Virus record (IMG/VR): IMGVR_UViG_3300046450_000984
Span: 1 to 32,788 of that record
Strand: one strand, 5' to 3'
Source: a virus
Length of the DNA stretch: 32,788 nt
The first letter of the stretch is position 1; the number at the start of each line of letters is the position of its first letter. A program made the position numbers and the translations under genes. Below are positions 1-32,788 of this stretch, piece after piece. Below the pieces are notes generated by a model. It saw only the letters and a list, made by a program, of their open reading frames with translations, was not told the origin of the DNA and ran no database searches.

Positions 1-57
1 TACTTGGCGCGTGGTACGGGCAACAGACCCCGATATGGGTTCGTGTGGGGGAAATAA
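1..57 (+). CDS. C-terminal end of a very short protein cut by the window edge
   Basis: Frame 1 is open from the first base to a TAA at 55-57 and gives 18 residues ending in GFVWGK. It is followed after 14 bases by the next gene. No family is recognised. The frame matches exactly the incomplete frame at the right edge (32747-32788): if the ends are joined, one 32-residue protein results. It would then be a tiny member of the rightward early operon. The codon phase match could be chance (one in three), so this remains an inference. Confidence 0.45.
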   Translation, partial: YLARGTGNRPRYGFVWGK

Positions 58-71
58 AAGGTGGGTAAGAG

Positions 72-248
72 ATGCGTTGTGTAATCTGTGATGTGCTGCT
101 TTCAGCAAAACATAGACTTGACATATGTCAGGTTTGTAATGTAGCTGTGAGAGAAGCTAGTACAGACTACTATTTGCTCGATAGTGATACAGAATTTGTT
201 AACCTGTTGCAAAGGATAAGAAAATGCCAATCACTCGATACGGAATAG
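72..248 (+). CDS. Small zinc-ribbon protein, 58 aa
   Basis: A 58-residue frame begins MRCVICDVLLSAK and has two CxxC pairs (Cys3/Cys6 and Cys19/Cys22) 12 residues apart, the pattern of a small treble-clef or zinc-ribbon fold. Such tiny Cys4 proteins are common in the early regions of podoviruses, usually with unknown function; nucleic-acid or protein binding is the likely role. The start ATG follows a purine-rich GGTGGGTAAGAG stretch. It is the first complete gene at the left edge of the replication operon, and the next gene's Shine-Dalgarno lies about 25 bases downstream of its stop. The zinc-binding reading is inferred from the cysteine spacing only. Confidence 0.6.
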   Translation: MRCVICDVLLSAKHRLDICQVCNVAVREASTDYYLLDSDTEFVNLLQRIRKCQSLDTE

Positions 249-284
249 TGCTTTACGCGGGAAACACTTTTGGAGGACGCCTTG

Positions 285-590
285 ATGAACCGATCTGACT
301 GCCTAGACACTGCCAAGGACCTGATCAACGGAGACCGGGCACATTACTACGGTGATGCCTACGACAACCACGACCGCATCGCCCAGCTCTGGAACGCATA
401 TCTCCAGTGGGACTACGAGCTTTCTGTCAAGGATGTTATAGCCATGATGGTTATGCTCAAGGTGGCACGTTTGCGCCACACTGCGACACATGATAGCTTC
501 GTTGACATTTGCGGCTACGCTGCGTTGGGCTGTGAGATGACCAGCGACGAAGCTAAGGCAGTGGGGGAAGATGATGTCGGAGGCTGTTAA
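285..590 (+). CDS. DUF6378-like phage protein, 101 aa
   Basis: The start is placed at ATG 285 because a GGAGG sits at 272-276 with an 8-base spacer; an upstream in-frame TTG at 270 has no such site. The protein carries the pattern RAHYYGDAYDNHDRIAQLW, then a DVIAMMVMLKVARL helix and a DSFVDICGYAALGCE C-terminal helix. This order (YG...NH..RIA.LW, MM.LK.AR, D..VDI.GY..L) is that of the small all-alpha phage family I know as DUF6378, which resembles MazG-like folds but lacks a demonstrated activity. It precedes the primase-helicase and overlaps it by 17 bases, so translational coupling is likely. Family assignment is from memory of the motif pattern. Confidence 0.7.
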   Translation: MNRSDCLDTAKDLINGDRAHYYGDAYDNHDRIAQLWNAYLQWDYELSVKDVIAMMVMLKVARLRHTATHDSFVDICGYAALGCEMTSDEAKAVGEDDVGGC

Positions 591-2190
591 AATCCACCAG
601 GCCTGTCCTGATTGCGGGTCTACTGACGCATTAGCCATCTACGTTGACCATACCTACTGCTTCTCCTGCGAGGCGGTAGCTGCGTCTGGCGGCGTCACTG
701 ACTTGGAAAGCTACAAGCGCATGAAACATGATCTCCCGTGGGAAAGCCGAGGCATCAGCCCAGCGGTGCGAGACTTCTACAACGTCAGTGTGAGCGCAGA
801 CGGTAGTCGAGTGGAGTTTCCTTACTATTCTAAGGAAGGACACACGGCTAAGAAGGTGCGCGAAGAAGGCAAGGACTACTTCACCGAGGGTGAGTTTAGT
901 AAGTGCGATATCTTCGGTCTGCATACGCTTGACAAGGCTGGCCCCCAACGTGGCAGCACGGTGATCGTCACCGAGGGCGAAGCAGACGCCTTGGCCGCGT
1001 TTCAGCTAGCCAACCGCGTCAGCCCCGAAGCCATCACGATTACCACGGAACGGTCTAGGTCTCTGGTCCCCGTGTTCTCTATTAAGTCAGGGGCCAGAAG
1101 CGCGGAGCGTGACTTTAAGAACTTCCTGCCCACTCTGGAAGAGTTTGACCGAGTGTTCATATGCTTCGACAACGACGAGCAGGGCAAGTCTGCGGCAGAG
1201 AAGGCAGCTAGGTTGATCAGCCCCGGCAAGGCGTATGTGGTCTCGCTCGAACATAAAGACGCCTGCGAGTATTCTCGCAAGCTCCTACAGACTGAGTTTC
1301 TAGCGCACCTAAAGGCAGCTAAGTGTTATACACCCAGCGGCATTCTGAATGCGTCAGACAATTTCGAGGGGCTATGGGCAGAGCAGAACATCAGGAGCTT
1401 GCCCTTCCCGTTTGCCAAGCTACAGGAAAAGACCTTGGGCACCAGAGCGCGAGAGATCGTGACCTGGGCCGCTGGTACGGGCGTTGGTAAGAGCAGCATT
1501 CTGCGCGAGTTGCAGCACTACTACATCAAGAAAACAGACACCAAAATCGGCGTCATTGCTCTGGAGGAGAGCGTGGACCGTACACGGCGCGGTATTCTTG
1601 CCGTGGAGGCCAACGACAGACTGCACCTTAACGAAGTATTCGCCAAGTATTCCAAAGAACAGATCAAGAAATACTTTGATGCTACTTTGGGCACCGGGCG
1701 TGTCTACTTGTACGACCACTTTGGCTCTATGCGGATAGAAGACCTGCTCGCCAGGGTTAGGTACATGGTAGTTGGCCTCGATTGTCGCATCATTTTCATC
1801 GACCATTTGAGCATCCTTGTTTCAGGATTGGAAATAACGGACGAGCGCAAGGCCATCGACCGCACGATGACCATGCTGCGGCAGCTTACGGAGGAGACCG
1901 GCTGTTGCATTCACTTGGTAACTCACCTGAGACGGCTGGGCACAGACCGCTCTCATGAAGAGGGCATGGAGGTCAACTTGGGGCACCTACGCGGCTCTCA
2001 CGGCATTGCCCAGATCAGCGACACGGTTGTTGCGATGGAGCGCGACACCCAGAGCGACGATCCGGTGGTCTCGAACACGGTGACGCTGCGCGTTCTCAAG
2101 TGTCGCTACACTGGCGATGTAGGCGAGGCTGGTAAATTGTTCTATGACAAGAAAAGTGGTAGATTAGAGCACATGACTGAAGAATTCTAA
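574..2190 (+). CDS. T7 gp4-like DNA primase-helicase
   Basis: This 538-residue protein should make RNA primers and unwind DNA at the phage fork. In order it has a Cys4 zinc ribbon (CPDC and CFSC, the latter about 18 residues on), a TOPRIM domain with TEGEADALAAF near residue 135 and CFDNDEQGKSA near 200, and a RecA-like DnaB-type helicase with Walker A GTGVGKSS around residue 302-309, a Walker B region IIFIDHLSIL and the motif LVTHLRR. Length and order match T7 gp4. Two adjacent ATGs (571 and 574) are possible; 574 leaves a better gap after GGGGGAAG. The TOPRIM domain has extra residues between the glutamate strand and the SGARSAERDF segment compared with T7 gp4. Confidence 0.95.
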   Translation: MSEAVKIHQACPDCGSTDALAIYVDHTYCFSCEAVAASGGVTDLESYKRMKHDLPWESRGISPAVRDFYNVSVSADGSRVEFPYYSKEGHTAKKVREEGKDYFTEGEFSKCDIFGLHTLDKAGPQRGSTVIVTEGEADALAAFQLANRVSPEAITITTERSRSLVPVFSIKSGARSAERDFKNFLPTLEEFDRVFICFDNDEQGKSAAEKAARLISPGKAYVVSLEHKDACEYSRKLLQTEFLAHLKAAKCYTPSGILNASDNFEGLWAEQNIRSLPFPFAKLQEKTLGTRAREIVTWAAGTGVGKSSILRELQHYYIKKTDTKIGVIALEESVDRTRRGILAVEANDRLHLNEVFAKYSKEQIKKYFDATLGTGRVYLYDHFGSMRIEDLLARVRYMVVGLDCRIIFIDHLSILVSGLEITDERKAIDRTMTMLRQLTEETGCCIHLVTHLRRLGTDRSHEEGMEVNLGHLRGSHGIAQISDTVVAMERDTQSDDPVVSNTVTLRVLKCRYTGDVGEAGKLFYDKKSGRLEHMTEEF

Positions 2191-2224
2191 ACATAAGAGC
2201 AGCCAAGGGCGGGAAGGAATACGG

Positions 2225-2872
2225 ATGAAGGTGGAATTTATCGACAGAATGGGTAGCGACCTGTCCGTGGTCAATGCAGCTCGCGTATCTTTTGACAGCG
2301 CGTCTAAGCAGCTTACAGACCGTGACAATAAGCTTATCAATTATCTAGCTGAGCATAACCACTGGACCCCTTTTGCCCATACCTGCCTCACTCTGATGAT
2401 CGAGGCCCCCATCTACGTTGCGCGTCAGCTTGGCAAGCACCAGGTAGGATTGGTCTGGAACGAAGTTTCTCGCAGGTACGTTGACTATAAACCTAGCTTA
2501 GACAAACCTGAGCAGTGGCGCAAACGCGCAGATAACAAGAAGCAGGGGTCTATGGCAGTATCCATCACAGCCCCTTCAATAGCTGAGTGTATTTTGGAAG
2601 ATGTTTCTTTCATGTCTCGCAAGGCATATGACGATCTACTTGCTCTGAACGTGTGCCCTGAGCAAGCCAGAATGGTACTGCCTCAAGCTATGTTGACAAA
2701 ATGGTATTGGACGGGTTCCCTTTTCTCTTTTAGTCGTGTATGCTCTCTGAGACTTAAAGAAGATACTCAAATGGAAACTCGCTTAGTCGCAAAGGAAATA
2801 TCCAACATTTGCCAGAGCAAGTTTCCGGTAAGCTGGAAGGCATTGACCGGACAATGGGAAAAAGCTGCGTAA
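2225..2872 (+). CDS. thyX: Flavin-dependent thymidylate synthase ThyX
   Basis: ThyX converts dUMP to dTMP with methylene-tetrahydrofolate, FAD and NADPH, feeding phage DNA synthesis. The 215-residue protein shows the ThyX order: an HWTPFAH segment near residue 46, the signature region around 68-85, and a C-terminal RMVLPQAMLT followed by LRLKEDTQMETR. The classical RHRxxSxNExSxRY signature is altered: the RHR is KHQ (71-73), while NEVSRRY with Ser82, Arg84 and Tyr85 is kept. I recall similar KHQ forms in marine phages. The start has a strong GGAAGGA just upstream. It lies 34 bases after the primase and overlaps the polymerase gene by 19 bases. Confidence 0.93.
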   Translation: MKVEFIDRMGSDLSVVNAARVSFDSASKQLTDRDNKLINYLAEHNHWTPFAHTCLTLMIEAPIYVARQLGKHQVGLVWNEVSRRYVDYKPSLDKPEQWRKRADNKKQGSMAVSITAPSIAECILEDVSFMSRKAYDDLLALNVCPEQARMVLPQAMLTKWYWTGSLFSFSRVCSLRLKEDTQMETRLVAKEISNICQSKFPVSWKALTGQWEKAA

Positions 2873-4485
2873 TCGACATCGAGACAGATGGCCTGAAGCC
2901 TACCAAGATACACTGCTTGGTAGTTTTGGATACCGAAACAGGCAAGGGACGGGTATTTGAATCAGGTGTATTTGTTCAAACTTATCTTGATACTTTTGCA
3001 ACAATCATAGCTCACAACGGGTGCAGCTACGACTTCCCAGTGTTGAAGAAACTCTGGAGCGTAGACATTCCGTTTGAGAAGCAGGTGGACACTGTAGTTA
3101 TGTCTCGCCTGTTCATGCCGGATCGTGAGAAGGGTCATAGCCTAGAAGCTTGGGGAGAACGCTTAGGGTTTCCCAAGGCTAAGTACGAAGGCGGCTGGCA
3201 AGAATACTCCGAAGAGATGCTGGCCTACTGCAAGCAGGACACCCGCGTCTGCGCTAGGGTTTACTCTGTACTGCTGGAGGACCAGAAGAATTTCTCAGAG
3301 AAATCTGTGCGCGACGAGCATAGAATGCAAATCCTGGCGGAACAGGTACAGGACCACGGCTTTCGCTTCAACGTCCCGGCTGCGCTCGACCTGTATAATT
3401 CTCTTATGACTGAGCAGCGGAATATCTCGAAAAAGATGCAGGAAGTTTTCCCGCCAGCCGTAGTCCAGCTCAAGACCAAGATCAAGTATATCCCCTTCAA
3501 CCCAGCCAGTCGTAAGCAGATAGGCGAGCGGCTTATCCCGCTAGGCTGGAAGCCAAGAGCCTATACTGAAACAGGTTTGCCCAAGGTTGATGAGTACGCC
3601 TTGGAAGCTTGCAACATACCAGAAGCCGCTGTCTTGGCCCGGTACTTCATGCTCCAGAAACGTACAGGTATGCTCGACTCTTGGATCAAAGCTGCTAATT
3701 CAGATAACCGAGTCCGCTGCAACTACCACACGCTTGGTGCTGTGACCAACCGTATGTCCTGTTCCAGTCCAAATCTCCAGCAAATCCCCTCGCTGCGTAA
3801 ACCCTACGGGCTAGAGTGCCGCCAGCTCTGGAAGGCAGAGTTGGGCAACAAGCTCATAGATACGGATGCCCAGGGACTTGAGCTGCGGGTCTTGGCCCAC
3901 TACGTTAACGACCCTGCCTATACCGCTGAGATACTAGACGGCGATATCCACACAGCCAACCAGAAGATGGCTGGCCTAGAGACTAGGGACCAGGCGAAGA
4001 CTTTTATCTATGCTTTACTATATGGCGCAGGGGCCGCCAAAATAGGCACCGTGGTGGGAGGCTCTGCGAGCGATGGTAAGAGACTAAGGGACCGCTTCCT
4101 GGCCAACCTACCCGCCTTTAATCGCTTTCAGAGGGCTGTTTTGAGCAAGGCTAAGAGCGGGGGAGTTTTGAAGGCTATCGACGGGCGCTTGCTGAGGGTC
4201 AGACACCCACACGCTGCTGTCAATACCCTGATCCAAGGTTCATCTGCGGTGCTGATGAAGAAGTGGTTCTTGTACACCGATTACCTGTTAAATAAGAAGG
4301 ACGCAAGGGCTGCTATAGTCGCAATGGTCCACGATGAAATGGTCATAGAAACCTCTATTTCCACTATTGAACTTTCGAGTGAGTGTGTTAAACTAGGTAT
4401 ATCACAAGTTAACAAATCATACGGGCTAAGATGCCCTCTTGGTTGTGATGTTAAGATAGGAAACAACTGGAGCGAGATACACTGA
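2854..4485 (+). CDS. Family A (T7-like) DNA polymerase with 3'-5' exonuclease
   Basis: This is the replicative polymerase, 543 residues from the ATG at 2854; an in-frame ATG at 2809 would lie deeper in thyX and adds residues before the exonuclease motif. Exonuclease motifs are DIETDG (Asp8, Glu10), AHNGCSYDF (Asp60) and YCKQD (Tyr125, Asp129). Polymerase motifs are A, TDAQGLELR (Asp338); B, RDQAKTFIYALLYGAG (Arg378, Lys382, Tyr386); and C, VHDEM (Asp494, Glu495). Tyr386 is the equivalent of T7 Tyr526, the nucleotide-selecting position that is Phe in E. coli Pol I. No central DnaJ-like zinc insert is seen. It ends in TGATG with the next gene. Confidence 0.96.
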   Translation: MGKSCVIDIETDGLKPTKIHCLVVLDTETGKGRVFESGVFVQTYLDTFATIIAHNGCSYDFPVLKKLWSVDIPFEKQVDTVVMSRLFMPDREKGHSLEAWGERLGFPKAKYEGGWQEYSEEMLAYCKQDTRVCARVYSVLLEDQKNFSEKSVRDEHRMQILAEQVQDHGFRFNVPAALDLYNSLMTEQRNISKKMQEVFPPAVVQLKTKIKYIPFNPASRKQIGERLIPLGWKPRAYTETGLPKVDEYALEACNIPEAAVLARYFMLQKRTGMLDSWIKAANSDNRVRCNYHTLGAVTNRMSCSSPNLQQIPSLRKPYGLECRQLWKAELGNKLIDTDAQGLELRVLAHYVNDPAYTAEILDGDIHTANQKMAGLETRDQAKTFIYALLYGAGAAKIGTVVGGSASDGKRLRDRFLANLPAFNRFQRAVLSKAKSGGVLKAIDGRLLRVRHPHAAVNTLIQGSSAVLMKKWFLYTDYLLNKKDARAAIVAMVHDEMVIETSISTIELSSECVKLGISQVNKSYGLRCPLGCDVKIGNNWSEIH

Positions 4486-4934
4486 TGGCTAATAATATAG
4501 GATACCTCGAAGGCGTGATGCACTATGCTTTTATCTTCGAGAAGAAGGACAAGTATGATCGCTGGAGCGTGGCACTTGTGCTTGAAGGTGATCAGATTAA
4601 AAACGCGAAGAAGTTTGGAGTTAAAATCAACCAGAGTGAGGATAAGTACGACGGTCTTCCGCACGTTCAGCTGAAGAGCGGTTTTCAGCCTAAACTCTTT
4701 AATGCTGACGATACCGACTACTCCGGCCCGACCATGCTGGCTAACGGTAGTCGCGGCGTTGTAAGGATTACCCAACGCCCTTACGACAACAAGTTCGGCA
4801 AGGGTATTACCACCTACATGAATGCTGTTAAGATTACCAAGCCTATTGAGTATCAGAGTGAAGAAGGCTCTGGTAGTTTTGGCAGCGACTCTGAAGAAAA
4901 CATCTTTACCGAGAACAAGGCAGATGAATTCTAA
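4485..4934 (+). CDS. Single-stranded DNA-binding protein (gp2.5-like)
   Basis: The 149-residue product has a beta-rich core, including GYLEGVMHYAFIFEKKDKYD, a run rich in Lys and aromatic residues, and a very acidic C-terminal tail that ends in aromatic DEF. This layout is that of phage SSBs such as T7 gp2.5, whose acidic tail recruits polymerase and helicase. Sequence identity to gp2.5 is not obvious, so the call rests on the tail, the length and the place directly after DNA polymerase with a 1-base TGATG overlap. It would coat single-stranded DNA and help recombination. It overlaps the endonuclease gene by 11 bases. Confidence 0.8.
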   Translation: MANNIGYLEGVMHYAFIFEKKDKYDRWSVALVLEGDQIKNAKKFGVKINQSEDKYDGLPHVQLKSGFQPKLFNADDTDYSGPTMLANGSRGVVRITQRPYDNKFGKGITTYMNAVKITKPIEYQSEEGSGSFGSDSEENIFTENKADEF

Positions 4935-5574
4935 GACCCCTGACCAAGATTATGGGCATTGGGATACTGACCTGGTAGGCGAGTTTCACCCGGAGGATCA
5001 TCTGGGTTTCGTCTACCAGATCACCCGTCTTGACTCTGGACGTTCTTACATAGGTTGCAAGCACCTGTGGAAGTACTCCAAAGGCAAGCGGAAAGCTGCA
5101 AGCGAGTGGCGTAACTACGTAAGCAGCAGCAACTATCTCAAGCCTGAAATCAAGGAGCTTGGAAAAGAAGCATTCTCTTTCAAAATCCTGATGCTCTGTG
5201 ATAACAAGCGAAACCTGTACTACAACGAACTCAAACTACAGGTAGAGCTGGGCGTCCTAGAAGACGACGATTATTACAACGCCAACATAGGCGGCATAAG
5301 ATTTTACCGTCCGGTTAGAAGTTATCTTAACCCTGAGCTGAGAGCTAAGCTTAGTGCTAATGCGAGGGGCATTGATAACGGCAGATACCACGGCCCGTTC
5401 ACTGTTACGTTTAAGAACGGAACGGCTATCAGGGTAGAAGATAAAACCCTGAAGGACTTTTGCGAAGAGAACGGTCTTAGCACATCTTCCCTGTACAGGG
5501 TTCGGAAGGGTCAGAGAAAAACTCACAAAGGTATAATCAAGGTGGAATATGACAATGAACTCAAAGAAAATTGA
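4924..5574 (+). CDS. GIY-YIG family endonuclease with NUMOD-like C-terminus
   Basis: From ATG 4924 the protein is 216 residues. The N-terminal half shows a GIY-YIG nuclease pattern: GFVYQI (28-33) and SYIGC (41-45), an Arg/Lys-rich helix, FSFKIL, then NELKLQ with Glu102 in the place of the metal-binding glutamate, and YNANIGG. The C-terminal part, with LKDFCEENGLSTSSLYRVRKG and HKGI, looks like a nuclease-associated modular DNA-binding helix (NUMOD type). Such proteins are often called homing or Seg-like endonucleases. Here it sits within the replication operon between SSB and exonuclease, where T7 has the endonuclease I gene, so a role in recombination or host DNA breakdown is equally possible. 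Start chosen for AAGGCAG and the short overlap. Confidence 0.78.
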   Translation: MNSKTPDQDYGHWDTDLVGEFHPEDHLGFVYQITRLDSGRSYIGCKHLWKYSKGKRKAASEWRNYVSSSNYLKPEIKELGKEAFSFKILMLCDNKRNLYYNELKLQVELGVLEDDDYYNANIGGIRFYRPVRSYLNPELRAKLSANARGIDNGRYHGPFTVTFKNGTAIRVEDKTLKDFCEENGLSTSSLYRVRKGQRKTHKGIIKVEYDNELKEN

Positions 5575-6400
5575 TAATCTAGTAGAAGATATCTACACTC
5601 TTCTCCAGACAGGCACTAAGAAACCCAATCAGGAATTCCTGTTTGGCATGGCTGTCTCTATCATGGAGAGCGTTAGACGCCAGCTCTGGATGTCCACAGC
5701 TGGTAGCTCTCCCGCTCTCCGTATGTCCAACATTGGCAAACCGTGCAGCAGGTCCCTCTGGTACGACTTGAACGGCGATGATCAAGCTGAAGCGTTTTCT
5801 TCTCCGACCAAACTCAAGTTTATGTTTGGCGATATCGTTGAAGCCCTGATCCTCTACTTGGCCAAAGAGGCCGGTCATAAGGTAGAAGGCCAGCAACAAG
5901 AGATCGCAATCGACGGCATCAAAGGACACCTCGATGCCATCATCGACGGCGAGTTGGTTGATGTGAAGTCTGCCAGCTCGTTCAGCATGAAGAAGTTTAA
6001 GGACGGTACATTACCTGATGACGATGCCTTTGGCTATATCAGCCAGATCAGCGGCTATGCTAACGCGCTTGGCAAGACTCAAGGAACCTTTCTGGCGGTT
6101 GACAAGAGCAGTGGCGAACTAGCAACATACACGCATACGGAAATCGAAGACACCAGCGAGCGTATCGCTAAGGTGAGGGCTGACGTTGCTCTCAAAGCCC
6201 CGCCGGACCGCCCCTTTGAACCTGTCAATGATCGTAATACCGGCAAGCCTAAGCTAGGTGTCAACTGCTCATACTGCTCGCACAAAAAGACCTGTTGGGC
6301 TAACCCTGGGCTTGACCTGAAGTTTAGGTCAGGTAGGCCGGTGTTCTTTGTAAAAAGCGAAGACGGTGAATTTCCAGACTCTTCAACCGACCGCTTCTAA
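5549..6400 (+). CDS. PD-(D/E)XK exonuclease, Cas4/RecB-like, with probable Fe-S cluster
   Basis: The 283-residue protein has the RecB/Cas4-type nuclease core: an early Cys66 in GKPCSRSLW, GHLDAIIDG with Asp129, ELVDVKSAS with Asp138 and Lys140, and the QISGYA motif with Gln166. Near the C-terminus are Cys240, Cys243 and Cys249 in NCSYCSHKKTC. One early cysteine plus three late ones is the arrangement that binds a 4Fe-4S cluster in Cas4 and AddB, so a cluster is likely here. It probably fills the role of T7 gp6, degrading DNA ends in recombination and host DNA recycling. ATG 5555 is an alternative start with a better gap from AAGGTGGA. It overlaps the preceding gene by 26 bases. Confidence 0.85.
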   Translation: MTMNSKKIDNLVEDIYTLLQTGTKKPNQEFLFGMAVSIMESVRRQLWMSTAGSSPALRMSNIGKPCSRSLWYDLNGDDQAEAFSSPTKLKFMFGDIVEALILYLAKEAGHKVEGQQQEIAIDGIKGHLDAIIDGELVDVKSASSFSMKKFKDGTLPDDDAFGYISQISGYANALGKTQGTFLAVDKSSGELATYTHTEIEDTSERIAKVRADVALKAPPDRPFEPVNDRNTGKPKLGVNCSYCSHKKTCWANPGLDLKFRSGRPVFFVKSEDGEFPDSSTDRF

Positions 6401-6411
6401 GGGAAACGTAA

Positions 6412-8094
6412 ATGAGCTTTAAGTCCAACGAAAATCCTATGTTTCGCTCGAAGTTTAGCGAAGACATCTTCAAGCACAAGTACGCTCACGAAGAATGTTA
6501 CACTTGGTCCTCTCTAGCCCGCACTCTGGTCAAGGATGTGTGCGGCGATGTAATGTCCAACGACGAGATCGACGAGCTGACCAACATGATCACTCAGCTC
6601 AAGTTTATCCCAGGAGGTCGCTACCTCTACTACGCTGGTCGCCCTAACAAGTTCTTCAACAACTGCTACCTGCTCCGCGCAGAGGAGGACAGTAGGGAAG
6701 ACTGGGCGCAACTGTCTTGGAAGTCCGAGTCCTGCCTGATGACAGGCGGCGGCATTGGCGTGGACTACAGCGTCTATCGTCCCAAGGGCAGCGTTGTCAA
6801 TAAGACAGGTGGCTTTGCCAGCGGTCCTATTCCCAAGATGGAAATGATCAACGAGATTGGGCGACGAGTCATGCAGGGCGGGTCTAGACGGTCTGCTATC
6901 TACGCCAGCTTGAACTGGAAGCATAACGATATTGAAGACTTCTTGGCTGCTAAGAACTGGTACGATATGCCAATAGGCTCCACTGGTTTCAACATTGGAC
7001 AGGTTAAGGAGCAGGACTTCAACTACAGCGCCCCTCTGGACATGACCAACATTAGCGTCAACTATGATACCGAGTGGCTTCTCAGCTACTGGCGCACGGG
7101 CGATGTAGGGAATGTCTTTAAGAAGAACGTAGCCCAGGCTCTCCGTACTGCCGAGCCGGGTTTCAGCTTCAACTTCTTTGATAAGGAGAAAGAGACACTT
7201 CGTAACGCTTGCACCGAAGTCACCTCCGAAGATGACTCAGATGTCTGCAATCTAGGCTCTATCAACATGGGCCGTATAGATAGCATCAGTGAGCTTGCAG
7301 ATGTCGTGGAGCTGGCCACCAAGTTTCTGGTCTGTGGTACTCTCAAGGCTGACCTGCCGTATGATCAAGTGTATAAGACCAGGGAGAAGAACCGGCGCTT
7401 GGGCCTAGGCTTGATGGGTATACACGAGTGGCTGATCAAGCGTGGCCATCGCTACGAAGTTACCCAAGAGCTGCACCAGTGGCTCACTGTGTACAAGGGT
7501 ATTTCTGACAATACTAGCGCCTCCTTTGCCCACGATCTGTCTGTCAGCGTCCCTGTGGCCAATCGTGCCATCGCGCCGACAGGCTCCATAGGCATCCTAG
7601 CTGGCACCTCTACTGGCGTTGAGCCTATATTTGCCGTTGCATACAAGCGTAGGTATCTTAAGAGCAAGAGCCGGTGGGTCTACCAGTACGTTGTAGACAG
7701 TGCAGCTCAAGAGCTTATCGACCTGTACGGTATCGACCCCTCAAAGATCGAGTCCTCGTTAAACCTGGCAGAAGACTATGAGCGTCGAATGCAGTTCCAA
7801 GCGGATGTTCAAGACTATGTTGATATGTCGATTTCTTCCACGATCAATCTTCCTGAGTGGGGCAGCAAGCTTAATAACGAAGACACTGTTGGTGACTTTT
7901 GTAATTCTCTTGCTAGTTACGCTCACCGGCTGCGCGGATTTACAGTGTACCCCAACGCGTGTCGCGGAGGACAGCCTCTTTCTGCGGTGCCGTATTCTGA
8001 AGCTGTAGAGAAACTGGGAGAGGAATTTGAAGAGAACGTGGAGACCCACGATATATGTGAAATCACCGGGCACGGAGGATCGTGTGGCGTCTAA
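6412..8094 (+). CDS. Class II (adenosylcobalamin-dependent) ribonucleotide reductase
   Basis: The 560-residue enzyme reduces ribonucleotides to deoxyribonucleotides. Visible features are NNCYLL with Cys85, the SCLMTGGGIGVDYS glycine loop, GGSRRSA, the active-site RNACTE (Asn265, Cys267, Glu269) with redox partner Cys279 in DVCNLGSIN, and PTGSIGILAGTSTGVEPIF, typical of class II. The C-terminus holds a CEITGHGGSCGV redox pair. No small-subunit (NrdB) or glycyl-radical activase gene is present in the window, which fits the one-subunit class II enzyme needing host vitamin B12. It is shorter than most cellular class II enzymes. It follows the exonuclease by 11 bases and overlaps the DUF1289-like gene by 11 bases. 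Confidence 0.92.
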   Translation: MSFKSNENPMFRSKFSEDIFKHKYAHEECYTWSSLARTLVKDVCGDVMSNDEIDELTNMITQLKFIPGGRYLYYAGRPNKFFNNCYLLRAEEDSREDWAQLSWKSESCLMTGGGIGVDYSVYRPKGSVVNKTGGFASGPIPKMEMINEIGRRVMQGGSRRSAIYASLNWKHNDIEDFLAAKNWYDMPIGSTGFNIGQVKEQDFNYSAPLDMTNISVNYDTEWLLSYWRTGDVGNVFKKNVAQALRTAEPGFSFNFFDKEKETLRNACTEVTSEDDSDVCNLGSINMGRIDSISELADVVELATKFLVCGTLKADLPYDQVYKTREKNRRLGLGLMGIHEWLIKRGHRYEVTQELHQWLTVYKGISDNTSASFAHDLSVSVPVANRAIAPTGSIGILAGTSTGVEPIFAVAYKRRYLKSKSRWVYQYVVDSAAQELIDLYGIDPSKIESSLNLAEDYERRMQFQADVQDYVDMSISSTINLPEWGSKLNNEDTVGDFCNSLASYAHRLRGFTVYPNACRGGQPLSAVPYSEAVEKLGEEFEENVETHDICEITGHGGSCGV

Positions 8095-8194
8095 GTGTGT
8101 GCAGCGTTGTAAGCCGGATGATCATAGAAAGTTTTGCCTAGGTTGCGGCAGAACAATAGAAGAGATCAAAGAAGCTGGCTTGCAGCGGAGATAA
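8084..8194 (+). CDS. DUF1289-like Cys4 mini-protein, 36 aa
   Basis: A 36-residue frame starts at GTG 8084 with GGAGG at 8074-8078 and a 5-base spacer, inside the end of the RNR gene. It has four cysteines: CVQRC, then KFCLGCGRTIEEIKEAG. The pattern C-x3-C-...-C-x2-CGRT-x-EEI is that of DUF1289, a family of small cysteine-rich bacterial proteins predicted to bind iron-sulphur or zinc. Function is unknown. It is the last gene of the rightward operon, and its stop lies just before the terminator stem. Coupling to RNR by the 11-base overlap suggests co-production. Confidence 0.72.
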   Translation: MASKCVQRCKPDDHRKFCLGCGRTIEEIKEAGLQRR

Positions 8195-8197
8195 ACT

Positions 8198-8225
8198 AAG
8201 GGGGGTTCCGATTGGTTCCCCCCTT
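8198..8225. terminator. Bidirectional terminator between converging operons
   Basis: AAGGGGGG (8198-8205) pairs perfectly with CCCCCCTT (8218-8225) around a 12-base loop in which CC and GG may also pair. It lies 3 bases after the last rightward stop and 4 bases before the stop of the last leftward gene. Both sides carry short T-rich tracts, so it can stop transcription in both directions. Confidence 0.85.
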
Positions 8226-8229
8226 ATTC

Positions 8230-9603
8230 TTAGTATAACCTGCTGAAGATATCTGTAGCCATTTTTTGATTATCTGGGGGTGTATAGGTAGGTGTTGGCA
8301 TAACCACGTTCTGCTTAAACCATTCGTCATATTCCTGGAATGGTTTTCCAGACCTCTTATCGTACCAATAAGAATTATCTTCTTCATTTATTGGTCGAAG
8401 CGCAAATTCAATTTCCTTATCCTCGTCGGCCTGTTGCCAGAACCATCCAGGCTTAGTCGGAGGAAGCTCTCCTTGCTTCTTTGTATTCCACCTCTGATTT
8501 ACCTGATCCTCGCCTTTACCTATATAACCGCTATAAGCTTCTTCTTCCCATTTCGCTTTAGCAGATTCATAGTCCAGCGGAGCTTGTGCAAGAGCTGCTT
8601 CGTTAGCAGCTTCGTCGGCCTGTATCTGTCCAACCGAAGTCTGGAAGTTCTGACCAAGATCAGTAGTATCCACTCCCTCGGCAGCGGTGTACCCAGGGTT
8701 AGCCGTGAAAAGACCTGCGGGAGGAAGCTGAGTTTGCTGAACCGTATACACATCACGACCTAGGTTAGGCGTAGGCTGGACAAAAGGATTAAACTTACCA
8801 TACATGGCTTGGTTGACCTGCTCCTGAATCTGCTCAGGAGTGCGAAAGTTGGACGCCACTGCCGAAGTGGCGTCGGCACCGGGCCAGGGTCTGGGCGAGA
8901 TTGCGATGTCGCTTACCGGCCAGTGAGCCTGACGGCGACGCATCTCACTAGGGGATATTTTACCTGGCTCGTAAGGCCCTTCACGAAGGAATTCGTCAGC
9001 TTCGTCGCTGGTCATCTTTCCTGAATCATAACGCTCTTTTTTTGAATCATAAAGATATTTTTCTGGATCAAAACTTGGGTCTTTCATCCAAACAGGTATG
9101 TTGTCTTCCTCGTCAAGGAAGGGGCTTACCGACAAGTCACGAAGGAGGGGATTAAATCCGCCTGTTACTGGATCATAGTCTGCCCTACCTGTCGTTAATC
9201 CTAATGGCTCAGGCCCATCTGCACCTGGCATGTTAGGAGGCCTAGAATAGTCCAAGATGCCTCGCAGCTGAGAGGATATGTTGTCAGTTTGCTGAAACAT
9301 ATTAGGCGTAGGCTGACTAGGTGGGCTTCGTTCCAGTTGATCAAGACCTAAACCAATCCTACCTGGTGTGGGGGTAAACGCTCCGTGTGTTATTGGATTA
9401 TCGTCTGACCTACCTGATGGATTATGCCGAAACATATTAGGAGCTGGCCCGTAAGGAGCAGCCGGAGCTGCTGGAGGACCATAATACCCCTGCAACCCGT
9501 CGGGAAGATTAGCAGGTGCGGTAGGGTAAGGACGCACCTGATAGCCCCCAGCGGCTTGCTGTAGAGATTGTAGAGATTGCGGGTGCGCCATTGAAGTTCC
9601 CAT
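8230..9603 (-). CDS. Proline-rich hypothetical virion-associated protein, 457 aa
   Basis: The last gene of the leftward unit. The first 130 residues are low-complexity and rich in Pro, Gly, Ala and Gln, with repeated PNMF elements (APNMFRHN, TPNMFQQT). A second repeat is GRSDDNPITHGAF versus GRADYDPVTGGF. The centre is highly charged and the C-terminus is rich in aromatic residues (GWFWQQ, SYWYDKRSG). No family, signal peptide or membrane segment is recognised. Predicted disorder and position downstream of the ejection proteins suggest an internal or accessory virion component. It starts at MGTS, like two other virion proteins in this unit; the ATG at codon 5 (MAHP) is an alternative. It lies 2 bases after the membrane protein gene. 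Confidence 0.75.
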   Translation of the reverse strand: MGTSMAHPQSLQSLQQAAGGYQVRPYPTAPANLPDGLQGYYGPPAAPAAPYGPAPNMFRHNPSGRSDDNPITHGAFTPTPGRIGLGLDQLERSPPSQPTPNMFQQTDNISSQLRGILDYSRPPNMPGADGPEPLGLTTGRADYDPVTGGFNPLLRDLSVSPFLDEEDNIPVWMKDPSFDPEKYLYDSKKERYDSGKMTSDEADEFLREGPYEPGKISPSEMRRRQAHWPVSDIAISPRPWPGADATSAVASNFRTPEQIQEQVNQAMYGKFNPFVQPTPNLGRDVYTVQQTQLPPAGLFTANPGYTAAEGVDTTDLGQNFQTSVGQIQADEAANEAALAQAPLDYESAKAKWEEEAYSGYIGKGEDQVNQRWNTKKQGELPPTKPGWFWQQADEDKEIEFALRPINEEDNSYWYDKRSGKPFQEYDEWFKQNVVMPTPTYTPPDNQKMATDIFSRLY

Positions 9604-9605
9604 TA

Positions 9606-10046
9606 TTACCTCGCGTTTTTAACCATTGAAGCTCCGAAGTACAATCCTATGATCGCAGAGAGCAAGTGAGTATCCAGTGGCGTAAGCACCAGCCCCTTAA
9701 GGGTCTGCCACTTAATTGTATCAGAGCCTTCGGTCAGGAAGAGAAAGCCTGGTTTCCATTCGGTGTAGCCGACAGTCACGCCAATCTCAGGCCAGAACAC
9801 AGCTATGATCTTCGGCCAGACAATCACAGCGAACACAGCTGCGAGAGCTATGATGCGCCGGGTGATCTGAAAACCAGTGTTCTCGTAGCGGCGGGCTAGG
9901 TCAGTAGCTTTAGACTGAGCAGCTAGACCATCTATCGCTCGTTGGAAAGCCTCCTGCTTGGACTTCTGGCTTTGGCTCCAGAGCGTAAGCACACCTGCTA
10001 GCAAGCTTGATCCCAGCATTGTTATGAGTTCAAAAGGTATTCCCAT
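9606..10046 (-). CDS. Membrane protein with three transmembrane segments, 146 aa
   Basis: Three hydrophobic segments are visible: residues about 5-23 (ELITMLGSSLLAGVLTLW), about 65-90 (IIALAAVFAVIVWPKIIAVF) and about 125-142 (THLLSAIIGLYFGAS). Between the first two is a charged amphipathic helix rich in Gln, Lys and Arg. It directly follows the lysozyme-like gene (3-base gap), so it could be a holin or a membrane-active virion protein. A separate short holin-like gene at 23697-23864 makes the holin role uncertain. No family name is recognised with confidence. Confidence 0.75.
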   Translation of the reverse strand: MGIPFELITMLGSSLLAGVLTLWSQSQKSKQEAFQRAIDGLAAQSKATDLARRYENTGFQITRRIIALAAVFAVIVWPKIIAVFWPEIGVTVGYTEWKPGFLFLTEGSDTIKWQTLKGLVLTPLDTHLLSAIIGLYFGASMVKNAR

Positions 10047-10049
10047 TAT

Positions 10050-10790
10050 CTACTCCGCTAAAAACTGCAATGATCTACGCCATCTTCCAAACCCATTCTT
10101 CTTCCAACTTTTTTCACCTTTATGATATTGCTCTTTCCAAGCGTTGAATAAAACCTCTGGAGTAGAATTGTCTGGAACTACATTTTTAGGACTCATCTTA
10201 TACTGCAATCTTGCCGCAATTGCAGAATGTAAAGGGTTCTCTAAGAACGTCCGTACTTTATCTTTGTTTATTTTTGATATGTCGATCCCAAAAGAATCTT
10301 TTATCGCCTTTTTAGCAGCAAGCATTCTTGGATTTTTACTTTTTTGGATGGCTCTAAAAGAACCATCTGTTACCTGAAAAGGACCGCCGTGTCCTACTGT
10401 ACCATCCTTAACTTTTTTAAACTTATACCAATTCTCGTCATCGCCCACACGGGATTCCATAGCAGCTGTAAGCAGCATAAGACTTTTATTTCCAGGTAAA
10501 ACTTCTGATACATCTGAGATTGCTTTTAGGATAGAATCTCTAACGTCGAATTTAGAAGGTTCTCCCCCTATAGTTTCATTATCGTAGTTGAAACCAGCCC
10601 CGCTTTCAGGATTTGATATTAAGCCAGACGGCCTACGAGGAGGTACTGGCGCATCCGCACCAAGCAATCCAAGGTTCATGAGTGTTTGGTCTAATGCATT
10701 CATCTTAGAACCTAAAGCTGTAGCGAGCGCGAGCACTGATATCATCAAGGCTATCAAAAGTAGCGGAAGGAGCTTCAACACCTGCTTCAA
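10050..10790 (-). CDS. Lysozyme/transglycosylase-like protein with N-terminal signal anchor
   Basis: As read from TTG 10790 the protein has 246 residues: a hydrophobic segment about 6-27 (KLLPLLLIALMISVLALATA), a Pro/Gly-rich linker containing NPESGAGFNYDNET, and a C-terminal domain with TAAMESRVG (Glu112) and HGGPFQVTDGSF. Glu plus a downstream GPFQ is the pattern of lysozyme-fold transglycosylases, so it should cut peptidoglycan either at lysis or during DNA entry. AGGAGGT lies 4 bases before the TTG, although it also encodes LGG of the upstream gene. The start overlaps that gene by 86 bases; the alternative ATG at 10703, just after the upstream stop, would remove the anchor. The anchor could act as a signal-arrest-release segment. 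Confidence 0.75.
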   Translation of the reverse strand: MKQVLKLLPLLLIALMISVLALATALGSKMNALDQTLMNLGLLGADAPVPPRRPSGLISNPESGAGFNYDNETIGGEPSKFDVRDSILKAISDVSEVLPGNKSLMLLTAAMESRVGDDENWYKFKKVKDGTVGHGGPFQVTDGSFRAIQKSKNPRMLAAKKAIKDSFGIDISKINKDKVRTFLENPLHSAIAARLQYKMSPKNVVPDNSTPEVLFNAWKEQYHKGEKSWKKNGFGRWRRSLQFLAE

Positions 10791-11253
10791 AAGTACCTCC
10801 TAGGCCAAACGGGTTTTGGGTAGCGTAGCCTACATATGGGTTCAACAGGCCCATCACCCTTGGATCAAGAGTGGCTCCAGTAGTTAACTCACCCGGACCC
10901 ATCTGTGTACGGTAGCTAACGTCAGCGGTAGGTTGAGGCATCTGACCACCTAGCAACCCAGCTACTCCTGGAAGATTAGGATTTACCCGTACATTCATGC
11001 CAGGGATGCCACCAACATCGTTAAACTGAGGTCGGAATAAGTCCGCCACTGAACGCCCCATTCCTTGAAGATTATACATAGTGTCCTGGCCTACCTGCTC
11101 AACGCCTCGAACAAGACCTGGAGCAATCTCCTTAGCTCCCAAATAGGCAGCACCAAGAGCAGCCTGTTTAGCTTTTTCCTTGATGTAATCTAGTGCTTTT
11201 TCAGCTTCTGCGTTACCAGAAGCCTCGCTAACAAATTCTTCAAATAGGTTTGG
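10705..11253 (-). CDS. Hypothetical internal virion protein, 182 aa
   Basis: The start is ATG 11253 (MPNLFEEFVSEASG), preceded by GAGGAAAAG and 4 bases after the stop of the 907-aa gene. The N-terminal third is helical and Ala/Lys-rich (KALDYIKEKAKQAALGAAYLGAKE); the rest is Gly, Pro and Asn-rich with predicted loops (GGIPGMNVRVNPNLPGVAG). No known family. It sits between the largest ejection-type protein and the lysozyme-like gene, as expected of an internal-core or DNA-ejection protein. Its last 86 bases overlap the next gene in another frame. Confidence 0.7.
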   Translation of the reverse strand, partial: PNLFEEFVSEASGNAEAEKALDYIKEKAKQAALGAAYLGAKEIAPGLVRGVEQVGQDTMYNLQGMGRSVADLFRPQFNDVGGIPGMNVRVNPNLPGVAGLLGGQMPQPTADVSYRTQMGPGELTTGATLDPRVMGLLNPYVGYATQNPFGLGGTFEAGVEAPSATFDSLDDISARARYSFRF

Positions 11254-11257
11254 CATA

Positions 11258-13981
11258 CTACTTTTCCTCAGCCAGTCGCTCATTATACTTTTCAGCTCCA
11301 CCGCCGAACCAGTTATACAACATTGGTCCAACTCCCGGAACTGCTCGCAAAGCTTTGCTATAGTTTGGGTCTTCTTTGTTTAACTCATAAGGAAGAGAGA
11401 ATGCAGCTTCGACCAATGGTGCTGCGGGTGTAAGTAGGGTTTGAGCTGCGCCTACAACGTCACCACGGGCCAGATACTTATCTGTCATATATTTATTCAT
11501 TCCAAAAACGCCTAGCAAGGCCCATAGCGAATTAGTAGGAATGTCTTCTGGATACACATCACGACCTAGAATAATGTCTTTAATAGTCTGAGTACCTACG
11601 TTGGCAGCAGCCAAGTAACCTGCAATGAGAGCAGCGTTTTTTGCAGCTCCAATTCGGTTGCCCTTTGTATATTCCTGAACGACGTTTTTCCTGACAACAT
11701 CAAACTGCTTTAGCGTAAAAGATTTAAGCATATAGAGAATACGACCGAAGTTGGGATTGTCGGCCCAACCTTGCGGCATTTCGGATACGGTTCTTGGCTG
11801 AATCTCCAAAAGCTCGTTGAAGGCGTGAAATTTCACAGCTTCTGTGACTTTGCCTGATTGCAGATCAACTACAATAGCATCAGTTTCGTCACCGTAGAAC
11901 TTTTCCCATTCCTTACGGAAAGCTGCTTCACCCTTTTGCGTCTTCACCCTCTTAAAGTTTTTACGCAAAGCTGCGTTCATAGTTGTTTCTGCACCTAAGC
12001 GGTCAACCATTTTAAAACCAGTGTACCTAAAAAGGTTGTTCAGCAGCTTAGCAGTTTTTCTAGGACTAACCATTTCCTGAGAAATGCTATCAATACCGAC
12101 ATCAATAAGTTTTACATTTTTAGTTCCAAACATAGATGCAATGGTGTTTCTAAACCCATGTAGAACAGCAGACATACCAATATCACCCAGCTGGGTAATA
12201 GCCGATATCGGATTAGCAATGGTTGATGCAAAACCTAAGTCTCTAACTAAACTAGAGGCAGCTCCAGCCGATTGCTCTCCACCGATAAACCTGCTTTTTA
12301 GAATGCTGACAACTTCGTCAACATCTTTTTCAGCTAGGCGGCCAGAAGCCATTTCGTCTTGAACAAGTTTGCCGATAGACACATCAACATCAATGTCCCC
12401 AGTTTTGTCTTTTTCAAAAGCCTTTCCGAAGAACTTGCGACGCTCTACATCGTTAGTAACTTTACGAAGATACATGTTTAATGATTCTTCTGGAGAAGCG
12501 TAAAACTTTAGCTGATCAGCATTTATCTTTTTAATCTTGCGAGGCTTAACAAAGTTAAGCGCACCATCCGTAGTTTTTGGTCGATATCCTCTAACTACAA
12601 GATTTGCAATATCTGAACGCTTAGAAGGATCAACCATGCTGACAGGAATTTTTTTACTATCGGCATAGTCACTGATGGCTTTGGAGACCAAGCTCTTTTC
12701 CTTCTTTCCTATAGAATCCATAAAACCATCATAATCTTTTAGCACACGCGGAAAGTAGTTTTCAATAGGTGGAAAATCGTACCCGCTTTCAACCAGATCA
12801 TTATAAGAAGTTTTTAGCCTGCCTTTAACAACATTAAAAGATTCTTTGGTAGCTTTATCCATATAAGCTTCAGCTGCTTTGAAATCACCATTGTACAAAT
12901 GGCGAGTAACGGTGGCCTTAATAGATTTTGGCATACTTTGAACAGTCTTGCTAAAAGGAAAAACTTCGTCGTTAGCTTTAGCTGTTTTAGTACCTAGCTG
13001 AAACTCGTGGTTTCTTACTTTATTTGCTATTCTAGGATCACGGTTCATAAGCCTGGTTATCATAGACCCTAGATATTTATCTAGACCTTTGCTAAACTTA
13101 CGAGAAGTGGCGCTATCAGAAGTGATCTGATAGTCTAGAACCTGTTCCTCAGTTGGAGCAATAGAGTCACCCTCTACACGTTTAGCAAGGTCTTTTGCTG
13201 CTTTGCGCTGAGCAATAGCTTGGATACCTCTCCCTATACCATAGCCAACCACACCGCCGCCAGCTCCCAAAGCACTGCTGTACGCGGCTTTAAGAGGGTC
13301 TACCTCACCAGTTGTAGCTACATCCTGGGCAACGCTGTATGCAGCACCAAGACCAGTCCCTATACCAACAGCGGCTTTAAAAGAAGGTCCCACTGGAAGC
13401 AAGGTTGAAGGATCAGCCAGAGTTCCTACAAAACCACCAACAGGTCCAGCAATGCCGTCTTCCTCTTTAAAGGCTGGCCCGTAATCTTGGTATAGGTTGC
13501 GCTCACGTTTCCTGAGAATCATATCCCTACGCTTCTCAGGGTCAGCTTCGTCAAAGCCAGGGCCGTACAGCTCGTCGCCTGTTTTGTACTGAAGGCCATT
13601 GGTGAAATCAAAACTGACCTCGCCAAGAGGAATGTACTTTTCAAGGATGTCAGCCGTGTAGCCGGTAAACGTGCCAGCTTTGTCAAACCCATACTTAAAC
13701 TGGGTCCAAGTATCACCGACACCAGAGCTAACAAGGGTGTTGTTTATAACCCTGTCTCCGGGTGAGGCACCTCTGTTTTGTAGAGTTTCAGAAGCAGTAA
13801 TATCATCTTCTGTTATTTCATAGCCAAGATCAATTGTGTCTTCAGGTTCTGAATAAACTCGAACAATATTATTACCTTGCACCTTGTCCCCAGGCAAGGC
13901 ACCAAGCTGCTTCAGAGTATCAGAGTCTCTAATGTTTTCTAAAGTAATTACAGTAGGCTCTTGGTTGTTATCTTCAGCCAT
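11258..13981 (-). CDS. Large internal virion (DNA-ejection) protein, 907 aa
   Basis: The second largest structural gene, in the place where T7-like phages carry the internal core proteins gp15/gp16. The N-terminus has two tandem copies of a motif of about 30 residues (12-42 and 56-84) with the common pattern I..(E/D).I..S.TL...GA.PGD.V..N. Then come a Gly/Ala-rich hydrophobic stretch near residues 190-250 that could insert in a membrane (VGIGTGLGAAYSV, AYSSALGAGGGVVGYGIG), a long Lys-rich helical region, and a C-terminal part with another amphipathic segment. No enzymatic motif is recognised. A role in forming the periplasmic channel for DNA entry is inferred from length, position and composition. 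Confidence 0.78.
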   Translation of the reverse strand: MAEDNNQEPTVITLENIRDSDTLKQLGALPGDKVQGNNIVRVYSEPEDTIDLGYEITEDDITASETLQNRGASPGDRVINNTLVSSGVGDTWTQFKYGFDKAGTFTGYTADILEKYIPLGEVSFDFTNGLQYKTGDELYGPGFDEADPEKRRDMILRKRERNLYQDYGPAFKEEDGIAGPVGGFVGTLADPSTLLPVGPSFKAAVGIGTGLGAAYSVAQDVATTGEVDPLKAAYSSALGAGGGVVGYGIGRGIQAIAQRKAAKDLAKRVEGDSIAPTEEQVLDYQITSDSATSRKFSKGLDKYLGSMITRLMNRDPRIANKVRNHEFQLGTKTAKANDEVFPFSKTVQSMPKSIKATVTRHLYNGDFKAAEAYMDKATKESFNVVKGRLKTSYNDLVESGYDFPPIENYFPRVLKDYDGFMDSIGKKEKSLVSKAISDYADSKKIPVSMVDPSKRSDIANLVVRGYRPKTTDGALNFVKPRKIKKINADQLKFYASPEESLNMYLRKVTNDVERRKFFGKAFEKDKTGDIDVDVSIGKLVQDEMASGRLAEKDVDEVVSILKSRFIGGEQSAGAASSLVRDLGFASTIANPISAITQLGDIGMSAVLHGFRNTIASMFGTKNVKLIDVGIDSISQEMVSPRKTAKLLNNLFRYTGFKMVDRLGAETTMNAALRKNFKRVKTQKGEAAFRKEWEKFYGDETDAIVVDLQSGKVTEAVKFHAFNELLEIQPRTVSEMPQGWADNPNFGRILYMLKSFTLKQFDVVRKNVVQEYTKGNRIGAAKNAALIAGYLAAANVGTQTIKDIILGRDVYPEDIPTNSLWALLGVFGMNKYMTDKYLARGDVVGAAQTLLTPAAPLVEAAFSLPYELNKEDPNYSKALRAVPGVGPMLYNWFGGGAEKYNERLAEEK

Positions 13982-13991
13982 TTATGTAGCC

Positions 13992-14993
13992 TTATTTTTT
14001 CAAGTTAATAAACGCATCTGTTTTAGTAGTGGTAGCATTAGCCGCTGGAGCTTGTGCGGGTGCAGCAGGAGCTTGGGCAGGTGCGCCTATAATATCCTGT
14101 ATAGCCTCCTGAAGTGTCAAACCCTTTTGTTTAGCGTTGATAAGTACTCGAGTAGCTAATTTTCTTTTTTGTGCAGTGTCGGCGTCAAAAAACCAGTTGC
14201 CTGTACCAGCTATTTTCATCAAGTCTGCGTTGGCTTCAATAATGCCAACAACCGCAGCTACGGTAGTTTTATTGATAGGCACTGAACCAGGAACTTTTTT
14301 TACAAAGCTTAGGCGTTCTTCCCTAGCTTCCGCAGTAGAAACCCTGCGCTCGTCAAGAGAAGCCTTTGCTTTCCGCTCTTCCTCTAACTGCTGCTTTTCA
14401 ACTTCAGCTGTGTCAGCCTGTTGTTTCGCAAAAGATGCGCGAGAGAAAGCCGTCAGAGGAGTTACGCCAAATCCGGTCTGAGTAAACTCAGGGCGAGCAA
14501 AAATCTTAAAAAGCTCATCGGTAATCTGGCCAGCAACAGGGCTGTCAAACATATTGTTAACAAGATTGCCAAACAGGCCAAACTGACGATTGGATGCAGA
14601 CTTTTCATCGGCATAGTCAGCTCCACTCTGCAACGCTTCCTTGGCTAAACCAGGAACAGGTGTCTCTGGTTTCCGAGGTGGTGGAGCTACCGATCTTGGT
14701 ACCGGCACATTAGCGGGAGATGGCGCTAAGGGTACAGTTACGCCAGTGGGAGGTGCCGCTAAGGGTACTGTTACGCCAGTGGGAGGTGGCGCTCTCCTGG
14801 CCCTATTCATCATATCTATCTCAGCTTGAGCGCGAGCAGCTACATCAGCGCCATCCATGGCTCGCTGACGCTCAGGAGAAACTTCTCCGCGAGCTGCTAG
14901 CATCTGCCGCCTAAACGGAGAGACGTAATCTTTCGGCAAGGTTTCTGGCATACCCGCTGCCGTTACAATAATATCATCTAATAGACCAGCCAT
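13992..14993 (-). CDS. Hypothetical ejection-type protein with Pro and Ala repeats, 333 aa
   Basis: Starts MAGLLDDIIV, sharing MAGLLD with the upstream neighbour. A Pro-rich linker contains two near-identical PPTGVTVPLA units, encoded by a 33-base tandem repeat at 14728-14793. A helical coiled-coil-like section follows (QQADTAEVEKQQLEEERKAKASLDERR), then a folded C-terminal domain and a tail repeat APAQAPA. No family recognised. It lies 10 bases upstream of the 907-aa gene and downstream of other small virion genes, which points to a role in the internal core or ejection apparatus. A purine-rich GGACGACGGGGGA stretch precedes the ATG. Confidence 0.72.
   Translation of the reverse strand: MAGLLDDIIVTAAGMPETLPKDYVSPFRRQMLAARGEVSPERQRAMDGADVAARAQAEIDMMNRARRAPPPTGVTVPLAAPPTGVTVPLAPSPANVPVPRSVAPPPRKPETPVPGLAKEALQSGADYADEKSASNRQFGLFGNLVNNMFDSPVAGQITDELFKIFARPEFTQTGFGVTPLTAFSRASFAKQQADTAEVEKQQLEEERKAKASLDERRVSTAEAREERLSFVKKVPGSVPINKTTVAAVVGIIEANADLMKIAGTGNWFFDADTAQKRKLATRVLINAKQKGLTLQEAIQDIIGAPAQAPAAPAQAPAANATTTKTDAFINLKK
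14728..14793 (-). repeat. 33-bp tandem repeat, two copies
   Basis: Two adjacent 33-base units (14728-14760 and 14761-14793) differ at two positions and encode the repeated PTGVTVPLA linker of the 333-aa protein. The unit is a multiple of three, so copy-number change would keep the frame. Confidence 0.85.
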
Positions 14994-15021
14994 GCCCGTC
15001 CCCCGTCGTCCTTATGATCAT

Positions 15022-15549
15022 TTAATAGCCAAGCCAGTCCCGTATGCCCTTAACGGTATTAGGTACGCGCTGCCACTGGGACTGTTCTTGGCCAAGCTTG
15101 TTAACAAACCTCACTTTGGCGGAAATGTTTCCGCCATCCGTAACCCGGTATTCAAATCCATGATCCTCTAGAATCCGGGCTTGAACATTTAAGCCCACCT
15201 TCGATGCCTTAGTCTCGCCGCCTAGAAACTCATTCCGGATAACATGGGGCGGTTTTTGCTGCATCAGACCACCTAGAGACCGCCCTACATTTTTCATCGA
15301 CCCAACACCAAACGCGCTTAGATACGGGTTGTCTAGTTTCGCTATTAATTGCTCCGATAGTGGAGCGCCAGATTCAGCAAGGGCATTGGCTCTTGCTTCG
15401 CTGCGCGCGGCCATTGTCTGGATGCTCTCCATCCCCAATAACCCGGCAAGCCCGCCATCGGCAAAGGCCCGCTTAAGCATCCCCATCAGCCCAGGGTCTT
15501 CCTGTGGCATCATAGTGGTGCCCTGTTCTTTATCTAATAGACCAGCCAC
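15022..15549 (-). CDS. Hypothetical virion protein, 175 aa, MAGLLD N-terminus
   Basis: Two GTG codons are possible (15552 and 15549); 15549 has a 6-base gap from AGGAG and gives the N-terminus MAGLLDKEQG, matching the MAGLLD start of the next gene. The middle is Ala/Gly/Met-rich (GLMGMLKRAFADGGLAGLLGM) and could be amphipathic or membrane-active. The C-terminal half is a compact mixed domain (ILEDHGFEYRVTDGGNISAKVRFVN) that ends in GIRDWLGY. No family recognised. Part of the group of small internal virion genes upstream of the ejection protein. Confidence 0.68.
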   Translation of the reverse strand: MAGLLDKEQGTTMMPQEDPGLMGMLKRAFADGGLAGLLGMESIQTMAARSEARANALAESGAPLSEQLIAKLDNPYLSAFGVGSMKNVGRSLGGLMQQKPPHVIRNEFLGGETKASKVGLNVQARILEDHGFEYRVTDGGNISAKVRFVNKLGQEQSQWQRVPNTVKGIRDWLGY

Positions 15550-15558
15550 CACACTCTC

Positions 15559-16101
15559 CTAACCAAACAATCCGCGAATACGTGGACCTTGAAATTCACT
15601 GATTCGCATATTAGCCGACGTTTTTAGACCCTGAAGCAGCATCTTTTCAAGATCAGCTGCGCTAAGCCCTCTCTCAGTAATCTGATATGGAGACTCTCTT
15701 GGAACATAACCTGTCCTTTTGCCCGGCCCGCCATATCCAGCTGGGTCTTTACCGCGAACAGGTTTCTGATTATTCTGCCCAAGCCCCTTAGTTTTTTCTG
15801 AAAACTTTTTTAATTTTTCTTTGCTTGGCATCTTAAAACCAGAAGTCTCGTCGGATCGGTCATAAGATAGTTCTTTGTCAAGTCCCTTAGCCTCCTCAAG
15901 CCTCATATCGAAACCTTCCACGGCGTCTTCGTAATCGGATATAGTTTCATAATCAGACCGTTGAGGTACTCCCTCTGAGAGTAACTGCTCCTCAGCAGTA
16001 ACAATCTCAGAAGGTTCAGGAGTTGGAGTAGGTTCTCCCCACATAGTTTCATCATCGTAGTTAAAACCAGCTGATCCACTTTCAGGGTTTGAACTTCCCA
16101 T
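15559..16101 (-). CDS. Hypothetical disordered virion protein, 180 aa
   Basis: Starts MGSSNPESGSAGFNYDDET and is acidic and Pro/Glu-rich at first, then Lys/Gly-rich (KEKLKKFSEKTKGLGQNNQK, GYGGPGKRTGY), ending in a short helical region (AADLEKMLLQGLKTSANM). It looks mostly disordered. The N-terminal NPESG..GFNYD.ET..GEP peptide recurs in the lysozyme-like protein 5.4 kb away. The start ATG overlaps the stop of the S74 gene by one base (TAATG), so translation is probably coupled. Function unknown; virion association is inferred from context. Confidence 0.7.
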   Translation of the reverse strand: MGSSNPESGSAGFNYDDETMWGEPTPTPEPSEIVTAEEQLLSEGVPQRSDYETISDYEDAVEGFDMRLEEAKGLDKELSYDRSDETSGFKMPSKEKLKKFSEKTKGLGQNNQKPVRGKDPAGYGGPGKRTGYVPRESPYQITERGLSAADLEKMLLQGLKTSANMRISEFQGPRIRGLFG

Positions 16102-17195
16102 TAGTTATCTCCCCGCAAAGCACAGTCTTCAATGACCTTGCTATAGTCAACCATGAGATACCCGTCAGAGTGAACAGCAACAGCTTCTGGAAGAACTTCC
16201 TGAACTTCCTGAGCAATAACACCCATAGTCGGCTGCTTGTTGACCAGCAGCTTAGCTTCTTCGGTCCATTCCCAAGTGTAGATGTTAAGACCATTTGGCA
16301 GTTTACCAACTCGCTTAATGTCTTTCTTAAGGCGGATATCAGAAAAACCTTTAGCGATGCTTGCGATACTACCAGCGGCCTGGAGACCCTGCATTAAGCC
16401 ACTAGGCCCACCAGGCATAACCTGAGACTGGTAACCGCTCTGCTGGAACTGCGTCTGACCGCCAAGACCAGCAAGGCCACCGTAGAGGTTAGCCAGCGTG
16501 ACCATCTGTGCCCTACGAGATTCCTGCTCCTGCTGAGCCAAGCGACCTTGATCAGCCAGCTGTGCCGTACGCTGAGCCTCCTGAGACTTACCCATTTGTT
16601 CATAGATGGTAGCAGGGGTGAGACCAGCTTGAGTGTACTGCTGCGCCCATTGAGGCATTTCGTTAAGAGCCGCAACGCGGCGAGCTTCGGACTGAGACAG
16701 AGCCGCAGCCATCTGCTGCTGAACAGTCTGCTCACGCCTCTGCTGCGACAGGATGTCCTGCTCAGACAGTGCCGTGGAGCCTAGCCCATACTGACCAGCT
16801 TCCATAGCCGCTTGCTGCTCCCTAAGCTTATCAGCTCCGGTCAGATCGCGGGCCTGTTGAGACAAGACACCTAACTGAGCCTGGTACACAGGGTCCTGCG
16901 TAGGATCAGAAAGACCCGTAGATAGCCGGTTCTGGTAGATTGATTGAAGGTCCTGAGTTACCTGGGGGAACATCTGCTCAGCCGCCTGACCATAGCCAGT
17001 GTAAGCAGCCTGCGTAGCACCACTGGTAGGAGCCACCAGTGAGCCTCTATAGAGTTCAGGAGTGGCGGTAAACTCGTAGCCCAGAGCTGGCAGCATTCCC
17101 TGAATGTAAGGCTCAACCGGAGCGTAAGGTTTTACCTCGCTAGTTCCCTTAGATTCGGAAGGAGCCTGTACAACAGTAGGAGAGCTTGTACCCAT
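16101..17195 (-). CDS. Gln-rich virion protein with C-terminal S74 self-cleaving chaperone domain
   Basis: Residues about 60-240 are helical and extremely rich in Gln and Ala (REQQAAMEAGQYGLG, RREQTVQQQMAAALSQSEARR), recalling internal virion proteins such as T7 gp14. A Gly-rich region follows, then SDIRLKKDIKRVGKLPNGL, GVIAQEVQEVLPEAV and MVDYSKV, the hallmarks of the intramolecular chaperone of endosialidase (peptidase S74). The Ser285-Asp286 and Lys290 residues match the Ser-Lys pair used for autocleavage in that family, which trims the chaperone after trimer folding. Such domains usually end tail spikes or fibres, so its use on this protein is odd. The gene lies between the GNAT-like and disordered protein genes. 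Confidence 0.85.
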   Translation of the reverse strand: MGTSSPTVVQAPSESKGTSEVKPYAPVEPYIQGMLPALGYEFTATPELYRGSLVAPTSGATQAAYTGYGQAAEQMFPQVTQDLQSIYQNRLSTGLSDPTQDPVYQAQLGVLSQQARDLTGADKLREQQAAMEAGQYGLGSTALSEQDILSQQRREQTVQQQMAAALSQSEARRVAALNEMPQWAQQYTQAGLTPATIYEQMGKSQEAQRTAQLADQGRLAQQEQESRRAQMVTLANLYGGLAGLGGQTQFQQSGYQSQVMPGGPSGLMQGLQAAGSIASIAKGFSDIRLKKDIKRVGKLPNGLNIYTWEWTEEAKLLVNKQPTMGVIAQEVQEVLPEAVAVHSDGYLMVDYSKVIEDCALRGDN

Positions 17196-17197
17196 TT

Positions 17198-17620
17198 TTA
17201 AAGCCTTTTGTATAAAGTTATATGGTCTAGTTTGTATCCTGAAGGCTTCATTACTCTATCCCATCCTTTACGACCAGTGATCTGGATGAAGCCTAGTTTT
17301 CTATCTTTGTAAAACTTTTCAAATATAGGATAAATATCCTCGATAATAAATTTTCCACCAGCAGCCTCTGACGATACACCTGATCTACGCGGGTATTTTA
17401 CCATTGTCATAACCAAGCAGCCCGCTACCTCTTCATCGTTATCAAAAGAGACCCAAATGTGGGATACACCTTTAAGCAAGTTTAAAACAATATCCTCTGG
17501 CTCTACGAGGTCAGGGTTGTTTTTGTTTATAGAAGCTTCTATGTGCTTCCAGCACTTACCAACGACTTCCTTAAATCCCTTACAGCTGTGGTCTAAAAGC
17601 TTATAGTTTAGTCCATGCAC
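17198..17620 (-). CDS. GNAT-fold acetyltransferase-like protein, 140 aa
   Basis: The frame is open further upstream, but that part overlaps the well-formed end of the 86-aa gene; GTG 17620 gives a 140-residue protein with a 20-base overlap. Recognisable GNAT-like features are HIWVSFDNDEEVAGCLVMTM, KFIIEDIYPIFEKFYKDRKL and the terminal GRKGWDRVMKPSGYKLDHITLYKRL, a pattern seen in small phage acyltransferase-fold proteins. The acetyl-CoA loop (Q/R-x-x-G-x-G/A) is not clear, so it may be structural rather than catalytic. It sits among tail genes, as similar proteins do in other podoviruses. Its target is unknown. Confidence 0.62.
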   Translation of the reverse strand: MHGLNYKLLDHSCKGFKEVVGKCWKHIEASINKNNPDLVEPEDIVLNLLKGVSHIWVSFDNDEEVAGCLVMTMVKYPRRSGVSSEAAGGKFIIEDIYPIFEKFYKDRKLGFIQITGRKGWDRVMKPSGYKLDHITLYKRL

Positions 17621-17861
17621 CTGCGGCGTTATAAAAATATATTCCTTCTCCGCTACCGGGGTTCCAGCTAGTGCCATCTGCATATCGAATATTACCTTGG
17701 CTTGGTTTATCAGGAGCGGCATAGCTAACGTCTAAGTGACCATCTCGCAGCAGTTCTACCACAGCCCGAATATTCTCAAATGTTTCGTCAAGATATCGGG
17801 GCATAGAATCAGTATCATCTGGAGCAATCGTAGGAGTAAACCTAAGAAATTCTCTGGTCAT
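17601..17861 (-). CDS. Small hypothetical virion protein, 86 aa
   Basis: Begins MTREFLRFTPTIAPDDTDSM with an ATGA overlap of 4 bases with the stop of the tail nozzle-like gene. A short helix (PRYLDETFENIRAVVELLRDG) is followed by a beta-rich segment, GNIRYADGTSWNPGSGEGIYFYNAAGAW. This segment recurs in short phage tail-associated proteins I have seen, where W and aromatic residues form a small beta domain. No function is known. The helix could trimerise or anchor the domain in the tail. Confidence 0.68.
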   Translation of the reverse strand: MTREFLRFTPTIAPDDTDSMPRYLDETFENIRAVVELLRDGHLDVSYAAPDKPSQGNIRYADGTSWNPGSGEGIYFYNAAGAWTKL

Positions 17862-19426
17862 CGGTCACCAGCCACTTCAGTTTCAAAAGTATAACCAGAC
17901 AATCTAAACTCGTTGTCTGTAGTACTCTCAAACTTTACTGCAATATACCTTCCCCGTACTCGACAGTCTACTTTATAATCTTCACCTATAGTAAAAGTTA
18001 CCGGATTGGCGTAAGTAATGCCCTCGTATGGATCGTTCTCAGCGCCAACGCTAATCTGAATACTACCAGTGCCTTCAAACCTGGGTATCAGCTTTGTAAC
18101 CTTTTTGGTCTGGGTGGACCTTCCAGCGTGTAGGCCATACCGCTCTAGCCGCTTGGTGAATGATGTGCCATCAAAGGTGAGGCTCTTATCTTCCAGATAA
18201 AACTTTGTATCATTGGTGCCGCATACCAGCAGAGACTCGACAGCTGGGTTAAACTCAGGACGCGCCCAGTTTACAATGTTGGTATTCCAAGTGTCGGACG
18301 AAGCTGACCAAGTGTTTGTCAAGTTAGGGTTAACAAGGCCCTTGGCAATAAAGCTACAACTTGGCAGATCACGAACAGCCCAAGTATTATCTACGTAGTT
18401 CCAAACTAGCGCCTTATTAGGAAAGCCGTTTGTAGCCCCAGTTTGAGGGTAGCATATCCATACTTCACTATTGTTTTTATTGTGCGCTAAGAAGGTTTTA
18501 TAGTAGTAGGTAGAGTCGATTTCGCCAAAGAGGAATGCCTTCATCTGGTCAGTGATAGCACTCTTCAAACTATTACCGTTGTGAATTACAAAGTCGTTTG
18601 TGGAAAGCATGGCGTGGCGGTTATCGCCAAGGTCCACCACTGCAAACTTTGAGAACAACCCAGTATCTTTAAACTTTTCCTTTACGTTAAAAGTATATGA
18701 ACCTCCGACATAAGTCAGAGAGTACACACTGTCTTCCTTATAGATAATCAGCTCATTACCCAGCTGCTTAGCGTTTAGAATATGGCCAGGAGTGCCACCC
18801 AGAGTAACCTGAGCAGCTTCAGAGCTGGTGCTTGCCGTGTTCCAAGTGTTAGTCCCGTTGTCGATAGCACCCTCTGGAATAGCATCGCTCCAACGAAGGC
18901 TAAAAGGATAGGCGGTTCCATTATCTGTTAGATTAAGAGCTACCAAGTGGTTCTTAAAAGGCACAATGGTCTGGCAGAGCAACGTAGAGGGCCACTGGGG
19001 CAGGTCGGTAAACAGCGAACCTCCCTGAGTAAAACTCTGAGGTACGTTAATACCGTTAGTCACAACCAGAACACCGCCCAGAATGCCCCCTGACCAATTC
19101 TTAGTAGTCCCAGACAGGGTGGTATAGGCTCCAGAGCTACGGGTCACAGAGCTATGCGTCACGCCGCTAATCTTGTACAAGTTTGTCAGCGTTCCGTAAA
19201 TCCAAAGATCGGTGCCACCCTTGTCCCAGCTGATAGCCCAATAGGGAGTAGCGGTGGGGGTCCCTAGAACCTGTAGATGGCCTAAGCACGAACCAGCACC
19301 CTTGCGAGTAAACTGGATGTTCTCGCCATCGCTAAAGTACTGAGGTGGCATATCATACGGAGACAGGTCCCTGTTAAGAGTAAACGGAGTCTGTAGGCCG
19401 TTAATGTCGTATAGTTCTTTAGCCAT
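17858..19426 (-). CDS. Tail tube / nozzle-like (gp12- or P22 gp10-like) structural protein, 522 aa
   Basis: A long beta-rich protein with many Gly, Thr, Asn and aromatic residues and spaced W, such as WAISWDKGGTDLWIYGTLTN and VWICYPQTG, as in beta-propeller tail nozzle proteins (T7 gp12, P22 gp10 class). It starts MAKELYDINGLQTPFTLNRDLSPYDMPPQ; this N-terminal arrangement is common in podovirus stabilisation or nozzle proteins. Start choice is uncertain: ATG 19426 has its GGAG directly adjacent; an in-frame GTG at 19432 is possible. It follows the adaptor gene in the usual podovirus order, so it likely forms the distal tail. It overlaps the 47-aa gene upstream by 8 bases. Confidence 0.75.
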   Translation of the reverse strand: MAKELYDINGLQTPFTLNRDLSPYDMPPQYFSDGENIQFTRKGAGSCLGHLQVLGTPTATPYWAISWDKGGTDLWIYGTLTNLYKISGVTHSSVTRSSGAYTTLSGTTKNWSGGILGGVLVVTNGINVPQSFTQGGSLFTDLPQWPSTLLCQTIVPFKNHLVALNLTDNGTAYPFSLRWSDAIPEGAIDNGTNTWNTASTSSEAAQVTLGGTPGHILNAKQLGNELIIYKEDSVYSLTYVGGSYTFNVKEKFKDTGLFSKFAVVDLGDNRHAMLSTNDFVIHNGNSLKSAITDQMKAFLFGEIDSTYYYKTFLAHNKNNSEVWICYPQTGATNGFPNKALVWNYVDNTWAVRDLPSCSFIAKGLVNPNLTNTWSASSDTWNTNIVNWARPEFNPAVESLLVCGTNDTKFYLEDKSLTFDGTSFTKRLERYGLHAGRSTQTKKVTKLIPRFEGTGSIQISVGAENDPYEGITYANPVTFTIGEDYKVDCRVRGRYIAVKFESTTDNEFRLSGYTFETEVAGDR

Positions 19427-19562
19427 CTCCACTGCTCGTATCTTTGGTCCATCCGGTAGTGTTGTATTCTGCCTGAGCTAAGTAAAACTCAGCTTCTGTC
19501 AGAATGTTTCCACTATCCTCTTGGACAATGCAAAAGTTATCTATACGCCAGTTTGTGGCCAT
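19419..19562 (-). CDS. Small hypothetical protein, 47 aa
   Basis: A compact 47-residue frame starting MATNWRIDNFCIVQEDSGNIL and ending in TKDTSSGDG fills the gap between the adaptor and nozzle-like genes. It lies 3 bases from the adaptor stop and overlaps the next start by 8 bases, the spacing pattern of this operon. It contains a short alpha/beta mix with a single cysteine. No family recognised; a head-tail or tail component is inferred from position only. Confidence 0.58.
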   Translation of the reverse strand: MATNWRIDNFCIVQEDSGNILTEAEFYLAQAEYNTTGWTKDTSSGDG

Positions 19563-19565
19563 AGT

Positions 19566-20216
19566 TTAAGCACCCCTGCGAACAAGACCGCCAGGATCAC
19601 CCTGAACAGTCATAGTCAATACTGTTCCACTATAGCGAGCAGCTTCCTCAGCAGCTTTAACATCAGCTAAGTCACTTCTGTACAGCTCTGCAAAACGCTT
19701 TACCTGTTCGTTATCGTCTAGGTAGACAGCCCCTTCCAAGCAAGAACCGTAGAGGTATAAGTTTGGAAACTCAGCGAGAATATTGTTGGTAAGGTTTGAG
19801 TCAGAAAGCGGAGTAAGCTTCTGGTAGTAGTTAATCCCAACGGTATAGGACCCGTCAGGTGTAGGGCATATTTTGAAGTTCTTACCCAAGCTAGAGTAAG
19901 ACTTTGGAGAGCCATTGCTATGGCTACCGTACTCTCTGCTGGCAGACTCAGGAGACATATAGGCGAGAGCGTAGCTGTTTGAAGCCGTATCGTAGGTCAC
20001 GTTACGAAGCTCAATAAGATCACTAGGCAAATTATAAAAGGCCTGACCGCCCGTGGTAGTGGTCTCAGACCTAACGTAGTTAACCCTAGCGCGAATGTCA
20101 CGATTAAGACGACCTTCGGCCAGAGTTATAAAGTCAGGAATGCGAGAAGTTAGATTGTTGCGGTTCAAGTAGTCTGCAACACTAACTTTTAGTTCTGTAT
20201 AATTTGCCAGACCCAT
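19566..20216 (-). CDS. Head-tail adaptor protein (phage connector type), 216 aa
   Basis: From ATG 20216 (MGLANYTELKVSVADYLNRN), which overlaps the upstream stop by one base (TAATG). The upstream extension MALAPYSRKHSL is less likely because it lies inside the preceding gene. The N-terminal helices with DFITLAEGRLNRDIRAR, then QAFYNLPSDLIELRNVTYD, and the C-terminal FAELYRSDLADVKAAEEAARYSG match the pattern of podovirus adaptor proteins that ring the portal (T7 gp11 or P22 gp4 role). It sits between the capsid and the nozzle-like gene, as expected. Confidence 0.8.
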   Translation of the reverse strand: MGLANYTELKVSVADYLNRNNLTSRIPDFITLAEGRLNRDIRARVNYVRSETTTTGGQAFYNLPSDLIELRNVTYDTASNSYALAYMSPESASREYGSHSNGSPKSYSSLGKNFKICPTPDGSYTVGINYYQKLTPLSDSNLTNNILAEFPNLYLYGSCLEGAVYLDDNEQVKRFAELYRSDLADVKAAEEAARYSGTVLTMTVQGDPGGLVRRGA

Positions 20217-20521
20217 TAGAGAGTGCTTTCGTGAGTACGGAGCCAGCGCCACTCAGCATCGTTCAGAAGCTGTTTTACCTTGGGCATATGGTCCTTGTTG
20301 AAAACATCTACGCCTAGCTCCCGCTTCCATTTCTCAATAACAATGAGCGGAATACTGGCAACCTTTCGCATACCGTTACCCTCTACACCGCCGTACATCG
20401 AATCGCCATTGAGTTCTTTTTTATTAAGCTCTAGCAGGGGCTGTACATCTTGTTCCGACTTGACAATCATATTGTCTTCGGACCGATCATACTTAAACTT
20501 GGTATTAACAGGACTGTCCAT
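20216..20521 (-). CDS. Hypothetical head-associated protein, 101 aa
   Basis: A 101-residue charged protein starting MDSPVNTKFKYDRSEDNM. It has a central segment GGVEGNGMRKVASIPLIVIEKWKRELG and ends in a helix with NDAEWRWLRTHES. It follows the major capsid gene after the hairpin and overlaps the adaptor by one base, so it is probably translationally coupled. Small proteins at this spot in podoviruses often help head completion, but no homology is recognised. The conserved-looking W-rich C-terminus may bind a partner. Confidence 0.68.
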   Translation of the reverse strand: MDSPVNTKFKYDRSEDNMIVKSEQDVQPLLELNKKELNGDSMYGGVEGNGMRKVASIPLIVIEKWKRELGVDVFNKDHMPKVKQLLNDAEWRWLRTHESTL

Positions 20522-20536
20522 ATTAACCTCTTAAAT

Positions 20537-20562
20537 GGGGAGAGAGCTGAAGCCCCCTCCCC
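20537..20562 (-). terminator. Strong hairpin after the major capsid gene
   Basis: On the minus strand an 11-bp stem, with two G-T pairs, closes a TTCA tetraloop just 10 bases after the capsid stop codon. The stem arms are 20552-20562 and 20537-20547. Only a short ATTT follows, so it may be a leaky terminator or an mRNA stabiliser that keeps capsid mRNA abundant, as the terminator after gene 10 does in T7. Confidence 0.72.
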
Positions 20563-20572
20563 GTAGTTAAGA

Positions 20573-21535
20573 CTACGACAAGTCGTAGACAGCGCCGAGA
20601 GCCTTCTCGTTCTTGACGACAAGGGTGTACTCAGCAATGATCGCACGTTGCTCACCGTCAGACGTTGAAGCAACTTCACGCTGTGCAAACGGACGAAGGT
20701 ACGCAACCCCGTAGTAGTCAGGGTCAAGAAGCCAAACGTCACGGCTACGCTGGAAGCGGTTAGGAACAACTGCCATTTCACCGAAGTCACTGACATAGAT
20801 GTCCATGCCACCAATGACTCGCGCGTCAGCAACATCGATTTTGTTAGACGCACCACCCGCAACACCGACACCAACGAAGCTGGAGAAGGTCTGCTTCTGC
20901 GACGGGGCCATCATCATGTACTTAGTGTCGGCACCGTTGTTGTAGGCCAGAAGGATCGAAGCCTTCAGGAGAGCTTCCGTAAATGCACGGGCCGTACCGT
21001 CAGTACGAGCAGTACCGTTACCACCAGACCCTACGGCTGTACCACCAGAGCCAATACTGCCATTGGTCGTGACCCAGGAGCTAAGCGAACCAAGCTTGCG
21101 GACAGTGCTGTCAGCAGCCATAGCCGTCTTCGACTGGTTAACACCAACCAGCGAAGTTTCCATGTCGCGTTTCAGTTCTTTGGCCCGCTTGGTAATCTGA
21201 TAAGCCAGCTCTTCACGACGGCCCGCTTTGGAAACCGCGTCAAGAGTACCGGAGACCAGGGTGGTCTTCAGGCTGATCTGGCAGATGTTGCCAAGACGGG
21301 TGGTAGCGGACGGCTCAGCAGCCGTGAGCGTAGCACCTTCTTCGTTGTAGTTGGTGCCAGACGCGGCAGCAAGAGCGTCCGTCTGCCATTCGTGGTTGAC
21401 CGCAATCGCATCCATGCGACCGCCCATAGACATGAACGGGGTTTCGGTCGGGCTAATGTCGTAAATGACATTTTCCAAGTCCTCTCGCAGACCAGCTGCG
21501 GAGTAAGTAACGTATACGCCAGTAGGTTGTGCCAT
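20573..21535 (-). CDS. Major capsid protein (DUF5309/SU10-type HK97 fold), 320 aa
   Basis: The 320-residue protein begins MAQPTGVYVTYSAAGLRED and contains ISPTETPFMSM, HEWQTDAL, AKELKRDMETSLVG and MMAPSQKQTFSSF with a final FAQREVA...GEQRAIIAEYTLVVKNEKA. This order matches the SU10/DUF5309 group of HK97-fold major capsid proteins. It has the expected neighbours: scaffold upstream and adaptor downstream. The gene is followed by a strong hairpin that may raise its relative expression. The ATG has AGGAA upstream and lies 9 bases after the scaffold stop. No protease gene or delta domain is evident. Confidence 0.88.
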   Translation of the reverse strand: MAQPTGVYVTYSAAGLREDLENVIYDISPTETPFMSMGGRMDAIAVNHEWQTDALAAASGTNYNEEGATLTAAEPSATTRLGNICQISLKTTLVSGTLDAVSKAGRREELAYQITKRAKELKRDMETSLVGVNQSKTAMAADSTVRKLGSLSSWVTTNGSIGSGGTAVGSGGNGTARTDGTARAFTEALLKASILLAYNNGADTKYMMMAPSQKQTFSSFVGVGVAGGASNKIDVADARVIGGMDIYVSDFGEMAVVPNRFQRSRDVWLLDPDYYGVAYLRPFAQREVASTSDGEQRAIIAEYTLVVKNEKALGAVYDLS

Positions 21536-21544
21536 GATGTATTC

Positions 21545-22549
21545 CTATCGTTTGGGTTTAGGGTTGTCTAATAAATCCAGAAAAACATTTGTGGCATCCC
21601 TAACATTACCAGTTTTAGCCAGCCTCTCTCGTTTAGACTGAATTTCCCTACGGCTTCTTTGATTTTTGCTTTCGGGACTTCCAGACTTAACAACCTTGGG
21701 AATTGTCTTTGATTTCTTACCGGAGCTTTTCGCTGCGCTGTCGTTCATCATAGCTTTGTGCAAGACCAAGACAACGCGGTGATCAGTGATTCCGTTAATA
21801 TCATTTTCCGAAAAACCAAGGTCTAAGGCATAGTGCCTAAGATCGTTTTTGAGACTGGACGAAGGATCGGAATATTCCGGGAGAGCCTGGACAAGCTTCT
21901 TAGCTTCTTCCTGCACTACCTTAGTAAGATGCTCCGATACTTCGCTACGAGTTTGCTCGTATACACGCTGCTTTTCAACCTGTACTTGAGCAATCTTGTC
22001 CTTGGCCTCCTGAAACTCAATACGTTTCTCCATGTACTCCATAGGGTCCTCTTCTTTTAGAGTAGCCCAGTTCACATTTGTGAACTTCTGGAGTTCAAGG
22101 TTTTGGTAGTGAGACATATTGGCCAGTACTTGATTGTACTGCTCACGCTCCTGCTGAACAGACTGTAGGTTGGCTTCATAAGCCTTACGCTGTTCTGCAA
22201 CTGCTTGAGACTTTCTGGTATAGTCGGACTGCCTCTGGTATCCGTTTTGGAGTTCGTCTAGGCTAACCTCAAATTCTTGACCGTCTACTTTTACAGTGTA
22301 AGTCTGTGGGAGGTCTCCCTGATCGTCCTCTTCTGCTTCTACCTTATACTCTTCGCCAGTGTTGCCGTCATCAGCTTCGGTATATTCGACCTCTTCTTCA
22401 AGGGCCTCTTCCTCTACCGCCTCTGGCTCGCTGGCTGTAACTTCTGATGTTTCTTCTGGATTAGTGTCAACACTTCCATACATGACATCAAACATAGAGA
22501 GCTGTTTGGATTCGACTTCCGCTTCCGGATTGGTCTGGGTATCGCTCAT
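21545..22549 (-). CDS. Capsid scaffolding protein, 334 aa
   Basis: Highly acidic in the first 90 residues (EAVEEEALEEEVEYTEADD) and helical and coiled-coil-like between about 120 and 230 (RQSDYTRKSQAVAEQRKAYE), with a basic C-terminus (SKNQRSRREIQSKRERLAKTG). An acidic helical body with a basic C-terminal hook directly upstream of the major capsid gene is the typical scaffold profile, as in P22 gp8 and T7 gp9. The scaffold core binds the capsid protein inside the procapsid and leaves before DNA packaging. No catalytic motif is seen. Confidence 0.85.
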   Translation of the reverse strand: MSDTQTNPEAEVESKQLSMFDVMYGSVDTNPEETSEVTASEPEAVEEEALEEEVEYTEADDGNTGEEYKVEAEEDDQGDLPQTYTVKVDGQEFEVSLDELQNGYQRQSDYTRKSQAVAEQRKAYEANLQSVQQEREQYNQVLANMSHYQNLELQKFTNVNWATLKEEDPMEYMEKRIEFQEAKDKIAQVQVEKQRVYEQTRSEVSEHLTKVVQEEAKKLVQALPEYSDPSSSLKNDLRHYALDLGFSENDINGITDHRVVLVLHKAMMNDSAAKSSGKKSKTIPKVVKSGSPESKNQRSRREIQSKRERLAKTGNVRDATNVFLDLLDNPKPKR

Positions 22550-22558
22550 CTAAATATC

Positions 22559-22783
22559 CTAACTTTCGTTGTTTTCTATTTGATCGCTGTGGACTAACGC
22601 TAAGAGGTCTTCCTTAATGGAGATCAAGGCGTCAATCTTGTACCAACAATATTCTCTGTCTATAGTCGAGTCAGAATTTTTCCAATCGACAAATAAAGAA
22701 TGTTCAAGATCGTCCAATACTTCTTTGAATACTGCGTTGTTCAAAATAAGTTTGGCTTGAACGGCTTTTTCTTTAGAATTCAT
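22559..22783 (-). CDS. Hypothetical helical protein, 74 aa
   Basis: A small charged protein starting MNSKEKAVQAKLILNNAVFK, with predicted helices throughout and a WYKIDALISIKEDLL segment. It lies between a basic peptide gene (1 base upstream) and the scaffold gene. Similar short helical proteins with an EKA..A..IL..A.F....D.LE pattern occur next to head genes of other podoviruses as far as I recall, without assigned function. Virion or head-assembly association is inferred from position. Confidence 0.65.
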   Translation of the reverse strand: MNSKEKAVQAKLILNNAVFKEVLDDLEHSLFVDWKNSDSTIDREYCWYKIDALISIKEDLLALVHSDQIENNES

Positions 22784-22784
22784 A

Positions 22785-22910
22785 TTAGCAGCGATTGCCC
22801 TTTGCGCCCTTCTTCATATCGGCTTCGGACTTGTTGCCACCTTTGCTGGGAACCGGACGGTTACCTACAGACTTCTTGGAAGACTTCTTGGAAGATTTTT
22901 TATCGTACAT
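22785..22910 (-). CDS. Lysine-rich basic peptide, 41 aa
   Basis: A 41-residue frame MYDKKSSKKSSKKSVGNRP ending in KKGAKGNRC, with AAAGGA at a good distance before the ATG and one base before the next start. It contains about a dozen lysines, with a repeated SSKK unit. It could bind DNA or neutralise charge inside the head, but no family is known. The strong Shine-Dalgarno and tight spacing argue for a real gene. Confidence 0.62.
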   Translation of the reverse strand: MYDKKSSKKSSKKSVGNRPVPSKGGNKSEADMKKGAKGNRC

Positions 22911-22996
22911 AGTTTGTCCTTTCTGTGTTTACCATTTTTTACAACTCCAGTACCTAGCGGTAAGTTTACCGGGAGGACTGGTAATCAACCATTCAC

Positions 22997-23485
22997 TTAG
23001 GTCTTGATCAAAAAGTTTATGGGAACGAAATTAAGAGTACCAGTACCAGAAGCGGCACTGGCAGTTCCAGAAGTACCTAGAACAAAACCAGAACCAACGC
23101 CTACAGGGTAATGAGCGCGGAAGTCAGGAACCAGAAAGTCTGACCCAGAGGTTCCAAAGGTGGTGCCTACAACGCCGTAGAGAACGGCATAGGTGGTGGT
23201 GCTGTAAGCGGAACCGTTGCAGAGTAGCCAGTCGTTGATACCGCTGATAGTCTGCGTAGTAGGTGCAGAGACCGAAGCCCACATGACAACAGTGCCAGGT
23301 TCAAAACCAAGCTTGTTAAACTGCGTAGCAGTGGGATTTACAGCAGCGTTTCCAATGTTAGGAAACTGGGTCTTCAGAACGCTCTTAACCAACCGAAGAT
23401 GATCGTCGCCTTCAGATATGTTATCACCAGCGGTGGGGTAGCTGCTGTTCAGCTGGTTGATATAGGATGCAGATTCTACAGTCAT
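22997..23485 (-). CDS. Phage tail-collar domain protein, 162 aa
   Basis: The N-terminal part (MTVESASYINQLNSSYPTAG) resembles the start of tail-fibre proteins, with a helical stretch EGDDHLRLVKSVLKTQFPNIG. The C-terminal half has WLLCNGSAYSTTTYAVLYGV, GTTFGTSGSDFLVPDFRAHYPVGVG, the pattern of the phage tail-collar (microcin-J25-like short-fibre) domain, in which CNG and P.D.RG. motifs mark the fold. It probably forms a fibre tip or receptor-binding part. It lies next to the lysis-like genes and downstream of the long fibre gene. Confidence 0.85.
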   Translation of the reverse strand: MTVESASYINQLNSSYPTAGDNISEGDDHLRLVKSVLKTQFPNIGNAAVNPTATQFNKLGFEPGTVVMWASVSAPTTQTISGINDWLLCNGSAYSTTTYAVLYGVVGTTFGTSGSDFLVPDFRAHYPVGVGSGFVLGTSGTASAASGTGTLNFVPINFLIKT

Positions 23486-23486
23486 C

Positions 23487-23672
23487 TTAAACCCGTCTCT
23501 CTTTGAGTTTGCAGCTAAGTTCTTTTAGCTCAAGTTCTTCAGAATTACTTACAAATTGCTCTAGCTGCTGTGCGCTTTCTTGGCATAATTCGTAAGATTT
23601 GTAAGGACCTGTGGCCGAATACTCAGTAATACCTATAGTTATATTTACAAGTATAACATATAAGTACCACAT
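23487..23672 (-). CDS. Small membrane or exported protein, 61 aa
   Basis: The first 15 residues MWYLYVILVNITIG are hydrophobic and can act as a signal or anchor; the remaining part is polar, acidic and helical with two cysteines (ELCQESAQQLEQF and ELSCKLKERR). Small proteins of the MWYL-type are common in phages near lysis genes, and could be spanin-like or periplasmic partners. It lies between the holin-like gene and the collar gene; no spanin lipobox is seen. The start has only a weak ribosome site (AAAAGA). Confidence 0.55.
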   Translation of the reverse strand: MWYLYVILVNITIGITEYSATGPYKSYELCQESAQQLEQFVSNSEELELKELSCKLKERRV

Positions 23673-23696
23673 TATCTACGAATTCTTTTAATAGAG

Positions 23697-23864
23697 TTAT
23701 CCATCATCTTTTTTTAACCATTTTCTAACAGTTTTGGTTTCGCAAATACGAATAATAAACCAAACGATGCTCAGGATTGCAGCAACATTGGGCAATATTT
23801 GTGTCCAGGATAACCCGACTACTACTGCTGCTCCAACGTCTAAGACTGTCTTCGGGTCGTTCAT
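23697..23864 (-). CDS. Holin-like small membrane protein, 55 aa
   Basis: A 55-residue frame MNDPKTVLDVGAAVVVGLSW, followed by QILPNVAAILSIVWFIIRICE and a basic tail KTVRKWLKKDDG. There are one or two short hydrophobic segments (about 8-20 and 23-41), then a charged C-terminus, the profile of small phage holins (hydrophobic helix, W, RI.E, basic end). AAGGTG lies before the ATG, 1 base from the stop of the upstream gene. It would time membrane permeabilisation so an endolysin reaches the wall. Holin identity is inferred from topology and context. Confidence 0.66.
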   Translation of the reverse strand: MNDPKTVLDVGAAVVVGLSWTQILPNVAAILSIVWFIIRICETKTVRKWLKKDDG

Positions 23865-23865
23865 C

Positions 23866-24165
23866 TCACACCTTCGGGATTGCAGCTTTTACAGCAGCGA
23901 TGTGGTTCTGGAAGGCAGTGATACCCTGCTCACCAATGATCTCTAACTGCTCCGTCACTGCGCCATACCCGCCGCCAGCGACATTGGCTTGGCGTTTCTC
24001 TAGCCATGTGGGGTCAGGGATAGGATCGGCAGCTTCCGGCGTGTTGCCTTCTTCGACCCACGCGTCGTATTCGATCCGATCACTGTTGGCAGGGTCGGGG
24101 GGGATGTTTGCACCGTCTTTGGTGCGAATGATTATGTCGTTGTCTGTAAGTTTGTAATCTGCCAT
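23866..24165 (-). CDS. Tail-fibre assembly chaperone-like protein, 99 aa
   Basis: From ATG 24165 with CGGAG upstream; an apparent longer frame to 24228 would run back into the fibre gene. The sequence has [19 protein letters not shown], a [19 protein letters not shown] segment, and a C-terminal helical [28 protein letters not shown]. The W..GN.P..AD ... QL.. ... K..IPK pattern is that of small phage tail-fibre assembly or chaperone proteins found directly after fibre genes. It starts 2 bases after the end of the fibre-like gene, as such proteins do. Confidence 0.75.
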
Positions 24166-24166
24166 T

Positions 24167-26590
24167 TTACAACTCCGCTGTTGCAGACAACTGTCCGTTA
24201 TACTGAATAGGATAACCAATCGCACCACTAGCTAAACTGATTAGTTCAAAATCAACTATTAAAGCAGATGAAGTAAGATTTTGTGCTGTTCCAGTAGAAC
24301 TACCATCTACATTTGAAATGTAATAAGTATTGTTTGTACCACCAAAAGTTATAGTTGGAGCGGTTCTCATTGGCACAGGAAATGGGCTAGTTATGTGACC
24401 AGTAGTTGCGCCATACATACTCCCCCATGCCCCGCCGTTTCTCGAAGCATTTGTTGGATTGGATAAGTAATAATACCGCTGACACTTAGCTAACTGCGTT
24501 GCGTAGGGAATACGCTCAAACTCGGTCGCCACTGCCCCAACTTCTACCTGAATTTCAGTTAAGTAGAAATTATTTGCGGCGTTGTCTAAAATATTAACGC
24601 CACTGTTTATACCATAACACTCCGCTGCGACCCATGCGTCAGCCGGGTCAGTGAAAGATGAGCCAGCAATCAGCGGGAAGTATAGACCAAGACCAATGCC
24701 ATTTGTCGCACCAATCCATCCGCCCGCTGTGTCCATAGCCACAGTCATCGTTTTGTATTCCCAAGTGTCGGCTACGGAAACAGTGTAGGAAGCGGGGTAC
24801 GCCCTATTGTTCGCACCGTTTTTAACAATAACGCCATGTGTGCCCGTCTTGGGTGACTTGACCCAGAACGAAATAGTTATGGTTTTAGCTGCTGCTGTGC
24901 CAGCGGCCAAATGGGCTGAGTCGAACCCCTCTACATAGTAGTGAAAACCAGCAACGTCTCCTGCTGCTACTGAGGCATCGGCTGTAGTGCAATCAATCTT
25001 CATCGAAAAACCGATATGCCCCGCTGGCATATCAGAGTCCTGCGTCACGGTAACTGCCGCCGTTGTCCCAGAGATGAAGTATTTGTATCTGTCAAGGAGG
25101 TACACAGTGTTCGTAGGCGTTACGATACTAGTGCCACGCTGTGCAATCGCCATATCACCATTGATAACGAGGTTCCTGCCAGCAAAGTTATTGGCGGTGA
25201 TGTCGCCACTTGCGGTCAAAGTCGTCACACTCGCCGCAGCAGGACTGCCTCCACCCAATACACCGTCCAAGGTGCCGGTGAAGCCTGTAGCAACTGCCTC
25301 TTGCCCAACCAACCCGGCCAGAACATTCGTTGCATCTGTCACATCAGCGAGAGCTTCAATGCCGTTTAATTTAGTATGGTCAGCAGAGTCATATGCTTGA
25401 GTTGATGCTGCAACGTATCCCCACTCAGCCGCAGATATAGCTGCGGTTCCTATGTTGGCAAGCTGGGTTACTTCACCAGACGTTAGAGCCGCAACACCGT
25501 TTGCCAGTGCAGATGCTACGTTGGTTGCATCCGTTACGTCAGCAGACGCTTCAATACCCGCGAGCTTTGTTTCCTCTGCACTGGTGTATTGCGCCGTTGG
25601 CGAAGTGACGCCATTAATAGTGTCTGTCCATGTATTGGCCCAACGAACCCCGGTCGTCCCCAGGTCATCGACGGAATCCGTATCAGATACTACATTTCCA
25701 CCAGACGTAAGGCCAGCGAATTGCGGACTGTCGCCAGTCCCAACACCTATGGATGTCCGTAGCGTTGCACCGCTTTCGGCTACTGGGTCAGTTGTCCCAT
25801 CGCCAACAATCATCTCGCCATCAGCCAACACCGCCATAGCTGTAACTGCACCTGTTCCAGAGCCTAGCAATACGCCACCGTCCGTAAGAGTGGACACGCC
25901 TGTGCCACCGTCCGTTACAGGTACGTCAGTCCCACCAGCGCGGTAGGCAATGTTGCCTTCAATGTTTACATCGCCAGCACTTGCCCTAGTAATCGTAGTA
26001 TCTGTAGCGTGACCAAGTTCAATCCCAGTGAATTGTGGGCTATCCCCAGTGCCGACACCAATTGAAGTTCTGAGCGTTGCCCCGCTTTCAATGGCTGGAT
26101 CAGTGGTGCCGTCACCTACAACCATTTCTCCATCGGCCAATACAGCCAGAGCCGTGACAGCCCCCGTGCCGGAACCTAACAGTATCCCACCGTCAGTTAG
26201 CGTGGACGCGCCAGTACCACCGTCAGCAACGGCAAGGTCTGTGATACCACTGATACTGCCGCCAGTAATTGAAACACTGGAAGAAGCTTGAGTAGCAATA
26301 GAGCCTAGCCCCAAGTTGGTCCTGGCAGTAGCCGCATTGGTAGCACCAGTGCCACCCTTGGCAACAGCAACAGTGCCCAGGCTCATGGTTACATCGCCAG
26401 TGGCAGCGTCTACGCTAAGTGGGGAAGCGGCAGAAAGCGTGGATACGCCTGTGACAGTGGCGCGGAATGTAGAAGCCTGAACTTTTTTGGTGGTCGAGTC
26501 GCTAACGTCCACCATCACAATCAGGTCGTCATCGGCCATTGCAGCGGCGGTGAACTCTGTAAGTTCAGAAATTTTCTTGTTGGTAGCCAT
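24167..26590 (-). CDS. Large tail-fibre-like protein with internal repeats, 807 aa
   Basis: Starts [20 protein letters not shown], a fibre-type N-terminus that often joins the tail. A Gly/Thr-rich shaft follows with two copies of a long repeat ([22 protein letters not shown]...GDGTTDP), then two [16 protein letters not shown] repeats. The C-terminal third has [18 protein letters not shown] and a jelly-roll-like region ending in [26 protein letters not shown], which is seen in phage receptor-binding or carbohydrate-binding tail proteins. It probably mediates host recognition as a trimer. Its start has AAGG upstream and lies 5 bases after a 38-aa gene. Confidence 0.85.
25713..25920 (-). repeat. 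Copy B of the internal repeat of the fibre-like gene
   Basis: This stretch and 26025-26232 code for almost the same 69 residues, with a period of 312 bases (104 codons). I count 61 identical of 69 residues, but many codons differ in the third base. Confidence 0.8.
26025..26232 (-). repeat. Copy A of the internal repeat of the fibre-like gene
   Basis: Upstream copy of the 312-base-period repeat described for 25713-25920. Each copy starts from the DGGTG...TLTDGG element and ends in [13 protein letters not shown]. Confidence 0.8.
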
Positions 26591-26595
26591 TAGCC

Positions 26596-26712
26596 TTAAC
26601 CTTCCAACCAGTCAATAAATACATAAGTAGTACTAGAAGACGCAATAGCTGCTACCTTGTCGCCGTCATTAGCTCCTACTGAATAATCAGGCGTCCCCGT
26701 CTGGCGAGCCAT
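26596..26712 (-). CDS. Small hypothetical protein, 38 aa, truncated relative of the upstream protein
   Basis: Starts MARQTGTPDYSVGANDGDKV and ends FIDWLEG. It lies 3 bases after the stop of the 99-aa gene and 5 bases before the fibre gene. Its C-terminal half (NDGDKVAAIASSS...WLEG) aligns with the C-terminus of the 99-aa neighbour (TNGDKIASIGTAT...WLGG). It may be a remnant or a shortened duplicate with a shared beta motif. Function unknown. Confidence 0.6.
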   Translation of the reverse strand: MARQTGTPDYSVGANDGDKVAAIASSSTTYVFIDWLEG

Positions 26713-26715
26713 TTA

Positions 26716-27015
26716 TCAGCCTCCGAGCCAAGTGACATTCACTGTAGCCGTCCCTATAGAAGCAATCTTATCACCGTTGGTGCCGCCTGCGGAGCTAGCA
26801 GGAGTAACTACAAAGTAAGTTGAGTCTGCCGGTGCAATCAAAGCACCAGCTGCTGTAGCAGTCGGGTTTGTGCCTATAACAATGTTGACATTCGCAGAGG
26901 TTGCGATGCGAGCAACTGAGGCTCCAAAGGGGGCAGCGCCACTTTGAGCAGAGGTGCCTGAGGAGCTAAGGTTCTCGCTACTGATGATGCGGTAAAAGTT
27001 ATTCTGATAAGCCAT
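26716..27015 (-). CDS. Small hypothetical virion protein, 99 aa
   Basis: Begins MAYQNNFYRIISSENLSSSG and is Ala/Ser/Gly/Thr-rich with probable beta strands (VNIVIGTNPTATAAGALIAP, DSTYFVVTPA). It ends in GGTNGDKIASIGTATVNVTWLGG. AAGGA lies before the ATG and the portal stop is 10 bases upstream. The composition is typical of small head-decoration or tail proteins, but no specific family is recognised. A shorter relative follows directly downstream, so the pair may have arisen by duplication. Confidence 0.65.
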   Translation of the reverse strand: MAYQNNFYRIISSENLSSSGTSAQSGAAPFGASVARIATSANVNIVIGTNPTATAAGALIAPADSTYFVVTPASSAGGTNGDKIASIGTATVNVTWLGG

Positions 27016-27025
27016 TTTGTTTTCC

Positions 27026-29059
27026 TTATGCCTTTACGTTTTTGCCAGAGGCCATCTCATAGCCAAGTTCTACACCTTTAAGTTTTAGCTCTTCGCGCTT
27101 CAGGGCCATCGAGTGTTCTATTTCCAACCGTTCTAACTCAAGCTTAGATGCCTTAATCTCTAGCTCCTTAGCCTTGACCTGAGCGTTCATCTGAGAAGCC
27201 TGAGCTTCCATTAGCATAGCCTGGGACTGAGCCTGAGCCATCTGTTCAGCGGGAGTAGGCTGCGGAGGACCAGGAGGCGGAGGGGGAGTGATAAAACGGT
27301 CTACGTTTTTAATCCCCATCTCGTCGGCTATTTCTCGCATTAAGTTATAGACGTTATCCGGGTTGACAATCCCCTGCGTCTGCTGACCAACCTTCTCAAT
27401 CAGAGCAGCAAAGGTGGAAAGGTTCTGCGTACGAACATCCTGATCGCCGTAGCCTATGCCCACCTCGATATCCACATCCATGTCTTCGCGCCAGCTGGAA
27501 GGTTCAATCTCAAAATACTGGTTCTGCACTCGTACAATCTTCTTACGGTTTTCGTAACGCTGGATCAGGTTGTAAATCGACTTAAACATATTGCGAACAC
27601 CAGTGTCAGCAAAGATGCGAGCGATAAGTTCCAAGCGACCCTGAGCATTGCTCAACGCACCTGTGATAGCCCCAGCAGTAACATGGGACTTTAGAACATC
27701 CGCAGGAAGACCCTGAGTCGTAGCGTTTACCCCTGTACGACCTGCCTTGATTTTGTCCCAGTAATCCAGCATCTCAAAGCTATAGCTTGCCAGCGCCGGG
27801 GTCTGAATTGGCTGTAGCGCGTTGGCCGAGCGCGTCCTGACGATGCCACCAGGGCGATTAGTCAGCAGATCGTCGATATTGACCTGACCCTCGATAACCT
27901 GGAACCTACCGTTGTTTGCCAGATACATATTATCCAGCAAGTTACGAGTCAAGGTAGACCGGATAAGCTGCACATCCTCTACGGTCTCAGCCACTGACAG
28001 GCCGAAGAATTTGTGCGGAATGGGGATCGGGCAGATGGAGCTAAACGGAATGTAGTCGATAGGCTCTACGCTAAGAACTTCCTTACCGCTGGAAAGCACC
28101 TTGTGCAACACTGCTACACCAGTGTCCTCCATGTCGAGCTTAATGTACGACTCGTAAACCTGCACCTGAGTTTCAGCATCGCTGGCGGGCTGGCCTGGGT
28201 AAACGTCTGTGGCGTCGTAGGCGTGTCGCGCTACGTACTCCATGCTGGTCGTTATCTCATCAGCGCCAGAGACATATCCAGGAAGCTCCTCCACTATGTC
28301 GCGGTCAAAGCCCATGCTGATCAGGTCGCTCTTGGACTTGTGCGAGCGGTGGCAGATGAAGCGAGCGTCGTCCAGAGTCTTAGCACCCTTGTTAATCAGG
28401 AACTCTTCCGGCGGCACGTTTTCCAGAGTTACCTTGCCGTCGACAGTGGAGCGTAAAAAGGTGACATTGTGAAAACGCTCTTCAACTTCCTGCTCAACAA
28501 TCTGACCAGTCGTAGGATCAGGCACCTTCTGAATACGAATGTTCACTTCTTCCGAGTGTTCATCTATCTCAAGCTCAGGATCAGCCAGCAGAGAGTTAAA
28601 TTCGTTGTCGGTTAGGTTCTCGTAGCTCTCTGAGGTGGTCTTTTCCACCTCTTCCCAGTAGTGCTTGACCACGCCTACCTTCTGTAGCAGGGCGTCCAAG
28701 AAGAAGTTATACAGGACCTGGAAGCCATTATTCTGCTTGTAGAAGACATGATTGATGTACTTTGTAGCCTGTTCAGCTACAGCTTCGTCTTCAGGCCCCT
28801 CCGGTAGAAACTTAACTACTCGGTCACCCGCTGTGAAGATACGCATCAGCGACGGCATCATCCACATTAGGGTATCTTGAACATCGGTCACTACAACCTG
28901 AGAACGACCTTCTTCCTCGTTGCCAAACGGTTCGCCGTAGAAATACTCGATAGCCTTTTCGCGCTGAGAGCTAATCTCAGAATCCATGTACGTTGAGCTT
29001 CCGTTGACTTCCATGTCAACTAGCGCAGCAATCTCTGTATCGGAAAGCTTTTTTGTCAT
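27026..29059 (-). CDS. Portal protein (P22-like), 677 aa
   Basis: A long protein with the typical portal order: an N-terminal region with SQREKAIEYFYGEPFGNEEEGR, VVTDVQDTLMWMMPSLMRIF, a central PPEEFLINKGAKTLDDARF, the clip/stem region with RSTLTRNLLDNMYLANNGRF and GRTGVNATTQGLPADVLKSH, then IARIFADTGVRNMFKSIYNL. The C-terminus is Pro-rich (PPPPPGPPQPTP) and then a long coiled coil of Ala, Glu, Lys and Met (about 610-665), resembling the barrel of P22-type portals. It forms the dodecamer through which DNA is packaged. It lies directly after TerL (25-base gap). Confidence 0.92.
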   Translation of the reverse strand: MTKKLSDTEIAALVDMEVNGSSTYMDSEISSQREKAIEYFYGEPFGNEEEGRSQVVVTDVQDTLMWMMPSLMRIFTAGDRVVKFLPEGPEDEAVAEQATKYINHVFYKQNNGFQVLYNFFLDALLQKVGVVKHYWEEVEKTTSESYENLTDNEFNSLLADPELEIDEHSEEVNIRIQKVPDPTTGQIVEQEVEERFHNVTFLRSTVDGKVTLENVPPEEFLINKGAKTLDDARFICHRSHKSKSDLISMGFDRDIVEELPGYVSGADEITTSMEYVARHAYDATDVYPGQPASDAETQVQVYESYIKLDMEDTGVAVLHKVLSSGKEVLSVEPIDYIPFSSICPIPIPHKFFGLSVAETVEDVQLIRSTLTRNLLDNMYLANNGRFQVIEGQVNIDDLLTNRPGGIVRTRSANALQPIQTPALASYSFEMLDYWDKIKAGRTGVNATTQGLPADVLKSHVTAGAITGALSNAQGRLELIARIFADTGVRNMFKSIYNLIQRYENRKKIVRVQNQYFEIEPSSWREDMDVDIEVGIGYGDQDVRTQNLSTFAALIEKVGQQTQGIVNPDNVYNLMREIADEMGIKNVDRFITPPPPPGPPQPTPAEQMAQAQSQAMLMEAQASQMNAQVKAKELEIKASKLELERLEIEHSMALKREELKLKGVELGYEMASGKNVKA

Positions 29060-29084
29060 TTACTTTTCCGTTTCTTCGCTACCA

Positions 29085-30530
29085 TCAGACAATTCCCTTG
29101 CTGGCGTATTCTATTTTGGAATCAAAATTGTATTTTCTAAATACCGCTTGGTTTCTCATCCGCTCTCCGTAGCGTTCTACAGAGAGAGCAGCGTAGCGCA
29201 TGGCGCTTAAAAGATCGTCTTTGACTGGCACCACCCGTCCATTTTTTCGATGGTAGAGACGCAGCTCCTCAAGAGTTTCAACACATGAGTTAAAAATTTG
29301 GAGGCGACCAGTTTCAAAGCGTTGCAGAAGGATGCTAATCCCTGCTTCAATTGAGTTATTACCATGAGTTTCCCCGTCAGCTGGTGGGTTAGAAAAATGC
29401 TGAGCCAGCATATAAACGCTCAGGTCTCTGTACTGCTGCGCCAGCTGTACCCCTGAGCCTTTATCATGTTGCAGCCCGTCGTGTGGGAAAGCTACAGGAA
29501 TGCCAGGAGTTCTAGCATTAATAACCGCCGCGTGAGTTAAAGGAGTTTCCTTGTTACGTCGGTATTCGTCGTAAATATATATAATATCGTTGTCAGGATC
29601 GTAAGCTGCCCAAGATACCGCAGTTGGGTGGTCATAACCAAAGTCGATAGCCGCCAGCCTGGGAAAATGCTCAGATAGTTTGAACTCTTCGCAAGTCACA
29701 TTCTCTTCTGAGACAGGGTAGACCAATCCTGAACCAAAGACTGGAATACCTCTGGAACGCATATCACGCTCTGCTGGGCTATATACTGCCAGCAGCTGCT
29801 CCTTGGTCTTGGCATTTAGATGCTCTACATCGTCCCAAGTAGCAGTAACCAGAGCCTGGCCCGGTTTCAGCTCGTTCATAAATAAGCTAACTACCGAAGT
29901 CATCCCCTTTTCAGGGGTAAAGGTCATGTAAACTACACCATCTGTATCAGCTGTTCGGGTAATGCACTGAGAGAAAATCTCAGGCTTCGGCTCTTCATCC
30001 AACCAGACAACATCTACCGCTTCACCCATAAACTTCTCAAATCCCTGCTCATAGGCTTTAAAGCTTATCTGCGAGTTTTTACCAGACTTGTGCCTGACAA
30101 GCGCGGCACTAAAAGCGTTGGGAACACCTGGTTTACGCACCGTGTCCACTATACAGTCTAGCGGGATGGCCCCGGTCCCTTTCTGACTAGGGTCCTGCGG
30201 AGGGCCGAAAAGTTCTTTTTGAATAATATCTCTGGTAGTGTCGTTAGACTCACCAGCTACCCATACTCTGACCGGACGATCAAATCTACGCCCTTTCCAC
30301 CAATCAGGATACTCCCCGGTCATGTGGTAAGCGGTCTCTGCCGCTCCACAATAGGTCTTACCGACTCGGTTAGCAGCCATCAAAATACGCTGGGGACAGT
30401 CCTCCCCCTCCTGGTGAAACTTCACCTGATACGGATAGGGAGCGTACTGCTTAATTCGATTGGTCTTAACCCGTCGCTGCTTCTCTTTAAGAAGTTCTAG
30501 CGCCTTAGCTTGATTGTTTGGGGTTGGCAA
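29085..30530 (-). CDS. Terminase large subunit
   Basis: The 481-residue ATPase and nuclease packages DNA into heads. Visible motifs are the Walker A-like MAANRVGKT (Lys58), Walker B VVWLDEEPKPE, a coupling-motif region near YMTFTPEKG, and the RNase H-like nuclease with AAIDFGYDHPTAV and the C-terminal KDDLLSAMRYAAL. The reading frame starts at TTG 30530 within the terS gene, with a weak GTGG upstream; no in-frame ATG occurs before the ATPase motif. The 26-base overlap with TerS suggests translational coupling. Confidence 0.95.
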   Translation of the reverse strand: MPTPNNQAKALELLKEKQRRVKTNRIKQYAPYPYQVKFHQEGEDCPQRILMAANRVGKTYCGAAETAYHMTGEYPDWWKGRRFDRPVRVWVAGESNDTTRDIIQKELFGPPQDPSQKGTGAIPLDCIVDTVRKPGVPNAFSAALVRHKSGKNSQISFKAYEQGFEKFMGEAVDVVWLDEEPKPEIFSQCITRTADTDGVVYMTFTPEKGMTSVVSLFMNELKPGQALVTATWDDVEHLNAKTKEQLLAVYSPAERDMRSRGIPVFGSGLVYPVSEENVTCEEFKLSEHFPRLAAIDFGYDHPTAVSWAAYDPDNDIIYIYDEYRRNKETPLTHAAVINARTPGIPVAFPHDGLQHDKGSGVQLAQQYRDLSVYMLAQHFSNPPADGETHGNNSIEAGISILLQRFETGRLQIFNSCVETLEELRLYHRKNGRVVPVKDDLLSAMRYAALSVERYGERMRNQAVFRKYNFDSKIEYASKGIV

Positions 30531-30966
30531 ATTTTACCACTTTCTCGTCTTTGAGAAGCTCGTGCAACTGCTTTTCCAGCTCTGCGTCAGTTAGGTCTGT
30601 AGCATCCTTAATGACCCGCTCCTGCCGCTGTACAGCGTCGTAGCCAGCCCTAGATAGGATATCTCTGGCGGCATTCAACCGTACATTCTCTGATTCAGCC
30701 GTCTGCATGAGCTGTTCGAGTACATTGAGAGCCAAGGTTGCAGTCTCGGAGACCCTATCCTTAATCCGATTCTCAATGTGCAGCCAGAGGTGCCGCTGTA
30801 GCCTGAGTGCCCTAGGACCAGCCTTAGTCTTAGAGTATCCAGCTTTGATAAAGGCGTCTTGAGCCGACAACTTGCCGTCTACAAGAGCATCTATAAAACC
30901 CTCTTCCAGTGCCGTAAGCTCTTTGTCTACGGGCTTAGGATTTCTATAGTCTACAAAATTGCTCAA
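30505..30966 (-). CDS. Terminase small subunit
   Basis: The 153-residue protein has an N-terminal helix-turn-helix-like region (LTALEEGFIDALVDGKLSAQ then AFIKAGYSKTKAGPRALRLQ), a central oligomerisation helix (SETATLALNVLEQLMQTAE), and a charged C-terminus that ends in LLKDEKVVKFANPKQSS. This is the usual layout of phage TerS, which recognises the packaging site and activates TerL. It starts with TTG (no useful ATG exists), with GGAG at a 7-9 base spacing. It is the first gene of the leftward operon; its start is about 55 bases downstream of the predicted transcription start. Confidence 0.88.
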   Translation of the reverse strand: MSNFVDYRNPKPVDKELTALEEGFIDALVDGKLSAQDAFIKAGYSKTKAGPRALRLQRHLWLHIENRIKDRVSETATLALNVLEQLMQTAESENVRLNAARDILSRAGYDAVQRQERVIKDATDLTDAELEKQLHELLKDEKVVKFANPKQSS

Positions 30967-31028
30967 TGTGTACGCTCCACAGAAGATATGGGATGCAGTC
31001 CCCGGGGGGGAGATAACCTCTTACTATA

Positions 31029-31057
31029 AGTATAAGGGGAAAACTATGGTGTGTCAA
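31029..31057 (-). promoter_or_regulatory. Consensus sigma70-type promoter for the virion unit
   Basis: On the minus strand TTGACA (31057-31052) is followed by a 17-base spacer and TATACT (31034-31029). This is a perfect -35 and a -10 with one mismatch at ideal spacing. Transcription would begin near 31022 and run into terS. A CAATGGTG repeat (31055-31062) overlaps the -35 box. Confidence 0.85.
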
Positions 31058-31088
31058 TGGTGAATATTGGTTATTTTCAATTTTCCCC
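31036..31088. repeat. Inverted repeat spanning the leftward promoter
   Basis: GGGGAAAA (31036-31043, inside the promoter spacer) is the exact reverse complement of TTTTCCCC at 31081-31088. A dimeric factor or a cruciform could link the two sides of the -35 box. Confidence 0.5.
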
Positions 31089-31203
31089 CAGAATGGAGCC
31101 AAAGGACATAATACCTCTTAAAATGCGCGGGGGGGTTCAGCGATTTCATTAGAAAGCTAACTAATCAACATTGATCAACATTGTCAACCAATCGAAGGCA
31201 ACG

Positions 31204-31298
31204 CAATGGTGCAACAACCCTGACCAATGGTGGCTCCTTGGCCACAGTGTTGCACAATTGTCCCAATGGTGTGGCAGGGCAATGGTGTGGCAATGGTG
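31204..31298 (+). repeat. Cluster of CAATGGTG repeats
   Basis: Five copies of CAATGGTG in the same direction lie at 31204, 31225, 31264, 31280 and 31291, with a sixth at 31055 over the -35 box of the leftward promoter. A seventh occurs in the GP88-like gene at 32449. They may be binding sites for a regulator or replication-initiation protein. Confidence 0.75.
31209..31255. repeat. Nested inverted repeats within the control region
   Basis: GTGCAACA (31209-31216) matches TGTTGCAC (31248-31255) in inverted form. Inside it GTGGC (31230-31234) matches GCCAC (31241-31245). The pair can form a large cruciform or RNA hairpin in the CAATGGTG cluster. Confidence 0.6.
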
Positions 31299-31552
31299 TT
31301 GCTATGTTGAAAATATCTAGGAGAGAGGGAGAGAGTGCGAAAGGGATATATAAAGATATCCTTATGCATTGATATATATAAACGGTACTATGTTACCGCA
31401 TAGCCCTAAAAGGGCCAGAAGGGCACCCTGTAGCGCCTCCATGCTTAGCATAGGTGACCATACCGGGCACCCTATAGATGGCCCCTGTAGCGCGTCCCTA
31501 GGGCCTGGGACAGACCAAGAACAAACTAAGGCAGAATAAATCACAATGTCGT

Positions 31553-31597
31553 CTTAATTGTGCCACAATTGCTCGATAGAGTATCACTATTGAAACA
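31553..31597 (+). promoter_or_regulatory. 45-bp palindromic element, copy 1
   Basis: Contains the perfect palindrome AATTGTG-C-CACAATT (31556-31570), then TTGCTCGATAGAGTATCA and TATTGAAAC. It is followed 25 bases on by ATG 31623. Copy 2 at 32673-32717 differs at only a few positions. TTGTGC with TATCAC 18 bases on could be a weak promoter overlapped by an operator. Confidence 0.7.
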
Positions 31598-31622
31598 ACA
31601 CACAACACAAGGAACCAAGCTT

Positions 31623-31820
31623 ATGACCATGCTTTACAACGTCACATATACCCAGCACCTTAACATGGCTGGCGGGTCTCGTACGTATGAGCAAGATGCG
31701 GGCGATTTTTACACACGGGAAGAGGCGGACAAAGTGGCCGCCGCGTGTGGAGGTACTGTCACCGAATGGCAAGCAACCCCAGAAGCCCTCTCCCAGCTGT
31801 ATGAAGAAGGTACGCTTTGA
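31623..31820 (+). CDS. Small hypothetical early protein, 65 aa
   Basis: From ATG 31623, preceded by AAGGAACC. It begins MTMLYNVTYTQHLNMAGGSR and carries TYEQDAGDFYTREEADKVAAACGGTVTEWQATPEAL, a small alpha/beta layout. It is the first gene of the rightward unit after the control region and lies just downstream of the palindromic element. No family is recognised. Early phage genes of this size often modify the host, but nothing in the sequence shows that here. Confidence 0.65.
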   Translation: MTMLYNVTYTQHLNMAGGSRTYEQDAGDFYTREEADKVAAACGGTVTEWQATPEALSQLYEEGTL

Positions 31821-31850
31821 ACCAACACACCGACACAAGGGACCAAAACC

Positions 31851-32006
31851 ATGAATTATGAGACCGCAATGTACGCTAAAATATCTCAAGCGGAAGCACG
31901 CCAAGAAATAGAAGAGCATGACTGCTTATGGGCCGATTTCATAACCGATCACGGTGATCGTCCAACGTACCTAGGGGCGGAAATCTTGCATTGGCTTAAT
32001 TACTGA
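31851..32006 (+). CDS. Small hypothetical early protein, 51 aa
   Basis: A 51-residue frame, MNYETAMYAKISQAEARQEI through LGAEILHWLNY, with AAGGGACC before the ATG as in the neighbouring early genes (the leaders of this and the next gene share the AGGGACC-A sequence). It is acidic and probably helical with W residues near the end. No family recognised. The shared leader and position support a real gene. Confidence 0.62.
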   Translation: MNYETAMYAKISQAEARQEIEEHDCLWADFITDHGDRPTYLGAEILHWLNY

Positions 32007-32029
32007 AAATAAACAGAAGGGACCATAAA

Positions 32030-32665
32030 ATGCTAGTAAAAGAGGCCAAAGCCTTGGGAAATATCTCTAAGGGCAATTCTAAAATGCCTGGCACCACGTT
32101 CGCTATTGATGCGTTCGCGTGCAAGACTGGAGACAAGCTGGCCAAGATTAAGGGCACGCCTTGCCACGCCTGCTACGCTCGCAAGCTTCAAAAACTACGC
32201 CCTAGCGTTGACAAAGGCTGGAAGGCTAACCTTGCCAAATGGCAAACTGCCAAGCCCGAACAATGGTCACAGGCAATGGCTTTTCAGGTTATCCGGTACA
32301 ACGCAGACGGTTACCATCGCTGGTTTGACGCTGGTGACCTGCAATCGGTTGCAATGCTTTCCGCTATCGTTGACGTATGCCATATGACGCCCAAGGTGCG
32401 GCATTGGTTGCCAACGCAAGAGCGCGGCATTGTCGCGGCATTCATGGCCAATGGTGGCACAATACCGGAAAACCTTGTTATTCGCATATCAGGCTCAAAG
32501 GTAAACGGCCCTGCACCTAGCTTTGCCAATACGTCAACAGTGTTTGACAAGCATGGCCAGCCCGTGGGTAAAGAATGCAAGGCCCGGACCCGTGGCAATC
32601 AATGCGGCCCGTGTCGCGCTTGCTGGGATAAGACCACCCCAAATATCAGCTATCCGAAACACTGA
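32030..32665 (+). CDS. GP88-family phage protein, 211 aa
   Basis: Carries the pattern GNSKMPGTTFAIDAFACKTG, then GTPCHACYARK, RWFDAGDLQS, HWLPTQERGIVAAF, NLVIRISGSKVNG, and a C-terminal CKARTRGNQCGPCRACWD. This cysteine-rich arrangement and the W.D.GDL..., P..R motifs match the phage Gene product 88 family as I recall it. Its activity is unknown; the C-x2-C-x2-C clusters suggest a metal or iron-sulphur site, so an enzymatic or nucleic-acid role is possible. AGAAGGGACC lies before the ATG. It is followed by the second palindromic element. Confidence 0.76.
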   Translation: MLVKEAKALGNISKGNSKMPGTTFAIDAFACKTGDKLAKIKGTPCHACYARKLQKLRPSVDKGWKANLAKWQTAKPEQWSQAMAFQVIRYNADGYHRWFDAGDLQSVAMLSAIVDVCHMTPKVRHWLPTQERGIVAAFMANGGTIPENLVIRISGSKVNGPAPSFANTSTVFDKHGQPVGKECKARTRGNQCGPCRACWDKTTPNISYPKH

Positions 32666-32672
32666 AAAGCGC

Positions 32673-32717
32673 CTTAATTGTGCCACAATTGCTCTATAGG
32701 GTATCAATATTGAAACA
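32673..32717 (+). promoter_or_regulatory. 45-bp palindromic element, copy 2
   Basis: Same AATTGTG-C-CACAATT palindrome (32676-32690), followed by TTGCTCTATAGGGTATCA and TATTGAAAC. It is 8 bases after the GP88-like stop and 29 bases before the next ATG. High conservation outside coding sequence argues for a regulatory role. Confidence 0.7.
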
Positions 32718-32746
32718 CAACGACACATAAACTCAAAGGGTACAAA

Positions 32747-32788
32747 ATGACCAGCTACATCAGATTAGCACAAACCGCGATCCTCGAC
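32747..32788 (+). CDS. N-terminal start of a very short protein cut by the window edge
   Basis: ATG 32747 follows an AAAGGG site and opens a frame MTSYIRLAQTAILD that is uncut to the edge (14 codons). Joined to the frame at 1-57 it would yield a 32-residue protein ending in GFVWGK. It is preceded by the second palindromic element, so it may be a separately promoted early gene. No family is recognised. Confidence 0.55.
   Translation, partial: MTSYIRLAQTAILD

Follow-up and report, generated by a model that had tools for sequence, protein, structure and literature searches.

A conserved array of phased, directional repeats overlaps the late promoter upstream of terS in a LUZ24/PaP3-type phage and may be bound by the small terminase

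A row of short, directional DNA repeats lies upstream of the capsid-and-packaging block of the phage genome analyzed here (a viral contig of 32,788 bases, hereafter the window). This row is a real cis-acting element, linked to the late promoter and conserved among related phages. A protein that switches the block probably docks on it, and the row may also mark the DNA for packaging. The reading that we tentatively prefer is an operator and packaging-junction array that is most likely bound by the small terminase, TerS; TerS is the predicted binder, and repression of the late genes and the start of packaging would be its effects. We infer both which protein meets this DNA and what function follows from the meeting.

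The plus strand of the window encodes a T7-like primase-helicase, DNA polymerase A, a gp2.5-like SSB, a GIY-YIG nuclease, a Cas4-type exonuclease, ThyX, and ribonucleotide reductase, and the minus strand carries the virion genes, terL (large terminase, 29085–30530), and terS (small terminase, 30505–30966), the last two assigned by homology. terS encodes a helix-turn-helix (HTH) DNA-binding protein, is the first gene after the late promoter, and opens the capsid-and-packaging block. TerL is 47 to 56% identical to its counterparts in LUZ24/PaP3-like phages, Vibrio phages (e.g., KIT05), and the Pelagibacter phage EXVC032P. The TerS sequence matched the small terminases of NV1 (7joq, E = 4e-16) and PaP3 (6w7t, E = 2e-14), and its predicted fold also matched these proteins, with moderate model confidence. 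Among the phage proteins examined, neither an RNA polymerase nor a sigma factor was recognized. The GIY-YIG nuclease (SegE-like, 4822–5574) lies between the SSB and exonuclease genes in all nine related genomes; it is therefore probably a core gene in the position of T7 endonuclease I, not a mobile homing enzyme.

The array occupies the gap between terS on the minus strand and the early genes on the plus strand (30967–31623). This gap holds six exact copies of CAATGGTG, all on the plus strand, starting at 31055, 31204, 31225, 31264, 31280, and 31291. As the preliminary description had reported, five of them fall within 95 bp of noncoding DNA (31204–31298), and the sixth (31055–31062) overlaps the −35 hexamer of the terS promoter (31052–31057). 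The whole window contains 11 matches, against 1.1 expected, and the other five are intragenic (11414, 12139, 12886, 25156, and 32449). Across 2000 dinucleotide-shuffled versions of the gap, CAATGGTG never exceeded two copies, and in none of them did any 8-mer reach six. Several features had escaped the preliminary description, namely, a one-mismatch copy, CTATGGTG, at 31044–31051, CAACATTG at 31166 and 31176, CACAATTG at 31253, and the 11-bp pitch of the array. By sequence, CAACATTG and CACAATTG in the window are variants of a family-wide unit, CA[AC]NNTTG. The main array on the plus strand (31204–31298) thus consists of the five CAATGGTG copies and the CACAATTG copy, with start-to-start spacings of 21, 28, 11, 16, and 11, and the two CAACATTG units (31166–31183) have a pitch of 10 bp. 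Autocorrelation of the window at lag 10 and lag 11 exceeded that of all 100 shuffles.

The sigma70 promoter of terS and the late operon (31029–31057, minus strand) consists of TTGACA at 31052–31057, a 17-bp spacer, and TATACT at 31029–31034, and matches the consensus at 11 of 12 positions. The CAATGGTG copy over the −35 hexamer stands in register −5 in the terS sense and shares its CAA with TTGACA. The degenerate unit CTATGGTG lies in the promoter spacer exactly 11 bp from this copy, so that two units, separated by one turn, lie in the terS promoter.

Scanning for relatives with GP88, with terS, and with an alignment of TerL gave 41 nonredundant terS-upstream regions. Read towards terS, CA[AC]NNTTG occurred 276 times in these regions (29 expected) and was present in all 41. 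CACCATTG/CAATGGTG was found 64 times where about 3 copies would be expected; CACTGTTG, CAACATTG, and CACAATTG were over-represented too. The lag-11 autocorrelation was 916 (91 expected), and 55 unit pairs were spaced at 11 bp (0.07 expected). In the terS sense, CACCATTG outnumbered CAATGGTG by 60 to 4, and the corresponding counts were 52 to 11 for CAACATTG and 11 to 0 for CACTATTG. Six CACCATTG units follow each other at exact 11-bp spacing in L110, and seven form a near-perfect tandem repeat with a 12-bp pitch in G002, a closed genome of 36.7 kb. Near-complete relatives have one dominant array, upstream of terS, and the array tracks terL/terS, not GP88. A palindromic (dimer) unit proposed by an expectation-maximization run was rejected because the orientation of the copies is strongly one-sided; the palindrome is probably an effect of scanning both strands. 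A motif search run without constraints collapsed onto the array periodicity itself, and a triple-unit scan of the genome collection gave, among the matches listed, only scattered and unrelated ones.

The promoter is conserved together with the array. Nearly every one of the 41 relatives has a near-perfect TTGACA-N17-TATAAT at the corresponding position, and a unit overlaps the −35 hexamer in 27 of 40 regions, where 0.8 would be expected; after thinning by TerS identity, the overlap was still found in 9 of 14 (0.32 expected). The overlapping units occur in only two registers relative to TTGACA, +4 (20 cases) and −5 (8 cases). Of all the evidence, this overlap points most strongly to an action of the array on the promoter. 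The preliminary description had proposed to look for the word in the control regions of relatives, and unit, pitch, orientation, and −35 overlap are indeed kept in about 40 divergent relatives, so the repeats are not peculiar to this genome.

Further elements surround the array. When 38 regions were aligned, conserved CCCCCAGAATGGACGCAAAGGACAT and GGGGGGGTC blocks appeared between the promoter and the array. In the window, the conserved block CCCCCAGAATGGAGCCAAAGGACAT lies just upstream of the promoter (31085–31109; CCCCAGAATGGA, mean column conservation 0.86), and a conserved G tract, GGGGGGGTTC, follows at 31129–31138 (GGGGGGTC in 29 of 41 regions). The CCCCCAGAATGGACGCAAAGGACAT and GGGGGGGTC blocks together (31085–31138) are strongly conserved and form a candidate cleavage or regulator site. 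Beyond the array, the same alignment contains an AT-rich element and then a GAGAGTGCG-type block, represented at the distal array edge of the window by the conserved AT-rich AAAATATCTA followed by GGAGAGAGGGAGAGAGTGCG (31310–31339). A 61-nt element on the plus strand precedes the first early gene (31550–31610); it combines a perfect inverted repeat, AATTGTG-C-CACAATT, with a CACTATTG/CAATATTG unit. Its second copy (32670–32730) is 84% identical and likewise stands in front of early genes, and the element is possibly an early control element. An early-side palindrome in G005 and G006 resembles that of the 61-nt element, and a smaller second group of units lies around it. No RNA family was detected by Rfam between 30900 and 32788.

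A DNA-binding factor that acts on the late promoter had been suggested in the preliminary description, with the GP88-like protein and the small Cys4 proteins as candidates. The cis part of this proposal is strongly supported by the conservation described above; the named proteins are not supported. No array was found at 27 of 28 GP88 loci without terL (two units or fewer in 350 bp; some of these loci end near GP88), and the sole array-bearing one, L013, is probably a truncated clade member. Among the nine other genomes in the comparison, only one has a homologue of the Cys4 protein of the window (72–248). TerS, which had been overlooked, is a better candidate than either. When the proteins of nine genomes and Baldr were clustered, each of the ten had TerS and TerL, and a conserved repressor was not among the clusters. 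TerS, itself only a weak match to Terminase_2, was the only HTH protein recognized in G002, and scanning the other small G002 proteins one by one revealed no HTH family. In a set of 39 proteins, small or early and drawn from four genomes, a single 66-residue protein of G006 accounted for the winged-helix matches (HTH_39 and HTH_91). The position of terS directly behind the promoter, together with the HTH in its product, would be the usual layout of autoregulation, and directional units spaced one turn apart would suit a row of identical HTHs.

Known small terminases and genome ends also bear on this proposal. PaP3 TerS is a ring with nine HTHs that preferred its own cos DNA over scrambled DNA (PMC7672466), and the terS promoters of SPP1 fall within its pac region, which has direct repeats (PMC4737164). 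PaP3 and tf are distant relatives in which the genome end lies in the noncoding stretch upstream of terS: the PaP3 record opens with the cos sequence in this stretch, and the 186-bp terminal repeat of tf stops a few hundred bases upstream of terS. Packaging ends are mapped only in these two phages; G001 and G002 close as circles. Contig ends were dropped as evidence for packaging ends because they are scattered and G002 ends within its tandem repeat.

The array would be a cis-acting control element where the late operon headed by terS adjoins the early genes. It is built from a directional 8-bp unit, CA[AC]NNTTG, which recurs roughly once per helical turn and would allow copies of one protein to line up on one face of the DNA. 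The copy over the −35 hexamer would let an array-binding protein occlude the strong host sigma70 late promoter. If this protein is TerS, its assembly on the array would mark the concatemer junction for packaging, and its presence over the −35 hexamer would turn down the operon that encodes it. Several observations speak against TerS. Closely similar TerS proteins (L110, L111, and L117) are encoded beside arrays dominated by different unit variants, and the DNA-binding domain of SF6 TerS bound pac without sequence preference, the repeats being immaterial (PMC4737164). A pitch of 11 bp does not single out TerS, and several small early proteins without known function could bind the array. TerS is nevertheless the best single proposal for the binder, to be held with caution, and another regulator comes close behind.

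It is quite possible that the array is an operator for such a different factor, either a host regulator that uses 11-bp direct repeats or a small early phage protein, which would keep the late promoter off until late infection. The selected −35 overlap is what an operator predicts. Moreover, something must time the late promoter, which has a sigma70 consensus, because no RNA polymerase or sigma factor was recognized in the phage proteins examined; temporal control in LUZ24-like phages awaits the identification of phage transcription factors, as stated for phage tf (PMC3517423). GTTC-N7-GTTC, the alphaproteobacterial LexA box (PMC3323433), is a direct repeat that shares the 11-bp pitch of the array, and its exact matches number 91 (0.4 expected) in 26 of the 41 relatives (e.g., L046, L072, and L123), where they point to other proteins and possibly to host SOS input into the late control regions. 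Such boxes, and likewise the Fur-box-like sequences of G001 and L135, may be recognized by host regulators or may be variants of the array itself. The LexA-type box is, however, missing from the window and its array. No recognized repressor is conserved in the genomes examined, and most units lie 80 to 350 bp upstream of the −35 hexamer, beyond the needs of simple repression.

The repeats could also be iterons of a phage replication origin, an alternative already named in the preliminary description, whose initiator would open the AT-rich element, with the overlap of the terS promoter reflecting shared use of the DNA. The single dominant array between divergent gene blocks in each relative examined, the pitch of about one turn, and the conserved AT-rich element with its GAGAGTGCG-type block at the distal edge would all fit an origin. 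We consider it a real but less likely rival: no initiator protein was recognized, the stretch beside the array is only modestly enriched in AT (0.66 versus about 0.55), DnaA boxes are essentially absent (1 of 41 regions), and an overlap with the −35 hexamer of the late virion promoter is unexpected if the initiator is encoded elsewhere. Neutral tandem duplication, in which slippage would have multiplied functionless words in the noncoding gap, could account for the near-perfect 12-bp tandem repeat of G002 and for the fast turnover of unit composition among close relatives. It is highly improbable in view of the unit being kept with varying central bases, the one-sided orientation, and the fixed registers at the −35 hexamer; in addition, relatives that keep the unit share few 12-mers in their regions.

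Short repeats at roughly helical pitch beside an AT-rich stretch, with promoter overlap, characterize the iteron origins of plasmids and lambdoid phages. The array resembles them in its pitch and its promoter overlap and lies beside a modestly AT-enriched stretch, but it is tied to terS and no initiator gene was recognized. The ribbon-helix-helix repressors MetJ and Arc bind tandem operators, in which 8-bp boxes are occupied cooperatively over the promoter. The array shares the tandem 8-bp boxes over a promoter but has a single unit orientation, and no ribbon-helix-helix repressor was recognized among the small phage proteins scanned. Packaging systems offer further parallels in layout. In the pac region of SPP1/SF6, direct repeats likewise occur in a region spanning the terS promoters, with an HTH TerS encoded alongside and its HTHs displayed on a ring (PMC4737164); the window TerS is an HTH protein by homology. 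By contrast, SPP1/SF6 pac has a few box pairs, whereas about 4 to 13 short one-turn units are present here, one of them on the −35 hexamer, in a phage of the LUZ24/PaP3 type. PaP3, a cos phage, and tf, with direct terminal repeats of 186 bp, have related TerS and TerL proteins. In both, strong sigma70 late promoters come after the genome end in the noncoding DNA upstream of terS, and PaP3 has three CTTAAG words with an 11-bp pitch between its late promoters. Unlike the window array, PaP3 and tf use a different word in far fewer copies.

In the NV1-like Pseudomonas phage Lyrsu02 (L304), CCTWAGG occurs 23 times in 47 kb. Ten of these copies are in the first 541 bp, between the start of the record and the late promoter (L304 1–560), and a CYTTAGG word lies on either side of the late −35 hexamer; the repeat word was found at none of the early promoters detected. 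Different words in one layout, seen in single genomes of the NV1-like and PaP3-like groups, suggest a shared principle. It is conceivable, though rather unlikely, that the small terminase is also a late-transcription switch that couples the start of packaging to the shut-down of virion genes through one phased array, which would both mark the packaging junction and cover the −35 hexamer. If this is true, a TerS switch would serve a phage family without a recognized polymerase, sigma factor, or repressor, and the NV1-like and PaP3-like groups would share the layout with other words. How late genes are timed in LUZ24-like phages with only host sigma70 promoters has been stated to be open (PMC3517423), and a compact conserved array on the late −35 hexamer with an obvious candidate binder makes the question testable. 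The array also offers a defined DNA for studying sequence-specific recognition by ring-shaped small terminases, which is a disputed point.

Binding sites of other known regulators were also sought in the 41 regions. CRP, E. coli-type LexA, DnaA, and CtrA boxes were absent or rare, and the PHO box (PhoB), TGTCA-N6-TGTCA, was found in none. Fur-box-like sequence was not found in the window, and Fur-box-like palindromes (GAGAATGATTCTCATTTGC) lie inside the array of G001 (36380–36720, L138) and in L135, with three to four in one relative. In an unrelated phage group (L310 near 7950, L311 near 12000, L164 at 4270, and L159 at 224), PHO-box-like TGTCACA-N4 arrays with an 11-bp pitch lie upstream of TTGACA promoters.
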